Positions 1 through 64,000 of a DNA stretch of 64,000 nt are shown here, in pieces. Location of the stretch: positions 248,001 to 312,000 of the forward strand of contig NZ_JAAOZT010000002.1 of assembly GCF_011947285.1 (NCBI RefSeq), written 5' to 3'. Position 1 is the stretch's first letter. Every line of letters begins with the position of its first letter. This DNA comes from Glaciimonas immobilis (lineage in GTDB: Bacteria; Pseudomonadota; Gammaproteobacteria; Burkholderiales; Burkholderiaceae_D). The notes under the pieces are model-generated. The model saw only the letters and a list, made by a program, of their open reading frames with translations. It was not told where the DNA came from and searched no databases. The position numbers were made by a program, and so were the translations under genes.

Positions 1-267
1 TTGATTTGATGCTTGACTCGATTCCCGATTTGATTCGACTAACTCGTCGTTAAATTGCATCGTGGCATCCTTCGCCGTAAGCATCCCCTTAACTTGTTCC
101 GCTCTATGTCGATTTCGCTTGCGTTGAGGCGTGCCCATCAGGTATAAAACTATTGTCAAAGGAATTACTCCATAGAACAGAAAGGTCATTACACCTGCGA
201 CCGCTGTTCGTTCGGTAATGGACATCATGAGCACGACGTAAATCCAGGCAATGGCGACTATATACAT
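1..267 (-). CDS. Small membrane protein, partial (runs off left edge)
   Basis: An open reverse-strand frame starts at an ATG at 267 and stays open to base 1, giving at least 89 residues. The N-terminal half is two hydrophobic segments (about residues 1-15 and 25-45) separated by a short polar stretch; a basic, Arg/Lys-rich segment and a polar tail follow. I recall similar short membrane proteins of unknown function next to phaC in Burkholderiales. It is divergent from phaC. A TTG at 294 is an in-frame alternative start, and no strong ribosome binding site favours either. The function is unknown. Confidence 0.6.
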   Translation of the reverse strand, partial: MYIVAIAWIYVVLMMSITERTAVAGVMTFLFYGVIPLTIVLYLMGTPQRKRNRHRAEQVKGMLTAKDATMQFNDELVESNRESSQASNQ

Positions 268-327
268 ATAATAAGAAAATCTAACCCCTGACAATCCAGC
301 ACAATACGCGAAATCACCGGTACCCGC

Positions 328-2121
328 ATGAATACTCAAAAATTCCCTGCCTTCGACCCTGCATTGTTATCGCAAGCACCTAAGCTAATGCTGGAACACT
401 TCACGAAAAATTTGTCCCCTGACGTGACAAAAAGTATGGCGCAAATTGCAGATCCTAACAAATGGTTATCGTGGTTTAGCTCTGTCCCCGGCCAGCCGGC
501 GACGCCCCCCATTTCTGATGCGCAATTGAATGAAATGGGCATCAAACTGGTGCCCGAAGCGCTTCAGAAACTGCAGCAGGAATACACCGGACAACTCACC
601 ACGTTATGGGAGGATGCAATCGCTGCGCGCACCCCGGTGTTGGCCGACAGACGTTTTAATGACGCGGCCTGGGCCAGTAATCCAATGTATGCATTTAACG
701 CAGCGGTGTATTTGCTGAACGCACATTATCTGACCGCTCTGGCCGACGCTGTTGATGCGCCTGTCAAAACCAAACGAAAAATCGGGTTTGCCATTCAGCA
801 AATGATCGACGCGATGTCGCCCAGCAATTTCCTGGTAACTAATCCTGTTGCACAGCAATTGCTGGTTGATTCTAAGGGCGAGAGTTTGACGCGTGGAATG
901 GCGCATTTGCTCGCGGATATGCAAAAAGGCAAAATATCCCAGACCGACGAAACAGCTTTTGAAATAGGCAAAGATGTCGCCACTACCGAAGGTTCGATAG
1001 TATTTGAAAACCCTTTATTTCAGCTAATTCAATATAAGCCATTGACCAAAACGGTGCATGAGCGTCCGTTGCTGATCATGCCGCCGTGCATCAATAAATT
1101 TTATATTATGGATTTGCAACCGCAAAATTCGCTCGTGCGATATGCGGTTGAGCAGGGTCATACCGTGTTCTTAATTTCATGGTGTAACGCGGACGAATCG
1201 AATGCTAAAACCACGTGGGATCAATATGTAGAAGAGGGCGGCATCCAGGCTATCCATGTAGTGCAGGAAATCTCCGGTCAGGACCAGGTCAATGCGTTGG
1301 GTTTTTGCGTCGGCGGCACAATTTTGTCATCGGCGCTGGCAGCTATGTATGCACGCGGAGAAAAACCGCTAGCGAGCCTGACCCTTTTAACAGCGTTACT
1401 GGATTTTACCGATACGGGCATTCTTGATGTCTATATCGATGATGCGCAGATCAGTAAGCGTGAGCAAGAAATTGGCTCCGGCGGCCTGATGCCGGGCCGT
1501 GACTTTGCCTCCGCATTTTCCAGCTTGCGTCCGAATGATCTGGTGTGGAATTACGTCGAGTCGAATTATTTAAAAGGTGAAGAGCCAACCGCCTTTGATC
1601 TGTTGTACTGGAACGCCGACAGCACCAATTTGCCCGGCCCAATGTTCTGCTATTACTTGCGGAATATGTATCTGGAAAATTCGCTGAAGGAGCCGGGTAA
1701 ATTGACAGTCGCGGGGGAACGCCTTGACTTGGGGAAAATCGCCGCGCCCACTTTTATTTTTGCTTCGCGGGAAGATCATATTGTGCCATGGACGTCTGCT
1801 TACGCCTCAACGACTTTACTCAATCCCAAGCAAGCTAGTCGCAATCGGTTCGTGCTCGGTGCCTCCGGTCATATCGCTGGTGTGATTAATCCTCCGGCCA
1901 AGAATAAACGCAGCTACTGGACTAATCCGAACGTCGGCGTTGCTGCAGAGAAATGGCTCGATGGTGCGACGGAACATCCGGGCAGCTGGTGGACGGAGTG
2001 GTCTGGATTTTTAACCGAGCACGGCGGGAAAAAAGTAGCGGCACCGCGCAAGCCCGGCAACACGCAATATAAACTAATTGAACCGGCCCCCGGGCGCTAT
2101 GTCAAAGTAAGGGCAGAATAA
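328..2121 (+). CDS. phaC: Class I poly(3-hydroxyalkanoate) synthase PhaC
   Basis: Polymerises (R)-3-hydroxyacyl-CoA (mainly 3-hydroxybutyryl-CoA) into PHA storage granules in the cytoplasm. The 597-residue length is normal for class I synthases. An N-terminal PhaC domain is followed by an alpha/beta-hydrolase fold. The lipase-like box GFCVGG carries the catalytic Cys327, and SREDHIVPW (Asp483) and SGHIAG (His515) complete the triad with family-like spacing. It is followed by phaB after 164 bases, and phaR lies just beyond, which is the usual betaproteobacterial PHA cluster. No strong ribosome binding site is visible before the ATG at 328, but the N-terminus aligns in character with the family. 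Confidence 0.97.
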   Translation: MNTQKFPAFDPALLSQAPKLMLEHFTKNLSPDVTKSMAQIADPNKWLSWFSSVPGQPATPPISDAQLNEMGIKLVPEALQKLQQEYTGQLTTLWEDAIAARTPVLADRRFNDAAWASNPMYAFNAAVYLLNAHYLTALADAVDAPVKTKRKIGFAIQQMIDAMSPSNFLVTNPVAQQLLVDSKGESLTRGMAHLLADMQKGKISQTDETAFEIGKDVATTEGSIVFENPLFQLIQYKPLTKTVHERPLLIMPPCINKFYIMDLQPQNSLVRYAVEQGHTVFLISWCNADESNAKTTWDQYVEEGGIQAIHVVQEISGQDQVNALGFCVGGTILSSALAAMYARGEKPLASLTLLTALLDFTDTGILDVYIDDAQISKREQEIGSGGLMPGRDFASAFSSLRPNDLVWNYVESNYLKGEEPTAFDLLYWNADSTNLPGPMFCYYLRNMYLENSLKEPGKLTVAGERLDLGKIAAPTFIFASREDHIVPWTSAYASTTLLNPKQASRNRFVLGASGHIAGVINPPAKNKRSYWTNPNVGVAAEKWLDGATEHPGSWWTEWSGFLTEHGGKKVAAPRKPGNTQYKLIEPAPGRYVKVRAE

Positions 2122-2285
2122 GCAAATATGGTCAATCTATTTTGTGAACTAGTTCGTGATTAAATTAAGAATCGTGTTTGTTCGCCGAAGTTGACCGCAC
2201 TAGAATTCCACAGTAATCCCCCCAAGGGAGTTTTAGGGATGCACTGCGTGCATCGGTTTTTGTTTATTAAAAAAGAGGAGACAAA

Positions 2286-3026
2286 ATGTCCAAACGAATA
2301 GTTTATGTAACAGGTGGAATGGGGGGCATTGGGACCCCAATTTGTACTCGTCTTTGTCAAGATGGTTACACCGTGGTCGCTGGCTGCGGCCCAAATTCGC
2401 AGCGGAAGGATCCCTGGTTGGCGAGTATGCGCGCCCAAGGTTTTGACATTCACGCATCAGAAGGAAACGTCTCTGACTGGGATTCGACCAAGGCGGCATT
2501 TGATAAGGTGAAAGCCGAAATTGGCGAAGTCGATATTTTGGTCAATAACGCTGGTATCACGCGTGATGGACAGTTCCGCAAAATGTCAAAGTCTGACTGG
2601 GACTCAGTTATTGATACCAATTTGAATTCATTATTCAATGTCACTAAACAGGTCATCGACGGCATGGCCGATCGTGGTTTTGGACGAATAATCAATATCT
2701 CATCGGTCAATGGTCAAAAGGGCCAGTTCGGACAAACCAATTACTCTACGGCCAAAGCCGGTATTCACGGTTTTACCATGGCGCTAGCGCAAGAAGTTGC
2801 GACCAAAGGCGTTACGGTTAACACGGTCTCCCCTGGGTATGTTGGTACTGACATGGTGCGTTCAATCCGCCCGGAAGTACTGGAAAAAATTATTTCAGGC
2901 ATTCCGGTCAAACGCTTAGGTAAGCCAGAAGAAATTGCTTCTATTATTGCCTGGATCGCGTCTGAGGAGGGCGGGTATGCAACCGGTTCCGACTTTTCGC
3001 TGAATGGCGGCCTGCATATGGGTTAA
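2286..3026 (+). CDS. phaB: Acetoacetyl-CoA reductase PhaB
   Basis: NADPH-dependent reduction of acetoacetyl-CoA to (R)-3-hydroxybutyryl-CoA, the monomer for PhaC. It is a 246-residue short-chain dehydrogenase. The N-terminal dinucleotide-binding motif is TGGMGGIG, NNAG follows at about residue 86, the catalytic Ser lies in ISSVNG, and the catalytic Tyr and Lys are in YSTAKAG. A good ribosome binding site (AGAGGAGA) precedes the ATG. The pair phaC-phaB ends in a hairpin at 3072. No phaA thiolase is visible in the window, so acetoacetyl-CoA must come from elsewhere. Confidence 0.96.
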   Translation: MSKRIVYVTGGMGGIGTPICTRLCQDGYTVVAGCGPNSQRKDPWLASMRAQGFDIHASEGNVSDWDSTKAAFDKVKAEIGEVDILVNNAGITRDGQFRKMSKSDWDSVIDTNLNSLFNVTKQVIDGMADRGFGRIINISSVNGQKGQFGQTNYSTAKAGIHGFTMALAQEVATKGVTVNTVSPGYVGTDMVRSIRPEVLEKIISGIPVKRLGKPEEIASIIAWIASEEGGYATGSDFSLNGGLHMG

Positions 3027-3071
3027 TCGGTTGCGCTCCTAAATCATCGAGCCAACGGTTCAGACGGTAAA

Positions 3072-3105
3072 GCCCTCTGTGTTCATTCGCAGAGGGCATA
3101 TATTT
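3072..3105 (+). terminator. Hairpin terminator after phaB
   Basis: GCCCTCTG (3072-3079) pairs with CAGAGGGC (3090-3097) around a 10-base loop and is followed by an AT-rich stretch. It lies 45 bases after the phaB stop and closes the phaCB unit. Confidence 0.6.
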
Positions 3106-3316
3106 GTAATGTGAATTGCTTGGTCTTCTTACCCAAGATGGAAGCAGTCTTCACGCTCGGCGAAAGTTGCCCATCAAAAGTGATATTATTGCTTTAGTTG
3201 CAATATATCTTAATCCTCCCCCGTCTTGTTGCGATTTGGCGCAAAATATGGTTGTGCGGGATTGACTCACCTGACTTAATTGAAATGCGTTAATGCGCGA
3301 AAAACTGGAAATTCCT

Positions 3317-3880
3317 ATGACCATTGCAAAAAAAATTTCTGTGCGCCTGATCAAGAAATATCCAAATCGTCGTCTGTATGACACCCAGACCAGTTCTTAC
3401 ATTACGCTGACCGATGTAAAGCAATTAGTGTTGGGAAATGAAGAGTTTGCAGTGATCGATGCCAAAAGTGACGAGGACTTAACACGTAGTATCCTGCTGC
3501 AAATTATTCTGGAGGAGGAGTCGAACGGAACACCCATGTTTTCGAGCGCTGCGTTATCGCAAATCATTCGTTATTATGGTCACGCAATGCAAGGCATGAT
3601 GGGTTCGTACCTTGAGAAGAATATTCAGGCCTTTATCGATATTCAAAACAAGTTAACAGAAAATTCCAAGGGTTTTTACGATGGCAAACCATTTAGTCCT
3701 GAAATGTGGGCACAGTTCATGAATGTGCAGGGGCCAATGATGCAAGGCATGATGAGCAACTATATTGAACAGAGCAAAACACTGTTTGTACAAATGCAAG
3801 AAAAAATGCAAAACCAAAGTAAAAACATGTTTGGCACTTTTCCCTTTGTACCGCCGGCTCCTGAAAAAGACAAAGAATAA
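3317..3880 (+). CDS. phaR: PHA synthesis repressor PhaR
   Basis: PhaR binds both DNA and PHA granules and represses phasin and PHA genes until polymer titrates it. The N-terminal PHB/PHA accumulation regulator DNA-binding domain is clear: the stretch RLIKKYPNRRLYDT followed by TYITL-like residues is diagnostic. The middle is Met/Gln-rich and helical (PHB_acc domains), and the tail is Pro- and charge-rich. I chose the ATG at 3317 because it starts at the conserved domain. An in-frame ATG at 3293 would add eight residues that the family does not need. It is monocistronic, between phaB and rimO. Confidence 0.93.
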   Translation: MTIAKKISVRLIKKYPNRRLYDTQTSSYITLTDVKQLVLGNEEFAVIDAKSDEDLTRSILLQIILEEESNGTPMFSSAALSQIIRYYGHAMQGMMGSYLEKNIQAFIDIQNKLTENSKGFYDGKPFSPEMWAQFMNVQGPMMQGMMSNYIEQSKTLFVQMQEKMQNQSKNMFGTFPFVPPAPEKDKE

Positions 3881-4049
3881 ACGGGCTGTGTTTGTGGCTT
3901 GTCACTAGTTCACATGCATGGCGAACAAGCAAATCGGAGGGTGGCTGTCGTATGTTGGCACTAATATTGCGCGCCATTCCGGTTCTAAGCTATTCACCCG
4001 GGCGGAAGGGGTACAATAGCGCCTTCGCTTAGTCGCCCTTTTCATCACC

Positions 4050-5423
4050 ATGTCAAATGTTATCCCAGTAGCCGTCCCGGTTGCCCCAAAAGTTGGTTTT
4101 GTCTCCCTCGGTTGCCCTAAGGCGCTAGTTGATTCCGAGCAAATTCTGACGCAGTTGCGCGCAGAAGGTTATGAAACTGCCAAGTCCTACGATGGCGCAG
4201 ACCTCGTAATTGTCAATACCTGCGGATTTATCGACGCCGCTGTACAAGAGTCGCTGGACGCTATCGGCGAAGCCCTTAGTGAAAACGGCAAGGTGATCGT
4301 CACCGGTTGTCTGGGTGTTAAAAAAGACGCTGCCGGCGACGACATCATCAAGAAAATTCATCCGAAGGTGCTGGAAGTTACCGGTCCCCACGCGTTGACA
4401 GAAGTCATGTTTGCTGTGCACAAGCATCTGCCTAAGCCGCATGCGCCATTTTTTGATCTGGTGCCGCCGCAAGGCGTCAAGCTCACGCCGAAACACTTCG
4501 CGTACCTGAAAATCTCTGAAGGCTGTAATCATCGCTGCAGCTTCTGCATCATCCCATCGATGCGTGGCGATCTGGTGTCGCGGCAGATTGCCGACATTAT
4601 GCTGGAGGCAGAAAACCTGTTCAAGGCCGGCGTAAAAGAATTGCTAGTCATCTCGCAAGACACCAGCGCGTATGGCGTGGATGTCAAATTCCGTATGGGA
4701 TTCTGGAACGGTAAGCCCGTAAAGACCCACATGACGCAATTGGTTACAGCACTAGGCGAGCTTGCGGCCCAATATGGCGCATGGGTTCGCCTGCATTATG
4801 TTTATCCTTACCCGCATGTCGATCACATTATTCCGTTAATGGCGGAAGGCAAAATCTTGCCTTATCTGGATGTGCCGTTGCAGCATGCGCATCCCGATGT
4901 CCTGAAGCGGATGAAGCGCCCGGCCAACGGTGAAAAAAATATCGAACGCATCGAGGCATGGCGCGCCATGTGTCCGGACATCACGATACGTTCAACGTTT
5001 ATTGCCGGCTTCCCCGGCGAGACCGAGGCAGAGTTTGAGTATCTGCTGGATTTCTTAAAGGAAGTTGAAATTGATCGACTAGGTTGTTTTGCCTATTCGC
5101 CGGTAGACGGTGCGACCGCGAATAACATTGCTAATCCAGTACCAGAAGAGTTGCGCGAAGAACGGCGTGGACGTGTGATGCTGCTACAAGAAGAAATTTC
5201 GAAGAAGCGCTTGCAAGCCAAAGTCGGCAAAACCATGCGCGTATTGATCGATGCAATCGACGGTAGCGGCGGCGTGGGTCGGTCTAGCGCAGATGCCCCA
5301 GAAATCGACGGCGTGGTGTACGTTAAGCCGCCGTTTGAACCGCATAAAAAATTGGTGGTTGGCGAATTTGTCGATGTGACCATCACCGGGGCAGATTCGC
5401 ATGATCTGTGGGCCGCTGCATGA
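4050..5423 (+). CDS. rimO: Ribosomal protein S12 methylthiotransferase RimO
   Basis: A radical-SAM enzyme that adds a methylthio group to an aspartate of ribosomal protein S12. At 457 residues it has the family's three parts: an N-terminal UPF0004 domain beginning [16 protein letters not shown] with the cluster cysteines; the radical-SAM motif CNHRCSFC, a CxxxCxxC [4Fe-4S] site; and a C-terminal TRAM domain. The start at 4050 gives a short family-like leader before the first conserved block. The next gene begins one base after its stop. Confidence 0.97.
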
Positions 5424-5424
5424 C

Positions 5425-6048
5425 ATGTTAGACGTCCTTCGGAGCCTACTGCGCGGCGCGAAAACGGCGTTGACCAGTGCTCGCAATCCTGATGTACTAA
5501 ACCTGGTGCCTTGTCTTGACGACGCTGGCTATGGCTCCGAAGGACGTCTACGTAGATGGCGTTTTGTTGCGATAGCCGCCATGATTGCTGCGATACACTC
5601 GGCTTTTGCAGTGCCGATAAGTGATAGCGCCACCACCGCAGGTGTGTCGGGTGCCGCCGGTGGGCTGGCAACGCGGACGTTGGTCGGCTCCTCCGTGGCG
5701 CATCCGGCTGTCGATTTGTTTGCTAAACCTTTGGTATTGCGCGGTACGCTGGGCGATGCGAAGATTGAAATGCACTTGCAGTTAAAGCCCGACCCGACCG
5801 AAGGCTTGGTAGGAACGTATTCTGCGATTGGTCAAGCCGCCCAAATATTGGTCGCTGGCGAGTATGATGGCGGTGACGTACTGATGGAAGAGTCAGTGAA
5901 TGGTAAGGATGTATCGGGTGAGTGGTCGGGTAAGTTCAATGGCACGACCTTCACTGGCATGTGGTCCACAACCGACGATGCCATCACTAAACCTTTTGCT
6001 ATGACGGTGCAAATCGATACGTCGCGTAACAAATCCGGCATTAAATAA
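5425..6048 (+). CDS. Predicted secreted protein of unknown function
   Basis: I do not recognise the family. The N-terminal 60 or so residues are odd. A clear signal-peptide-like stretch (RRWRFVAIAAMIAAIHSAFA) begins only after about 40 residues if the ATG at 5425 is used. An in-frame GTG at 5506 would place the signal near the N-terminus, so the start is uncertain. The mature part looks like a small beta-rich domain with repeated G-x-Y/W motifs (LVGTYSAIGQ, VSGEWSGKFNGTTFTG), as seen in periplasmic ligand-binding folds. It begins one base after rimO. A perfect 17-base inverted repeat (5430-5446 and 5533-5549) lies in its 5' part, so the upstream portion may not be original coding sequence. 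Confidence 0.55.
   Translation: MLDVLRSLLRGAKTALTSARNPDVLNLVPCLDDAGYGSEGRLRRWRFVAIAAMIAAIHSAFAVPISDSATTAGVSGAAGGLATRTLVGSSVAHPAVDLFAKPLVLRGTLGDAKIEMHLQLKPDPTEGLVGTYSAIGQAAQILVAGEYDGGDVLMEESVNGKDVSGEWSGKFNGTTFTGMWSTTDDAITKPFAMTVQIDTSRNKSGIK
5430..5549. repeat. Perfect 17-bp inverted repeat, 86-bp spacer
   Basis: AGACGTCCTTCGGAGCC at 5430-5446 is exactly the reverse complement of 5533-5549. The arms flank 86 bases immediately after rimO and lie within the 5' end of the following open frame. No transposase fits between the arms. It could be a small non-autonomous insertion, a recombination scar or a long hairpin. Confidence 0.8.
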
Positions 6049-6124
6049 CGTTTGCGGCACGCGCCAAATCTATTTATATCTTTCAATTTTTTTCGCTGCC
6101 GCGCAAATCAATGTCGTCATCAAG

Positions 6125-6194
6125 ACATCGGTATTAAGACATCGGCATTAATACATCGGTATTAAAATATCGGCGTTAAAATATCGGCGTTAAG
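6125..6194. repeat. Five tandem 14-bp iterons upstream of the metC-like gene
   Basis: Five head-to-tail 14-base units, at 6125, 6139, 6153, 6167 and 6181, share the consensus RYATCGGYRTTAAR. The first three (ACATCGG type) and last two (ATATCGG type) form sub-groups, so the array has drifted. A sixth, degenerate unit may follow at 6195. The array is 160 bases upstream of the metC-like gene and could bind a regulator or be a slippage-prone microsatellite. Confidence 0.85.
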
Positions 6195-6353
6195 CCATCT
6201 GTTCTAACGTGATCTAGTCAAGAATAAAGTCCAGGATTGTCATGCTCGTAGCTGGCGTGCGGGCGTAGCGGGAACAGGGCCTGCGGCGTGCTATGCGGGC
6301 CTCCTGAAGCCGCCTACTTTAGCTAAATACAGTTCATCAACCGGATACCGCAC

Positions 6354-7517
6354 ATGACCAAAAAATCACTGCAAACCGCCATCATTCATAGCGATTATGT
6401 GGCTCCACAAGGCTTTGGCGCATTTCCAACCCCGATTTATCACGCATCAACTGTCTTGTTTAAAGATGTCGCGGCGATGCGTAATCGAGACTGGCTCGAT
6501 AAGAATGCCTATAACTATGGTTTGCACGGTACGCCGACTACGTTCACGCTAGAGGCACGTTTGGCTCAGATTGAGGGCGGGACGCATTGTCGCCTCGCAC
6601 CCAGCGGTCTGGCAGCGATCACGTTGGTGGATTTCGCGTTTCTTAAAACTGGCGACGATGTCCTTATTCCGGACAACGTGTACGGTTCTAACCGTGTGCT
6701 GAGTAACTGGTTATCCTCTAATTTTGGGATTACGTCGCGTTATTACGATCCAATGATCGGTGCGGGGATCGCCGAGCTGATCCAGCCCAACACCAGGTTG
6801 ATCTGGGCCGAGGCGCCGGGATCGGTGTCTATGGAAGTGCCAGATATTCCAGCCATTTGTGCTGCGGCACACGCCCGTGGCGTTCTGGTAGCGCTGGATA
6901 ATACCTGGGCGGCTGGGCTGGCGTTCAAGGCCTTTGATCATGGCGTAGATATTGTCATGCAAGCGCTCACTAAATACCAGTCTGGAGGCTCGGATGTACT
7001 AATGGGAGCCGTCATTACGCGCGATCCGGCGCTGGCAAAGCTAGTAGAAATTGCTTTCAATAATTTGGGCCTCGGCGTTGGGATGGACGATGTTTATCTG
7101 GTGCTGCGTAGCTTATCGTCGATGAAACTTCGTTTCGAAGCGCATGACGCTGCCGCCCGAACGGTGGCTACATGGCTTAAACATCGACCAGAAATTACGC
7201 GGATGCTGCATCCAGCTTTTCCCGATTGTCCGGGTCATGAAATCTGGAAGCGCGACTTCACCGGCGCTGCCGGTTTGTTCTCAGTCTTATTTGATAAGCG
7301 CTACACTGAAGAACAAACCGACCGCTTTGTAGACAGCCTGAAATTATTTAAGATTGGCTTCAGCTGGGGTGGTGCCAATAGTCTTGCCGTTCCTTATCGC
7401 ATCAAGGGTATGCGTAAAGATTGGCACGAAGAAGGTATTTTGGTGCGCTTTAATATCGGACTAGAAGATCCAGAGGACTTAATCGCGGATATTGAGCAGG
7501 CACTGGGTACGATGTAA
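6354..7517 (+). CDS. metC: Cystathionine beta-lyase (PLP-dependent, Cys/Met metabolism)
   Basis: Cleaves cystathionine to homocysteine, ammonia and pyruvate in methionine synthesis. The 387-residue protein has the Cys/Met-metabolism PLP enzyme fold: the PLP lysine lies in ALTKYQSGGSD, an aspartate in LDNTWAAG contacts the PLP ring nitrogen, and a late FSWGGANSL block is typical of the beta-lyase subgroup. Some members of this family are better described as C-S lyases, so substrate specificity is inferred. The leader from 6049 to 6353 contains a tandem iteron array. A long hairpin follows the stop. Confidence 0.88.
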   Translation: MTKKSLQTAIIHSDYVAPQGFGAFPTPIYHASTVLFKDVAAMRNRDWLDKNAYNYGLHGTPTTFTLEARLAQIEGGTHCRLAPSGLAAITLVDFAFLKTGDDVLIPDNVYGSNRVLSNWLSSNFGITSRYYDPMIGAGIAELIQPNTRLIWAEAPGSVSMEVPDIPAICAAAHARGVLVALDNTWAAGLAFKAFDHGVDIVMQALTKYQSGGSDVLMGAVITRDPALAKLVEIAFNNLGLGVGMDDVYLVLRSLSSMKLRFEAHDAAARTVATWLKHRPEITRMLHPAFPDCPGHEIWKRDFTGAAGLFSVLFDKRYTEEQTDRFVDSLKLFKIGFSWGGANSLAVPYRIKGMRKDWHEEGILVRFNIGLEDPEDLIADIEQALGTM

Positions 7518-7528
7518 CAAAAATATAC

Positions 7529-7565
7529 AGATCGTAAACAAGTTTTGAAAACCCACTTACGATCT
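7529..7565. terminator. Hairpin between convergent genes
   Basis: AGATCGTAA (7529-7537) pairs perfectly with TTACGATCT (7557-7565) around a 19-base loop, 11 bases after the metC stop. A second hairpin, ATCGGTT/AACCGAT at 7579-7598, follows and faces the convergent gene ending at 7606. Neither has a long T run, so termination strength is uncertain. Confidence 0.45.
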
Positions 7566-7605
7566 TTAGTGAACGTGTATCGGTTGGCGCTAACCGATGT
7601 GCGAA

Positions 7606-7968
7606 TTAAACCGGCATCGGCTTGTTGTCATTCAAATCCATTAAGCCTTTAATCAACCGATAGGCTTTCCATAACCATGCGACGCCCCACACCAGAAATG
7701 CGAGTGGAATGCCGACAAAAGTTAGAAATAAAACAAAGCCGACTGCGGCCCACACCAGATACCACAAGAATGATCGAATTTGCCAGGTGTGATGGCTATA
7801 CACGAACGTGTTTGCGGCTTCTTCGCGTTTCATGTAACTGATAATAAGCGGAATAAATGAAAACAACCCTAACGAAAATACCAGGCTGGCACCATGAAAT
7901 AAATACAGCCACCACGCGAGATTTTTAAGTGAATGTAATTTGTTATCGAATACAAGTTCTTGCGTCAT
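7606..7968 (-). CDS. DUF4870-like small membrane protein
   Basis: A 120-residue integral membrane protein with three or four hydrophobic segments (about residues 18-40, 62-80 and 80-100). The first segment and the YMKREEA loop resemble the DUF4870/Tic20-like family, whose biochemical function is not established. The ribosome binding site (AAGGAGTTTAGCA on the coding strand) is good. It is convergent with metC and sits 87 bases downstream of serB on the same strand, so it may be co-transcribed with serB. Confidence 0.8.
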   Translation of the reverse strand: MTQELVFDNKLHSLKNLAWWLYLFHGASLVFSLGLFSFIPLIISYMKREEAANTFVYSHHTWQIRSFLWYLVWAAVGFVLFLTFVGIPLAFLVWGVAWLWKAYRLIKGLMDLNDNKPMPV

Positions 7969-8055
7969 TGCTAAACTCCTTTTAACGGGTTGGGGTCGGC
8001 TTGCATAAGGGGCACCAAATTACGCTGCTTCACGTTGGCCGCCTTAGGTAGTCAG

Positions 8056-8922
8056 TTAGCAGCCGAGTATCGGTAAGATTCCGTCCAGACCGACAAAATT
8101 CAAGGCCACACTTGCTTGCGCACGAACTAAAGGCTTGGCGCGGAAGGCCACTGAAAGCCCTGCAATGTGCATCATTTTCAAGTCGTTGGCACCGTCGCCC
8201 ATGACGATTGCCGCCTTCGGGGTGACGCCAAGCTGCGCGCATACACGCGCTACCGTGTTCTGCTTTTCTTCGGCGTTGACGATGTCACCGATGACGTTGC
8301 CAGTCAGTCTGCCATCGACGATTTCTAATACATTGGCGTGTGTGTAATCGATCCCCAGACGCGTCTTGATACGATCAGTAAAAAACGTAAATCCGCCGGA
8401 GACCAAGAGTGTCTTGATACCGGCAGCCTGTATCGCCGCGAGCATGATTTCTGCACCTGGCGATAGTTGCAGCCGTTCCTCGTACACGCGTTGAAGAGCA
8501 GACGCATCCAGACCTTTTAACAGCGCTACGCGGGCAATCAGGCTGTCGTTGAACTCCAGTTCGCCACGCATGGCGGCCTCGGTAATTGCTGCTACCTGTG
8601 GTTTGAGGCCTTGCATGTCGGCGATCTCATCGATGCATTCGATGGTGATCAGAGTGGAGTCCATATCCATCGCAAGCAGTTTGAAGTCCGACAGAGTCCG
8701 GTCAGAAGGCACGAACGCGTAATCAAATTGCGCTGCGTGACAAGCCGTATCAATCGCAGCTTTCAATGCGTCCGAGTATTCAACCCCCTCGCAGCGCCAG
8801 GCGGTGGCGGAAATGTCGACCAGTTGGCTGCCCGCAAGAGGAGCGATACTCTGAACCATATTTTTAGCAATACGCGTGGCTGCGGCGCGGTCTTGGTGAA
8901 GGCTTTGCAGGACTAAATTCAT
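8056..8922 (-). CDS. serB: Phosphoserine phosphatase SerB
   Basis: Last step of serine synthesis: hydrolyses O-phosphoserine. The 288-residue protein is a HAD-superfamily enzyme. The nucleophile motif is MDMDSTLI, the second motif is LLVSGGFTFF, and the metal-binding motif is GDGANDLKM. The N-terminal 80 residues form the small regulatory domain common in SerB proteins. It lies 112 bases downstream of mfd on the same strand. Confidence 0.95.
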   Translation of the reverse strand: MNLVLQSLHQDRAAATRIAKNMVQSIAPLAGSQLVDISATAWRCEGVEYSDALKAAIDTACHAAQFDYAFVPSDRTLSDFKLLAMDMDSTLITIECIDEIADMQGLKPQVAAITEAAMRGELEFNDSLIARVALLKGLDASALQRVYEERLQLSPGAEIMLAAIQAAGIKTLLVSGGFTFFTDRIKTRLGIDYTHANVLEIVDGRLTGNVIGDIVNAEEKQNTVARVCAQLGVTPKAAIVMGDGANDLKMMHIAGLSVAFRAKPLVRAQASVALNFVGLDGILPILGC

Positions 8923-9034
8923 GTTCTTTATTTTCCTTATTTTGTATTAAATAATGCTGTAAAACGCGCATCCGAGTGGTACATCCGGGTAGTACGTTCC
9001 ATCGGCGCATGATCTTCATGCCGCGAGTTATTCA

Positions 9035-12000
9035 TTAGCCGACGAGCGCCCGAATGGTGGCCTTCACCTGGTTCACGCGGGAAGCCAGATCGGGCATGTT
9101 GATAGTGATGCGCAATTTATCCTGCCCATTGAGTTTGATATGCCGATTCTTTTGAATTAATTCTATGATCTTCATTGCATCAATCGGTGGATTTGGCTCG
9201 AATTGCAATAGTGCGGCTTCAGAATGCGCATCGATTTTGATGATGCCGACCGGTTTTGCCGTCACACGCAGTCGGTGGGTCTCAATTAATGCTTTTGCCG
9301 GATCCGGCAATTTGCCAAAACGATCAATCAACTCTTCCTGAAGGTCGTCTATTTTATCGTGCACATTACAGTTGGCTAACCGCTTGTAAAGTGACAACCG
9401 CTCATGCACGTCGCCGCAATAATCGTTCGGCAATAACGCGGGTACGTGCAAATTGATTTCGGTCATGGTGGAGAGCGGTGCTGCCAGATCAGGCTCTTTG
9501 CCATTTTTGAGTGAACGTACAGCTTCGCTCAGCATATCGGAATAGAGTTGAAAACCGATCTCGTGCATTTCACCGGACTGGTTATCGCCCAATACTTCAC
9601 CAGCGCCACGGATTTCAAGATCGTGCATCGCCAGATAAAACCCACTGCCGAGCTCCTCCATTTGCTGAATCGCATCCAACCGCCGCTGCGCAAGCTTGGT
9701 CAATCCTTGCACGTCGTTGACCAGCAGATAAGCATAAGCCTGATGATGTGAACGTCCGACCCGACCGCGCAATTGATGCAATTGTGCGAGACCAAATTTA
9801 TCGGCGCGGTGCATGATAATGGTATTGGCGGTCGGCACATCGATACCGGTTTCGATAATGGTGGTGCATAGCAAGATGTTGAAACGCTGCGCGACAAAAT
9901 CGCGCATGACTTTTTCCAGATCGCGCTCGTGCATTTGTCCGTGCGCAACCGCTATGCGGGCTTCTGGCAATAATGCTTCCAGCATCGCTTTGCGATTGAG
10001 AATAGTCTCGACTTCGTTGTGCAGGAAGTAGACCTGACCACCGCGTTTTAGTTCACGCAGGCAGGCTTCGCGGATGGTGGATTCATCTTCGCTGCGGACA
10101 AAGGTTTTGATCGCCAGACGTTTTTGCGGTGCGGTCGCGATAATCGAAAAATCGCGCAAACCCTCAAGCGCCATACCCAATGTGCGCGGGATCGGGGTCG
10201 CTGTCAGCGTCAGCACGTCCACCTCGGCGCGCAACGATTTCAGTGACTCTTTTTGCCGCACGCCAAAGCGATGTTCTTCATCGATAATAACCAGACCCAG
10301 ACGCGCAAATTTGACATCGCCTGATAGGAGTTTATGCGTACCGATCACAATGTCGATGGTGCCGTCGGCCATGCCTTTCATGGCCTGCGTAATTTCTTTG
10401 CCCGAGCGGAACCGGGATAATTCTGCAATCTTTACCGGCCAGTCGGCAAACCGGTCAGCGAAGGTCTGCGCATGTTGTTCCGCCAACAGCGTGGTGGGGG
10501 CCAGAATCGCGACTTGCTTACCACCGAGTACGGCGACAAACGTAGCGCGCAAGGCTACCTCGGTTTTACCGAAACCGACGTCTCCACAAATTAAGCGGTC
10601 CATTGGTTTGCCGCTGGTCATGTCGCCGATGACGGCGTTAATTGCTGCGGCCTGATCGACAGTTTCTTCAAAACCGAAGCTATCGGCAAAAGTAGCGTAA
10701 TCGTGCGCGGAAAATTCGAAGGTGTGGCCCTGACGTAGCGCGCGACGGGCATACAGGTTCAGTAATTCCGCCGCCGTATCACGCACCTGCTGCGCGGCTT
10801 TACGTTTGGCTTTTTCCCACTGGCCTGATCCCAGTGCATGCAATGGCGCATCTTCGGGTGACGCGCCTGAGTAGCGGGAAATCACATGCAGTTGTGAGAC
10901 CGGGACGTACAACTTGGTATCTTTAGCGTATTCCAGATGCAAAAATTCGGTCTCGCCTTCGCCCAGATCCATGCTGACCAGACCCATGTAGCGACCGATG
11001 CCATGGTTAATGTGAACTACCGGATCGCCGATCTTAAGCTCTGACAGATCGCGCACCATCGACTCGACTTGCGTCGCGCCTTCTTGTTTTTTCTTGCCAA
11101 TGCGTCGTCCGCTGCCTGCGTACAGTTCGGTTTCCGTAATGAAGACGATATCGTCGAGTTCAAATCCGACATGCAGCGGCGCTACACCGAGCATCAATTT
11201 TGATGACGAAGTGATGAAGTCGGTATAACTCTCGGAGGGTTGCAGCGGCAGGTTATATTCGGTGAAATATTGCTGCAGCGTTTCGCGGCGGCCGTTGGAC
11301 TCAGCGCAAATCAGTACCCGTTTATCGGTCTTTAGCAGGTATGCCCGTAAATTGGTGAGGGGGTCGTCGATCCGACGATTGACTGCGATATTCGGCAAAG
11401 CGGCGGACAGCGCTGATGCCGAGGGTGCTGAAGTTGCCGACGCTGCCGATTCCTCGGCGCTACCATCTTCGGCCAGCGTGTCACCTTGTTGAATAATCCA
11501 CCGTCCGTGCGGTTTGACCAGTTTAAAAAAGTCTTCGTCGCTGAGGAAAATTGTTTCGGGTGCCAGTAACGGTCGCTCCCGGTCATATCTTAAAAACTTG
11601 TAGCGCGATTGCGTATCGCTCCAAAAGCGCATGATGGCGTCGTTAATATCGCCGACCAGCGCAAACGTGGTAGTGGCGGGCAAGTATTCAAATAGCGTCG
11701 CCGTGCCATCAAAAAATAGCGGTAAATAGTATTCGATACCGGCTGATGCAATGCCGTTACCGATGTCTTTATAGATCGCCGAGCGCGAAGGATCGCCTTC
11801 AAATACTTCACGCCAGCGGCTGCGGAAGGCAGTCCGCGCCGTTTCATCCATCGGAAATTCACGTCCTGGCAGCAGACGGATTTCTTTCACCGGGTAGAGA
11901 GAGCGTTGCGTATCTGCATCGAAAGTACGGATAGTCTCAATGGTGTCGCCGAACAAGTCGATCCGGTAAGGCAGGACCGAACCCATAGGGAATATATCGA

Positions 12001-12592
12001 TCAGGCCGCCTCGGACCGAATACTCGCCGGGCGATATCACCTGCGTCACATGACTATAACCTGCCAGGGTCAACTGCGATTTCAGGCGCGCTTCATCTAG
12101 GATTTCGCCCTGTTTGAAAAAGAAGGTATAGGCCGCCAAAAACGACGGCGGCGCCATGCGCACTAAGGCGGTGGTAGCGGGAACGATCAATACGTCGCAA
12201 TGACCATTCTGGATTTCGTACAGCGTAGCGAGGCGTTCTGATACCAGATCCTGATGTGGAGAGAACGCATCATAAGGGAGCGTCTCCCAGTCGGGCAATA
12301 AATGGCAGCGCAAACCTTGATTTTGCTGACTTGGCACTGTTCCGGATTTTTCACCCTTGCTAGCCGCGCTATGCTCAGACCCATTTATTTGTTGCTCGGC
12401 AAACCACGGTATTTCCGATAGCAGGCGCTGCGCATCGGTGGCGTTAGCGACAATCACGGTCAACATCTGTTGCCGGGATTTAAGTTTCAGGGCCGCGTGG
12501 GCCAATGCGTAGGCGTCAGCTGATCCGTGGACCGCAGGTAACGCAAAACGTGCGCCCGGCTTGGGGAGCGATTTTTCTAGATCAAAGTGCAT
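9035..12592 (-). CDS. mfd: Transcription-repair coupling factor Mfd
   Basis: A superfamily 2 translocase that removes RNA polymerase stalled at DNA lesions and recruits UvrA. At 1185 residues it is full-length. Domains run from an N-terminal UvrB-like region (TLPYDAFSPH), through a CarD-like RNA-polymerase interaction domain (VVHINHGIGRYMGL), a RecG-like motor with Walker A GDVGFGKTEVALRA and DEEH box IIDEEHRFGV, to the C-terminal TRCF domain. An internal Ala/Ser-rich stretch at roughly residues 365-385 is a low-complexity insertion in the N-terminal half. Several long antisense frames across it are shadows. Confidence 0.98.
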   Translation of the reverse strand: MHFDLEKSLPKPGARFALPAVHGSADAYALAHAALKLKSRQQMLTVIVANATDAQRLLSEIPWFAEQQINGSEHSAASKGEKSGTVPSQQNQGLRCHLLPDWETLPYDAFSPHQDLVSERLATLYEIQNGHCDVLIVPATTALVRMAPPSFLAAYTFFFKQGEILDEARLKSQLTLAGYSHVTQVISPGEYSVRGGLIDIFPMGSVLPYRIDLFGDTIETIRTFDADTQRSLYPVKEIRLLPGREFPMDETARTAFRSRWREVFEGDPSRSAIYKDIGNGIASAGIEYYLPLFFDGTATLFEYLPATTTFALVGDINDAIMRFWSDTQSRYKFLRYDRERPLLAPETIFLSDEDFFKLVKPHGRWIIQQGDTLAEDGSAEESAASATSAPSASALSAALPNIAVNRRIDDPLTNLRAYLLKTDKRVLICAESNGRRETLQQYFTEYNLPLQPSESYTDFITSSSKLMLGVAPLHVGFELDDIVFITETELYAGSGRRIGKKKQEGATQVESMVRDLSELKIGDPVVHINHGIGRYMGLVSMDLGEGETEFLHLEYAKDTKLYVPVSQLHVISRYSGASPEDAPLHALGSGQWEKAKRKAAQQVRDTAAELLNLYARRALRQGHTFEFSAHDYATFADSFGFEETVDQAAAINAVIGDMTSGKPMDRLICGDVGFGKTEVALRATFVAVLGGKQVAILAPTTLLAEQHAQTFADRFADWPVKIAELSRFRSGKEITQAMKGMADGTIDIVIGTHKLLSGDVKFARLGLVIIDEEHRFGVRQKESLKSLRAEVDVLTLTATPIPRTLGMALEGLRDFSIIATAPQKRLAIKTFVRSEDESTIREACLRELKRGGQVYFLHNEVETILNRKAMLEALLPEARIAVAHGQMHERDLEKVMRDFVAQRFNILLCTTIIETGIDVPTANTIIMHRADKFGLAQLHQLRGRVGRSHHQAYAYLLVNDVQGLTKLAQRRLDAIQQMEELGSGFYLAMHDLEIRGAGEVLGDNQSGEMHEIGFQLYSDMLSEAVRSLKNGKEPDLAAPLSTMTEINLHVPALLPNDYCGDVHERLSLYKRLANCNVHDKIDDLQEELIDRFGKLPDPAKALIETHRLRVTAKPVGIIKIDAHSEAALLQFEPNPPIDAMKIIELIQKNRHIKLNGQDKLRITINMPDLASRVNQVKATIRALVG

Positions 12593-12998
12593 CGGATTTT
12601 GGGTTTTGATGTGTGAACCTATTTAAAATCTTACTACGCGGTAATCGCCGAAACGTATTTGCTGCCCTGCATCCTGCTTATACAATCAGAATAACCAGAT
12701 TGTGATTCCAGCGCCGCTTTTGTTATGGTTATGACGATATCAGTTATGCCCGAAAGCGGAGCAGAATAATGACAGCCTGCGAAGAAGCAGCATCTGGCGG
12801 ACGACAAAAAAGCCACAGTTTACGCAAGTTGACAGTTAAAATTCAGAGCCACATTATAAACTATGGACCAATTGTCTATTCATCAGCCTTATTGGGCGTA
12901 ATGATTAAGCATAATATTTTACGGTGACGCCATTCCTGAGGTTGGAATTGGTTTGTTAGAGTCGATTTCTCCTTATTTCATTTTCAATCGTCCATCGT
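12593..12998. other. Intergenic region between divergent mfd and ispD
   Basis: No convincing gene lies here. It must carry the mfd and ispD promoters. A possible ispD promoter is TTGGGC (12892-12897), a 17-base spacer and TATTTT (12915-12920). The short open frame at 12634-12816 has no supporting features. Confidence 0.4.
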
Positions 12999-13733
12999 AT
13001 GCAATTGTCACGACACTTCGCTTTGATTCCAGCCGCCGGCATAGGCGCACGCATTGGCGCCACGCTGCCCAAACAATATTTGCCGCTTGCCGGTAAAGCC
13101 ATGTTGCAGCATGTACTTGAAAGTTTTTCTGCGTGCCCGGCAATTACGCACACCTACGTGGTAGTCAGTGCCGAGGATGGCTTTATTGCGGATTTGTTGG
13201 CAGCCGCGCCACATTTGAAAGATCGCGTGACGGTGCTTTACCATGGCGGGGAGAGTCGCCACCTGACGGTGCTGAACGGGCTTAATGCGATTCGGGAGGT
13301 TTTGGCGGATGAAGACTGGGTGCTGGTGCACGATGCAGCCCGCCCGGGCCTGACAGGGGCGCTGATTGCGCGTTTGATGGCCGCGTTGCACGATGATGAA
13401 GTCGGTGGGTTATTGGCCTTGCCAGTGGTTGATACGCTTAAGCGGGCACATCCAAACGGGAACAGCATGGACTTGGCAGTACGCGCGCAAGGAACCGTAT
13501 CCCGCGCCGAATTATGGGCGGCACAGACACCGCAAATGTTTCGCTACCATTTATTGCAGCGCGCATTGGTCAACGCGCTGGTAATGGCACAGCCGATTAC
13601 AGACGAGGCCAGCGCCATTGAGATGTTAGGATTGTTGCCAAAGTTGGTGGAGGGCAGCCCCCGTAATTTTAAGGTGACCTTGCGCCATGACATCGCACTA
13701 GCAGAAATTTTTTTGAGGAGTACGTATGAGTAA
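12999..13733 (+). CDS. ispD: 2-C-methyl-D-erythritol 4-phosphate cytidylyltransferase IspD
   Basis: Third step of the non-mevalonate isoprenoid pathway: couples CTP to MEP. The 244-residue protein opens with the nucleotide-binding [20 protein letters not shown] block and has the conserved HDAARP motif and the VVDTLKRA and QTPQMF motifs. It overlaps ispF by eight bases, and the two consecutive pathway enzymes are probably translationally coupled. Confidence 0.97.
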
Positions 13734-14217
13734 TCAACCGGGATTTCGCATCGGGCAAGGCTACGATTGCCATGCGCTGGTCGCTGATCGACTGTTAATA
13801 ATTGGCGGCGTCACGATTCCGCACCGTATGGGCTTGTTGGGACATTCGGATGCCGATGTTTTACTGCATGCCATCATTGATGCATTATTCGGGGCATCGG
13901 GTATGGGTGATATTGGCCGCCATTTTCCGGATACCGATGCCGAGTTTGCGGGCGCGGATTCACGCAAGTTATTGCGCGAAGCAGTGCGGCGGGTCGGTGT
14001 ATCGGGATTTGGTGTGGGTAATATTGACTGCACAATTATTGCTCAGGCGCCCAAAATGGCACCACATATCGGACTGATGGTAGAACGCATTGCCGCGGAC
14101 TGCGGTATCGGTATTGGTCAGGTAAACGTAAAAGCGAAAACGAATGAACGGTTGGGTTATCTGGGCAGGGAAGAAGGCATTGCCGCCGAGGCGGTGGCGC
14201 TTATATATCGCCTGTAA
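13726..14217 (+). CDS. ispF: 2-C-methyl-D-erythritol 2,4-cyclodiphosphate synthase IspF
   Basis: Cyclises CDP-ME 2-phosphate to MEcPP, releasing CMP. At 163 residues it is a normal trimeric IspF. Metal-ligand residues are in GQGYDCHAL and [12 protein letters not shown], with the later motifs [10 protein letters not shown] and [17 protein letters not shown]. It is translated from the end of ispD, with a good GAGGAGT ribosome binding site inside ispD. Confidence 0.97.
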
Positions 14218-14418
14218 TATTTCCCGCTGTAATGTATCGGTTGTCATTCGGATCGTAGTACGTTTAATACTACGCACCCAAATACCGCGCAGCATTCTCA
14301 GCGCTGAACCGCTACGGGTGGGCCAGGTAAAATCGACTGCCATCCTCTTGCGGATTCCGTTGAAGGCCTCAGCGAGGGCACCTTAGGTTGCGCCCAAAGA
14401 TCACATTTTTCTAGTTTG

Positions 14419-15777
14419 TCACGCCTTGCTTGCGCCATTTTTGACGAAGGGCAGGGTAATTTGAACCGACAGGCCACCGCCACTGCGGTTAAAGAGCTGT
14501 AACTTTCCATCATGGCGTTTGATGACACGATTGACAATTGCAAGACCTAATCCTGATCCATTAGCTTGACCGCGCGCCGTGTCGAGGCGGGTAAAAGGTC
14601 TGAGCAAACGTTCCATCTCGCTTTCTGGTACGCCGGGCCCACGGTCAGAAATGTCGATAAGTACCTTATCATGCTGAAGCATCGCAGTAACATCGATCTC
14701 GGCGACTTCGGATCCGTTTGATTTGCCATATCGGCGCGCATTTTCCACGAGATTTGCGAACACCCGACGTATTTCAGTTTCATTGCCTTTGATATAAAGA
14801 CTGTCTGCGATCCTGGCGTTGATTTGGATGTCCGTGTGACGCGCTGCATGTTGTTTGACGTCGTGCAGGAAGTTGCTCAGATCAATGACGGTAAAACTGC
14901 TGACGTCGGTTGGCTTGGCATAATCAAGGAACTGGCCAATAATCCCATCCATCTGCGCCAGGTCCGATTGCATGCCGATACGTGCATCATCTGATAAGTG
15001 CGCCATTTCGACCTCAAGCAGCATACGCGATATAGGTGTGCGTAAGTCATGCGAGATGCCGGCAAGAATGATCGCCCGGTCTGCGTCGACCCGCTGCAAA
15101 TCGTCAACCATTTGGTTAAAGCTGCGATTGGCGTCTTCGATTTCTGTCGGTCCAGTCTCGGGCAGACGATCCGGTTGTTCACCTCTAGCCACTGCGCGAG
15201 TGGCGGCGGTCAGACGTGCTAGCGGCTGATTAATCAGCGCCGAGACGAACATCGCACCCAGCAACGACAGCAGCATGGCAGCGGCAGCCCATTGAAACCA
15301 TTGAAAACCCGAGGTACGCTCCACCCGCTCGCGGTCTAGCATCAACCAGTATTGGTCCTCATCAATTGTGAAGCTGACCCAGAACCCACCGATGCCGTTT
15401 ACTTTCGCAGAAAATCTTGTATCGTTACCTAAGCGCGCACGGACTTCAGTTTCCACTTCCGGCATCACGGCACTGTCCGGCGGTGGGTCAATCCTGTCGT
15501 TTTCTTCCAGCGGATAGATGCGTATTCCTTCATTGCTGGCAAGATCAAATAATAACTCGCGCCGCAAGTCAGGGGCCGAGTGAGTGAGGGCAGCCCGCGT
15601 GATTGTCACCACAGAAATGATTTGTGCCGCTAACTGCTGAGCACGCGGCCCCCGTTCAACAATGCGAAAACTGGCGACCCACACGACCATGCTAATGGTA
15701 ATGAGGAACGCCATCAAAAAGAAGGTGCGCCACAGAAGGCCGCTTTTTAGCCACGCCAGACGGTGCGGTGTGGTCAT
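14419..15777 (-). CDS. envZ: EnvZ-type osmosensor histidine kinase
   Basis: Inner-membrane sensor kinase of the OmpR partner. The 452-residue protein has a first membrane helix at about residues 14-33, a periplasmic domain of about 120 residues, a second helix at about 158-180, a HAMP linker, a HisKA domain with the phosphorylated His in GISHDLRTPISR, and a HATPase domain (NLVENARRYG, DRGPGVP, GSGLGLAIV). It lies 22 bases downstream of ompR in one operon. The stimulus is unknown from sequence alone. Confidence 0.9.
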   Translation of the reverse strand: MTTPHRLAWLKSGLLWRTFFLMAFLITISMVVWVASFRIVERGPRAQQLAAQIISVVTITRAALTHSAPDLRRELLFDLASNEGIRIYPLEENDRIDPPPDSAVMPEVETEVRARLGNDTRFSAKVNGIGGFWVSFTIDEDQYWLMLDRERVERTSGFQWFQWAAAAMLLSLLGAMFVSALINQPLARLTAATRAVARGEQPDRLPETGPTEIEDANRSFNQMVDDLQRVDADRAIILAGISHDLRTPISRMLLEVEMAHLSDDARIGMQSDLAQMDGIIGQFLDYAKPTDVSSFTVIDLSNFLHDVKQHAARHTDIQINARIADSLYIKGNETEIRRVFANLVENARRYGKSNGSEVAEIDVTAMLQHDKVLIDISDRGPGVPESEMERLLRPFTRLDTARGQANGSGLGLAIVNRVIKRHDGKLQLFNRSGGGLSVQITLPFVKNGASKA

Positions 15778-15799
15778 AGGGCGCTCATAAAATTGTCAT

Positions 15800-16555
15800 T
15801 CAGCGCGGCTGACCTTCGGGGATGAAAACATATCCAAGGCCCCAGACAGTCTGGATGTATAGCGGATTGGCCGGATCGGGTTCAATCAATTTACGCAGTC
15901 GTGAAATCTGCACATCCAGACTACGATCAAAGACTTCGTATTCTCGACCCCGCGCCAGTTCCATTAATTTTTCGCGCGATAAAGGTTGGCGGGCGTGCCG
16001 TGCAAATACCTTGAGCACCGAAAACTCACCCGTCGTCAGCGGGACGGATTCGCCACTCTTCTTGAGTGAACGGGTTCCCAGATCGAGAATGAATTCGCCA
16101 AATTCAAATGACTGCGGTGTCTCAGATGGCGCGCCTGGCAACTCATCCGGACCTTTGCGTCGCAGCACTGCGCCGATCCGGGCCACAAGTTCGCGCGGAT
16201 TAAAGGGTTTGGGTAAATAGTCGTCTGCACCCATTTCGAGGCCGACGATCCGATCAACGTCTTCGCCTTTTGCCGTCAACATAATGATCGGCGTCTGGTC
16301 CCCGGCACCACGCAGACGGCGGCAGATCGCCAGTCCGTCTTCGCCCGGCAGCATCAGGTCAAGCACGAGCAGATCATACCGCTCACGAATCCATAGCTTG
16401 TTCATAGCTTGCGCGTTTTCAGCAGTCACTACCTGAAAACCTTGCTCGGTCAGATAGCGCCTTAACAAATCGCGGAGGCGAATATCATCATCGACCACCA
16501 GAATCTTGTACTGGTGGGCGTTGGCTGTTTGTGTTGGTGTGTTGTGAGTATTCAT
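15800..16555 (-). CDS. ompR: OmpR-type response regulator
   Basis: DNA-binding response regulator paired with the downstream kinase. It is 251 residues. The receiver domain has the acidic pair VVDDD, the phosphoacceptor Asp in LLVLDLMLPGEDG and the Lys in LPKPF. The C-terminal winged helix (SREKLMELARGREYEVFDRSLDVQISRLRKLIE) matches the OmpR subfamily. A probable OmpR box lies in its promoter at 16607. Confidence 0.93.
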   Translation of the reverse strand: MNTHNTPTQTANAHQYKILVVDDDIRLRDLLRRYLTEQGFQVVTAENAQAMNKLWIRERYDLLVLDLMLPGEDGLAICRRLRGAGDQTPIIMLTAKGEDVDRIVGLEMGADDYLPKPFNPRELVARIGAVLRRKGPDELPGAPSETPQSFEFGEFILDLGTRSLKKSGESVPLTTGEFSVLKVFARHARQPLSREKLMELARGREYEVFDRSLDVQISRLRKLIEPDPANPLYIQTVWGLGYVFIPEGQPR

Positions 16556-16606
16556 AGTCGTATGGTAACGTCAGAGTGCACATCAAAAAATATCAAAGGT
16601 ATGGGG

Positions 16607-16622
16607 ATTACAAAGTGTTACA
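16607..16622. promoter_or_regulatory. OmpR-like binding site in divergent promoter
   Basis: ATTACAAAGTGTTACA matches the OmpR half-site arrangement GTTACA-N4-GTTACA at all but one specified base, and a third related TTACC half-site follows at 16627. It lies between ompR (reverse) and the small secreted-protein gene (forward), suggesting autoregulation and control of the neighbour. Confidence 0.55.
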
Positions 16623-16724
16623 AACTTTACCAAATACCTCTTATCGCAAAAAGTGAGGGGGCTTACACTGATTCCGTAGCGGGTAAATCTTAACCGTTAT
16701 CCTGCATTCACAGAAGAAAACGTT

Positions 16725-17021
16725 ATGAATATGATGTTCCGAAAATTGAGTCTTAGCTTGTTGATGCTGGCCGCAGTTGCTGGTGCGTTCGCACGCTCTG
16801 AGCATGACCGTGAACGAGACGACCAGCAGCAGCAACAACGGGGCACGCCTCAGTACGAACCGCAACGTGACAGTCACCGCGGCGGACCCTATCAAAATGA
16901 AGGTAGCAACCGAGATGCTGGGCAACAAGCTCCCCGTGGTCGTTTATCTCCCGACGAGCGACGAGCGCTACGGCAACAAATTAACGAGGTGGGTCGCGAT
17001 CTTTATCCTCCCCGGCGATAG
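16725..17021 (+). CDS. Small secreted Gln/Arg-rich protein of unknown function
   Basis: A 98-residue protein with a clear signal peptide (MNMMFRKLSLSLLMLAAVAGAFA), a disordered, very hydrophilic middle rich in Gln, Asp, Arg and Gly, and a C-terminal motif RLSPDERRALRQQINEVGR. I have seen this type of tail in small Burkholderiales secreted proteins with no assigned role. It is divergent from ompR and shares the region holding the OmpR-like box. An overlapping open frame at 16777-17073 lacks a signal and looks like a shadow. Confidence 0.75.
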   Translation: MNMMFRKLSLSLLMLAAVAGAFARSEHDRERDDQQQQQRGTPQYEPQRDSHRGGPYQNEGSNRDAGQQAPRGRLSPDERRALRQQINEVGRDLYPPRR

Positions 17022-17112
17022 TAATGTTTACCTTTATAGCGACGTGAAGTTCCCGTGGAAGCACAAGGCGTAAAAAACCTGTGGTCCACTGCGGCTCAGG
17101 GCGGCCCTTAGT

Positions 17113-17177
17113 ATAAGGTTATTGTATGACGTAACCTTATAAAGAAAAACCCGGCGATCAAAACGCCGGGTTTTTTT
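17113..17177 (+). terminator. Double hairpin ending in rho-independent terminator
   Basis: CCCGGCG (17150-17156) and CGCCGGG (17164-17170) with seven following T residues make a textbook terminator. Just upstream, ATAAGGTTA and TAACCTTAT (17113-17140) form a second hairpin. It ends the transcript of the small secreted protein. Confidence 0.9.
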
Positions 17178-17439
17178 ACGCCATCGTAATAAGGTGCAAG
17201 CGGCGCGCTGCAGGCGTTAGGAGGGATAATTTGTTGCTGAGCGGCCACCGACCACGTATGAGTACGCAGCGCTACCTTGCTGATGGGAAAATTAAAAGGT
17301 CTTGCGATTTCAGAGGATCGGTAGTTTTGTCACGATGTTGCGCGGAAACAAGCCCCACAATGAAGGCGGTGCGGCCAAATATAATTTTGTTTATTTTTGT
17401 AATGGGTCATTCAAATGAAATCAAACGCCATAAAGACAA

Positions 17440-17467
17440 AAGGGTCCATCTTTCGATGGACCCTTTT
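17440..17467 (-). terminator. Terminator of first tRNA-Arg gene
   Basis: AAGGGTCCATC and GATGGACCCTT form a strong hairpin immediately after the 3' end of the tRNA (reading on the reverse strand), followed by a T-rich stretch. Confidence 0.7.
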
Positions 17468-17473
17468 TACGTC

Positions 17474-17550
17474 TGGTGCGGCTGGCAGGAATCGAACCCA
17501 CGACCCCTTGGTTCGTAGCCAAGTACTCTATCCAGCTGAGCTACAGCCGC
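17474..17550 (-). tRNA. tRNA-Arg (anticodon ACG)
   Basis: A 77-base gene read on the reverse strand with 5' GCGGCTGTAGCTCAG, an anticodon stem-loop CTTGG-CTACGAA-CCAAG giving anticodon ACG, the T-loop GTTCGATTC, and an encoded 3' CCA. A34 would be deaminated to inosine to read CGU/CGC/CGA. It is identical in sequence to the copy at 17863. Confidence 0.97.
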
Positions 17551-17862
17551 GAAAGATCGACATTGTATATGTGTTTTATAGAAAATGGGAAAAACTTTAT
17601 CGGAAATTTTAAATGAGCGAAACGTCGCATAATTTTTTGGTGGAATGATGGAAAAAAATCATTCGCAAAATAGGTGAGAAGCCGGACTCGAAATGTTGAT
17701 GAGGGGAAAGTCAGGCATGCCGTGCTCGACACTTATACGAGAAGCGAAGTTCGATGCTGAAGCAGAAGAGCAGACTTGACGCTCAAAGTTAGCGCGGTTT
17801 TTTTTAAGGAGCTTAAAACCAGAAAAGAGTTGCCAAATTTCTCTGGCAACTCTTTTGTTTTC
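17551..17862. other. Spacer between the two tRNA genes
   Basis: No gene is supported. The spacer contains the terminator of the second tRNA near 17823-17856 and probably the promoter of the first. Short open frames here are read through tRNA sequence and are not genes. Confidence 0.5.
17823..17856 (-). terminator. Terminator of second tRNA-Arg gene
   Basis: AAAAGAGTTGCCA and TGGCAACTCTTTT form a long perfect stem around an eight-base loop, directly after the 3' end of the second tRNA on the reverse strand. Confidence 0.8.
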
Positions 17863-17939
17863 TGGTGCGGCTGGCAGGAATCGAACCCACGACCCCTTGG
17901 TTCGTAGCCAAGTACTCTATCCAGCTGAGCTACAGCCGC
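17863..17939 (-). tRNA. tRNA-Arg (anticodon ACG), second copy
   Basis: A 77-base gene identical to the copy at 17474-17550, with the same ACG anticodon and an encoded CCA. Identity extends only a few bases beyond either end (TC before, GAAAGA after, on the forward strand), and each copy has its own terminator, so the two are separate transcription units. Confidence 0.97.
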
Positions 17940-18181
17940 GAAAGACAAAATTATAGCCGAGCTAATGCAAATTGGAAAGCGGTAAATTGCGTTTGAGCCA
18001 TGATTGACGAATTAATTACTATTTCAGAGTCTGCGCCCAGATAAGTCCCTGATTTCTAGTGCGATATTGCAACGTGGTATCGATTTCAGTAAATCGGGAG
18101 GTTATTGTTTTGGCCACCTCACAACCTGGCGGCGGGGCAAATCTCCTGCAATGCTGCGGTTTGCCCATCGCAGTGATACAA

Positions 18182-18200
18182 TCAAACAATAATCATTATC
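18182..18200 (+). promoter_or_regulatory. Fur box upstream of ftrA
   Basis: The 19 bases at 18182-18200 match the consensus Fur site GATAATGATAATCATTATC at 14 positions, including the whole right arm AATCATTATC. It is 27 bases before the ftrA start, so iron repression of the operon is expected. Confidence 0.8.
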
Positions 18201-18226
18201 ATTTACTGTTTTTGAAGGACGACATA

Positions 18227-18790
18227 ATGGGATCGAAATTTAATATGACTGATAAGAAAGTTTTGGCGTTAGTGATGTTGGCGAGTGCGTTTTCTGTGAG
18301 TAACGTCATGGCCGCGGAATACCCGATCGGCAAACAGCAAATTTTTAATGGCCTGGAAGTCGCCGCAGTGTATTTGCAGCCGACCAAGATGGAACCAGAA
18401 GGAATGATGCGCAAAGCCGAGTTGTCAGATATTCACGTAGAGGCTGATATCCGCGCTGTTAAAGACAACCCAAATGGTTTCGCTGAAGGCGATTGGATAC
18501 CGAATTTAGTCATTTCATACCAATTTACAAAAGTTGGCTCTAAAGAAGTGATTAAGGGCGACATGATGCCGATGGTCGCCAACGACGGTCCCCATTATGG
18601 CGACAACGTCAAGTTGGCCGGCCCGGGAAAATATACTTTGACCATGAAGATATCACCGCCATCCTCCAACATGGCTGCGCCTTTCGGTCGGCATGTGGAT
18701 AAAGAAACCGGTGTTGGCCCATGGTTTAAGCCGTTTGAAGTAAAGAATGATTTCGTTTTTGCAGGGGTTGGCAAAAAAGGCGGTTACTAA
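18227..18790 (+). CDS. ftrA: Periplasmic iron-binding protein FtrA (P19/Tp34 family)
   Basis: Periplasmic P19-type protein that binds ferrous iron with copper and feeds the FtrC permease. It is 187 residues with a signal peptide ending in NVMAAEYPIG. P19-type features are visible: the Met/His-rich metal site (KMEPEGMM, SDIHVEADI) and GPHYGDNVKLAGPGKYTL. I chose the ATG at 18227, which has a GAAGGA ribosome binding site and sits directly behind a Fur box; the open frame extends further upstream without support. First gene of ftrABCD. Confidence 0.93.
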   Translation: MGSKFNMTDKKVLALVMLASAFSVSNVMAAEYPIGKQQIFNGLEVAAVYLQPTKMEPEGMMRKAELSDIHVEADIRAVKDNPNGFAEGDWIPNLVISYQFTKVGSKEVIKGDMMPMVANDGPHYGDNVKLAGPGKYTLTMKISPPSSNMAAPFGRHVDKETGVGPWFKPFEVKNDFVFAGVGKKGGY

Positions 18791-18919
18791 CACTGCCTTA
18801 GCGAGCCAATAAATGTCAGATTATTTGGGGTTATCCGGGTGGGTTTCGCTAATACGGTCTAGTGATCTGGCATGGCGATCTTAACTAAAGTAGATATTTT
18901 TCGATCAGGAGTTACATTG

Positions 18920-19255
18920 ATGGTTGGTGCAAAATTACGTGGTCTGCTAGCTGTGAGCTTGTTGTGCGCCGCAAACGTTTCTTTTGGAGCGGATCTGCCC
19001 ACATTCAAGTTGGAGATGAAGGACGGCGTATTAAATCCAGTCCGCCTTGAGGTGCCTAGCGGTGTAAAAATCAAAATCGAAATTAAGAATACCGGCACGT
19101 CTGCGGTCGAGTTTGAGAGTGTGCAGTTGCGTAAAGAAAAAGTTCTTGCACCGGGCGCGCAGTCCTTTATCGTCATCGCACCGTTATCACCCGGAGAATA
19201 TAAGTTTTTTGATGATTTTCACTTGAGTGCTAAAGGCATTATCGTTGCAAAATAG
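18920..19255 (+). CDS. ftrB: Cupredoxin-like periplasmic protein FtrB
   Basis: Probable partner of FtrA in ferrous iron oxidation before FtrC. It is 111 residues with a signal peptide (LLAVSLLCAANVSFGA) and a cupredoxin_1 domain (PVRLEVPSGVKIKIEIKNTG and a late PGEYKFFDDFH). The start at 18920 is set by AGGAG eight bases upstream; an in-frame ATG at 18872 has none. The classical cupredoxin Cys ligand is absent, as in other FtrB/EfeO-type cupredoxins, so any copper site is of another kind. Confidence 0.88.
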   Translation: MVGAKLRGLLAVSLLCAANVSFGADLPTFKLEMKDGVLNPVRLEVPSGVKIKIEIKNTGTSAVEFESVQLRKEKVLAPGAQSFIVIAPLSPGEYKFFDDFHLSAKGIIVAK

Positions 19256-19546
19256 CAATGCCTCGTGTAATTCCATGCATTGCTTGTTTAATGGTTCGGT
19301 GAGGTTAGCGGTACATTGGCATTTGACGCGTCGGTAAGAACTAATGCTGTGGTGATACGGTCGCGTTGATGGCACAGAATTTATACCGCACCATATATAC
19401 CGCACCATTGAATCGGCAGAATTTTCACTTATGTGCGTAACAGGCAAAAAAATGCGATGTCTGCATTGACTATGAAGACGTGAAAGCAAAAGAACCAACA
19501 TATACAGCGCCGCGGCGCTGATAACCAAGTGATGGAGAAATAAAAG
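19256..19546. other. Long ftrB-ftrC spacer with palindrome and direct repeat
   Basis: 291 bases separate ftrB from ftrC although the two are normally adjacent. It contains TATACCGCACCAT twice in tandem (19382 and 19396) and a perfect 16-base palindrome CAGCGCCGCGGCGCTG (19505-19520) shortly before the ftrC ribosome binding site. No coding frame is supported. An internal promoter or processing site is possible. Confidence 0.5.
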
Positions 19547-20386
19547 ATGGGTCAGGTATTATTTATCGTCTGGAGAGAAAGCGTTGAGGCGTTGCTGGTG
19601 GTCGGCATTTTGCATGCGTGGCTTTCGAACGGTGGTGCAGCAACGCGTCGCGGACTGCCTTATTTATGGGCGGGCGTCGGCCTCGGCGTTATCGCTGCAT
19701 GCGGCTTGGGGGCTGCTTTATTAGGTTTTAGCGAAATTCTTTCCGGTGATGCGCAGGATTACTACCAGATCGCGATGGTTCTTTTGGCCGCCGCATTGAT
19801 TGTGCAAATGGTGTATTGGATGCGCAAGAATGGCCGTACCATGAAGCGCGACATGGAAAGTTCGCTAAAAACGAATTTGAAGACTGCTAACTGGTGGGGC
19901 GTCCTGGCGTTGGCAGCATTGGCGATTGCACGTGAAGGTAGTGAGACGGTCCTCTTTCTCTATGGCCTGAATTCTGGGGAGGCCATAAGTACGCAAACCT
20001 TGCTCATAGGCTCGCTGATCGGTTTCGGTTTAGCCGTGCTGACCTTCTATCTCTTGCAATTAGGCGGCAAAATATTTTCATGGCGTCGTTTCTTTCAAGT
20101 GACCGAAATCATGTTGCTGTTACTTGCAGCAGGGTTGTTAATGTCAGGGCTGGATCATCTAATTTCTCTGGATATTATCCCTGCCTTGGTTGACCCAATG
20201 TGGAATACCGCATGGCTACTCGACGATAGCGCAACCTTTGGCAATTTAGTCAGCGTATTGACCGGTTATCGCGCTCACCCGGCATTGATGAGTTTACTGG
20301 TCTACATAGGATATTGGGTGTTGGTGTCGGTGTTTTTAAAGCGGACCACCCCAAAAAATATCACAGCGGCTAAACTGGCAACCTAA
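19547..20386 (+). CDS. ftrC: FTR1-family iron permease FtrC
   Basis: Inner-membrane high-affinity iron permease. The 279-residue protein has about seven membrane helices. Both FTR1 REXXE iron-passage motifs are present: RESVE near residue 9 and REGSE near residue 129. The GGAG ribosome binding site is close to the ATG. It is followed four bases later by ftrD. Confidence 0.95.
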   Translation: MGQVLFIVWRESVEALLVVGILHAWLSNGGAATRRGLPYLWAGVGLGVIAACGLGAALLGFSEILSGDAQDYYQIAMVLLAAALIVQMVYWMRKNGRTMKRDMESSLKTNLKTANWWGVLALAALAIAREGSETVLFLYGLNSGEAISTQTLLIGSLIGFGLAVLTFYLLQLGGKIFSWRRFFQVTEIMLLLLAAGLLMSGLDHLISLDIIPALVDPMWNTAWLLDDSATFGNLVSVLTGYRAHPALMSLLVYIGYWVLVSVFLKRTTPKNITAAKLAT

Positions 20387-20390
20387 ACGC

Positions 20391-21800
20391 ATGAATACCT
20401 GCTCTGCATCAACAGTATCACCGACCTCGTCAACGCGTTTGGCGCGTGTCGGAGAATGGATGCGCCTTAACGCGCCCCTAATTCGAGGCATTCAGTGGGG
20501 CGTTGTTCTCATTTACGGATTGTTGATTCTTGTACCGATCTTTTTGCCGCTACCGGATGAAACTGCCCATATCTGGTCAAATCTCACTTTGATTGCGCAA
20601 TTTGCGTTCTGGGGTCTTTGGTGGCCGTTCGTACTAATCAGCATGGTGTTTATGGGACGGGTGTGGTGCGGCGTATTGTGTCCCGAGGGCGCATTGACTG
20701 AATTTGCCAGCAAACGTGGCCTTTTCAAACCTATACCGCGATGGATGCGGTGGGGCGGCTGGCCTTTTGTCGCTTTTGCGCTCACGACAGTCTACGGACA
20801 AATGATCAGTGTTTATCAATATCCCAAAGCCGTCCTGCTTGTCTTGGGCGGTTCCACTATCGGTGCCATTATTGTCGGTTATCTATATGGCCGTGAAAAG
20901 CGCGTCTGGTGTAAATATCTTTGTCCGGTCAACGGCGTATTTGGATTGTTAGCAAAATTGGCACCTTTTCATTACAAGGTGAATGAAGAGGCATGGCGTG
21001 CTTCCTATAATACCCATGGCAAAAAGACGATCGCGATAAATTGCGCGCCGTTAGTGCCGTTACGTGCAATGACTGGCGCGGCAGATTGTCACATGTGCGG
21101 GCGTTGTAGTAATCACCGCGATGCGGTGACGCTGACATGGCGTCCTCCAACCGTTGAAATAGTGTCCCTTGGCGCTAAGCAAAATAGCGTATGGGAAAGT
21201 GCTTTAGCTTTGTATGGATTGATGGGAATCGCAATTGGTGCATTTCACTGGTCGGCGAGTCCATGGTTCATCGTGATCAAGCAAGCGACAGCGACGTGGT
21301 TGATTGACAATGACATTATGTGGCCATTTGCTACCAACGCGCCGTGGTGGGTATTTACTAACTATCCTGCGCAAAATGATGTGTTTAGCTGGCTGGACGG
21401 CAGTCTGGTAGTTAGCTATATTTTGACGACCGGCTTGGTAATGGGCACTGTGTTGTCCGTACTGTTCGCTTTTAGTACATGGTTATTGGGCGGATGGGAT
21501 CGTAGTCGCTTTAATCACTTGGTGCAGTCAACTATTCCATTGGCAGGTTGCGGCGTCTTTGTGGGGTTATCGGCCACCACAGTGACGCTATTGCGGGGCG
21601 AACATATTCCGGTTTTTTGGGCAAATGACTTGCGTGCGATTTTGTTGATTGCGACGACGCTGTGGAGCGCCTGGCTGGCGTGGCGTGTTACCGGTCGCTA
21701 TATAACAGCGCCCGGCCGACGCTTGCTCGGTATGGCGCCGATAATAGCCGCCCTCGGGTGCGTGAATTTTGCGTGGTTGCTGATGTTTTGGATATGGTGA
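20391..21800 (+). CDS. ftrD: Membrane ferredoxin-type protein FtrD
   Basis: Polytopic membrane iron-sulfur protein of the FtrABCD system, thought to accept electrons from iron oxidation. It is 469 residues. Cysteine motifs VWCGVLCPEGAL and VWCKYLCPVNG resemble NapH/NosR-type proteins, and CHMCGRC is a shorter cluster site near residue 226. Multiple membrane helices flank them. The operon ends with the terminator at 21968. Confidence 0.9.
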   Translation: MNTCSASTVSPTSSTRLARVGEWMRLNAPLIRGIQWGVVLIYGLLILVPIFLPLPDETAHIWSNLTLIAQFAFWGLWWPFVLISMVFMGRVWCGVLCPEGALTEFASKRGLFKPIPRWMRWGGWPFVAFALTTVYGQMISVYQYPKAVLLVLGGSTIGAIIVGYLYGREKRVWCKYLCPVNGVFGLLAKLAPFHYKVNEEAWRASYNTHGKKTIAINCAPLVPLRAMTGAADCHMCGRCSNHRDAVTLTWRPPTVEIVSLGAKQNSVWESALALYGLMGIAIGAFHWSASPWFIVIKQATATWLIDNDIMWPFATNAPWWVFTNYPAQNDVFSWLDGSLVVSYILTTGLVMGTVLSVLFAFSTWLLGGWDRSRFNHLVQSTIPLAGCGVFVGLSATTVTLLRGEHIPVFWANDLRAILLIATTLWSAWLAWRVTGRYITAPGRRLLGMAPIIAALGCVNFAWLLMFWIW

Positions 21801-22244
21801 TATTGCGTAAGGTATTTTCGCGAAGTCCTTAGCAGTCTGTAGCAACATTTTATGCCGTGCATCGCTGGCAATAGGCTTACGTAACAGGGAAGGTATGCTT
21901 TATATTCAGAGCGCAAATTCAAAAGTAAGTGTTGCGCCCCCATGACCCTACAATGAATTCGATTTCGATGGCACCTCTGCGGTGCCATTTTTTTTTGCCG
22001 GAGTTGAAGATTAACGAACGTGCCGCCGCAAATTTAACCGGAAGTACGTGTCTAATCTGCAAGTCTGGTGCGGGCAGGGTAGAATATGTTTCTTAAGTTG
22101 AGGTAAAGACGCATCATTATCCTGAATAATCGCGTACTCGCGTCATGTAAGTTTCCGAAGAAAACAGCATAAGGGTGCTACTCCGTCGTTCGAAGTAAAC
22201 ACCTATGCCTCTTTTAAACGCTTTAATCACTCCTATACCCCATC
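21801..22244. other. Intergenic region after ftrD
   Basis: No gene is supported. Apart from the ftr terminator at 21968, I see only the presumed promoter region of the following SBF-like gene, without a strong match to a consensus promoter. Confidence 0.4.
21968..21996 (+). terminator. Terminator of ftrABCD
   Basis: ATGGCACC (21968-21975) pairs with GGTGCCAT (21981-21988) around a five-base loop and is followed by a run of nine T residues. It ends the ftr operon about 170 bases after ftrD. Confidence 0.92.
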
Positions 22245-23255
22245 ATGGTTCGTCCCCGGTTTCTGCCAGATAATTTCACCCTCATGCTCGTTACGACCGT
22301 GATTCTTGCGAGTTTTTTACCTGCTAAGGGCGAGGTCGCCCACGGTTTCAATTTGTTGACGACCTTTGCAATTGGCTTATTATTTTTCCTTCACGGTGCA
22401 AAATTATCGCGTGAGGCGGCAATTGAAGGTGCGATGCATTGGCGTCTGCATTTGACCGTGTTGACCTTTAGTTTTGTTCTGTTTCCTGTATTGGGCTTGA
22501 TATTCAAGCCCGTTTTTTTGCCATTGGTGACGCCTGATTTGTACTTGGGGATTTTGTTTTTATGTACGTTACCGTCAACGGTGCAATCATCGATTGCGTT
22601 CACCTCGGTTGCTCGCGGTAACGTCCCGGCAGCGGTATGTAGCGCTTCGGCCTCTAATCTTATAGGGATATTTCTGACACCCGTATTAGTCGGTTTAATC
22701 GTGGTTGCGCACGGGCAGGGGCATGGTTCATTTGACTCGATCATGAACATCGTCTATCAATTATTACTACCATTTATCGCCGGACAGATCGCACGACGCT
22801 GGATTGGTACTTGGGTTGATAAGCATAAAGCGCTGTTGAAATTCGTTGATCAGGGATCGATTCTGCTGGTCGTTTACACCGCATTTAGCGAAGCTGTAGT
22901 GCAGGGGTTATGGTCGCAGTTGCCAGCTGTGTCTTTGCTCGGGTTAGTGGTCGTTTTGTCCGCGCTTCTGTTTGCCATGCTTGCGATAGCGACATTTACC
23001 AGTCGACGATTAGGCTTCAATAAAGAAGATGAAATCACTATCGTATTTTGCGGCTCGAAGAAAAGCCTCGCAAGTGGCATTCCAATGGCGAACGTCCTCT
23101 TCACCAGCCATACGGTAGGGATGGTGGTATTGCCGTTGATGTTATTTCACCAGATACAGCTAATGGTCTGTGCCGTTTTAGCGAAGCGCTATGCCGAACG
23201 GTCGCGTGTTCTCGCACCTCCAATCGTTGTGGGGAGTGACTCAAACTCGGCTTGA
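22245..23255 (+). CDS. SBF-like (YfeH-type) membrane transporter
   Basis: A 336-residue protein with about ten membrane helices of the bile acid:sodium symporter-like (BART) superfamily, closest in character to YfeH/SBF_like proteins: an N-terminal FFLHGAKLSREA block, LPSTVQSSIAFTSVARGN in the middle and FCGSKKSLASGIPMA near the end. The substrate is not known from sequence. It is convergent with an aldo-keto reductase and ends near a bidirectional terminator. Confidence 0.88.
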   Translation: MVRPRFLPDNFTLMLVTTVILASFLPAKGEVAHGFNLLTTFAIGLLFFLHGAKLSREAAIEGAMHWRLHLTVLTFSFVLFPVLGLIFKPVFLPLVTPDLYLGILFLCTLPSTVQSSIAFTSVARGNVPAAVCSASASNLIGIFLTPVLVGLIVVAHGQGHGSFDSIMNIVYQLLLPFIAGQIARRWIGTWVDKHKALLKFVDQGSILLVVYTAFSEAVVQGLWSQLPAVSLLGLVVVLSALLFAMLAIATFTSRRLGFNKEDEITIVFCGSKKSLASGIPMANVLFTSHTVGMVVLPLMLFHQIQLMVCAVLAKRYAERSRVLAPPIVVGSDSNSA

Positions 23256-23347
23256 TGTCAGTGTTGGCGACCGTCTGCGCTGAGACGATATCCGTAATAG
23301 TAAGCGTGTCATCACTATCACTCAGGGACCGAGCGAGAATAAGAGTA

Positions 23348-23378
23348 AAAAATAGGACAAGTAATTTGTCCTATTTTT
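23348..23378. terminator. Bidirectional terminator
   Basis: AAAAATAGGACAA (23348-23360) and TTGTCCTATTTTT (23366-23378) form a perfect 13-base stem with A and T tracts at the ends. It lies between two convergent genes and can serve both. Confidence 0.9.
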
Positions 23379-23455
23379 CGCAAGTTCTTTGTATCCCTAA
23401 GTACCAATAACTACACTTTCTGCTGAACGCTATTAACTCTATTTGCTAGTTTGCA

Positions 23456-24505
23456 TTAAGGTGCAGGGTTCGGCTGACGGGTATGAATCAATTCAATCTC
23501 ATGTAATATCTCGTCGCTCAACGTCACTTTGACACTATCCAGATTGCTCTGCAATTGCGCTAGGGTGGTGGCACCTATGATATTGCTGGTCACAAAACCG
23601 CGGCTGGTCACGAAAGCCAAAGCCATTTGCGCGGGATCCAAACCATGTTTTTTTGCAAGGGCAACATAATCCCCGACGACGCGTTCGGCCTGTGGATTGG
23701 TGTATCGGCTGAATCGTTCAAACAGGGTTAAACGTCCGCCAGCTGGACGTGCGCCGTTAAGATATTTGCCCGATAAAACACCAAATGCCAAGGGTGAATA
23801 AGCGAGCAAGCCAACCTGCTCACGATAGGCAAATTCGGAATGGCCAATTTCAAAAGTGCGATTTAGCAAACTATAAGGATTCTGGATAGTCACGATGCGC
23901 GGCAAATCGAATTTTTCAGCGGCACGGAGAAATTGCGCGATGCCCCAAGGCGTCTCGTTTGAAATACCGATGTGACGTATTTTTCCTGCCTTGATGAACT
24001 CTGCCAGTATGGTCAGGGTTTCTTCGATAGGCACCGTATCCTCATCTGGTATATGGGTGTAATTTAGGTTGCCGAAACAGTTGACGCTACGATCCGGCCA
24101 GTGTAACTGGTATAAATCCACATAATCCGTTTGTAGCCTTTCCAGACTGCCATTTAATGCGTCGGTCAGGCCTTTGCGATCAAAATTATTAATGCCTCCA
24201 CGGATATGCCGCGGATTGTGAGGTTTGCGCGCCGGACCCGTTGCCTTGGTTGCAATCAATACCTGATCGCGCTTGCCGGAACTTTTAAGCCAGCTGCCCA
24301 GATATTGCTCGGTGGAGCCTTGCGTTTCGGGGCGGGGTGGCACAGGATACATCTCAGCGACGTCTATGAAATTAACGCCATGTGCCAGCGCCATATCGAT
24401 CTGCGAATGCGCCTCTGCTTCGGTGTTTTGCTCTCCCCATGTCATCGTGCCAAGTGTGATCTGACTTACCTTGAGATGGCTGTGACCGAGTTCGCGATAT
24501 TGCAT
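23456..24505 (-). CDS. tas: Aldo-keto reductase (Tas-like)
   Basis: NADP(H)-dependent oxidoreductase of the AKR superfamily, 349 residues and TIM-barrel. Recognisable are LGTMTWGEQNTEAEAH, FIDVAEMYPVP (catalytic Asp and Tyr), the catalytic Lys in IATKATGP, and YQLHWPDR with the catalytic His. The family is Tas-like with an unknown physiological substrate. I chose the ATG at 24505, which has an AAAGGAA ribosome binding site; the frame opens 30 bases earlier without one. Confidence 0.92.
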   Translation of the reverse strand: MQYRELGHSHLKVSQITLGTMTWGEQNTEAEAHSQIDMALAHGVNFIDVAEMYPVPPRPETQGSTEQYLGSWLKSSGKRDQVLIATKATGPARKPHNPRHIRGGINNFDRKGLTDALNGSLERLQTDYVDLYQLHWPDRSVNCFGNLNYTHIPDEDTVPIEETLTILAEFIKAGKIRHIGISNETPWGIAQFLRAAEKFDLPRIVTIQNPYSLLNRTFEIGHSEFAYREQVGLLAYSPLAFGVLSGKYLNGARPAGGRLTLFERFSRYTNPQAERVVGDYVALAKKHGLDPAQMALAFVTSRGFVTSNIIGATTLAQLQSNLDSVKVTLSDEILHEIELIHTRQPNPAP

Positions 24506-24757
24506 TGTGTGGTTCCTTTGGTCGCGACGGCACATGCGTTAAGGCGTATGCCGGTCGTGTCTATAAGCTGTTATTGGTGGCGTTAAATTATAGCGGTATC
24601 CAGTGATCGCTGCAGGTAGCCTTAATTCTGCGAAGCGCATCAGCAGTGCATTTTCTGTGTTAACCTTTACCTAAAGCATCACCTGGGTTGTCGGGGGCGA
24701 CGCATAAATTAGTCGCATCATAAGCGGCCTTTTATACGCGGCCTTTTTTGCGTTTGA

Positions 24758-26044
24758 TTAAGGCACCGCTTCTGCGACTGTGGCAGGCTTGCCAGGCATG
24801 GCGGGCGAGCTAGTGAGCCGATCGACCTTAAACAGTTCGGGAAATAACCTGATCCATAGTGCGACCACGACAAGGGTTCCGATTCCGCCGAACAACACTG
24901 CGGGGACCGGTCCTACCCACGCCGCAGTTATGCCGGATTCGAACTCACCTAATTGATTCGATGTACCAATGAAGACAGAATTGACGGCACTGACGCGACC
25001 TCGCATGGCATCTGGAGTTTCTAACTGTACAAACGAAGAGCGTACAACAACGCTGATCATGTCGGACGCACCCAGCACCGCCAACGCAATCAGGGATATG
25101 GTCATGGATCGGGATAGCGCAAATACGACGGTGGCCACGCCAAAAATCGCCACCGCGATGAACATGCTGCGACCAACGCGTTTGGTTAAGGGGCGACGCG
25201 TGAGATAAAGTCCCACTGATAATGCGCCCAATGCAGGCGCGGAGCGTAACAGGCCTAGCCCCAGAGGACCGGTTGCAAGTATGTCATGCGCAAATATGGG
25301 TAACAGCGCGGTCGCCCCGCCGAGTAGCACGGCGAATAAATCCAGCGAGATGGCACCGAGCACGGCAGGTCGGCTCCTGATAAACGCTATACCGGCAAAT
25401 AGTGATGTTAACGTGGCTGGCTCCCGTTTGGGCAAAACGGTTTCTATTCGAATACGGCTCACAAGCACGCTGGCAAGAAGGAGCAAAGCGCTACTGATCG
25501 CATAGACGGCGCTTGCGCCAATGGCGTATATAAATCCCCCGAGTGCGGGGCCGATAATCACGGCAGTTTGTGTAGCCGACGCTGCCCAAGCGACGGCACG
25601 AGGCAGCAGCCTTGGCGGCACTAATCCTGGTACCAGCGCTTGCATGGTCGGCGATTCAAACGCGCGCGTGGCTCCGATAATGAAAACAATGATCAGGATC
25701 GCATCCTTGGTCAGCCACCCCTGAACACTGCCGATAGCCAGCGCAGCAGCGGCAACGCCCTCGATAAACAAACAGATACGCGCAATGGTACGGCGATCAT
25801 AGCGGTCAGCGACATGGCCGACGACCAACGCTAGAAATAGCGCGGGAAGAAACTGCACCAGTCCAACTATACCGAGATCAAAAGCGCTTCCCGTCATTTG
25901 ATAGACCTGCCACCCGACTGCCACGATTTGCATCTGGTTTGCCACAGTAGAGGCCACCCGCGCACGCCAAAATAATGAAAACGGCAGATGGCTTAATACT
26001 GAATCAGAGTCAGGGGAAGGGCACGTCTCGGTATTGGCTGACAT
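24758..26044 (-). CDS. MFS transporter (EntS-like exporter)
   Basis: A 428-residue major facilitator with about twelve helices. The loop after helix two has the MFS signature GHVADRYDRR. The opening FSLFWRARVASTVANQMQIVAVGWQVY resembles the MFS_3 (EntS-like) group that exports siderophores and other small molecules. The substrate is not determined. It ends 250 bases before the aldo-keto reductase start on the same strand. Confidence 0.9.
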   Translation of the reverse strand: MSANTETCPSPDSDSVLSHLPFSLFWRARVASTVANQMQIVAVGWQVYQMTGSAFDLGIVGLVQFLPALFLALVVGHVADRYDRRTIARICLFIEGVAAAALAIGSVQGWLTKDAILIIVFIIGATRAFESPTMQALVPGLVPPRLLPRAVAWAASATQTAVIIGPALGGFIYAIGASAVYAISSALLLLASVLVSRIRIETVLPKREPATLTSLFAGIAFIRSRPAVLGAISLDLFAVLLGGATALLPIFAHDILATGPLGLGLLRSAPALGALSVGLYLTRRPLTKRVGRSMFIAVAIFGVATVVFALSRSMTISLIALAVLGASDMISVVVRSSFVQLETPDAMRGRVSAVNSVFIGTSNQLGEFESGITAAWVGPVPAVLFGGIGTLVVVALWIRLFPELFKVDRLTSSPAMPGKPATVAEAVP

Positions 26045-26730
26045 TGGCAGGTAAGAATAAATGTAAAAAAATCAGGGACGAAAGATCGAGAGTTAAATTT
26101 TGTGCGTCGGGGTGGCATGTTCTGCCCCATTTTTCATTTTTCGGATACCGCGCTTATTTAAGTCTTTATTTCAAAGGGGAAAAGTGCGTTGATTATATTA
26201 CTGTAATGGAAATTAATTATTAAAAAAGACAATATCGATTTTGGGCTCAAAGCGTTACTTCCCTGCGAAAAGCAGGGTTAAAGACCTGCGACTATGCGGA
26301 AGACCTGCACGATAAAAAATATTTAGGAGAATTACAGTCCCGTTACAGTCGCGCCGCATGCCGAAAAGCAACATTCCGATAGGGTGAGGGCGATGAAAGA
26401 GTGCGTAAGAGCGGAAAAGTGCCACAAAGAAACCTTACGGATGTTTTTTTTATCATGTTTTTAAAGATAATAATTGCATCATTTCACGTTTATCAGTTAT
26501 AAAGATGGTAGAGCAAGAGGTCAACGGAATAACAGGAAACTCCCTTGCGCGATTTCTAGACATGATTGTTTGAAGAATACATTTATTTTTTTGTATTTTT
26601 TAAGAATTATCCGGTATAATGCGGAATCGTTTAGGATTCGAGCTAGTGGTGCAGTATTGGTCTGTCATTCCTTTCTTGCTTTAAACGATCTAACGGGCGC
26701 AAGCCCAACTTAACTGAAATAGGAAATGTA
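26045..26730. other. AT-rich intergenic region before cold-shock gene
   Basis: No gene is supported over 686 bases; the small frames at 25975-26223 and 26474-26713 lack ribosome binding sites and family features. The right part holds the promoter and leader of the cold-shock gene; the left part holds the MFS promoter. Confidence 0.5.
26591..26620 (+). promoter_or_regulatory. Promoter of cold-shock gene
   Basis: TTGTAT (26591-26596), an 18-base spacer and a perfect TATAAT (26615-26620). Transcription from about 26627 gives a leader of about 104 bases, typical of csp genes, including the small hairpin GGGC-GCAA-GCCC at about 26696. Confidence 0.75.
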
Positions 26731-26934
26731 ATGGCAACTGGTATTGTTAAATGGTTCAATGATTCAAAAGGTTTTGGTTTTATTACTCCTGATGAAGGCG
26801 GTGAAGATCTGTTCGCGCATTTCTCCGCAATCCAATCTAACGGCTTCAAGTCGTTGCAAGAAAACCAACGTGTTTCTTTCGAAGTTACAGCTGGCCCTAA
26901 GGGTAAGCAAGCTTCGAACATTCAGCCTATCTAA
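26731..26934 (+). CDS. cspA: Cold-shock protein (CspA family)
   Basis: A 67-residue single OB-fold RNA chaperone. RNP1 (KGFGFIT) and RNP2 (DLFAHF) motifs are intact. It melts RNA structure in cold or growth transitions. An AGGAAA ribosome binding site precedes the ATG. The long leader and strong terminator (26957) make a single-gene unit. Which csp paralogue it is cannot be decided from one copy. Confidence 0.96.
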
Positions 26935-26956
26935 TAGCTGAAGCAAGCGGTTTCTA

Positions 26957-26985
26957 AAAATCCCCGGTGCGCTGGGGATTTTTTT
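26957..26985 (+). terminator. Terminator of cold-shock gene
   Basis: AAAATCCCC (26957-26965) and GGGGATTTT (26974-26982) with further T residues, 23 bases after the stop codon. Confidence 0.92.
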
Positions 26986-27219
26986 CGTCCTGCTTTTTCT
27001 ATTGTTCCCTTCTCGTTCCTCTTTATCCTGCCTGACCGACAGGGCTTCAGTTGCTGCGCGTGCTCGCTGCAAGTTGTAAAGGTTTCTTCTTTTCCAGATG
27101 CGTTGCTTGCGGTGTTTTTGACCGGCTTTATTTTACATTGCTAGAACAGGCCATCGCCTCGTGCTCTGACAACACTTTTCAAAGAATATAAATAAAAATA
27201 TGCTCTTAGTAGAGGCGGC

Positions 27220-28065
27220 TTAAGCTGGATGTAGCATTGGGTAGGTAAAGAGAAAAAAATGTGTGGCATTCAGGCCGAAATGCGCCAGGATCGCAGCCTG
27301 AAAGCCGCCAAAGTGATATGCCACGCCATAACCGACGCCAGCCATGCTTGCCAGTACAATCCATTGCCAACCACCTCCTGCGTGCGCCATGCCGAATAAA
27401 ACGGCCCCTACACTGATCGCCAAAGCATTTTTATAGGGGCATCGTTTAAGTATGCGGCTTATTCCACCTTGTAAGTAGCCACGAAAAAAAGCTTCTTCAG
27501 CAAAAGAAACCAGCAAAAGATTGTTGAGCGCCCACACCCAGCTGACTGAAGGAAATTTAGGCGCCCACGCGACTAACCCCAGCGATACTGCCAGGGTCAT
27601 GCATGCTCCTGTCGCGATTAGCATGCAGCTTATGCCCGAGATGAGCGACACCCGCAGTTCGTGCAATGGTCGAATCCACGGAAAGAGCAGCACCAGCCAG
27701 AAACCGGCTAACGGTTTATCCAGGTTAAGGTACATGGTGAAGGGGGTCGCATCTGCCGTGATGTGTTCTGGGCCAAAAACCTTGGGGTTATGAAAACCTG
27801 GAAACCAATGAAAACCGAGCGCAAGGACGAGGACAATAAATAGGGCATGCCCGAAATATTTCCAAGGCCACTTGCGGTACGCCGATACAGCGCTGGCAGC
27901 TAAAATAAGCAAAATGATGGGGATAGTTGCCGCTAAGCTGAGTTGGCCGTTCGCCAGTGCGGCACTATAACCAAAAATGAGCAGCGCCAGACTTAACAAT
28001 CGAAAATTACAAAACGATGTCATGAAAGCGGCAAGAAAAATGGACGACCACTGTAATGCAAACAT
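27220..28065 (-). CDS. CPBP-family intramembrane metalloprotease
   Basis: A 281-residue polytopic membrane protein of the CAAX-protease/bacteriocin-processing (ABI) family. Motif 1 is AEEAFFRGYLQG (EExxxR), motif 2 FGMAHAG, and the last conserved motif is HFGLNATH. The substrate is unknown; relatives process peptides or act in bacteriocin self-immunity. The ATG at 28065 has GGAAAG upstream. It lies alone between the cold-shock gene and the liv operon. Confidence 0.88.
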   Translation of the reverse strand: MFALQWSSIFLAAFMTSFCNFRLLSLALLIFGYSAALANGQLSLAATIPIILLILAASAVSAYRKWPWKYFGHALFIVLVLALGFHWFPGFHNPKVFGPEHITADATPFTMYLNLDKPLAGFWLVLLFPWIRPLHELRVSLISGISCMLIATGACMTLAVSLGLVAWAPKFPSVSWVWALNNLLLVSFAEEAFFRGYLQGGISRILKRCPYKNALAISVGAVLFGMAHAGGGWQWIVLASMAGVGYGVAYHFGGFQAAILAHFGLNATHFFLFTYPMLHPA

Positions 28066-28722
28066 TACTTACTTTCCCATTAATAATTGATCCCGTGATC
28101 CTTATAGTTTGCCACAGGGAAAATAATAATGAAAATACCGTACCCTCAAATTGCGATGAAATTACGCCAGAAGTACCTGTAGAGCCCTAACTGACTTGAC
28201 TGCAATGATGTTTCGCCGCCCCATATATTGCATTCAGATTTTGCTATTTTTATACTTACTTTTCGCAAAATGTTTCTCGTAAACAAATTTCCATCTCGTT
28301 TTTAGCCTTCTCAGCAGGCATCAAAATGCTTGTGCCCGATTCCATCCGGATATCGAAAATTAATTTGAAACCGCATACATGAAAACACTTCATCAAAGTG
28401 ATGAAAAGGTTTAATCGCTTTGCTCCCGATTGTGCGGATAGTACGTAATATATATGTAATGATTTTAAAAATAACCAATTTGTAAGGAAGTTGTAAGGGT
28501 GGGCTGAAATGCTGCGTTGTCCGATATTTTTAGGTAATAAAACAAAAATGCAGATTTTGACAAAGTTGAATGCGGGAATGTGTTGATTTGAGAACCTCGG
28601 GCAGGCCCAAGCTAAATTTATACTAATAAAATCGGACTAACAAAGAATTGTCTCCATGCCGTGACAGTGACCAAAGTCAAGCGCGCAGGATGAACTTAAA
28701 TAATAGGAAAGAGGAAGAGACC
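28066..28722. other. Long AT-rich region upstream of liv operon
   Basis: No gene is supported over 657 bases. It must hold the CPBP and livJ promoters. No clear operator or riboswitch is visible to me. The livJ frame extends upstream to 28648 but without a ribosome binding site there. Confidence 0.4.
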
Positions 28723-29892
28723 ATGGCATATAAAACTAACGTATTCGTCACTGCTGCATTACTCACCTGGTCGATGGTCGGTGTTACCGCAGCCGTTGCC
28801 GCTGAGCCTATCAAAATTGGCATTACAGGACCGTTCACCGGTGGTTCAGCACCAATGGGTGTTTCCATGCGTGACGGTGTGAAGCTGGCCGTGGCAGACA
28901 TTAATGCAAAAGGTGGGATTCTGGGTCGTCAGTTGCAACTGGTAGAGCGTGACGACGAGGCAAAAAATGAACGCGGCGTGCAAGTAGCGCAGGAATTAAT
29001 CAATAAAGAAAAAGTAGTAGCCACGGTAGGTTTTGCCAATACAGGCGTAGCGCTCGCATCGCAACGTTTTTATCAGGAAGCCAAAATCCCCGTCATGAAT
29101 AGCGTGGCCACCGGGTCTATCATTACCAAGCAATTCGTCGCGCCGGAAAATAAAGACAACTATATTTTCCGTACCTCTGCCAACGATACAATTCAATCAA
29201 AAATGATCGTTGACGAAGCAGTTGGACGTCTAAAATATACGAAGGTAGCGATTCTTGCAGATTCCACCAATTACGGCCAATTGGGGCAAAAAGATCTGGA
29301 GAAAGCCCTGGCAGATAAGGGCATCAAGCCGGTTGCTGTTGAAAAATACAATCTGAAAGATGTTGACATGACCGCGCAACTGCTCAAAGCCAAGCAGGGC
29401 GGCGCGCAAGTAGTGTTGACTTACGGTATTGGTCCAGAATTAGCCCAAATCGCAAACGGCATGCAAAAAATCAATTGGAAGGTGCCTATCATCGGCAGCT
29501 GGCCTTTGTCGATGGGTAATTTTATCGACAACGCAGGTAAAAACGGCGACGGTGCACGTATGCCGCAAACTTTCATTCAAGACGGTAATACGCCAGTCCG
29601 CAAGACCTTCATCGCTGCGTATCAAAAAGCCTATAAGGTAGATCGGATGCCTTCTGCCGTCTCTGCTGCCCAAGGGTACGACGCGATTTACTTGCTAGCG
29701 GCGGCGATGAAGCAAGCTGGCACAACCGACGGTCCGAAAGTTCGCGAAGCACTTGAAAATTTGAAAACGCCTGTTGAGGGTGTCATTACTACGTATAACA
29801 AACCTTTTAGCCACGACGACCATGACGCAATCAAGCCTGAAATGGTAAATATTGGTGTTGTTAAGGATGGCCGTGTCGTTTTAGCTAAGTGA
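28723..29892 (+). CDS. livJ: Branched-chain amino acid-type ABC transporter binding protein
   Basis: Periplasmic substrate-binding protein of 389 residues with a signal peptide ending TAAVAAEPIK, followed by the type I binding-protein fold (IKIGITGPFTGG, VKLAVADINAKGG). Co-location with livH, livMG and livF fixes it as the ligand receptor of a HAAT-family importer; branched-chain amino acids are the usual but not the only ligands. The start at 28723 has GAGGAAGAGA upstream. An attenuator-like hairpin lies between it and livH. Confidence 0.93.
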   Translation: MAYKTNVFVTAALLTWSMVGVTAAVAAEPIKIGITGPFTGGSAPMGVSMRDGVKLAVADINAKGGILGRQLQLVERDDEAKNERGVQVAQELINKEKVVATVGFANTGVALASQRFYQEAKIPVMNSVATGSIITKQFVAPENKDNYIFRTSANDTIQSKMIVDEAVGRLKYTKVAILADSTNYGQLGQKDLEKALADKGIKPVAVEKYNLKDVDMTAQLLKAKQGGAQVVLTYGIGPELAQIANGMQKINWKVPIIGSWPLSMGNFIDNAGKNGDGARMPQTFIQDGNTPVRKTFIAAYQKAYKVDRMPSAVSAAQGYDAIYLLAAAMKQAGTTDGPKVREALENLKTPVEGVITTYNKPFSHDDHDAIKPEMVNIGVVKDGRVVLAK

Positions 29893-29946
29893 CACCACCA
29901 AGATACGTTTGTTGGCTTTGCTGTATGAACGTATATTGACGATCAG

Positions 29947-29979
29947 GCCAGTCCTTGCGATCCGGGGACTGGCTTTTTT
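29947..29979 (+). terminator. Attenuator-like terminator between livJ and livH
   Basis: GCCAGTCC (29947-29954) and GGACTGGC (29966-29973) with six T residues after it. It is placed to let most transcripts stop after livJ, which would give more binding protein than permease. Confidence 0.85.
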
Positions 29980-30032
29980 CTTGCCACACCTTGGCATTTG
30001 TTATTGTATTTTTTAGTCTTTGAGGTAAACAT

Positions 30033-30923
30033 ATGGAAATTTTTCTCCAGCTGGTTTTTAGCGGCATTGCGTTGGGCATGATCTACGCTGTCATCGCTTT
30101 CGGTTATCAACTTACTTTCGCCACCTCCGGCACTCTCAACTTTGGACAGGGCGAAGCATTAATGCTGGGCGCGCTGGTCGGTCTGAGTCTGGTGGGTAAC
30201 ATTCATGGCGGTCCGTTTTTAAATTACTGGTTAATGATTCCGATAGTCATTATGTTTGGCGCATTGCAAGGCGTCGTGGTGGAATGGATCGGCGTGCGTC
30301 CGGCGATCAAAATCAAATCCGAGTTCGGCTGGATCATGTCGACCATCGCGCTGGCGATCATTTTTAGAAATGTTGCAGAAAACATCTGGGGCAAAGATGA
30401 CCTGACGTTTCCTACGCCCTTGACAGCTACCCCGTTTGAGGTTTTTGGCGCAAGCGTGCAACCGATGCAAATCGTTGTAGTTCTTGGCGCGCTCGGGATG
30501 ATGCTGGCGGTCGAGCTATTCAACCGCAAATCGATTTATGGTAAAGCGGTTGTTGCCACGTCCAACGATCGGGATGCGGCGGGGTTGATGGGTATCAACA
30601 CCAGTATGGTCATTACGTTCTCTTACGCATTGTCGTCCGCAACCGCCGCCTTCGCGGGCGTATTGGTGGCACCATTGACCTTAACCGGCGCGACGATGGG
30701 CGCGGCTTTGGGGTTGAAAGCATTTGCGGTTGCCATCATCGGTGGCTTGACCTCGGGTATGGGCGCGATCGTGGGTGGCCTTATTTTGGGCATTGCCGAG
30801 ACAGTGACAGGCTTTTATGTCTCCACGGGTTACAAGGAAGTGCCAGGTTTGGTTTTGCTTTTGCTGGTTCTGGCCGTTAAACCTGCCGGCCTGTTCGGTA
30901 AAACTGCTATTAAGAAGGTGTGA
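30033..30923 (+). CDS. livH: LivH-type ABC permease
   Basis: Inner-membrane permease of 296 residues with about eight helices; the family block is GQGEALMLGALVGL near residue 35, and the cytoplasmic coupling loop is near SNDRDAAGLMGINT. It forms the channel with the LivM part of the next protein. It overlaps the next gene by four bases (ATGA type). Confidence 0.95.
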   Translation: MEIFLQLVFSGIALGMIYAVIAFGYQLTFATSGTLNFGQGEALMLGALVGLSLVGNIHGGPFLNYWLMIPIVIMFGALQGVVVEWIGVRPAIKIKSEFGWIMSTIALAIIFRNVAENIWGKDDLTFPTPLTATPFEVFGASVQPMQIVVVLGALGMMLAVELFNRKSIYGKAVVATSNDRDAAGLMGINTSMVITFSYALSSATAAFAGVLVAPLTLTGATMGAALGLKAFAVAIIGGLTSGMGAIVGGLILGIAETVTGFYVSTGYKEVPGLVLLLLVLAVKPAGLFGKTAIKKV

Positions 30924-32908
30924 TGATGAACAAAAAATCACTCGCACTGGGCTTGCTCGGGATCGTGGTACTGGGCGGGTTTCCGCTGGTATTCCATAAT
31001 CCGTATTACATTCATCTTGCCGAAACCATTTTGATTTACGCCATCCTTTTGTTTGGTCTGGACATCGTGGTCGGCTATACCGGGCAGGTATCGCTCGGTC
31101 ATGCGGGATTGTTTGGTATCGGTTCCTACACTACCGGCGTTCTGGTGTTCAAGCTAGGCTGGCCGTTTCTGCTCGCAGCGCCTGCCAGCTTGGTGGTGAC
31201 CGCATTCTTTGGTGCTGTTATGGCCTTGCCAGCGCTACGTGTTACCGGGCCATATCTGGCAATGGTGACGCTGGCCTTCGGTACCATCACCGGCATTTTA
31301 ATCAATGAAATGTCATTCCTTACTGATGGTCCAATGGGTATCAAGCTGAGCAAGCCATCCTTTGGGAGTTACAAGCTTAGCGAGGTTGAATATTTCTATC
31401 TGGTTGCAGTGCTGATGGCGCTGTCGCTGTTGGTAGTCCATCGGATTCTGAAATCGCATCTCGGACGCGCCTTTGAAGCCCTACGCGATAGTCCGATTGC
31501 CTCCGATTGTATGGGCGTGTCGGTATATCGTTACAAGGTCTACGCGTTTGTGATCAGCGCCGCACTGGCTGGTCTGGCTGGCAGTTTGTATGCGTATTCG
31601 GAAGAGTACATTTCGCCAAATACCTATAACTTCGAGTTGACAATTCTGTTCTTGCTGGCTGTGATCATGGGCGGTCGCAAGAGCCGCACCGGATCATTAA
31701 TCGGCGCGGTCATTGTGGTGATGTTGCCGAGCTTGCTGTCGGACATTAGCCTGTTTCGAGATATTGCCACAGTGATTGCGGTCGCAGGGGTGGCGTCAGG
31801 CGCGTACCTGTTATTCAAAAAACGTAAAACTGCGCGTGAGATCGCGGTGCCGGTATTAGCGACCATTGGTCTGGCGATTTTTGCATACCGGTTAGAAAAT
31901 ATTACGGACTGGCGTTTGACGGTATTCGGCCTGATGACGTTATTCGTGGTGTATTACCTTCAGGACGGTATCGTAGGTTTTGTACGTGGCGTATTTGCCA
32001 AAAAAGGCCTCTCAGTTCACAAGTCGGTAGCAGTGACGGCTGTCGCCGATACCGTCTGGGCGGGAGCTTCCGGCACCGTTGAAATTGGTACCACTTTGCT
32101 CAGTGCCAAGCAATTATTAATGCAATTTGGCGGCCTGAAGGCGTTGAATCAGGTTGACCTGAATATCGTCAAAGGGTCGGTCCATGGACTGATCGGCCCT
32201 AACGGTTCGGGCAAAAGTACGATGATGAACGTCCTGACTGGCATCTATAAACCGACCGCTGGCGTGGTGGAATTTAATGGCAAGGTAATTTCTGGGTCGA
32301 CGCCCTCAGCCATCGCTCTGGGTGGCGTGGCGCGGACTTTCCAGAACGTTCAGTTGTTTGGTGAAATGACGGCAACAGAAAACGTTCTGGTCGGCTTGCA
32401 TCACACGTTCCAAAGCAATGGAGCGGACGTTATGTTCCATACGCGTCGTTATAAACAAGAAGAGCAGGCCGCGCGCGTGCGGGCCGCCAGCATTTTGCAA
32501 TTTGTCGGCCTGGCAGATTTGGCGAACGAAGAAGCGCGCAACCTTCCATATGGCAAACAGCGTTTGTTGGAGATCGGGCGGGCTCTGGGGTTAAACCCCG
32601 AGTTGCTGCTGCTCGATGAGCCTGCCGCAGGCTTAACTGCACCGGACATTGTAGAGTTGATTGCCATCATCCATAAGATCCGCGAACATGGCATCACTAT
32701 TATTCTGATTGAGCATCATATGGATGTCGTTATGACGATATCAGACACCGTGACTGTACTCGACTTCGGCCAGAAAATTGCCGAAGGCAAGCCAGCTGCA
32801 GTACAGGCTGATCCTGCGGTGATCGAAGCCTACCTTGGGGGCAGCGTTAGCGACCCAGAAGCGGATGCCCACGTCATACTACACACTTCCAGCGAAGCGG
32901 GGGCTTGA
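30920..32908 (+). CDS. livM-livG: Fused LivM permease - LivG ATPase
   Basis: A 662-residue natural fusion. Residues about 1-300 are a LivM permease (GYTGQVSLGHAGLFGIGSY). Residues about 300-370 add hydrophobic segments not needed in LivM alone. Residues from about 395 are a LivG-type ATPase with Walker A GPNGSGKST, the degenerate signature NLPYGKQR, and Walker B LLLLDEPAAG. Such fusions are known in Burkholderiales. It overlaps no gene at its end; livF begins one base after its stop. Confidence 0.95.
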   Translation: MMMNKKSLALGLLGIVVLGGFPLVFHNPYYIHLAETILIYAILLFGLDIVVGYTGQVSLGHAGLFGIGSYTTGVLVFKLGWPFLLAAPASLVVTAFFGAVMALPALRVTGPYLAMVTLAFGTITGILINEMSFLTDGPMGIKLSKPSFGSYKLSEVEYFYLVAVLMALSLLVVHRILKSHLGRAFEALRDSPIASDCMGVSVYRYKVYAFVISAALAGLAGSLYAYSEEYISPNTYNFELTILFLLAVIMGGRKSRTGSLIGAVIVVMLPSLLSDISLFRDIATVIAVAGVASGAYLLFKKRKTAREIAVPVLATIGLAIFAYRLENITDWRLTVFGLMTLFVVYYLQDGIVGFVRGVFAKKGLSVHKSVAVTAVADTVWAGASGTVEIGTTLLSAKQLLMQFGGLKALNQVDLNIVKGSVHGLIGPNGSGKSTMMNVLTGIYKPTAGVVEFNGKVISGSTPSAIALGGVARTFQNVQLFGEMTATENVLVGLHHTFQSNGADVMFHTRRYKQEEQAARVRAASILQFVGLADLANEEARNLPYGKQRLLEIGRALGLNPELLLLDEPAAGLTAPDIVELIAIIHKIREHGITIILIEHHMDVVMTISDTVTVLDFGQKIAEGKPAAVQADPAVIEAYLGGSVSDPEADAHVILHTSSEAGA

Positions 32909-32909
32909 G

Positions 32910-33635
32910 ATGCTTACAATTTCTAATTTACACGCCGCGTACGGCAAGGTGGAAGTACTGCATGGTATTTCTCTAGAGGTACCTAAAGGTAAGGTAGTGA
33001 CGCTGGTCGGCTCCAACGGCGCCGGTAAGACCACTACCATGCGGGCCATTTCAGGTATGCTAAAACCTCGTACCGGAACCATTATGCTGGCTGGCAAAGA
33101 TGTTACCGGTCTGGACTCGCATAAGATCGCCCGCGCCGGTCTGGCGCATTCGCCTGAGGGCCGTCGTGTATTTGCGACGATGAGTGTCACCGATAACTTG
33201 TTGCTAGGCGCGTTTCCTCGTTTTACTAAGGCACGTCCGCGCGGCGATATTGCGCACGATCTGGAAAAAGCGCTGGAGCTTTTCCCACGCCTGAAGGAGC
33301 GGCAAACCCAGCTTGCAGGCACCTTATCTGGCGGCGAACAGCAGATGCTGGCGATGGCACGTGCGGTGATGCTTAATCCTGAGGTTATTTTGCTGGACGA
33401 GCCATCAATGGGACTTGCACCGATTCTGGTCGAAGAAGTGTTTCGAATCATCATGCGCTTAAAACAGGAGGGCATGACGATGTTGCTGGTTGAGCAGTTT
33501 GCAGCGGCAGCACTGAACGTTGCGGATTATGGGTATGTTTTGGAAAACGGTCGTATTTCCGTGCATGGCCCAGCGGAGAAATTACGCAACGATCCCGCAG
33601 TGCAAGCGGCATATTTAGGAGGAGGGCAACACTAA
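32910..33635 (+). CDS. livF: LivF-type ABC ATPase
   Basis: Second ATPase of the importer, 241 residues. Walker A is GSNGAGKTTT, the signature LSGGEQQMLAMARA, and Walker B VILLDEPSMGLAP. The ATG at 32910 comes one base after the livMG stop, implying translational coupling; the frame opens earlier inside livMG. Last gene of the operon, followed by two hairpins. Confidence 0.96.
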   Translation: MLTISNLHAAYGKVEVLHGISLEVPKGKVVTLVGSNGAGKTTTMRAISGMLKPRTGTIMLAGKDVTGLDSHKIARAGLAHSPEGRRVFATMSVTDNLLLGAFPRFTKARPRGDIAHDLEKALELFPRLKERQTQLAGTLSGGEQQMLAMARAVMLNPEVILLDEPSMGLAPILVEEVFRIIMRLKQEGMTMLLVEQFAAAALNVADYGYVLENGRISVHGPAEKLRNDPAVQAAYLGGGQH

Positions 33636-33641
33636 GATAAA

Positions 33642-33713
33642 GCAGGTTACTGGCACTTTAACGTCAGTAACCTGCATAGTTGTAAAGGAAACGCTGGCCA
33701 CACCTAGCCAGCG
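33642..33713 (+). terminator. Two strong hairpins after livF
   Basis: GCAGGTTACTG/CAGTAACCTGC (33642-33675, perfect 11-base stem) and CGCTGGC/GCCAGCG (33692-33713). Neither has a long T tract, but together they probably end or protect the liv transcript. Confidence 0.55.
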
Positions 33714-33813
33714 AATTTTAGAATGACTGCTATACAGGACGCGTCAGAAGGTGCGGTATCCGCCTCCGATTCGGCGGATTCGGTCTTCCCACCCTGCGTA
33801 ATCCCCATCTATT

Positions 33814-34548
33814 TCAAACAGTTTTTGTCGATGCCGCTTTATCCTGTCTTGTAGACTTGGATGCCATCCATCCGCCACCCAGTACTACGACCATTCCGAA
33901 GATATAAGCGACATAGCGCAACCAGGGCACGCTATCCCAAAAACCGGCGATAAGCGGTTCGGTAACAATCATGTGCACCGCCGTATACACCAAAATCGCA
34001 GCACCGATGTAAATCGTCACCGGGAACTTTTCGATCAGCTTTAACGCCAGCGTTGATCCCCACACCATAATAGGCACCGAAATCAGCAAGCCAACGATGA
34101 CCAGGAAAATACTGCCGTGTGCTGCGCCCGCGACGGCCAGAACGTTGTCTATCCCCATGACAGTGTCCGCAATAATGATGGTTTTCAATGCCGCTGCCAT
34201 GCTGGTAATTTTGCTTCCTTCGATGGTGTGACCACTCGAATCGCTGAGTAACTTATAAGCAATCCATAGCAACGCAGCGCCGCCGAGCAGTAGCAGTCCA
34301 GGGATTTTGAGTAGCCAGACGACCGCGATAGTCATTATTACGCGGGTAACCACAGCGCCCAGCGTGCCCCAGATAATCGCCTTTTTGCGAAGATGATCAG
34401 GCAGATTGCGAGCGGCCATCGCGATCACGATAGCGTTATCCCCGGCGAGCACCAGATCAATGACTACGATAGATAAAAGCGCGGTAAAAAATTTGGCCAT
34501 GTCCCAGTCGGCCATGCCCAGCATTGAAAATAAAGCTGAAAAATCCAT
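33814..34548 (-). CDS. TerC-family membrane protein (manganese-linked)
   Basis: A 244-residue membrane protein with about seven helices and the TerC family motifs DLVLAGDNAIVIAMA near residue 31 and IADTVMGIDNVLAVAGAA near residue 127, each with the conserved Asp that is thought to bind metal. Family members such as Alx and MeeF/YkoY export manganese or metallate exoenzymes. The yybP-ykoY riboswitch in its leader supports a manganese role here. Confidence 0.93.
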   Translation of the reverse strand: MDFSALFSMLGMADWDMAKFFTALLSIVVIDLVLAGDNAIVIAMAARNLPDHLRKKAIIWGTLGAVVTRVIMTIAVVWLLKIPGLLLLGGAALLWIAYKLLSDSSGHTIEGSKITSMAAALKTIIIADTVMGIDNVLAVAGAAHGSIFLVIVGLLISVPIMVWGSTLALKLIEKFPVTIYIGAAILVYTAVHMIVTEPLIAGFWDSVPWLRYVAYIFGMVVVLGGGWMASKSTRQDKAASTKTV

Positions 34549-34715
34549 AAAATCTCCGTCAACATAAATGTAAAGTAAAAGCCGCTTGCAAGCCGTATTA
34601 AAGCCGCATTTAAGGTGCTTTTTAAGCTGTAAACAACGCTAAACTCGAACAGAATGGAGGATGACAGGAGTAGTGAGGAGAAAGGTCGACACAATGCCTG
34701 CATGGATTCCATGCT

Positions 34716-34868
34716 GACAAAGGTCTTGCTCAACAGATTACCTGCATCTGTCATGGTAACCGGGCGCAAGCGTTGTGCTTGTTCCGTGATGACGACTACC
34801 GTGTAAAACGCCAATGTCGCAGAGAATATCCGGACCACATCAGCATTTGAGAGCTACTCCCCTTTGGA
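34716..34868 (-). ncRNA. yybP-ykoY manganese riboswitch
   Basis: On the reverse strand the leader opens with CAAAGGGGAGTAGC, the hallmark of the class. It contains CGGTTACCATGACAGATGCA in the second core strand and closes with AAGACCTTTG, whose CCTTTG pairs with CAAAGG to make P1. Mn2+ binding at the cross-strand junction turns on expression. It ends about 165 bases before the TerC-family start. A GCATGGATTCCATGC hairpin follows and may belong to the expression platform. Confidence 0.93.
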
Positions 34869-35047
34869 GGGCGCGGCACCTTAGTGGTACCGCTGGTGAG
34901 TAGTGTACTACATAACAATTAAGTGCAGGAAATATTGATATTGCGTTTTAGGGGGAGAATTGCTGATCGGCAGTTCATATGATGGCGGCACCTATAGGCA
35001 ATTTATAGTAGTGTGTACACGTACACATATATAAATTGGGTGAAATC
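34869..35047. other. Divergent promoter region of riboswitch and antitoxin
   Basis: No gene. It contains a hairpin GCGGCACC-TTAG-TGGTACCGC near 34874-34893 and the antitoxin operator at 35012. Confidence 0.4.
35012..35027. promoter_or_regulatory. Palindromic operator of the toxin-antitoxin pair
   Basis: TGTGTAC-AC-GTACACA is a perfect inverted repeat with a two-base centre, 20 bases before the antitoxin ATG. It is the likely site of autorepression by the antitoxin or the complex. Confidence 0.7.
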
Positions 35048-35281
35048 ATGCACCGGAAGATGACAATTACGATTGACGAGACCGTTTATGCTGGTCTGCA
35101 TAAAGTTATTGGACGTGGCAATATTAGCAAGTTTTTAGAAGGATTAGCGCGTCCATATGTTTTGAAAGAAGATTCTCTGGATGCCGGCTATGAAGCAATG
35201 GCGGCAGATGCTGCGCGGGAAGCAGAGGCCAGTGAGTGGTGTGATGCCCTCCTACCAAACGTTGAAAATGAAGTGCGATGA
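35048..35281 (+). CDS. PemI/MazE-type antitoxin
   Basis: A 77-residue protein opening MHRKMTITIDETVY, a short beta strand typical of ribbon-helix-helix antitoxins, then helices and an acidic C-terminus of the kind that neutralises an RNase toxin. It overlaps the toxin gene by 14 bases. I chose the ATG at 35048 over a TTG at 35036. A palindrome just upstream is the likely autoregulatory site. Confidence 0.85.
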   Translation: MHRKMTITIDETVYAGLHKVIGRGNISKFLEGLARPYVLKEDSLDAGYEAMAADAAREAEASEWCDALLPNVENEVR

Positions 35282-35645
35282 AGTATGGTGGGTAGAGTTT
35301 GCCTTGGCAGTTGGCATTGAAATTCGTAAAACACGGCCTGCGGTGATTGTAAGTAACGATGCAGCTAACCGACATATGTCGAGAGTACAAGTCGTACCAT
35401 TAAGCAGTAATGTCGAACGTATTTATCCGAGTGAGACGGTAATCACTTTAGCTTGTCAAAAAAGTAAGGTAATGGCCGACCAGATCATGACAGCCGACAA
35501 AGTACGGCTTAAAGATCTGCTTGGAAAGTTAAGTCAGGCAGATATGCGTGCTGTTGAAACATCATTAAAATTCAACTTGGTATGGATTCAACCTAAAAGG
35601 TCGGGTAGCCCATTGTTCAAAACCAAAGTCCGTATTTGGGGCTGA
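35268..35645 (+). CDS. PemK/MazF-type endoribonuclease toxin
   Basis: A 125-residue toxin of the PemK/MazF fold. Key signs are VWWVEFALAVGIEIRKTRPAVIVSN (a WW-led strand followed by the RPAVIVSND block) and VVPLSSN. It cleaves mRNA when free of the antitoxin. The ATG at 35268 lies inside the end of the antitoxin gene. The first residues are MKCDEVWW, and the open frame upstream is antitoxin sequence in another frame. Confidence 0.9.
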   Translation: MKCDEVWWVEFALAVGIEIRKTRPAVIVSNDAANRHMSRVQVVPLSSNVERIYPSETVITLACQKSKVMADQIMTADKVRLKDLLGKLSQADMRAVETSLKFNLVWIQPKRSGSPLFKTKVRIWG

Positions 35646-35739
35646 GCGTAACTTAAGCACACCTCTTCAATCTCTATCATTGGACCTGTTGTTGGTCTAT
35701 TTTTGTCTGGGCATAACTCGGTAAATACAAGCCCCAAAA

Positions 35740-36645
35740 TCAACCCTTACCCCAATAATCCGCCTGCGCATACGCATGCCTTAAAAAATCGACAAAAGCC
35801 CGAATCCGCAACGGCAGATGCCGTCGTTGCGCAAACACGGCGTAGATGTCGTTCCCCGGCGCAGCAAAGTCATCTAGCACCGTGACCAGTTGACCGGACT
35901 CTATCTCCGTTCCCACCTCCCACATTGAGCGCCACGCCAGGCCTTTGCCGTTGATCGCCCAGTCGTGGAGTACCTGACCGTCATTACAAAACAGGTTACC
36001 TGTGACCTTAAGTGTCACAATTTTGCCGTTTTGGCGGAAAGTCCAGCCACGCTGACTGCCGTCGCTGCTCATGGCGAGGCAATTATGCTTGGCTAGCTCG
36101 TCCAATGTATGGGGTTTGCCGTGGCGCTTGATATACGCAGGCGATGCGACCACGATGCGCTTGTTATCGGCTAGCTTGGTGCCGATCAATGTGGAGTCGG
36201 CGAGCGTTGCAATCCGAATCGCGACGTCAATGCCTTCCCCTATCAAGTCCACCACGCGGTCATTCAGATTAAGAGTGAGCGTAACATCACGGTGTTCGGT
36301 CAAAAAAGACGGCATCAGGGGCGCAACGTGCTGCCGCCCGAATCCAGCGGGTGCCGAAATGAGCAAATGTCCGCTCGCATGCGCGCTTCGTTCGGAGACG
36401 GCCGTCTCTGCATCCTCAAGATCGGAAAGAATACGCTGGCAATCCTCCAGAAACGCCTCGCCTTCATTGGTCAGCGCGATCTTGCGCGTCGTGCGCTGGA
36501 GCAATTTGACGCCCAGACGCTCCTCCAAAGCATCCAGACGCCGACCGATCATCGCTGGCGCGATGCCTTCGGCCCGGGCCGCTGCCGAAAGGCTACCTTT
36601 GGCAGCTATTTCTACAAAGGTTGAAATTTGCTTAAATTGATCCAT
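35740..36645 (-). CDS. LysR-family transcriptional regulator
   Basis: A 301-residue regulator: an N-terminal winged helix-turn-helix (KGSLSAAARAEGIAPAMIGRRLDALEERLG) and a LysR substrate-binding domain of the DsdC/YafC-like kind. It is divergent from malate synthase, 337 bases away, which makes the glyoxylate-cycle gene a possible target; this is inference. The ATG at 36645 begins at the family's usual N-terminus (MDQF). Confidence 0.9.
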   Translation of the reverse strand: MDQFKQISTFVEIAAKGSLSAAARAEGIAPAMIGRRLDALEERLGVKLLQRTTRKIALTNEGEAFLEDCQRILSDLEDAETAVSERSAHASGHLLISAPAGFGRQHVAPLMPSFLTEHRDVTLTLNLNDRVVDLIGEGIDVAIRIATLADSTLIGTKLADNKRIVVASPAYIKRHGKPHTLDELAKHNCLAMSSDGSQRGWTFRQNGKIVTLKVTGNLFCNDGQVLHDWAINGKGLAWRSMWEVGTEIESGQLVTVLDDFAAPGNDIYAVFAQRRHLPLRIRAFVDFLRHAYAQADYWGKG

Positions 36646-36982
36646 GCTGTAATTAGTTTCTATTTTCGACCGAAGGGTGCGGATGGCGGTCACAACTTGG
36701 CACGGGCTCGGTTATTTCTGAATACTTACAAGTTTCTACCACTTGTGACTAAAACGCATAGATCATATGATAAATGCGGTCACCTATGACGATTTAGTTT
36801 AAATATACTCTATAACGTAAAATCAAAATAATGGCATTTCGTAATTAGAATACCGAACATGGTGCAAACCAGAATGTAGCAGTGCACAATACGCCTCCAC
36901 GGCTTAATGCACTAGCGGCATCAAAGTTGCCAGAATTTAATTGAAACCTAGCATTAAAATATCGAAAAACAGGAGCATTGCA
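36646..36982. other. Divergent promoter region lysR-aceB
   Basis: 337 AT-rich bases with no supported gene. It should contain the LysR operator and the aceB promoter. An AGGAG ribosome binding site for aceB lies at 36971. Confidence 0.45.
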
Positions 36983-38569
36983 ATGACACAACTCACACTA
37001 CCAGCAGGTTTAGAAATTAACGGTGCCATTCAGGCGGGTTACGCGGAAATTCTTACGCCGGATGCGCTTGCACTGGTTGCTAAACTCAGCCGCGCATTTG
37101 AAGCACGTCGTCAGGAACTACTCGCGGTCCGCGTTGAACGCGCTATTCGTCTGGACGCCGGTGAGCGCCCGGACTTCTTGCCAGATACCGCGCATATTCG
37201 CGACGGCGACTGGAAGATTGCACCGATTCCTCAGGCGCTAGAATGTCGCCGTGTTGAAATTACCGGTCCGGTAGAGCGCAAGATGGTGATCAACGCTTTC
37301 AATTCCGGCGCTGACAGCTACATGACGGATTTTGAAGACTCCAATTCGCCAGTCTGGGATAATCAGATCACTGGTCAAATCAATCTGCGTGATGCAATCC
37401 GCAAGACGATTTCGCTGGAACAAAACGGCAAATCCTACAAACTGAACGACAAAGTGGCGACATTGGTCGTGCGTCCGCGTGGTTGGCATCTGGATGAAAA
37501 GCACGTACTGGTTGACGGCAAGCGCGTCTCCGGTGGTATTTTCGATTTCGCTTTGTTCATGTTCCATAACGCCAAAGAACAATTGGCGCGCGGTGCTGGC
37601 CCATACTTCTATTTGCCGAAGTTAGAGTCACATCTGGAAGCGCGTTTGTGGAACGACATTTTTGTCATGACCCAAAATGAACTCGGTCTGCCACAAGGCA
37701 CGATCAAGGCGACTGTATTGATCGAGACCATTCTGGCTGCGTTCGAAATGGACGAAATCCTGTACGAGTTGCGCGAACACAGCAGTGGTCTGAATGCCGG
37801 TCGTTGGGATTACATTTTCTCCTGCATCAAGAAATTCAAGCTGGACAAGGATTTCTGTCTGGCCGATCGCGCCAAGGTCACCATGACCGCGCCGTTCATG
37901 CGCTCTTACGCGTTGCTGTTGCTGAAGACCTGCCACAAACGCAATGCCCCGGCGATTGGCGGTATGGCTGCATTGATCCCAATCAAAAACGATCCGGAGA
38001 AGAACGATATCGCCATGGGCGGCGTACGTACTGACAAAGCACGCGATGCGACTGACGGCTATGACGGCGGTTGGGTTGCGCATCCGGGTCTGGTTGAATT
38101 GTCGATGGCCGAGTTCAAAAAAGTACTGGGCGATAAGCCGAATCAGATCAGCAAGCAACGTCCCGACGTCAACGTCACGGCCGCAGAACTGCTGGATTTC
38201 AAGCCAGAAGCGCCAATCACCGAAGCTGGTTTGCGTTACAACATCAATGTCGGTATTCACTATCTTGGCGCATGGTTGTCAGGTAATGGTTGCGTGCCGA
38301 TTCATAACTTGATGGAAGACGCGGCGACAGCGGAAATTAGCCGTGCACAAGTCTGGCAGTGGATTCGTTCAACCAAAGGCGTGCTCGACAATGGCAAGAA
38401 AGTCACCGCTGAAATGGTCGTTGCGATGATTCCGGAAGAGTTGGCTAAGGTCAAAGCGCTGGTTGGCGATGGTGCTACTTATGATCGCGCTGCCACGATT
38501 TTTGAAGAGATGTCGACCTCGTCTTCGTTTGCAGAATTTTTGACATTGCCGCTATACGAAGAAATTTGA
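36983..38569 (+). CDS. aceB: Malate synthase A
   Basis: Condenses glyoxylate and acetyl-CoA to malate in the glyoxylate cycle. The 528-residue length matches malate synthase A. Signature residues are in [16 protein letters not shown] and [11 protein letters not shown], and in the [10 protein letters not shown] motif near the C-terminus, with the catalytic Asp in the same domain. The start at 36983 has AGGAG upstream; the frame opens earlier at 36941 without one. No isocitrate lyase gene is in the window. Confidence 0.97.
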
Positions 38570-38603
38570 TTAAAGTTTGGGCTTTAAACCCCTCTTGATT
38601 GAT

Positions 38604-38631
38604 AAAAACCGATCTTAGGATCGGTTTTTTT
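38604..38631 (+). terminator. Terminator of aceB
   Basis: AAAACCGATC and GATCGGTTTT around a TTAG tetraloop, with more T residues after it, 34 bases after the stop codon. Confidence 0.93.
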
Positions 38632-38735
38632 ATGGCGCAATGAGTTGCAATGACTTGCTGGGTAAGTCCATCTGCATCCGCCCATGCATGGTTCCGAAAG
38701 AGGCATGCACAGTAAAAGTTCTGCACATCTAATTG

Positions 38736-38764
38736 TTGCATATGAAATGCTACTTATGTATGAT
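38736..38764 (+). promoter_or_regulatory. Promoter of nsrR
   Basis: TTGCAT (38736-38741), a 17-base spacer and TATGAT (38759-38764) make a good sigma-70 promoter. It puts the first transcribed base near 38771, exactly where the tandem repeat begins. Confidence 0.6.
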
Positions 38765-38815
38765 GCTTACATTGCTTACATTGCTTACATTGCTTACATT
38801 GCTTACATTGCTTAC
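38765..38815. repeat. Tandem 9-bp repeat in nsrR leader
   Basis: ATTGCTTAC is repeated perfectly five times from 38771 to 38815, preceded by a partial unit (GCTTAC, 38765). It begins immediately after the predicted -10 element and ends 23 bases before the nsrR start, so the copies make up most of the 5' leader. Perfect copies suggest recent or ongoing slippage. Confidence 0.95.
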
Positions 38816-38838
38816 CTTTGTACTGACGAATCAGCGCC

Positions 38839-39300
38839 ATGCAGCTAACTAAATTTACCGATTTCGGCTTACGCGTCCTAATGTATCTGGCCGCAATGCC
38901 TGCGCGTGAAATAGTCACTGTGGGTGAACTGGCGCAGCGTTTTGATATTCCCAAAAATCATCTGAACAAGGTTGTTAATCGGATGGTTAAACAAGGATGG
39001 ATTTTGGCGACCCCAGGGCGTAACGGTGGCGTGCGCATGGCGCGAGCGCCGGAGACGCTACATTTGGGCGATATTTTAAATGTGATGGAAGGGCATACGC
39101 AACTGGTTGATTGCAGTCAGCCTTTATGTATTTTGAAAGGGAACTGTTATTTGAAGCGCGTACTCGATAACGGGCAGCGCGAGTTTTACACCAACATGAA
39201 TCGCTACTCCCTGGCCGAGTTGGTACAGCCGGCAACTGCCGGACCTGAAACCGCTGCCATCATTGCGCGCATGCATTTTCAACCAACGATGGCGCAATAA
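38839..39300 (+). CDS. nsrR: Nitric oxide-sensing repressor NsrR (Rrf2 family)
   Basis: A 153-residue Rrf2-type winged-helix protein that loses its iron-sulfur cluster on NO and then releases target promoters. The recognition helix region is FDIPKNHLNKVVNRM. The three cluster cysteines lie in DCSQPLCILKGNC, with the NsrR spacing. Its neighbour hmp, with an NsrR-like box, is the expected target. A 9-base tandem repeat fills its leader. Confidence 0.93.
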   Translation: MQLTKFTDFGLRVLMYLAAMPAREIVTVGELAQRFDIPKNHLNKVVNRMVKQGWILATPGRNGGVRMARAPETLHLGDILNVMEGHTQLVDCSQPLCILKGNCYLKRVLDNGQREFYTNMNRYSLAELVQPATAGPETAAIIARMHFQPTMAQ

Positions 39301-39373
39301 GGTGGCGCACTGGGACAGCGCAACTAGTAACGCGCAGAGTTAGCCCAACAGGCCTCCTATTTTTTTGGTCAAT

Positions 39374-39400
39374 AGCGCGCTTATGTCGCGCTGTTTTTTT
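39374..39400 (+). terminator. Terminator of nsrR
   Basis: AGCGCG (39374-39379) and CGCGCT (39387-39392) around a seven-base loop, followed by G and seven T residues. Confidence 0.85.
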
Positions 39401-39411
39401 ATTCTAATTGT

Positions 39412-39428
39412 AGTATTTTAAATATACT
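39412..39428 (+). promoter_or_regulatory. NsrR-like operator before hmp
   Basis: AGTATTTTAAATATACT is a near-perfect palindrome with the AT-rich core seen in NsrR sites (GTATTTTAAATAC type). It lies 13 bases before the hmp ATG. Confidence 0.7.
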
Positions 39429-39441
39429 AATAGGAGTATTC

Positions 39442-40677
39442 ATGATTTCTGCAGCCGCTCGTCCTTACATTGACGCCTCCGTACCAGTATTACGTGACAA
39501 CGGCGTGGCTATTTCCACGCGTTTTTATACCCTTTTGTTTAAGGCGCATCCTGAACTCAAAAATATTTTTAATATGGCGAATCAGGAAAATGGCAGTCAA
39601 CAGCAAGCCTTAGCGAGCGCATTGTTTGCTTATGCGGCAAACATCGATAATGCTAATGCACTAGCACCGGTCATTAGTCGGATTGTGCATAAGCATGTAA
39701 GCCTCGGTATTCGGGCAGAACACTATCCCATCGTCGGTCATCATTTGCTTGCGGCGATTGGCGAAGTACTCGGTGAAGCGGCAACGCCAGAACTAATCGC
39801 GGCATGGGCTGAGGCTTATGGTGCATTGGCCAGCACGTTTATCGCCGAAGAAAAGAAGTTGTATGCATCGCACAAGATCACACCAGGACAACAGCGCGAG
39901 GTGATCGTTACGCGCAAGCAAATAGAAAGCGAAACCGTTACATCCTTTTATTTAGAGTCGGCCGATGGTTTGCCGTTACCTGCCTTCGTGCCCGGCCAGT
40001 ACATCAGTATTGCAACGACCATAGTTGCTTTGAATTTACGGCAATTTCGGCAATACAGCTTGTCGGGTGCCACTCATCAGACGCACTGGCGTATCAGCGT
40101 CAAGCGGGAAGATAAGGATGAGCAAGGAAATCCAGCCGGAATGGTGTCTAATTTATTGCACGCAGAAGTCAACGTCGGCGATAAATTGTGGGTCAGTCCA
40201 GCTTGCGGCGACTTTGTGATCGGTACAGACACTAGCGTGCCCTTGATTTTGATTAGTGCAGGCGTAGGCATCACGCCGATGATGAGCATGTTGCACGGCA
40301 GTTTGCAGCAGATGCCTGCGCGCGCCGTGCATTTTTTATACGCGACGTTGGACGGACATCATCATCCACTAAAAACTGAGCTGAATGCGTTGAAATCAGC
40401 ATCGCGCTTGCCGCAACAAGAAGCGATGCTTACCACTTATTTTGCCTACGCGACACCGACAGACGCAGATCGGGCCGCCAATGATTTCGACCACGCGGGT
40501 TATCTGGAGCTTAATCAGGTGGATCAGGCGCTATTGCCAAAAAATGGCGATTACTATTTGTGTGGCCCCACCGTTTTTATGCAAATCCAGCGTCAGGCGC
40601 TTCTCGCTAGGGGAGTCGCGGCCCATCAAATTCAGCAGGAAGTATTCGGTCCGGCGTTGCTGGAAAATTTGCAGTAA
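39442..40677 (+). CDS. hmp: Flavohemoprotein / nitric oxide dioxygenase Hmp
   Basis: Converts NO to nitrate using O2 and NAD(P)H. The 411-residue protein has an N-terminal globin domain with the proximal His in the KHVSLGIRAEHYPIVG region and a tail FAD- and NAD-binding reductase (RQYSLSG, VSPACGDFVI, LISAGVGITPMMSM, YLCGPTVFMQ). A good TAGGAG ribosome binding site and an NsrR-like box precede it. Confidence 0.97.
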   Translation: MISAAARPYIDASVPVLRDNGVAISTRFYTLLFKAHPELKNIFNMANQENGSQQQALASALFAYAANIDNANALAPVISRIVHKHVSLGIRAEHYPIVGHHLLAAIGEVLGEAATPELIAAWAEAYGALASTFIAEEKKLYASHKITPGQQREVIVTRKQIESETVTSFYLESADGLPLPAFVPGQYISIATTIVALNLRQFRQYSLSGATHQTHWRISVKREDKDEQGNPAGMVSNLLHAEVNVGDKLWVSPACGDFVIGTDTSVPLILISAGVGITPMMSMLHGSLQQMPARAVHFLYATLDGHHHPLKTELNALKSASRLPQQEAMLTTYFAYATPTDADRAANDFDHAGYLELNQVDQALLPKNGDYYLCGPTVFMQIQRQALLARGVAAHQIQQEVFGPALLENLQ

Positions 40678-40919
40678 CAGCAGGGAAGGCGTGACGTAAA
40701 GCAGCGCACTAATTGCCACGACCAACGTGAGGGGGATTAATATAAATAGGTGAGCAGGGTTGAGATATTACCGAAACAAGGCGAGACATATCGAAATATA
40801 GAGGCGTCGATTTGTAAAAGCGTTACAAAAGTTGCCCCACATTTCATTCGTAGCTTTCAACTTGAAGTTGAACTTGCGCGCTCTTCACCTTTCGAACGGC
40901 AATCTACAGAAGCTGCCAT
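40678..40919. other. Junction between hmp and the Gabija genes
   Basis: 242 bases between tail-to-tail genes. No gene or clear terminator is visible. It is one of two places where the edge of the acquired region could lie. A stretch near 40850-40885 (TTTCAACTTGAAGTTGAA) contains an internal palindrome. Confidence 0.4.
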
Positions 40920-42548
40920 TTATCCGAATAGATTGTCTAGACCTGGCCTTGCGAAAAATTGTGAGGGGGCACCATTTTTGACTTGGTTATAACTATTGAA
41001 TCGTTTGCTCGAGGTCACTAAGCAACAGAATTTGCGAGCACGAGTAATCCCAACATAATGCAGATTTAGACACTGCTGTTCGTCATGATAGTGGACATCC
41101 CAATTACCTTCGAGGACTATTCGACGAGGCAATATCCAGTCATATAAATCTAAATGAAAAACGATTTTAAATTCAAGACCCTTAGACTTGTGTAAAGTGA
41201 GAATTTGTACTTCGTTATCTGCGATAGGTGCGAATGACGCCAAGTGAGTGGTACTTTCAAATACTTGCCGAAGTAACGTTATTGACTCTTCCGAAGGCGG
41301 TTTACCTGTTAGCGCCAAAATTACCGGTAAAGTACTACTCTCAAATTCGTCTTGGCTACATAGCCGACAGAGTTGAATTGCTATACGAAGGGCATTTCTG
41401 ACATCGACGGTAAACTCTAGAGGGGAAAACTCGCTAATTAGGGATTGGGCCGTAAGTCTAGTATTAAACCGATAGGTTAACAAACTCTCAATGATTCGGG
41501 AACTCAGGGAGGTAGAGTTAGTGAATGGATTACTAAAAAAAACTCTATGAGGAATCCCAATATTTTGGCTAATTAATTTCGCCGTATTTTCACTTCGAAC
41601 CAAAATACCGACGTCCCTATTATTGATAACTTGATATCGCGCTTTGGTAGCATTTAATTGGTTTGCTATCCAACTCGCAATCTCAATTTGGCTTCCAGGC
41701 AAATGTCTTCTTATTATTGCGACTTCGGTTGACGGGAGTAGCGGATGATCTTGTGAAAGCAAACGATTGGCATAATTGGCTATAGATGGGTGGCACCTAT
41801 GATTAACGCTTATTGTGAATGCCTCAAATCCGCTTCTACTGGCTGATAATTCTGCAAGAAACTCTGGAAATTTACCAGTAAATCGATAGATGGATTGATC
41901 TCCATCACCCACAGCCACCGCAATCAACCCTAAGTCACGCAATTTTAGGAATAAGCCATGTTGAGCCTCCCCGGAATCTTGGTATTCATCTATGAAAACG
42001 TGCGTATAGGCGGATTTTATGTATCGCTGACATGATAGTGATGTATTTAAAACATGAACCGCCAAAATACCCACTGCTTCTAATAAAATAATTCCATCTT
42101 GAAGGAGGTGGTATATAGCTCCAATAATTTCTGCTGTGTCGCTTGTTTTTAGAGGCAGCCTGCTTTCAAAGTCCGGAAACAAGGCTTGTTGACTTGACGA
42201 AAGGTCAGCAAATCGGGACACACTAATTTCAAGACTATTAGAAATTATTACCATGTGTTTTATAAACGGCAAAATGATTCTGCCAATACAAAATTTATCA
42301 ATAGTCCCAAAAAAACTACCTTTTACGTCGAGATTTCCCGCCTTGCATCTATCACGTAATTCATCGCTGGCTTTATTGGTGAACGATATCGCGATAACAC
42401 CTTTGTAAGAAGGAAGACTGGCAGTAAGTGTACGGATTTTTCTGGAAATCACCTCGGTCTTGCCGCTCCCAGGACACGCAGTGACCACCATATGGCCGAG
42501 ATAATCTATTGCTAATACTTGTTCGGCGGTAGGAGTGAATTCGCTCAT
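40920..42548 (-). CDS. gajB: Gabija protein GajB (UvrD-like helicase)
   Basis: A 542-residue superfamily 1 helicase. Walker A is ACPGSGKT (residues 24-31), motif Ia AISFTNKASDEL, motif II VFIDEYQDSGEAQH, motif V LTLHKSKGLEFK and motif VI YVGITRARK. It is compact and lacks the C-terminal parts of UvrD/Rep, as GajB does. It begins two bases after an OLD-family nuclease gene, the defining Gabija pair; in the known system GajB senses or processes DNA ends and activates GajA. Base composition is lower in G+C than the host genes before it. Confidence 0.9.
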   Translation of the reverse strand: MSEFTPTAEQVLAIDYLGHMVVTACPGSGKTEVISRKIRTLTASLPSYKGVIAISFTNKASDELRDRCKAGNLDVKGSFFGTIDKFCIGRIILPFIKHMVIISNSLEISVSRFADLSSSQQALFPDFESRLPLKTSDTAEIIGAIYHLLQDGIILLEAVGILAVHVLNTSLSCQRYIKSAYTHVFIDEYQDSGEAQHGLFLKLRDLGLIAVAVGDGDQSIYRFTGKFPEFLAELSASRSGFEAFTISVNHRCHPSIANYANRLLSQDHPLLPSTEVAIIRRHLPGSQIEIASWIANQLNATKARYQVINNRDVGILVRSENTAKLISQNIGIPHRVFFSNPFTNSTSLSSRIIESLLTYRFNTRLTAQSLISEFSPLEFTVDVRNALRIAIQLCRLCSQDEFESSTLPVILALTGKPPSEESITLLRQVFESTTHLASFAPIADNEVQILTLHKSKGLEFKIVFHLDLYDWILPRRIVLEGNWDVHYHDEQQCLNLHYVGITRARKFCCLVTSSKRFNSYNQVKNGAPSQFFARPGLDNLFG

Positions 42549-42550
42549 AA

Positions 42551-44263
42551 TTAAATAAGGGTTAAAGCAACACAGAAATTAAGAGGTTTGGCGACTTCCC
42601 CTCCGCCGAGTCCCGTCAGTGATACACCTGGGTCCGATAAAAACTCCCGCATCCGAATCGCTTTTTTACCTTGAAGGTATTTGATTGCAAGTTCAGAGGT
42701 GCCCTTAAACAAAGCAAACTCAGCCGGTAGCTCCTCTGCTAGATCGTGTTCTAGGTCAGTCTTTGATAAAAATATCCCAAGCCGATTAATTACCGCCGAT
42801 GTGCTAGACCACGCGCCGTCGGTTAATGAGTCGGAATGAGTATAAGGCATAGGCTGATGGGCTAAGGGAGGTTCACCAACCAGATTCCTACACCGATTAA
42901 TTCCAGCCAGTTGCCTTAAAATGATTTTAGCCGTAGCGGGACCAGTCGAAATATCAGAGATATCATTATCTGTTCTCATGGACCAAGGTATGTCCATTGC
43001 ATCAAGGATTTTGATATAAACTTCAAACTGAGCGCCATCTACGGACAAGATGGATATATTGTAATAATCAAGGTCAATGTCCAAATGCGCTGCCAACATG
43101 CGATAAAAAAGCATCTCTGAAGGACCTTCTACAAGTAACACGGCACTTGAAAAAAATGATTCGGCAGGAAGAATGCTCATCCGATAACCCATGTCGCCCC
43201 ATGCTGCATCGATGCAAGACGAACACCCTCCGCTGGCAGCTTGAGTTGCACCATTTTTAGTCAAAAGACGAATAATCGAGTCGGGCTGATAATTTGCGAC
43301 GATCTGCGGGGAGTGCGTGGTAACAATAGACTGGCCCGGCAATTTAGAAATAAGGTAGGTCGCCAGTTTTCGCTGTTGGTGGGGATGAAGATGCGCCTCT
43401 GGTTCTTCAACGCAAAAAATTACCACCTCATTATCCATGTCATGGTCACGAGTACTCTTGGCTTTCCAAAGCGCCAGTAAAATCTGGTTATTGCGACCAT
43501 CGCCACCTAGCATCATTTTGGCACCACTCGAACTTGCTGCAAGCTCAAGTTTCTCAATGAATTGGCTAACTTCAATAGAGCCAGTGTCGAGTTGAACAGA
43601 GTAGTTAGCATTTTGATGCGCTAGCGCCTTCAATTCGGTATTCAAATCTCCTGTCGCTGCCGACACATAGTTGAGATTGCGAACCCGTTGATTTATTCCA
43701 TTTAACCCTCTCCCGATCTTTTTAAGAATCTTGTTATCAGCTTGCATAACAGCTTCTGTGCGGTTGTCCTGAGCTAAGCGGAGAAGGTGACGCTTCTCGG
43801 TCTGTATATATTTGGTTAAATCCCTTTGTGAATTGACAAATCGAAGATTCAAATATTTTAGATAGTAGCGAGCCGGTATCTCTTCGAGATTTGCAAGACT
43901 GGAACCTACAAAAATCTTGTGCTGAAGCGTTTCTCTAACGGCAGAGAATTTGAAATAAGTTTCTTCAGCGTCGCTGATTCGCCCTGGTAGTTGCGAAATA
44001 ATAGCATCCTGCTGAACTTCAGAAAAATGTATGATTATTTCGAATTCATTGGCCTGAGCACCGGTCGAATCGATATGAAAATCAAGTTCAGAAGGCTCAA
44101 TGTCGACTTCTGAAAGTGATTTATCTAGCAACAGGCGCATCGCGTAAATGAGATTTGTCTTTCCTATATCATTTGAACCAATTATTAAGGTTTGTTTCGC
44201 AAAAACAATTTGCGCATCAGAGAAATTGCGGAACCCCTTCAGATGCATCGTTTTGATATACAT
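42551..44263 (-). CDS. gajA: Gabija protein GajA (OLD-family ATPase/TOPRIM nuclease)
   Basis: A 570-residue OLD-family endonuclease, close to the usual GajA length. The N-terminal ABC-type ATPase has Walker A GSNDIGKTN (29-37) followed by LIYAMRLLLD, a GajA-like block. A signature-like GGDGRNNQ lies near 253, Walker B with Glu286-Glu287 in CVEEPEAHLHP, and the His switch in TTHSPQIV. The TOPRIM domain follows: LLVEGPSE with Glu379, SVDG with Asp409 and RTDND near 430-434, all intact. In known Gabija, GajA nicks phage DNA when nucleotides are depleted. All catalytic positions I can check are present, so the system looks functional. Confidence 0.9.
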   Translation of the reverse strand: MYIKTMHLKGFRNFSDAQIVFAKQTLIIGSNDIGKTNLIYAMRLLLDKSLSEVDIEPSELDFHIDSTGAQANEFEIIIHFSEVQQDAIISQLPGRISDAEETYFKFSAVRETLQHKIFVGSSLANLEEIPARYYLKYLNLRFVNSQRDLTKYIQTEKRHLLRLAQDNRTEAVMQADNKILKKIGRGLNGINQRVRNLNYVSAATGDLNTELKALAHQNANYSVQLDTGSIEVSQFIEKLELAASSSGAKMMLGGDGRNNQILLALWKAKSTRDHDMDNEVVIFCVEEPEAHLHPHQQRKLATYLISKLPGQSIVTTHSPQIVANYQPDSIIRLLTKNGATQAASGGCSSCIDAAWGDMGYRMSILPAESFFSSAVLLVEGPSEMLFYRMLAAHLDIDLDYYNISILSVDGAQFEVYIKILDAMDIPWSMRTDNDISDISTGPATAKIILRQLAGINRCRNLVGEPPLAHQPMPYTHSDSLTDGAWSSTSAVINRLGIFLSKTDLEHDLAEELPAEFALFKGTSELAIKYLQGKKAIRMREFLSDPGVSLTGLGGGEVAKPLNFCVALTLI

Positions 44264-44596
44264 TTTTTGGTAACCAAGTTTAAATAATGGGTTCAGCTTG
44301 ACGAGGCCAAGCCTATGAGATATTTAGTTATTTTTATGACAGTTTCATTAATATAAAGCAAATACATGGCGAAGTAGCTTATTTTCGAAAAAAGTTGCAC
44401 TAGTAGTTGTGTATGCGACATTTTACAAAAATAGACTCTTCGTTCGTTCCGCCACGTGAGAAGATATTTTTAATTGAGACAGATAAGCTGACGGCCTCTT
44501 TAGGCTTTAAGAGCTTATGCTTAATCAATGGGGGAGATTAGAACTGGGTTCCGTTTTAACTAGGCATTCTCACTATTTGGCAACACTTAAAATCAA
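44264..44596. other. AT-rich junction between gajA and the prophage early operon
   Basis: 333 bases with no supported gene. It should hold the gajA promoter and may hold the left end of the Mu-like prophage. TGTATGCGACATTTTAC starting at 44410 is a candidate TG-beginning end, but I cannot confirm it because the other end is beyond the window. Confidence 0.35.
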
Positions 44597-44947
44597 TCAA
44601 TCAAACAACCGCTCCTGCCGCCGATTTACCTCCCGCTTATGCACCCGCTCAATCAACTTCCGCATCCCACGCTCAGTCATCCGAAATTTCCTCGCCAAAG
44701 TGTCATAGTTAAACCCAGTAAACTCCTCATAAATAAGCAAGTCCCGCTCCGACAACTTAAACAGATAATCCTTCGGAAAACTAAAATGCTGCCCGCCCCA
44801 ATGATCCGCCATATGATCCGCGATGGCGGAGGCAGCCTGATTGGCGACCTCTTCCGGTATACCGTGGTCCGTCAATATGCCCGAGGCATGCGCGGTCATA
44901 TCCAGCAATAGTTCATGACGCCGAGATTCCATACGATCCGATTTCAT
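44597..44947 (-). CDS. mor: Mor-family transcription activator
   Basis: A 116-residue protein of the Mor/C family, which activates middle or late transcription in Mu-like phages. Helical N-terminus (IPEEVANQAASAIADHMADHWGG), then the DNA-binding half (YDTLARKFRMTERGMRKLIERVHKRE). The ATG overlaps the gemA stop as ATGA, which fixes the start at 44947; the longer frame to 45070 is inside gemA. It is the last gene of the leftward early operon. Confidence 0.9.
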   Translation of the reverse strand: MKSDRMESRRHELLLDMTAHASGILTDHGIPEEVANQAASAIADHMADHWGGQHFSFPKDYLFKLSERDLLIYEEFTGFNYDTLARKFRMTERGMRKLIERVHKREVNRRQERLFD

Positions 44948-45372
44948 AATGGAGGTACTCCCACTTTCACCACGCGTTTGCGCCAGCGCTTCAATTTTTC
45001 GATGGTAGACTGCGCTTGCTGACCATTCAGCCATTGCAGCGCATCCGCGCCGGTCTCGCGCTTGACCCAAGCGGTCAACGCCGCCTCGCTGGCATCGCGA
45101 ATATGTCCCAGGTTAAATAACTCCAACCAAAGACCACGCAGCATTTTTGACTGATCGTCGTCCGCTTGGCTCCTGTCTCCCGCTTTGGAACGCACCTTGA
45201 AGCCCGAACGCTTGAGGTGTTCCAAAACCTTACCCAGTTGTGGAATGCCCATTTTTGTCGTTGAGTCCGGCAGTTCCAAACCGGCCAGCATGGCGCGGTA
45301 CGTGGGATCGTCCAAACCCAGTTGGGACTTGGCAATATGGATCAGCTGAATAAACTGCTGGCGATTTTTCAT
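44944..45372 (-). CDS. gemA: GemA-like regulatory protein (Mu gp16, DUF1018)
   Basis: A 142-residue early phage protein of the GemA/gp16 family. The block FIQLIHIAKSQLGLDDPTYRAML at the N-terminus is characteristic, and a later RDASEAALTAWVKRETG block is also typical. In Mu, GemA affects host gene expression and DNA topology. It overlaps mor by four bases. Confidence 0.92.
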   Translation of the reverse strand: MKNRQQFIQLIHIAKSQLGLDDPTYRAMLAGLELPDSTTKMGIPQLGKVLEHLKRSGFKVRSKAGDRSQADDDQSKMLRGLWLELFNLGHIRDASEAALTAWVKRETGADALQWLNGQQAQSTIEKLKRWRKRVVKVGVPPL

Positions 45373-45484
45373 AGGGTGATATCCATCATGGTTAGCTGCT
45401 CATCAGTGCCGGACCGCCACATCCGACAGACCGCGCTACTAACCCTCTAATTAAGAAGGTCCGCGGCGCGGTTTCACAAGCGAT

Positions 45485-45757
45485 TTACTGGAGAGCGTCT
45501 TTCAAGGATTTCGCCACCACAAAGATCGCTTTAGTTTTGGCTGGAATGTCGAGCACGTCACCGGTCTTAGGATTGCGGCCTGTACGGGCTGCACTCTGTC
45601 TGGTCTTCAACTTGCCGATCCCCGGCAAAGCGATGTCGCCGCCCAAAGGCAATTGTTCCTGGACGATTGCGCCCACAGTTTTAAGAATGCTATCGATATC
45701 GCTCTTGCTGATATCGGTCCGATCGGAGATTGCTGCGACTAGTTCTACTTGATTCAT
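45485..45757 (-). CDS. Phage-encoded HU-type DNA-binding protein
   Basis: A 90-residue HU/IHF-family protein: NQVELVAAISDRTDISKSDID at the start, the GFG-like turn replaced by LPGIGKL, the arm tip RTGRNPKTG intact. HU assists Mu transposition in E. coli; here the phage carries its own copy inside the transposition operon. Its start has a plausible AGGAAAACACG ribosome binding site. Confidence 0.93.
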   Translation of the reverse strand: MNQVELVAAISDRTDISKSDIDSILKTVGAIVQEQLPLGGDIALPGIGKLKTRQSAARTGRNPKTGDVLDIPAKTKAIFVVAKSLKDALQ

Positions 45758-45914
45758 CGTGTTTTCCTAAAAGTTTAAAAGTTCCCCGTAACGTGGGGTA
45801 TTCGGATCGCTCCTGAGTGAAAGGTGTAAGCCCATGCGACCTGCTACTGTTATCTTCGATACTGCGCCACCGGTAGCTGGGCGCTGGACTAACTGTATTA
45901 CCAATACGTTTTAA

Positions 45915-46541
45915 TCAAACCGCAGCAATATCCAGACTGACCGCCACATACTGATCAGTCTCCCCAACGCGCTCATAAAACCGCACGTATTGTTTACTGC
46001 CGATAATCTGAATAGATTCCGCAATCGCCTTCATCGCACGCTGCCAGCGGTCGTCGGCGATCTCCAGACGGCGCAACGCAAGGATGCGGCCCGTGTTCAG
46101 ATTGCCCTCCTTATCGGTATTAAACGCCTCCTGCACCAGCGTCTTGATCTCCGGCGAACTACCCTGACTCCAGTCGGCGATACATTCATCGACCAACGCC
46201 TTCGCCGCCTGCAACCGTTCATCGAAAGTAATCTTGTCGGCACTCGCCACCGACAATTTTGCACCACCATCAAAGGTGAACAGCGTCACGTTGCCCTTTT
46301 TGCCGCCAAGCTTGACGCCATACTCTTCGCTGGAAAGATCAACAAAAGCGGCCACATCGCCGAATACCGTATTTTTAAAATCAGCGATTGCGCGATTCAA
46401 AACCTTGGCCTTGACCATCAACTCCTGCACCAATTTGTCCCGCGTAAGATCGATCGGTTTGATCAATGACACCGGAATCAAGTGGCCCCGCGCATCCTTC
46501 CTGTAGCCTTCAGGCAAATCCGATAAATTCGTCATCATCAA
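45915..46541 (-). CDS. DUF3164 early phage protein
   Basis: A 208-residue protein of the DUF3164 family (seen in Mu-like phages, sometimes called sulfate-transport-like by mistake). LPEGYRKDARGHLIPVSLIKP at the N-terminus and ADDRWQRAMKAIAESIQ near the C-terminus are family-like. The function is unknown. The start overlaps the end of the MuB-like gene by four bases, so the two are coupled. Confidence 0.88.
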   Translation of the reverse strand: MMMTNLSDLPEGYRKDARGHLIPVSLIKPIDLTRDKLVQELMVKAKVLNRAIADFKNTVFGDVAAFVDLSSEEYGVKLGGKKGNVTLFTFDGGAKLSVASADKITFDERLQAAKALVDECIADWSQGSSPEIKTLVQEAFNTDKEGNLNTGRILALRRLEIADDRWQRAMKAIAESIQIIGSKQYVRFYERVGETDQYVAVSLDIAAV

Positions 46542-47773
46542 GCCCTCACCGCCGCGGCCACCAGCTCGCCGGTAATGCGGGAAGCGCCGATCTTGACCGC
46601 CTCATTCATCGCCCCGGCAACCAGATTGTTCACGGCCAGCGGATAGCACAACGATTGCGTGCGCACCGAACGATTGGTCTTACTGCCCTCAGTGCTGGAA
46701 ATGCGTAAGCGATTACGGATTTCATCTACCGCGCTGACATCAAACAGCGCATCAAAATCGACCTCAATGCGCACAAATTTATGCCGCAAGTAAGCCTCGA
46801 CATGGTTATCCAGCGGCGGCAATTTCACCAACTCGCAGCGCTGCACGACCTCCCGGACTTCGGGATTATGCTCAGAAAGCTTCCACTCCAATTCGGTCTG
46901 GCCGATCAGCACAATCGCCAACAGTTTTTTAAACCCTTCCTGTAACTCAAAGAAGCGCTTCAAATGTTTCAGCGTAGGAATAGGCAACCCGTGCGCCTCT
47001 TCAATTACCAGCACATGCTTACGACCCGTCTGAGCCGACGCCCGCAACATGTCATGCATCTGCCGCGCACGCGCTTCGCTCCCGCGGCGGGGCTTGGCGT
47101 TAGGATCAATCGTCTGAATCACGGCTGCGGCGATATCGATGGATTTGAGTGCCTTACCCTTGGCGTCGTTGTCCTCCAGTCCCAGCACGTAAGGCTCAAT
47201 GACCGTAATCGGTTCCTTATTAACGTTGATCCATTCGATCAGGTCATGCCGCAACGTCGATTTACCCGCGCCCGACTCGCCGATAACGGCCAGCATCCCT
47301 CCGTGTTTAGCCGTCTGGCGAATCGTTGCCCGGACATAGCGGATGTCGTCCGACAAAAACACATCGGCATCACATTGCATTTCATCTGTGAATGGGTCAC
47401 GTGGAATATGGAACCTCTTTTTTGCAGCACTGGTCAGCGTATGTTTGCGTAATAGCATATCGGCAGACTCCTTTAGGTTAGTGGATTGGGGTTGCTCGTT
47501 TTCTGTCCTGGTACAAAGTCCGGTAGCAGAATCATCATTTTTAAAAATGTTAAGGATGTGTCCGTCATTCCCGCCATGACCAAATACAAAAGCGATGATT
47601 TGCGCCTCGATCACTTTGCGGTCAGTCAACTTCGGCCAGTCGTCGTGATTAATGATTTGCGCCAATGTCGGCTGGCTCATCATCTTGCCGTTGGATAACT
47701 GCAACTTCACGGCAAGCGCGGCCTGAGGCAGACGCAACTCAACCAGTACGCGTTTTAATTTGAGATACATCAA
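46538..47773 (-). CDS. B: MuB-type transposition target ATPase
   Basis: A 411-residue AAA ATPase that in Mu selects target DNA and stimulates the transposase. The N-terminal 60 residues form a helix-turn-helix (LPQAALAVKLQLSNGKMMSQPTLAQII). The ATPase domain has Walker A GESGAGKST, Walker B HVLVIEEAHG, and sensor IVLIGQTELEWKL. It is downstream of the transposase gene after a 433-base stretch with small uncertain frames. Confidence 0.93.
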   Translation of the reverse strand: MMYLKLKRVLVELRLPQAALAVKLQLSNGKMMSQPTLAQIINHDDWPKLTDRKVIEAQIIAFVFGHGGNDGHILNIFKNDDSATGLCTRTENEQPQSTNLKESADMLLRKHTLTSAAKKRFHIPRDPFTDEMQCDADVFLSDDIRYVRATIRQTAKHGGMLAVIGESGAGKSTLRHDLIEWINVNKEPITVIEPYVLGLEDNDAKGKALKSIDIAAAVIQTIDPNAKPRRGSEARARQMHDMLRASAQTGRKHVLVIEEAHGLPIPTLKHLKRFFELQEGFKKLLAIVLIGQTELEWKLSEHNPEVREVVQRCELVKLPPLDNHVEAYLRHKFVRIEVDFDALFDVSAVDEIRNRLRISSTEGSKTNRSVRTQSLCYPLAVNNLVAGAMNEAVKIGASRITGELVAAAVRA

Positions 47774-47780
47774 GGCACCT

Positions 47781-48044
47781 ATGAGAAAAAATTTAAGTAT
47801 TGAAGAACGCTTGCTTTTTAACGAAACTTTGCTGGATGCGATTCTCTGGGGACAGCTACTAGACGAGCCAAAACAACGTGCTCTAATCGCTAATCAGCTC
47901 TACACAATGCTTGATGCAGCGCAACGACACGGCACTCTCCCAGAGCGTGTGCATACCGCGCTATATCAGACCGCAGACGCGCTGGCAGGCATTGATAGCT
48001 GTCCTGATGCGTTAAAACCGACGCTACGATCCGCTTTACCGTAA
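47781..48044 (+). CDS. Small forward-strand ORF inside the leftward early operon
   Basis: An 87-residue frame from ATG 47781 with AAGG six bases upstream. The translation is plausible for a helical protein (IEERLLFNETLLDAILWGQLLDE is its N-terminal part) with no recognised family. It opposes the early operon and starts eight bases past the MuB-like start codon on the other strand. It overlaps another uncertain frame on the reverse strand, so both should not be assumed real. Confidence 0.4.
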   Translation: MRKNLSIEERLLFNETLLDAILWGQLLDEPKQRALIANQLYTMLDAAQRHGTLPERVHTALYQTADALAGIDSCPDALKPTLRSALP

Positions 48045-48189
48045 GGTAATCACCGCGTAAAAACGCACCGTGTACGTGACCAGTCGGAAACAACATCGAA
48101 GAGAATTGCGTGCGTCCTCTGAGATTTATTTTTCTGATCACAGCACCACGTACATGGCTGAGTGCTTTACGTTTAATCTTGCATGACAT
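47890..48189 (-). CDS. Small uncertain ORF between transposase and MuB-like genes
   Basis: A 99-residue frame starting 18 bases after the transposase stop with AGGAA before the ATG. The translation is basic with no recognised family (MSCKIKRKALSHVRGAVIRK at the start). The distal half is antisense to the forward frame at 47781-48044. Its position in the operon and ribosome binding site favour it; its composition does not. Confidence 0.3.
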   Translation of the reverse strand: MSCKIKRKALSHVRGAVIRKINLRGRTQFSSMLFPTGHVHGAFLRGDYLTVKRIVASVLTHQDSYQCLPARLRSDIARYAHALGECRVVALHQALCRAD

Positions 48190-48206
48190 ATCAATTCCTA
48201 TAAAAT

Positions 48207-49988
48207 TTACACAGCCCGCAAGCCACCAACCGCGAGGCGCGGGACGTCTTGCTCGACATTGCTAAATTGTGCGATCAGTGCGGCGATCTGATCCTCTGGA
48301 ACGCCCCCGGCATAACGTGCGCTAAAGAAGGCATTTTCTTCATCCGATAGATAGCGATCAATACCGCGAACAATGCGCAACATTGCGGCAGGCGCCGTCA
48401 ACATCGGGACGTCAACCTGCACCGGATTAGCGATTTCCAATTGCTCACCTTTACGCGGGATATACGCTGGCAAGGGTGTATCTTCAATACGTTTATAAGG
48501 ATTTATGCGTCCACCGAACGCTAGTTTTTTCGCCTTACGCGACGCCGCTGCATCGCTCAAGCTAGTCGTGCCGGTCGCCAGCATTTCGATTTCTTTACGA
48601 GCGGTCTGTGCTGGCGTATCAGCGTGACGCTTATAGTTCTCACTGATTATTGCCGCATTGACGGCAAAGCCATGCTCGTTCTTCTCTATGCGTTCAAGGA
48701 CGAAATACAGTTCATGACCATCTGCACCGACGCCAATAGCTTGTATGCTGTTTTCACGCCAGGGATTGCAGCAAATTAAAATCTTCTGGCGCACCATCAC
48801 ATCCGGTACACCCGATACATCCCATTCGGCACCGTCGTATTGCACGGTCAAAAAATCAGAGACGATACGCGTTACTGGCGCTGATATTGCCAACTCTCGC
48901 AACACCTCTGTCGGCGGTGCAATACGCAGTTGATCGGCAGTGATTTGCATCCAAGATGCATAACGCGTTTTACCCGTACGTGAATGGATCGCCGTCGCGT
49001 TGTAATAGCGCATCCATTTCCAGGCCAGCGCATTCAACTCTGCATAAGAATTCACTGCCCATAATTTCAAGCCAGATTCAAATGATCGTTCGACCATGTC
49101 CTGTGCTTTTTCGACTTGCCCTTTAGCGCGTGGTGCGTGCGGTTTATTAATCTGCACCCGTATTTGCAGGGAGTGACATAGATTCTTAAACACCGCACCA
49201 GTATTGGCTGATCCTGGATCAAGCATCAGCATATACGGCACACCATGGAAAGGATCAGCACCGCGCGCCACCATCGCAGTGATTAATACATCGGCCAGAT
49301 TCCCGCCGGTTTCACCACCCGGCACATACATGACAAAAATGGTGCCGCTGGTGTGGTCAGTGATCACGTAACGCCAACAGGCTTCATCTAACGCACGTTT
49401 TAGATTAGCCGGTTTGTTAGGGTAATACTCCTCTTTATGCATTATCTGCAAACCATCATTCTTGCTCCCCGGTGTAACCTTCAGGTAATACAGAACGCAA
49501 CGCGAAGCGTCTATTTGCCAGACGTGGTTAGGGTGCTTTGAAGCCAGCCGAATCGCTGGGTCTGGTTGTAGTAACTGATCGGGATGCAGCTTATAAGTTC
49601 GCAATCCGGTGGCGACTGCTGTAGTCGATAGCATGCGTAACTCGCCCGTCGCCGGATCAGTTCGTGCCGCTTTAATCAAATCATTGGCGCGTAACATATC
49701 AATAGCCTCTTCTACCGATTTCAAGCGTTTATTGTTCTTGCGCATATGCTCAATTAATACTGCGGATATCAACATGGCTTCGTCCCGGGTTAATGCAGTT
49801 TTACCCGCATCACTACGGCGTTTGCGCGGGGAAGTTACTGCCACATCCTTGATTTTTCTGTGTAAAGTACCCAATGAAATACGCAGTTCAGCACATGCGG
49901 CGGCATAGATCGCACCCTTGGTGCCCTGCGGCGCAATACGTGCGCGTTGCGCGATATCTACCAGACGCTCTGTCATGGCCGCACTCAT
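48207..49988 (-). CDS. A: MuA-type DDE transposase
   Basis: A 593-residue phage transposase that cuts and joins the prophage ends during integration and replication. An N-terminal helix-turn-helix (LRISLGTLHRKIKD) is followed by an rve-type catalytic core with the DDE triad visible as Asp160 (VWQIDASR), Asp257 (LMLDPGSA) and Glu293 (GQVEKAQ), then a Mu-transposase C-terminal beta-barrel. All three catalytic residues are intact. It starts two bases after the DUF3102 gene. Confidence 0.95.
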   Translation of the reverse strand: MSAAMTERLVDIAQRARIAPQGTKGAIYAAACAELRISLGTLHRKIKDVAVTSPRKRRSDAGKTALTRDEAMLISAVLIEHMRKNNKRLKSVEEAIDMLRANDLIKAARTDPATGELRMLSTTAVATGLRTYKLHPDQLLQPDPAIRLASKHPNHVWQIDASRCVLYYLKVTPGSKNDGLQIMHKEEYYPNKPANLKRALDEACWRYVITDHTSGTIFVMYVPGGETGGNLADVLITAMVARGADPFHGVPYMLMLDPGSANTGAVFKNLCHSLQIRVQINKPHAPRAKGQVEKAQDMVERSFESGLKLWAVNSYAELNALAWKWMRYYNATAIHSRTGKTRYASWMQITADQLRIAPPTEVLRELAISAPVTRIVSDFLTVQYDGAEWDVSGVPDVMVRQKILICCNPWRENSIQAIGVGADGHELYFVLERIEKNEHGFAVNAAIISENYKRHADTPAQTARKEIEMLATGTTSLSDAAASRKAKKLAFGGRINPYKRIEDTPLPAYIPRKGEQLEIANPVQVDVPMLTAPAAMLRIVRGIDRYLSDEENAFFSARYAGGVPEDQIAALIAQFSNVEQDVPRLAVGGLRAV

Positions 49989-49990
49989 AT

Positions 49991-50902
49991 CTACTCTGCC
50001 GCAGTTGACAAGCTGACGTCCGCGTCATGCATCCACGCTGGGAGTTGATTGCCATTGGCGACCTGTTTGATACCCAACTCACCGCGCACCTCAACAATGC
50101 AGCGTTCCAGTTGCGCCAGAATGCCGGACATGTATTCGTCGTGATTGGCGTCATTTTCCAAGGCGTGTGTTTGTAATTGCTTAAAGCCGTCACGGATGGA
50201 GCCGCGCACCAAGCCTTCCGCCTCAAGGGAAAATTTGCTGCTTTCGCTGCGTAGCTGTAAGCCGATATCGTCTTGTGTCGGTGGTGCGATACGGGCTTGT
50301 TTGGTGTCTAGTTTGATGTATTTTTTTGTAGTATCGTCTAACACATCATTGGTGGCTTTGTGTTCGGCGCGTTCCTCACGCAGAGCAGCCTTAAGCTCAC
50401 GGCAAGACATGCGATCAAGAGCATCCAACTTTAATCCGGCAATCGTGCCGCCTTCTGCTAACGCCATTAAATCGCCGTCATCCTCAAGCATCAACTCATA
50501 AAGTTTTGCCTTCCCCAAAACGGACAACGTTGTCCGTTTTGATTGCAATGCCGGATTCATAAACTTGACTGCTGCCGACATCATGCGTCTCGCAGCACGT
50601 TCGTTTAGGCCAAGTTGTTGTTCTACAATTTCTGTAAAAATGCCATGTGGTTCATTTTCTTTTAACAGAATCAAACGTTGACCCGCATCTAGCATTGCCT
50701 CGGCACTTTGGGACATAAAGAATCTGGCTTCCTGCACAACGCGTTCGCGGTTATATTCCAGCTTATAACCAAGCTGCTTGGCAACTGTCGCAGTTTGTTT
50801 GCCAAGCATTGCGACTGCATCGGCATCACTGTTCAATTGTTCAGTGTCGATATTTGCTTCAAGCTCTTCGATAACAGTAGTATTAGTTGGTTTACGTGCC
50901 AT
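49991..50902 (-). CDS. DUF3102-like early phage protein
   Basis: About 303 residues. The region YNRERVVQEARFFMSQSAEAMLDAGQRLILLKE and the following GLNERAARRMMSAA block match the DUF3102 type of phage protein, possibly DNA-binding. The rest is helical with a coiled-coil-like basic and acidic middle. I chose the ATG at 50902 with GGAG before it; an ATG at 50914 overlaps the previous stop as TAATG and is the alternative. Confidence 0.8.
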   Translation of the reverse strand: MARKPTNTTVIEELEANIDTEQLNSDADAVAMLGKQTATVAKQLGYKLEYNRERVVQEARFFMSQSAEAMLDAGQRLILLKENEPHGIFTEIVEQQLGLNERAARRMMSAAVKFMNPALQSKRTTLSVLGKAKLYELMLEDDGDLMALAEGGTIAGLKLDALDRMSCRELKAALREERAEHKATNDVLDDTTKKYIKLDTKQARIAPPTQDDIGLQLRSESSKFSLEAEGLVRGSIRDGFKQLQTHALENDANHDEYMSGILAQLERCIVEVRGELGIKQVANGNQLPAWMHDADVSLSTAAE

Positions 50903-50913
50903 GCTGTTCTCCA

Positions 50914-51222
50914 TTAATCAGGGGTGCGGGAATAACGATTGCGAGTTTCTGTAACGCGTTGCTGAGCACGATCCATTGCTTCCAGCATCGCCAGCGCCTT
51001 CTGCGGTAGGCGTGGCGTCAAGCGCCAGCGATTGGTATCGACTATCTGTTCGGCCATACCAGCATCCTGCAAATTATGTAAATCGCGCAATGCGACAGGA
51101 GGTGCAGTGTCCATCCACTTGGCAACGTCGGTTAAAGTGACGCCGTTCATTTCGTGGCCAAAAAGAAGGAGAAGCAGTTTCAATATGCGTTGCTGGCCGA
51201 CATTGGTATAACTGGTCGTCAT
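50914..51222 (-). CDS. Small winged-helix phage protein
   Basis: A 102-residue protein with a winged-helix pattern: ILKLLLLLFGHEMNGVTLTDVAKWM and PPVALRDLHNLQDAGMAEQI, as in small phage transcriptional regulators. The function is not known. The start overlaps the previous gene by four bases. Confidence 0.75.
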   Translation of the reverse strand: MTTSYTNVGQQRILKLLLLLFGHEMNGVTLTDVAKWMDTAPPVALRDLHNLQDAGMAEQIVDTNRWRLTPRLPQKALAMLEAMDRAQQRVTETRNRYSRTPD

Positions 51223-51710
51223 ATCACCGGCCCGTCAAATTGAAATTCCGGGGCGGCATGCTTAATCACGTTTGCGTGATGAAAAGCTACTTGGTTCAAA
51301 TGGGTCATTAATGCATCGGTGGTCGCACCAGCGTCCGCCTTACCGCTATAAAAGTCCGTCAAAAGCTGCAATGCAAAGCCAAAGCCGTTATGCAGTTCCA
51401 CCACATCAGCGTCAACCAAGGCCCGTCCGGTAGGTATTTCGATTAATAATTTGTTATCGCTGGCGGCCATAAAGCGGGTGACAAAATTGATACCGCACGC
51501 CATTTCGTAGGGGTGAACCATGTTTGCAGGGATACGACCATTCTGAATCCATTTATAGATCGTCCAGTGGTCGGTGACGCCCATTCTGACAGCGATTCCC
51601 TCTATGGACACGTTGCGGCGCTCTCGCGCATACTCCTTGCAAAGTTCCAATGCGTGGCGAAGACTCGTCGGTTGCACACGCTTCCAATTCCGGCTGTGAC
51701 TTGCCTTCAT
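51219..51710 (-). CDS. Early phage protein with helix-turn-helix-like segment
   Basis: A 163-residue protein. VSIEGIAVRMGVTDHWTIYKWIQNGRIP near the N-terminus looks like a DNA-binding helix-turn-helix. The remaining part is helical, with no recognised family. The ATG at 51710 has AAAGGA six bases upstream; the frame opens at 51743 without support. It heads a tightly packed run of early genes. Confidence 0.75.
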   Translation of the reverse strand: MKASHSRNWKRVQPTSLRHALELCKEYARERRNVSIEGIAVRMGVTDHWTIYKWIQNGRIPANMVHPYEMACGINFVTRFMAASDNKLLIEIPTGRALVDADVVELHNGFGFALQLLTDFYSGKADAGATTDALMTHLNQVAFHHANVIKHAAPEFQFDGPVI

Positions 51711-51816
51711 ATGTAATCCTTTGATTTTTGGCATTCCAAACAAAAAATTGCTCTGGTACTATCCAATATCTCTCGGTTAAATTAACCTTTAAGCCTCAAT
51801 CACTTGTGAGGCACAG

Positions 51817-52062
51817 ATGACGAACGAAACCGATTTTCATGAACTGGCGGGCCGTCTTGAAGGGACGGTTCGGGCTTTGATGTTGTTAGCTGCAAAACTT
51901 GAGCTTGCGGGGAGGCTGGATGGTCAGCAGTATTCGAAGGACTTGCGCCAGGTGGCGACAGCGCTCCGGTTTGACGGGGAGCATCTGTTACCGACGCAGC
52001 GCACGATGAATGAAATGGCAAATGCAATGGATGCAGCGAGAGAACGTCGCAAATCGCAGTAG
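51817..52062 (+). CDS. Small forward-strand phage ORF antisense to early transcript
   Basis: An 81-residue helical, charged protein (LAGRLEGTVRALMLLAAKLE) with a TGAGG ribosome binding site. No family recognised. It lies on the opposite strand inside the leftward early operon, between the Ner-like gene and the next early gene, where nothing on the reverse strand looks coding. It could be expressed in the lysogen. Confidence 0.55.
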   Translation: MTNETDFHELAGRLEGTVRALMLLAAKLELAGRLDGQQYSKDLRQVATALRFDGEHLLPTQRTMNEMANAMDAARERRKSQ

Positions 52063-52104
52063 CTAGCGGGAAACCGAACTTATCAAAGGTCGCCATGGTC
52101 TATG

Positions 52105-52329
52105 TCACGCAACTACCGACTGCCGACACACTTCGCCTTCTTTGAGGCCAAGCGCGACGGCAATGTTGTGACACTCGCCACGTAGGCATTTTCGTTTTGG
52201 GTTGGTGTCGTTATCGTTAACGATATCGATCACCATGTTGGCGCTGTAGCCATTCTTCTTGGCCCATGCGGTGTAAGACAAACCTTTGAAGGCAAATTCT
52301 TCACGGATTTTTATACGTGTTTTTGTCAT
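52105..52329 (-). CDS. Ner-like early regulator
   Basis: A 74-residue DNA-binding protein: FKGLSYTAWAKKNGYSANMV is a helix-turn-helix, and RGECHNIAVALGLKEG follows. It is the first gene of the leftward early operon, facing the repressor, the position of ner in Mu and of the Cro-like gene in BcepMu. The ATG at 52329 has AAGGA nine bases upstream; the frame continues upstream through the operator, which is not coding. Confidence 0.8.
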   Translation of the reverse strand: MTKTRIKIREEFAFKGLSYTAWAKKNGYSANMVIDIVNDNDTNPKRKCLRGECHNIAVALGLKEGEVCRQSVVA

Positions 52330-52392
52330 CGTGCTGTGTCCTTTTTTGTGTGCGCTTATTTGCATTAAGTTGGTATTACGTGAATTGATGGA

Positions 52393-52425
52393 TATAAGTA
52401 TGGGTACAAAAGTACCCATAGTCAA
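52393..52425. promoter_or_regulatory. Prophage immunity switch: operator with two opposed promoters
   Basis: A perfect palindrome, TATGGGTAC-AAAA-GTACCCATA, spans 52399-52420. On the reverse strand, TTGACT (52420-52425), a 17-base spacer and CATACT (52397-52402) form the early promoter, with the palindrome covering the spacer. On the forward strand, TTGGTA (52370-52375), 17 bases and TATAAG (52393-52398) form the repressor promoter, whose start falls inside the palindrome. Repressor binding would block early transcription and regulate itself. Confidence 0.75.
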
Positions 52426-52441
52426 CATAATATTTTAAATT

Positions 52442-52867
52442 ATGAGTACAAATATGGGCATTGGATTACGACTTAAAGAAGAGCGCGAGCGACTCGGCAT
52501 GAGTCAAACCGAATTCGCAGCGCTGTGCGATGTAGGCCGAAAAACACAATTTAACTACGAGAGCGACGAGAGATCACCGGATGCCAACTACCTGGCGGCG
52601 ATCGCGCAATCTGGTGCGGACATTGGATACATCGTCACTGGCAGGCATAGTGACGCCAAGATTGCGCAAGGCACTATCGTCAACTGGACGTTGCTGGAGC
52701 AAGTCATTGTCGGCGTAGAGGAATTTCTGACTGAACGTAAAGCCAAACTGAAGCCGGAAAAAAAGGCGGGTCTGATCCGCGTCTTGTATGCCAAATTTTC
52801 AGACGACAAGAATCTCGACCAGACCCGATTCAATGATTTTATGGATGCGGTGATGACTACCGTGTAA
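52442..52867 (+). CDS. Prophage repressor (XRE/Cro-CI family)
   Basis: A 141-residue protein with an N-terminal XRE helix-turn-helix (RLKEERERLGMSQTEFAALCDVGRKTQ) and a C-terminal half of unknown fold (helical, EEFLTERKAKLKPEKK). It is expressed toward the late side and faces the early operon. No ribosome binding site precedes the ATG at 52442, so it may be leaderless-like or begin at 52454. It keeps the prophage silent. Confidence 0.88.
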   Translation: MSTNMGIGLRLKEERERLGMSQTEFAALCDVGRKTQFNYESDERSPDANYLAAIAQSGADIGYIVTGRHSDAKIAQGTIVNWTLLEQVIVGVEEFLTERKAKLKPEKKAGLIRVLYAKFSDDKNLDQTRFNDFMDAVMTTV

Positions 52868-52891
52868 CGACAATAGGAGGTAACAGCAGGT

Positions 52892-53614
52892 ATGGCAAAA
52901 GAAGAACGAAATCAGATAAAAGATTTTTTAGAAGATTTGATGCCGGAGGAGACGGGGGACGGGGTTGGCAGACATTACGAAGTACATACTGGCGGGGATT
53001 ACGTCGGTGGCAATCAATACCACGCCACCAATTACATTCAGCCCAGAAATAGCCGTCGTCTCACCCGTGAGGAACGGCGCTCCCTGAATGATATGGTTAA
53101 AGAACTGGCCATAAATTTTGGAAACTCCGGGGAACAAACCTGGACAGCTATTCACCAAATCCTGGGCGTCGATAACATCGAGGACATGCACCTTGATCAC
53201 TATATTCCGGCAAAAGGTATTCTTCGGTTACTACTAAAAAATGCCCAATCAAGCAGGGATGCAGGCGATGGCACTAATACTGCTTCGCTGCGTTTTTTAA
53301 TACGTCAGTCAAATGATGCACTACGAACGCAGACCCATCGGAATACTACTCTGGCAGCCTTACTCAAAACTTCAAAGGACAAGGTCACGAACCTAAAATT
53401 CGAGATTAGAGAAAAAACCGACGAAGTACGAAACATGGGTATCAAACTCCAGTGGGCATTGGAGGATTTAAAACGATCGCCATCGGAATACAGCCGCCGA
53501 AAATCTACTCATGCATCGCCTGCCAATGGCCGCAAGCATTTGCTGGTAATTTTCCTCACCGCGGGAACGACCGCTGGCGCTATTTATTTATTTTCACTCG
53601 CTAACGCGGCGTAG
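52892..53614 (+). CDS. Repressor-linked membrane-anchored protein with GDYVGGNQY motif
   Basis: A 240-residue protein I do not recognise as a whole, 24 bases after the repressor stop with GGAGG upstream. Residues 34-44 (GGDYVGGNQYH) resemble the Gly-Asp-Val-Gly-Gly motifs seen beside effector domains in predicted bacterial immune proteins. Residues 56-115 resemble an ORF6C-type phage domain (LTREERRSLNDMVKELA). Residues 135-195 are coiled-coil-like, and 216-235 form a single C-terminal membrane helix. It is likely co-transcribed with the repressor and so expressed in the lysogen, suiting an exclusion or immunity role; this is inference. Confidence 0.8.
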   Translation: MAKEERNQIKDFLEDLMPEETGDGVGRHYEVHTGGDYVGGNQYHATNYIQPRNSRRLTREERRSLNDMVKELAINFGNSGEQTWTAIHQILGVDNIEDMHLDHYIPAKGILRLLLKNAQSSRDAGDGTNTASLRFLIRQSNDALRTQTHRNTTLAALLKTSKDKVTNLKFEIREKTDEVRNMGIKLQWALEDLKRSPSEYSRRKSTHASPANGRKHLLVIFLTAGTTAGAIYLFSLANAA

Positions 53615-53833
53615 TCCGCATCAAAGCGGCTGGCCAACTTCAAAAAGGTATTAGCGCGTAGTCGCAAAGCGAATGCGGGCGGTACGAAGCGAATGAATCC
53701 GCGAAAGGTTAACGCACATACGGCCACAAAATAGCTTGTTCGATCCAAGAACAAAACCAAACGAAAAACAACCGTAACGTGCGCCTGCGCAAAATTTGTC
53801 GATACTTTGATTATTAAATTTTTTAGGATAAAC

Positions 53834-54400
53834 ATGCAGACTGTTTTAATCATTACTCTGTTGGCAACCTTGACCGTAACCTTATCCGGTTGCGCCACCA
53901 AAAATTACGGTCGTCTCAGCGGCGTCACTGATTATGAAAAGCGCTCACTGACCTGTCGTGAAATAAATATTGAGATCGCGCGGACCGAAGGCTTTGTTCA
54001 AAAGGTTGATACCGAAAGCCAATTTGATGGGCGCTCCGTGCTCTCGTTTTTGGGTGATTATGGGATTGGTAATGTGATCGAAAAGAATGGCGCTGTGAAT
54101 AGTGCGGATGAGCGGATGGCTGCGCTACAGGTTTTGCGGAAAGAGCGTTGTGTTGGCGCGCTGACCGTTGCAGTTGCTATATCTCCTGGTCAACCGACTA
54201 TTCCGGGGACTGTTGTAGAAAAAGGTGGAGAGTCTTCGGCGACGGCTGAAAGGTTAGCGCGGCAAGCCAGTTGCGTACCGCTGGGCACTGCGGTATTGAT
54301 TGGCAAAATGCCCGGTGTGGAAAATTATCGGGTTGATTGCGAGGACGGGCAGCAAGCGTTGGTCAAATGCGAGATGCGGCAGTGTCGGGTTTTGGAGTAA
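53834..54400 (+). CDS. Prophage-borne lipoprotein
   Basis: A 188-residue protein with a lipoprotein signal: MQTVLIITLLATLTVTLSGC, with Cys20 lipidated. The mature part has several Cys residues (TCREIN, ERCVGA, ASCVPLG, DCEDGQ, KCEMRQC) that may form disulphides. No family recognised. It is 219 bases after the repressor-linked gene. Lysogenic conversion of the cell envelope, such as receptor masking, is one possibility. Confidence 0.75.
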   Translation: MQTVLIITLLATLTVTLSGCATKNYGRLSGVTDYEKRSLTCREINIEIARTEGFVQKVDTESQFDGRSVLSFLGDYGIGNVIEKNGAVNSADERMAALQVLRKERCVGALTVAVAISPGQPTIPGTVVEKGGESSATAERLARQASCVPLGTAVLIGKMPGVENYRVDCEDGQQALVKCEMRQCRVLE

Positions 54401-54523
54401 AGTATTTTTTTATCCATTAAACTGATATTCGCTTCATGAATTCTTAAATTAGGTGAGGACCAAAGTAGACGCTCCATGCCGAGTAAGGGGAAAAAACTTA
54501 CCCTTACCCGATCTCATGACGAC

Positions 54524-54658
54524 CTATTTGCCCGTTTTTGGCTTTACGGGTGAAGACGGAGGCTGGCGAGTAGTTTCGCTTCTCTCACTAATGCTACCAA
54601 GAACCGAGCGAGTTGCGGGAGGCGGTGGCGGCGGAGGTGGCGGTTTTTTACTAGCCAT
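54524..54658 (-). CDS. Tiny polyproline ORF overlapping upstream gene
   Basis: A 44-residue frame: MASKK, then nine prolines, then a Ser/Thr/Arg-rich tail (PATRSVLGSISERSE). Its ATG lies eight bases inside the end of the upstream membrane-protein gene (ATGGCTAG, where TAG is the upstream stop). The nine-proline tract mirrors residues 234-242 of the upstream protein, which are likewise preceded by a Met and a short Lys-containing leader. It may be a translated small protein or a broken-off repeat of the upstream tail. Confidence 0.4.
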   Translation of the reverse strand: MASKKPPPPPPPPPATRSVLGSISERSETTRQPPSSPVKPKTGK

Positions 54659-55475
54659 TTTTGCTGCCTCGTTGAGGTGGACTCGGTGGTCGTGGTGGCG
54701 GTGGTTTATGCTGATCAGGTCTGCCGCGGTCTTCCCTAATCTCCCGAGCGGGCGGTGGTGGAGGAGGAGGAGGAGGCTTTTGATTGGTCATGACATCTTC
54801 TCTGAAAATTACGGGGCTGGAAATTTCAATTTTTTGTATCGAACGAGTCAAATTCTTATCAAGCTTTCCGAAGTAAAAAAATCCGAAGGCTGCGAAAGTG
54901 AAGAGAGCTGTTGCAACGAGACACCTTAAGATTATGAAAACGTAAGAAGCTTTTTCTGCATTAATTGCACCGTTTTTAGTCCCGCACTTAATATATATCG
55001 CAATAATATTTTTTTTAACTGCAGCGGCTACAAGCGCATCGGCATTACTGTAGTCAATATAAAGTGCGACACATTGTTTATGATGCTTACTCCACTCTTC
55101 AGGGTCGGGTAGGTAGCTATATGTCTTGCCGATTACTGATTTTACAAAATAAATCGCCGCACTAGTGAGTCCAAGAACTGCAATTAATAGAAATGACCAG
55201 AACCATAAACCTGCGCCTGCCTCATTGGTACGTTGAACATTCTGAAGCATGTGGCCAATGAAACCAGCAAGCGCAAGAAATGTAACAAGTGGAAGTTGCA
55301 GTCTTTGGGCGACCTTATCGCGTCCATCAATCTCATGAAAGTAAATTTTTTCGTACAAATCATCTAATACGCGATTATGAGGGAGCATTTCATGCTCTCT
55401 CTCAAACGCCTCTTTTTCGTGTGTACGAACACGAAAAATTGCACTTCCTTTACCGCTAGCTTGCTTACCTGACAT
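54651..55475 (-). CDS. Three-helix membrane protein with polyproline tail
   Basis: A 274-residue protein, no family recognised. Membrane helices at about 59-77, 90-111 and 177-203; a soluble segment between the second and third. The C-terminal 45 residues are proline-rich: nine consecutive prolines at 234-242 and further PPPPRPPSPP. It begins 14 bases after the upstream Abi_C/AbiJ-like gene, so the two form an operon. A soluble HEPN-like partner plus a membrane protein is a plausible defence pair, but this is inference. Long proline runs stall ribosomes unless EF-P acts. Confidence 0.75.
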   Translation of the reverse strand: MSGKQASGKGSAIFRVRTHEKEAFEREHEMLPHNRVLDDLYEKIYFHEIDGRDKVAQRLQLPLVTFLALAGFIGHMLQNVQRTNEAGAGLWFWSFLLIAVLGLTSAAIYFVKSVIGKTYSYLPDPEEWSKHHKQCVALYIDYSNADALVAAAVKKNIIAIYIKCGTKNGAINAEKASYVFIILRCLVATALFTFAAFGFFYFGKLDKNLTRSIQKIEISSPVIFREDVMTNQKPPPPPPPPPAREIREDRGRPDQHKPPPPRPPSPPQRGSKNG

Positions 55476-55489
55476 TTTAATTCACGGCG

Positions 55490-56398
55490 CTAGAAAGGTA
55501 CGTCATTTTCATGAGAATTTGACAGGTCGACCATGTAAATAATCTGAGAGGCACATACCGCAAGTACATATTCCGCCACCTCACGCGTTGCTGCACCGCC
55601 TGCTGCACCGCCATGACCGACGCCGTCTCCCCCACTGCGGTAAGCATAGATACCCGTAATAGTCTGGACTAATGCTTTAGGCATAGCTATGTCTTTCGCC
55701 GAAGCAAACCACTTGGCCAAGTCTCCTAAGGTTGCAGCCCTCGCCGCTGGGAACAGGGCTTTACCCGCCGCCTCAACAGCACAAACAGCCTCCTTCACGC
55801 AATTTTCGTAGTCTGGACTAGACGGGCTACGGAAGAACTGTAGCGCTTTATCGTAATGTTTACGCGCACTGGCTAGACGAACGTCGCCTAGAACAACTTG
55901 TGCCCTAGTAGCGATGTCCACCGTGTGTTTTCTGCCGCGCCTACGAACTAGGCCTTCTGTGAACTCGAAGGCCAATTCTTCTTCGAAAAATAGTCGTTGA
56001 AGTTCGCTAGCGATAAATGCCTGTACCTCAGTTTTTTGCATTGTTACTTGGAAGTCGTTGTTATAGTGAATTCCAACTTCCCGGGCCATGTAGTTGTGCA
56101 GCCGTTCGCAGAAGTCATAAGCCTTATCCCAGCTTAGTCCCGCTAGCGCCTGTTCCGCGTCTTTTTTTGCTCTTTGGGAACTATTTGGACCCGAATTGTT
56201 ATATTCGATAGGTGGAAGTCGAGCAATTCGCTGAAGCTCCCGTGCCAAAGAAATCCAGCCATCTATAAAGTCCCTGTCAATTAAATCTAAAAGGAGGTGC
56301 AAGAGCCCAATTTGAGCGCTCGGGGGAAATTCAGCATCGATTTGACGATGAGCCCCTTTATTTCGGGCTGAAAACGGAGCCTGTTGCGAGCTATACAT
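55490..56398 (-). CDS. Abi_C/AbiJ-like (HEPN-type) predicted abortive infection protein
   Basis: A 302-residue soluble protein. The C-terminal 110 residues resemble the Abi_C or AbiJ HEPN region: DYENCVKEAVCAVEAAGKAL (196-215), LGDLAKWFASAKD, and the glycine-rich GGDGVGHGG (257-264) that takes the place of the RN-x-GHG motif of that group. Residues 1-150 are helical with a conserved-looking YDFCERLHNYM segment. It is the first gene of a reverse-strand unit with the three-helix membrane protein, inserted between the phage repressor region and the late genes. Confidence 0.7.
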   Translation of the reverse strand: MYSSQQAPFSARNKGAHRQIDAEFPPSAQIGLLHLLLDLIDRDFIDGWISLARELQRIARLPPIEYNNSGPNSSQRAKKDAEQALAGLSWDKAYDFCERLHNYMAREVGIHYNNDFQVTMQKTEVQAFIASELQRLFFEEELAFEFTEGLVRRRGRKHTVDIATRAQVVLGDVRLASARKHYDKALQFFRSPSSPDYENCVKEAVCAVEAAGKALFPAARAATLGDLAKWFASAKDIAMPKALVQTITGIYAYRSGGDGVGHGGAAGGAATREVAEYVLAVCASQIIYMVDLSNSHENDVPF

Positions 56399-56833
56399 TC
56401 GTGTTTATTCCGTTATAAGCGGTACTAATAAAAGATGGGTAACGCATGTCCCATGCAGGGATTAAAGCCATTATCACCATGAGTTCTCTTAAGGGCAATT
56501 CCTATCGTTCAACGAAAGGTTCTGATGAAGGATACAGAACCGCATGTGTAGTCGAGTGTGAGCTAATATAACTTAATTACCAACAACTATTTCAACTTCG
56601 ATCGCGCTTCTCGATAACAACAGAAAGCAGGTCTTATAAAAGGTCTCACCTTTTCAAATAATGGAGAGTTTTAAATTTATCGTGACATCTTTGAAAGGAT
56701 TAATGGTGTGGGCGATTCGGTATAATCCATGAAACACAGGTTCCAGTAAATGTTGCCCCCGTTCAAATGACCCCCACTCCCTGATTAAGCATGATGGTGA
56801 CACTCTCACCATCACCCTTATTCAGGAGCGCCC
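56399..56833. other. Intergenic region before phage late genes
   Basis: 435 bases with no supported gene. It contains the promoter for the reverse-strand accessory unit, a hairpin AAAAGGT-CTC-ACCTTTT (56638-56654), a dyad before the late genes and a stretch (56750-56785) with GTTGCCCCC and GACCCCCAC that recalls IS21-family ends. Confidence 0.45.
56793..56813 (+). promoter_or_regulatory. Dyad before first late gene
   Basis: GATGGTGA (56793-56800) and TCACCATC (56806-56813) form a perfect eight-base inverted repeat around CACTC, 20 bases before the holin start. It could be a binding site for the Mor-type activator or an mRNA hairpin near the ribosome binding site. Confidence 0.4.
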
Positions 56834-57202
56834 ATGTCCCGCATCACCAGTCACATCCCGCTTTTCCTTCGCCTGCCACGCAGCACGACGTGGGGCCTTA
56901 TCGCTGCCATTCTGCTGATCGCATTGGCGCTACTGGCTCCAATTCAAATCCCCGTCGCCTTATACAAAATTACCCTGATCTCTCTGGCCGCTGTCATCGG
57001 TTACTGGATCGATCGCGCCATTGCGCCTTACAGCCGTCCCGATAGTTACTTGCACCGCGACTGGCGCTTCGGTACCGATGAGCCGTTGGGTGGTGTCGAT
57101 TATCCGGTGGTCGATGGCTACAAGATGATTTTTGCTTCGGCCATGATTCGGCGAGCGGTAATTGTCGCCGCCGTGGTGCTCGGTGTTGCGCTGGGTCTTT
57201 GA
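56834..57202 (+). CDS. Putative phage holin
   Basis: A 122-residue protein with two N-terminal helices (about 20-35 and 42-60) and one C-terminal helix (105-120), matching the putative 2/3-transmembrane holin family of Mu-like phages. It makes the inner-membrane lesion for the endolysin coded next. CAGGAGCGCCC precedes the ATG. Its stop overlaps the next start by one base. Confidence 0.8.
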   Translation: MSRITSHIPLFLRLPRSTTWGLIAAILLIALALLAPIQIPVALYKITLISLAAVIGYWIDRAIAPYSRPDSYLHRDWRFGTDEPLGGVDYPVVDGYKMIFASAMIRRAVIVAAVVLGVALGL

Positions 57203-57828
57203 TGACGCGCGCTTGCATGGCATTGTTGCTGGTGATGTTGAGCGGCCTGGGTTTCGGCGATGCTTTTGCCGTTGAAATTCCGATGGCCGCACGGCAGTAT
57301 CGTGCGGAGCTTATTCGTAATGCCCGTGCTGTGTGGGGACTGGACGCACCGGTGGCGACCTTCGCTGCACAAATTTATCAGGAGTCTGGTTGGCGGTCTG
57401 ACGCGATGTCGCGGGTGGGCGCGCAGGGGCTGACGCAATTTATGCCGACCACCTCAAAATGGATCGCCGGGCTTTATCCGCAATCGGTGGGGAGCGCGCA
57501 GCCGTTTAATCCATCCTGGTCGATGCGTGCACTCGTGCAATATGACCGTTGGTTGTTTGATCGGATCGCCGCTGCCAACCCTTGCGAACGTCTGGCCTTT
57601 ACGTTGTCGGCCTATAACGGTGGCTTGTCATGGGTCAATCGCGACAAGAAGCTGGCTACCCGTAAGGGGCTGGATCGCCTGACCTGGTTCGACGCGGTGG
57701 CGACCGTTAACAGTGGTCGCTCCGCCGCTAACTGGCGAGAAAACCGCACCTATCCGCAACGTATTCTGAAGCGCTATGAGTCGCAGTATGTGGCGGCGCA
57801 TTGGGGTGAAGGTGGATGCAATGAGTAA
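57202..57828 (+). CDS. Phage endolysin (SLT lytic transglycosylase)
   Basis: A 208-residue lytic transglycosylase with an N-terminal signal sequence (ACMALLLVMLSGLGFGDAFA), so export through Sec is likely. The SLT domain carries the catalytic Glu in YQESGWRSDA, followed by GAQGLTQFMPTT and the late AYNGGLSW. It degrades peptidoglycan at lysis. The start at 57202 overlaps the holin stop. Confidence 0.92.
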   Translation: MTRACMALLLVMLSGLGFGDAFAVEIPMAARQYRAELIRNARAVWGLDAPVATFAAQIYQESGWRSDAMSRVGAQGLTQFMPTTSKWIAGLYPQSVGSAQPFNPSWSMRALVQYDRWLFDRIAAANPCERLAFTLSAYNGGLSWVNRDKKLATRKGLDRLTWFDAVATVNSGRSAANWRENRTYPQRILKRYESQYVAAHWGEGGCNE

Positions 57829-58231
57829 CGGGATTGCTTCCTTTTATTTTATTGTGATCGCTTTGATGTCGGGTGGCACCATTGGCGGCCTATTCGGCTT
57901 TGGCTTTGGCGCAGACAACGAACGCGCCAGGCAAAATGCGCAATCGGTCATCGATCTGACCAAGATCATCACAGCCAGCAACCAATTAATCAACGACAGC
58001 AACGCCGCCAGCAAGAGCATGCGTCAGGCGTTGACCAAACGTGCAGCGCACGATACCCACACCACGCGGGAGATTAAAAATGCACTTGCTCAAAACGCTG
58101 GCAATCGCGTTGATTGCCGTTTTGATGATGGCGTCATGCGCAACCTCAATGCCGCCCGCAGCCGCGCCGCCGCAACTGCTGCCAGTGGCGTACGCAACGC
58201 AGTGCCCAGTTCCGGGGCAGTTAGTCGGTAA
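57821..58231 (+). CDS. Inner-membrane spanin (Rz-like)
   Basis: A 136-residue protein with an N-terminal membrane anchor (FYFIVIALMSGGTIGGLFGFGFG) and a long helical periplasmic part, the layout of an i-spanin. It overlaps the endolysin by eight bases. Its own 3' half contains the entire start of the o-spanin gene in another frame, the classic Rz/Rz1 nested pair. Confidence 0.85.
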   Translation: MSNGIASFYFIVIALMSGGTIGGLFGFGFGADNERARQNAQSVIDLTKIITASNQLINDSNAASKSMRQALTKRAAHDTHTTREIKNALAQNAGNRVDCRFDDGVMRNLNAARSRAAATAASGVRNAVPSSGAVSR

Positions 58232-58337
58232 CCACGCCGACGATATTGCCGTGGCGCTCAAAGAGCTTTACGACCTGTACGGCGAATGTGCCGGACGGTT
58301 GATAGATGGTGTGGATTGGATTACCAGGAAGAAATAA
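58080..58337 (+). CDS. Outer-membrane spanin lipoprotein (Rz1-like), nested
   Basis: An 85-residue lipoprotein: a signal sequence LLKTLAIALIAVLMMASC with the lipidated Cys at about residue 19, then the proline-rich PPAAAPPQLLP stretch typical of Rz1. It starts inside the Rz-like gene in the +1 frame and extends past its end. Together they fuse the two membranes at lysis. Confidence 0.87.
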   Translation: MHLLKTLAIALIAVLMMASCATSMPPAAAPPQLLPVAYATQCPVPGQLVGNHADDIAVALKELYDLYGECAGRLIDGVDWITRKK

Positions 58338-58347
58338 GGAGGACACC

Positions 58348-58578
58348 ATGACAGACCCTTTAGACATTGCCAGCGCTAACGAGCAATTAGCCCGTGATAT
58401 TGCGATTAATCGCCAGCGCCGAAGCGCAGATTTAACCGGCAAAACGGTGGCCGATTCTGCCCTATTCTGCGGTAACGAGGAGTGCGCCGCGCCGATTCCG
58501 CAAGCCCGTCGCGAAGCGATGCCCGGTTGCCGCTTCTGTATCGACTGCCAGCAACGCCATGAATCGGGCGTGCAATGA
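58348..58578 (+). CDS. DksA/TraR-type zinc-finger protein
   Basis: A 76-residue protein with a C-terminal four-cysteine zinc finger: CGNEEC and CRFCIDC, of the TraR/DksA type. TraR-like proteins bind the RNA polymerase secondary channel and change promoter choice; the N-terminal helices are short but present. AAGGAGGACACC is a strong ribosome binding site for the ATG at 58348. It lies in the late operon between lysis and packaging genes. Confidence 0.88.
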   Translation: MTDPLDIASANEQLARDIAINRQRRSADLTGKTVADSALFCGNEECAAPIPQARREAMPGCRFCIDCQQRHESGVQ

Positions 58579-58877
58579 GCGACGATTTCAGGTTTTATGT
58601 GACGCTGGCGCAATGGACGATCATGGGCGCGGTCGGCATTTATACCTGGTACGCCAACCGGCAATCCGCCGCCGCCATCGATTTACACTCGCTGACCGCG
58701 CGTGTGACCACGCTGGAATCCGAGGTAAAGCATCTGCCCGATCAGGCGTTGGTAAATGGTCTGGCCGGAGACATGCGGGCGGTGACCGCCGAACTATCCG
58801 CGCTGAAAGATTCGACCGGTTCGCTGACGCGCAATATCGAGTTATTGAACGGCTACCTGCTCAACAACAAAAAATAA
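58575..58877 (+). CDS. DUF2730 protein (Mu gp25-like)
   Basis: A 100-residue protein of the DUF2730 family of Mu-like phages: an N-terminal membrane segment (LAQWTIMGAVGIYTWYA) and a helical tail. The role is unknown. It overlaps the previous gene by four bases. Confidence 0.85.
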   Translation: MSDDFRFYVTLAQWTIMGAVGIYTWYANRQSAAAIDLHSLTARVTTLESEVKHLPDQALVNGLAGDMRAVTAELSALKDSTGSLTRNIELLNGYLLNNKK

Positions 58878-58887
58878 AGGACTGCAT

Positions 58888-59196
58888 ATGACGAACATCA
58901 CCCATCAAAGTTTTTTAGAATATATGCGATATGACATCCGGCTGGTCGTGCTGCGTCTGCTGGCCGACATGCCAGCCTATCGCGCCAATAGCAGTGTGTT
59001 GACGATGGCGCTGGATCGTTTCGGTCATGCGACCACACGCGACCAGATGAAAACCGAATTGCACTGGCTGGCCGAGCAAGGCTTGCTGACAATTGAGGAT
59101 ATCGGCGCGGTGCTGGTGGCGACTATTACCGAACGCGGTACCGACATTGCGCGTGGTCGTGCGCAAGTGCCGGGTGTCGCCCGGCCGGGTGCCTGA
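58888..59196 (+). CDS. Mu gp26-like winged-helix protein
   Basis: A 102-residue protein found between gp25 and gp27 homologues in Mu-like phages. A winged-helix pattern is visible (LRLLADMPAYRANSSVLTMALDRFG, ELHWLAEQGLLTIEDIG). Function unknown; perhaps part of DNA packaging control. Confidence 0.85.
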   Translation: MTNITHQSFLEYMRYDIRLVVLRLLADMPAYRANSSVLTMALDRFGHATTRDQMKTELHWLAEQGLLTIEDIGAVLVATITERGTDIARGRAQVPGVARPGA

Positions 59197-59197
59197 G

Positions 59198-59746
59198 ATG
59201 GGCCGCAAATCGAGTATCACCCGGTTGGAACCGGCAGTGCGCAAGTATCTGGAAAAGCTGTTGCGCGAGGATCGTTTTACACTCGACGAAATGATCGCCG
59301 ACGTGCGGAAACAATTCCCTGATCAGCAAACACCCAGCCGTTCGAGTCTGGACCGTTATCGGACCGGCTTCGATGAGATGGTCGGACGCATGCGCGAGAT
59401 CGAGACCGCGGCGGGCGCATTGGTTGATGAACTAGGCGAAGGTGTGGGCGACAAGGCCGGTGCGTTGCTGGCGCAGGCGGTCACCACGTTAGCGACCAAC
59501 GTCGCCTTGCGCACGCATGATCGCGATGACGTCACGGTCAAAGAGGTCGGTGAACTGGCCCGCGCCGCCCGTGCGGCGATGCAAGCGCGGACGATGAGCA
59601 TCAAGGAACGTGAAACGATTGAGGCGTCAGCCCGTGCCAAACTGCTGCGCGAGCAAAGTGAAAAGCTCGACTCAATGGGCAAGACCGGCGCGATTGCATC
59701 GGAGACATTACAGCGCATTCGTCATGAAATTTACGGGATCGTCTGA
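59198..59746 (+). CDS. Small terminase subunit (DUF3486, Mu gp27-like)
   Basis: A 182-residue DUF3486 protein. MGRKSSITRLEPAVRKYL at the start and FTLDEMIADVRKQF are family-typical. It pairs with gp28 in Mu-type headful packaging. The start at 59198 follows the previous stop by one base; an upstream in-frame ATG at 59093 is inside the gp26-like gene. Confidence 0.9.
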   Translation: MGRKSSITRLEPAVRKYLEKLLREDRFTLDEMIADVRKQFPDQQTPSRSSLDRYRTGFDEMVGRMREIETAAGALVDELGEGVGDKAGALLAQAVTTLATNVALRTHDRDDVTVKEVGELARAARAAMQARTMSIKERETIEASARAKLLREQSEKLDSMGKTGAIASETLQRIRHEIYGIV

Positions 59747-61062
59747 TGAGTCCGGCCGTTCCTCTTTACGATTACCAGAAGCACTGGCTGGCCGATAAAA
59801 GCCGCTTCAAGATCGGTATGTTTTGTCGTCAGAGTGGCAAAACCTTCACCACTACTTTGGAAGTGGTAGATGATTGCTTTGAGGCGGAAGCCCATGGCGG
59901 TCGCGCCCGTTGGGTGATTCTGTCACGCGGTGAGCGTCAGGCCAAAGAGGCGATAGAGGAAGGCGTCAAGAAGCATTGCCAGGCCTACAGTATCGGCATC
60001 AAAGAAATCGAAGGCGAGTTCAAAGCCGAAAGCGGCGAGCGTTACACGATGCTGGACGTACTGTTGCCGGGCGGTTCGCGCATTACCGCGTTGCCTGCCA
60101 ATCCCGATACGGCGCGGGGATTCTCGGCCAATGTGTTTCTTGATGAGTTCGCTTTTCATGCCGACAGTCGCAAAATCTGGACCGCGCTTTTCCCTGTTAT
60201 CTCCAACGGGTGGAAGTTGCGCGTGACCTCCACGCCCAACGGCAAGGGCAATAAGTTTTACGAATTGATGACCGACAAAAAGCTGGAAGGCGTCTGGTCG
60301 CGTCATCTGGTGGATATCTACGATGCGGTGGCCGGTGGCTTGCCGCGTGATGTGGCGGCGATGCGCGCGGCCCTAAACGATGAGGATGCCTGGGCGCAAG
60401 AGTTTGAATTGAAATGGTTAGATGAGGCCAGCGCCTGGCTGTCATTCAGTCTGATCGACGGGGTCGAACATGATCAGGCCGGTGACCCGTTGCATTACGC
60501 TGGTGGTCCATGTTTTGTTGGGGTGGATATCGGCCTGCGCAATGACCTGTTCGTGATTTGGGTGCTGGAGCTGGTCGGCGACGTGCTGTGGACCCGCGAG
60601 ATCATTACCAGAAAGCGCGCCAAATTTGCGGAACAGGATGCGCTACTGGATGACGTGTTTGTGCGTTACAACGTCTTGCGCGCCTGCATCGATCAAACCG
60701 GCATGGGCGAGAAACCGGTGGAGGATGCGAAGACGCGTTACGGTGCCAGCCGGGTCGAAGGCGTGCTGTTTACCGTGCCGACCAAACTGACCATGGCCAC
60801 CGCTGGCAAGGAAGCGTTCGAAGACAAAAAGATCCGCATTCCCTTAGGTGACAGCGATTTGCGGTCTGACCTACACAAGCTCAAAAAAATCTCAGGGCCG
60901 ACCGGCGCACCGCGCTTTGTCGCTGATTCCGATAGCGCCGGTCATGCCGATCGTGCGTGGGCATGCTTTCTGGCGGTGAATGCCAGCGATGCACCGTCCG
61001 GTCTGGTCAAGGTCATCTCACGCGCCCGCCGTCCCATCATTACCCGGAGCCAATGGCTATGA
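59746..61062 (+). CDS. Large terminase subunit (Mu gp28-like)
   Basis: A 438-residue terminase with an N-terminal ATPase (CRQSGKTFTT as Walker A, VFLDEFAFH as Walker B) and a C-terminal nuclease with acidic residues (FVGVDIGLRNDL, CIDQTGMGE). It packages DNA into proheads. It overlaps the gene before by one base and the portal gene after it by four. Confidence 0.93.
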   Translation: MSPAVPLYDYQKHWLADKSRFKIGMFCRQSGKTFTTTLEVVDDCFEAEAHGGRARWVILSRGERQAKEAIEEGVKKHCQAYSIGIKEIEGEFKAESGERYTMLDVLLPGGSRITALPANPDTARGFSANVFLDEFAFHADSRKIWTALFPVISNGWKLRVTSTPNGKGNKFYELMTDKKLEGVWSRHLVDIYDAVAGGLPRDVAAMRAALNDEDAWAQEFELKWLDEASAWLSFSLIDGVEHDQAGDPLHYAGGPCFVGVDIGLRNDLFVIWVLELVGDVLWTREIITRKRAKFAEQDALLDDVFVRYNVLRACIDQTGMGEKPVEDAKTRYGASRVEGVLFTVPTKLTMATAGKEAFEDKKIRIPLGDSDLRSDLHKLKKISGPTGAPRFVADSDSAGHADRAWACFLAVNASDAPSGLVKVISRARRPIITRSQWL

Positions 61063-62567
61063 AATCAAGCGCAACACCCAAGGGCCTGTACCTTCCGGAC
61101 GGCACGTTTGCCAGGTTCAGTGATCGCACCGGCTTGCTGGCCGATCAGATTGCCACGCGTGCCACCGCATCCGGCGTGGCCAGCATCGGCATGTTATTGC
61201 CCAACCCGGACCCGGTGTTACGCAAACTGGGCAAATCGATTCAGGTCTATCGCGACTTGCGCTCGGACGCGCACATTGGCGGCTGCATCCGGCGCCGCAA
61301 GGCCGCGGTCAAAGCGCTCAAATGGGATATTGAACGCGGGCAGGCAAACGCCCGCGTCACCAGTGCATTGCAGGCGATATTTGCCAGGCTGCCGATGCAG
61401 CGCATCATCGGTGAAATTCACGATGCTGCATTTTATGGCTATCAACCGCTTGAAGTGATATGGGGTAATCTCGATGGCCTGATCGTACCGGTAGACGTGA
61501 TCGGCAAGCCTGCGGAATGGTTCGCCTATGACGATCAGAATCAGCCGCGCTTTCGATCGAACAATGCACCGCATCCGGGCGAGCTACTGTTGCCGCGCAA
61601 GTTTTTAATTGCCCGTCAGGATCCCACCTACGAAAATCCCTACGGACAGCCCGACCTGGCGCGATGCTTTTGGCCGACCAAGTTTAAGCAAGCCGGAATG
61701 GATTTCTGGTTCAAGTTCATTGAAAAGTACGGCACGCCATGGGTCATCGGCAAAACGCCGCGCTCCAACAACGATGCAGAAAACGACCGCCTGCTCGACA
61801 TGCTGGCCAACATGATTCAGGACGCAGTCGCCGTGATTCCCGACGATGCATCGGTAGAGATCATGGAAGCAGGCGGCAAAGCGGCATCCGGTGATGTCCA
61901 CGAAAACTTCCTGCAAGCAATGCGTGCCGAAGTCACGATTGCTTTACTCGGACAAAACCAATCGACCGAAGCCAGTAGTACCCACGCCAGCGCCACGTCC
62001 GGCCTGGTCGTCACCGCAGAAATCCGCGACGAAGACAAAAGCATGATTTCCGGCGTGGTCAACGAGTTGATCGGCTGGGTGTGCGACCTGAATTTTGCAG
62101 GGCCGCATCCCGAATATAAAATGTGGGAAGAGGAAGCGGTCGATGTCACGCTGGCTACGCGGGACGAAACCTTATCGCGGGCTGGTGCGCGTTTTACCAA
62201 TAGTTATTGGCAACGCACGTATGATTTACAGGCCTCGGATTTGAGTGAAGATGCGTTGCCCGTCAATCTCGCCATGTCGCCGGTTGCCGAACATCCGACT
62301 TTTGCAGAACACACCAGTAAGCCGTCCGATCCACCGTCCATGATGGCACACCAACTTAGCCGGGACCTGATGCCGGTGATGGATGACTGGATCGGCCAAA
62401 TCAAGAATCTCGTGGAGCAAGCGGCCACCCTGGACGAAGTGCGCGATGGTTTGCTGGCGTTAGCGCCGACTATGTCACTGGATCAATACACGAGCGCGAT
62501 GGGCCTGGCCCTGAACGCAGCCGCAACCGCTGGCCGATTTGAAATCATGGATGAAGCCAATGGCTAA
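61059..62567 (+). CDS. Portal protein (DUF935, Mu gp29-like)
   Basis: A 502-residue DUF935 portal, the ring through which DNA enters the head. Typical blocks are DAHIGGCIRRRKAAVKALKW and EKYGTPWVIGK. I chose ATG 61059 (ATGA overlap with terminase); ATG 61053 is an alternative with a tighter ribosome binding site spacing. It overlaps the next gene by eight bases. Confidence 0.93.
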   Translation: MKSSATPKGLYLPDGTFARFSDRTGLLADQIATRATASGVASIGMLLPNPDPVLRKLGKSIQVYRDLRSDAHIGGCIRRRKAAVKALKWDIERGQANARVTSALQAIFARLPMQRIIGEIHDAAFYGYQPLEVIWGNLDGLIVPVDVIGKPAEWFAYDDQNQPRFRSNNAPHPGELLLPRKFLIARQDPTYENPYGQPDLARCFWPTKFKQAGMDFWFKFIEKYGTPWVIGKTPRSNNDAENDRLLDMLANMIQDAVAVIPDDASVEIMEAGGKAASGDVHENFLQAMRAEVTIALLGQNQSTEASSTHASATSGLVVTAEIRDEDKSMISGVVNELIGWVCDLNFAGPHPEYKMWEEEAVDVTLATRDETLSRAGARFTNSYWQRTYDLQASDLSEDALPVNLAMSPVAEHPTFAEHTSKPSDPPSMMAHQLSRDLMPVMDDWIGQIKNLVEQAATLDEVRDGLLALAPTMSLDQYTSAMGLALNAAATAGRFEIMDEANG

Positions 62568-63798
62568 GCCTTATTCGGCCAGTTACGGTTCGCTCCCTTT
62601 CGCCGAGCAAATCGCCTTCTTCCAGCGCAAGATCAATCTATCGACCGAAGACTGGACCCAATTGTTTGAGTCTGGCCATGATCACGCCTTTGTCGTCGCG
62701 GGCGCTAACCGCGATGATCTGGTGACCGACTTCCGCATTGCCATCGATAAGGCGATCAACCAAGGGACTACGCTGGAACAGTTTCGTAAAGACTTTGATC
62801 AGATTGTGACCAAATACGGCTGGGACTACAACGGTGGTCGCAACTGGCGCTCTAAGGTCATCTACGACACCAATTTGCGCACCAGTTATGCCGCCGGTCG
62901 ATTCGCCCAGTTGCAAGCAGTCAAAAACAGTCGTCCATATTGGCAATACGTGCATAGCGACGCAGTAGAACACCCGCGTGAATACCATCTCGCGTGGGAC
63001 GGCTTGGTACTGCATGCCGATGACCCCTGGTGGAAAACCCACTTCGGTCCCAACGGCTGGGGCTGCCAATGCACGGTGCACGCGCTCAATCAACGCGATT
63101 TGGCCCGACTAGGCAAAACCGGCCCCGATCAGGCACCGCCCATCTCCACCCGAGAAGTCACCGTCGGCACCAGAGGCGCGCACCCGCGCACGGTCACCGT
63201 CCCGGACGGCATTGATCCGGGATTCGGCTACGCACCCGGCGCGACGGTGAGGCCAGAATGGCTGACACAACGCGCCGAAGAATATTTGTCCAGTACGGCC
63301 ACCAACAACACCGGTACGTGGCGCTCTCTAATTAATACCACCGCCAAAGACCTGGGCCGACCTGAAAAAATACCGCTGTCGCCGTTACCATCAATGCTAG
63401 GCGAGCCGCTGACTAGCGCGATGCAGGTACATGCCGAATTGGTAAAGTATCTCGGTGGCGAGTCGCGGGTATTCAACGTCAAAGGTCTGCCAGTGGCCGT
63501 CGATGCAGCAACGCTGTCACGCCATATCGATCCGGCCCGGGCAGAATATTTGCCACTGTTATTCGACATGCTGGCCAACCCGTTTGAAATCTGGACCAAC
63601 TTGTTTCAGCACAAAGATACCGGCTATTACGAGATGCGCAGTTCAGCGGTCAAAGCCTATGACGTGGGACGTGGACGCGGTCTTTTACTGGTGGCACAAC
63701 AGCGTAGTGGCTTTTTTGAATCCTGGACGCTGATACCAACCGGCGTTGACAACTACCTCAACAAACAGCGCAAAGGCATGCTGTGGTTCGGCGCATAA
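62560..63798 (+). CDS. Mu F-like head morphogenesis protein with PBECR-type nuclease tail
   Basis: A 412-residue protein. The N-terminal 250 residues are the Mu gp30/F-type minor head domain (YDTNLRTSYAAGRFAQLQ, GWGCQCTVHAL). The C-terminal 130 residues (from about LTSAMQVHAELVKYLGGESR) look like a PBECR domain, a barnase/EndoU/colicin-like RNase fold seen fused to phage head proteins. If so, the virion could deliver a toxic nuclease. The start at 62560 is set by the overlap with the portal gene. Confidence 0.88.
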   Translation: MAKPYSASYGSLPFAEQIAFFQRKINLSTEDWTQLFESGHDHAFVVAGANRDDLVTDFRIAIDKAINQGTTLEQFRKDFDQIVTKYGWDYNGGRNWRSKVIYDTNLRTSYAAGRFAQLQAVKNSRPYWQYVHSDAVEHPREYHLAWDGLVLHADDPWWKTHFGPNGWGCQCTVHALNQRDLARLGKTGPDQAPPISTREVTVGTRGAHPRTVTVPDGIDPGFGYAPGATVRPEWLTQRAEEYLSSTATNNTGTWRSLINTTAKDLGRPEKIPLSPLPSMLGEPLTSAMQVHAELVKYLGGESRVFNVKGLPVAVDAATLSRHIDPARAEYLPLLFDMLANPFEIWTNLFQHKDTGYYEMRSSAVKAYDVGRGRGLLLVAQQRSGFFESWTLIPTGVDNYLNKQRKGMLWFGA

Positions 63799-63957
63799 AA
63801 CAGAAGGAGATTTGGAAGCGGTACGTTGGGAGTAGTACAAGAGGGACCTCACCCCGCTGCGCCAGGGTGGGCGAATGACAGTATCCAAAGGGGCGCGGCC
63901 CGGATGCACATATCGATACTGGCACCGAACCATTATTTTAGACCATAAAGGCACATC
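63799..63957. other. Short spacer before gpG-like gene
   Basis: 159 bases with AGAAGGAG at the start but no frame of useful length. Nothing else is recognised. Confidence 0.35.
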
Positions 63958-64000
63958 ATGGCAGGGTCAACCTTTGAATTTACGTTTGACAGCCAGCGCG
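63958..64000 (+). CDS. Start of a late gene, probably gpG-like virion morphogenesis protein
   Basis: Only 14 codons are inside the window (MAGSTFEFTFDSQR). Position directly after the gp30-like gene and the FEFTFDS opening suggest the phage virion morphogenesis (Mu gpG) family. The identity is tentative. Confidence 0.5.
   Translation, partial: MAGSTFEFTFDSQR

Follow-up and report, generated by a model that had tools for sequence, protein, structure and literature searches.

We propose that the 302-aa protein encoded on the reverse strand at 55490-56398 of the window (the whole 64,000-nucleotide stretch of Glaciimonas immobilis DNA analysed here) is a prophage-borne abortive-infection HEPN effector, and that the membrane protein and poly-proline peptide encoded beside it form a separate, co-loaded accessory module (probability about 0.6). 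The best reading of the cassette is one of stacked lysogen defences, in which an HEPN abortive-infection effector lies with an independent membrane/poly-proline module. The effector reading is supported by matches of the protein to PDC-S32 and AbiJ_NTD4, by its HEPN-like predicted fold, by relatives carried as phage cargo and by a Gabija pair that appears to lie on the same prophage.

A reverse-strand cassette on a B3-like prophage

The original prediction described a 302-aa ORF (55490-56398, −) and, after a gap of 14 bases, a three-helix membrane protein (here the 274-aa ORF 54651-55475, −), placed between the repressor region and the late genes. We observed both ORFs and their spacing as described, and the cassette lies between an HTH repressor (52442-52867, +) and lysis genes (56834 and 57199, +). 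Two forward ORFs share the repressor side of this interval. A third reverse-strand ORF, a poly-proline micro-ORF that had gone unmentioned, lies downstream of the other two. No promoter stood out (3 found, 4.0 ± 2.0 expected). The features are as follows.

40722-40751, no strand: putative prophage left end (CCAACG at 40722-40727, then TG at 40728; alignment to the B3-like end sequence starts at 40751)
40920-44263, reverse: complete, adjacent Gabija pair (GajB 40920-42548, GajA 42551-44263; 1.7e-240 and 5.6e-193)
48207-49988, reverse: transposase A (46.8-53.9% identity in the 30 phage records listed)
52442-52867, forward: HTH repressor (HTH proteins found near the membrane module in other phages are 36-49% identical to it over 65-82 residues)
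52892-53614, forward: slot ORF of 240 aa (labelled in 8 further readable slot loci)
53807-54400, forward: slot lipoprotein (phrog_10370, 3.3e-33)
54524-54658, reverse: 44-aa poly-proline micro-ORF, MASKKPPPPPPPPPATRSV..., with an 8-nt start/stop overlap with the membrane gene
54651-55475, reverse: 274-aa protein with three hydrophobic helices and a proline-rich tail (phrog_36961 match)
54750-54776, reverse: nine-proline run, residues 234-242, in the fused tail of the 274-aa protein, followed by AREIRED
55490-56398, reverse: 302-aa AbiJ_NTD4 plus HEPN-like protein of the PADLOC PDC-S32 family (Pfam, PADLOC, structure model, Foldseek)
55511-55930, reverse: helical HEPN-like C-terminal domain, residues 157-296 (limits from the helices of the model)
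55613-55639, reverse: candidate HEPN motif R254-SGGDGVG-H262 (GIRHA-like letters at this point in most relatives)
55922-56374, reverse: AbiJ_NTD4-matching N-terminal part, residues 9-159, the presumed sensor/regulatory half (25.3 bits, cut-off 34)
56834-57828, forward: holin-like and lytic transglycosylase genes, the right border of the cargo slot

The transposase and the gene order (leftward early genes, repressor, slot, lysis, terminase) are those of a B3-like transposable phage. The transposase matched 58 phage records at a coverage of at least 80%, with identities of 46.8-53.9% among the matches listed. The Gabija pair lies to the left of a Mor-like gene (Mor assigned by eye); in JBD25 and H72, Mor opens the gene order, with about 124 bp between it and the left end. 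CCAACG, a 6-bp sequence, is repeated beside TG at 40728 and beside CA at 84187 (window numbering). Such a duplication is not decisive by itself, since about 0.1 to 0.5 would be expected by chance (our own estimate); the left end was assigned by similarity to the B3-like end sequence. This aligned best at 40751 (score 71, the best of 247 TG sites), compared to a best score of 46 outside the four sites containing that end stretch; the alignment places the stretch, not the exact base. From these sequence features we infer that the Gabija pair lies inside the left end of a prophage of about 43.5 kb. Two DNA methyltransferase-like genes (by eye) were seen at the right end, at 82374-84021 in window numbering.

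The 302-aa protein resembles AbiJ-type HEPN proteins

The 302-aa protein had been likened by eye to Abi_C/AbiJ-type HEPN proteins. The AbiJ part of this assignment held, by homology and by predicted fold, whereas the Abi_C model (PF14355) was unmatched up to E = 1. PADLOC models of PDC-S32 matched the protein at 4.5e-27 (residues 71-293) and 3e-21. Pfam AbiJ_NTD4 (PF18863) matched residues 9-159 at 2.4e-5, with 25.3 bits, below the curated cut-off of 34. PHROGs and NCBIfam gave zero matches up to E = 1. In PADLOC, PDC names denote candidates, according to an excerpt of its description (PMC11514479), and the word PDC-S32 was absent from the open-access literature searched. By sequence, the 302-aa protein joins a known family of defence candidates as a new and divergent member. 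Passages of the 2013 HEPN survey treat AbiJ as an HEPN family fused to NTD1-5, and predict that the NTD restrains a suicide RNase (PMC3710099).

An AlphaFold2 model of the protein reached a pLDDT of 84 (input alignment of 30 sequences), with residues 263-266, the loop right after the motif, below 50. The top Foldseek matches in the PDB were the HEPN proteins 2hsb, 1ufb, 1wol and 1o3u (probabilities 0.98, 0.97, 0.72 and 0.57; target TM 0.64-0.66; E about 1 to 4). Unrelated proteins also appeared at E of 1 to 1.5, but with low probability. The matches of best probability, at E of about 1, thus point to a C-terminal HEPN fold. A viral fold library searched with the HEPN model returned nothing, and PDB chains searched by sequence with the profile gave zero matches up to E = 1.

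The GGDGVGHGG stretch singled out in the original prediction is present, at residues 256-264 and not 257-264. The HEPN ribonuclease motif is R-x4-H, and its spacing may span x4-6. The window protein has R254-x7-H262, and because of this spacing we do not file it as a proven HEPN RNase. The relative in genome G151 (60% identical) reads FRSGGEGVGHGG at the motif, keeping R, H and their x7 spacing. Most other relatives read YTSD.GGIRHA or similar, with R immediately preceding H, where the window protein has G; in three loci (L102, L138, L141) the region reads RN...GHG or RN...AHG.

One alternative is that this clade has lost HEPN catalysis, which would make the 302-aa protein a regulator or its gene decaying cargo. 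The x7 spacing, the loss of the R beside H and an in-frame stop in the G151 gene, the nearest full-length relative, all favour this. Against it stand the intact window ORF and the presence of both motif residues, R and H, in G151, and we consider a dead domain unlikely.

Two known groups offer a comparison. The window protein is like PDC-S32/AbiJ_NTD4 proteins in size, in its NTD4-like N-terminus and helical HEPN-like C-terminus, and in being phage or plasmid cargo. It differs from them in its motif (R-x7-H with G before H, GIRHA-like in most others), in its sub-cut-off NTD4 score and in the membrane gene that follows. Tha of S. aureus prophages, as described in parts of PMC11087260, is a prophage-borne RNase of 301 aa with HEPN at 184-296. 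The shared features, taken from description and not from sequence, are a length of about 300 aa, a prophage location and a C-terminal HEPN domain. Unlike the window protein, Tha has the R-x4-H spacing, and an inhibitor gene overlaps it in antisense (PMC11087260).

Relatives of the 302-aa protein recur as phage cargo

With the window protein as query, nine of 399 genomes of the order matched, its own included (8/398 others); one match was 60% identical over nearly full length and another reached just 8e-4. PDLC04997 as query matched 16 of 398 genomes of the phylum, again with its own (15/397 others), some merely at 1e-4 to 1e-5, and 2/14 control genomes matched in this search too. Four Leptospira plasmids matched the 302-aa protein over 72%. 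A scan of genome contigs with one sequence found one relative (68% over residues 8-216), truncated by the contig end.

Among phage records, tblastn matched neither the 302-aa protein nor the 274-aa protein, nor the membrane-family member of L187. A profile built from six relatives led to 37 viral contigs. The ORF was retained in 36/38 viral loci (the 37 contigs plus L182; 35/37 of the contigs alone); the L180 ORF, at a contig end, has only 81 aa. IMG/VR also contains the window phage itself. The gene is therefore not absent from other phages, as its relatives recur as phage cargo, and the relatives in genomes and viral contigs show that the ORF did not arise by chance alone.

The closest full-length relative, that of G151 (L004/L015), is solitary in a chromosome and carries one in-frame stop. 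Another relative (L018) lies inside an apparent restriction operon (by eye).

The repressor-to-lysis interval is a variable cargo slot

The original prediction held that Mu-like phages usually carry no reverse-strand unit at this place. For this phage type that is wrong: JBD25, JBD67 and Ps56 have a reverse-strand gene there. H72 and Fc02 have none at that place. Among viral relatives of the transposase, the best 80 of 522 confirmed loci were kept. The stretch from late/lysis to repressor/early genes was readable in 65 of these, own phage included, the other 15 having no recognisable late gene. Across the 65 readable loci, the repressor-to-lysis stretch was variable cargo. Many of the short reverse ORFs in the slot are probably spurious.

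PADLOC was run on 28 ORFs, namely 24 of the 179 unlabelled slot ORFs (at least 80 aa) and four others; two matched (L102 and L093) and 26 did not. The slot gene of L102, a related phage, matched PDC-S32 at 1.1e-8, Pfam AbiJ_NTD4 at 5.6e-23 and DUF7014 at 7.3e-49. Within the 80-locus set, an AbiJ gene also occurs outside the slot in two more phages (L153 and L158, the contigs of L075 and L066). The slot gene of L093, another related phage, matched the defence candidate PDC-M18A at 3.4e-138 (L093:4534-5556, −). The slot of L068 holds a gene for an NdpA-like nucleoid-associated protein (PF04245; L068:6075-7157, −). In B3-like phage Fc02, passages of one study report that the lysogen transcribes the repressor and a downstream accessory gene, and that the switch region confers exclusion of other phages through olg1 and gene 10 (PMC9936078).

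The HEPN and membrane genes meet, so far, only in this phage

The soluble and membrane genes had also been taken for an architecture common in abortive infection, but as a conserved pair they found no support in our searches. The AbiJ profiles (A6, A3) matched 76 loci and the membrane profile (A8) matched 39; both matched in 10, all of them copies of the window phage. Among the loci searched, the pair was absent from any other phage. Many loci were mutually redundant and some flanks were short (about 1.5 kb for most loci from the genome search), so this negative is strong but incomplete. For the collected loci a conserved pair was rejected, and to date the combination belongs to this phage alone.

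These counts bear on a second alternative, a single two-gene system in which the HEPN protein senses or cuts and the membrane protein executes or anchors. The two genes do share a strand, with a gap of only 14 nt, and RexAB is a precedent for a two-gene system with a membrane executor or anchor. HEPN-TM, named as a PICI immune system in part of a review (PMC12948488), is similar by that description alone in having HEPN and membrane parts on a phage-related element. However, the two profiles meet exclusively in window-phage copies, and the close AbiJ relative in G151 stands alone. A joint system is thus improbable, and we retain the reading of two independent modules in one slot.

A rare membrane family with poly-proline tails or micro-ORFs

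The sole good match of the 274-aa protein was phrog_36961, of unknown function (1.9e-14). PADLOC and NCBIfam returned nothing for it, and Pfam returned PRIMA1 alone, at 0.011 and below cut-off, which we attribute to the prolines. A SLATT identity was rejected, there being no Pfam match above cut-off. A fold search with the weak model of the protein (pLDDT 71) gave long-helix matches only. An Rz/Rz1 spanin identity for the proline-rich micro-ORF was likewise rejected, as it has no lipoprotein signal (by eye).

The membrane family is rare. It was found in 3/399, 6/398 and 2/360 genomes, own included each time, the non-own match in the last search being a doubtful relative. It also occurred in 11 viral loci (own included) and in 18 plasmid records, 16 of them from Pseudomonas. 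A run of at least seven prolines was present at the C-terminus, in a separate micro-ORF or in both in 16 of the 19 members examined, which form 11 groups at 60% identity; L125, truncated by a contig end, was left out of this count. The exceptions were L123, L124 (which ends near a contig end) and L192 (with five prolines in each of two runs). Beyond these 19, a proline run is also present in L196 and L197 but not in the doubtful L205. In control loci without the family, such a run occurred in 1/2875 ORFs of at least 150 aa; an initial control that still included family loci gave 17/856.

The micro-ORF accompanies many family members; it is about 40 residues long, carries a run of 7-12 prolines and then usually R.[VI], and overlaps or closely trails the membrane gene. 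Fused tails and micro-ORFs mostly share the proline run followed by x, R, x, [VI], [RK]. This pattern is missing after the prolines in the P7+ segments of L127, L197 and L198, and is loose in the window micro-ORF.

The membrane genes stand beside diverse neighbours

In five loci (L184, L187-L190) the membrane family has an HTH protein next to it that shares 37-49% identity with the window repressor across 65-82 residues. In three others (L183, L185, L186) the membrane gene follows, by 14-19 nt, a caspase-like gene that itself follows a ThsB-type TIR ORF; the caspase genes are about 90% identical, and we counted these loci once. In L185 the caspase-like gene matched PF00656 at 4.1e-19 and the TIR ORF matched PF08937 at 8.1e-10. 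His and Cys are present in all three caspase-like proteins, and the L183 TIR ORF is just 97 aa. TIR, caspase-like, three-helix membrane and poly-proline ORFs are consecutive at L183:735-2723, L185:3309-5306 and L186:4626-6561.

A TIR protein with a caspase-like protease is the make-up of type IV Thoeris, according to parts of PMC12847820; the window cassette has neither TIR nor caspase. As a general third subunit of type IV Thoeris the membrane protein was rejected: from 54 plasmid records, four caspase loci were examined, three of them carrying an annotated TIR gene, and the membrane family was missing from all four.

In G467, a type I restriction gene stands on one side of the membrane gene; on the other come a short second HsdR-like ORF and then a type I methylase. 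At L201:6636-12833 the membrane-family gene lies within a type I restriction operon that also encodes a CARF/RtcR-like regulator, and is followed by a short second HsdR-like C-terminal ORF. A conserved upstream partner in bacterial genomes was rejected: the upstream genes resembled GyrB, aspartate oxidase and dihydroorotate dehydrogenase (by eye), with G467 the exception. Other members were solitary or, on plasmids, near integrase or toxin-antitoxin genes.

The membrane protein and poly-proline peptide may instead have nothing to do with anti-phage immunity and form a toxin-antitoxin or exclusion pair. The plasmid settings near integrases and toxin-antitoxin genes, the solitary members after housekeeping-looking genes (by eye) and the micro-ORF that overlaps or closely trails the membrane gene are all consistent with this. 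Members also adjoin TIR-caspase, type I restriction and AbiJ genes, however, and we hold such a pair to be possible but somewhat improbable.

A more ambitious and doubtful idea is that the cassette holds an undescribed mobile immunity module. It would consist of a three-helix membrane protein and a poly-proline peptide whose P7-P12 run mostly continues with x-R-x-[VI]-[RK], present as fused tail, micro-ORF or both, beside phage repressors or defence genes. The peptide should need EF-P for its synthesis, and could report on translation during infection, gating the membrane protein as a ribosome-stalling sensor. Alternatively, it could occupy a partner that the fused tail also binds. We found no fitting paper for this idea in the open-access literature searched.

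Proposed function

On the preferred reading of two separate lysogen defences, the AbiJ_NTD4 half would keep the C-terminal HEPN ribonuclease silent and would sense a product of an incoming phage. Once triggered, an HEPN dimer would cut RNA and the cell would arrest or die, sparing sister lysogens as in a Tha-like response. The membrane protein and poly-proline micro-ORF would be an accessory module in the same cargo slot, probably co-transcribed here. This module may act at the membrane, in superinfection exclusion or by damaging membranes, with the peptide as its regulator. We count against the effector reading the sub-cut-off NTD4 score, the R-x7-H spacing, the G before H, the low-pLDDT loop and the Foldseek E values of about 1 to 4, together with the empty viral fold search, the lack of a PDB sequence match, the stop in G151 and the promoter result.

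By inference, the window phage is a transposable prophage with two defence cargoes, Gabija and AbiJ-HEPN. Its repressor-to-lysis interval is a defined place to look for further cargo, and the R-x7-H HEPN clade probes how far the catalytic motif can stretch. The 302-aa gene is of a known kind; the membrane/poly-proline module is the novel part. It is small, recurs beside unrelated immune genes and is matched solely by an unnamed PHROG in the libraries searched, and its function is therefore directly testable with two short genes.
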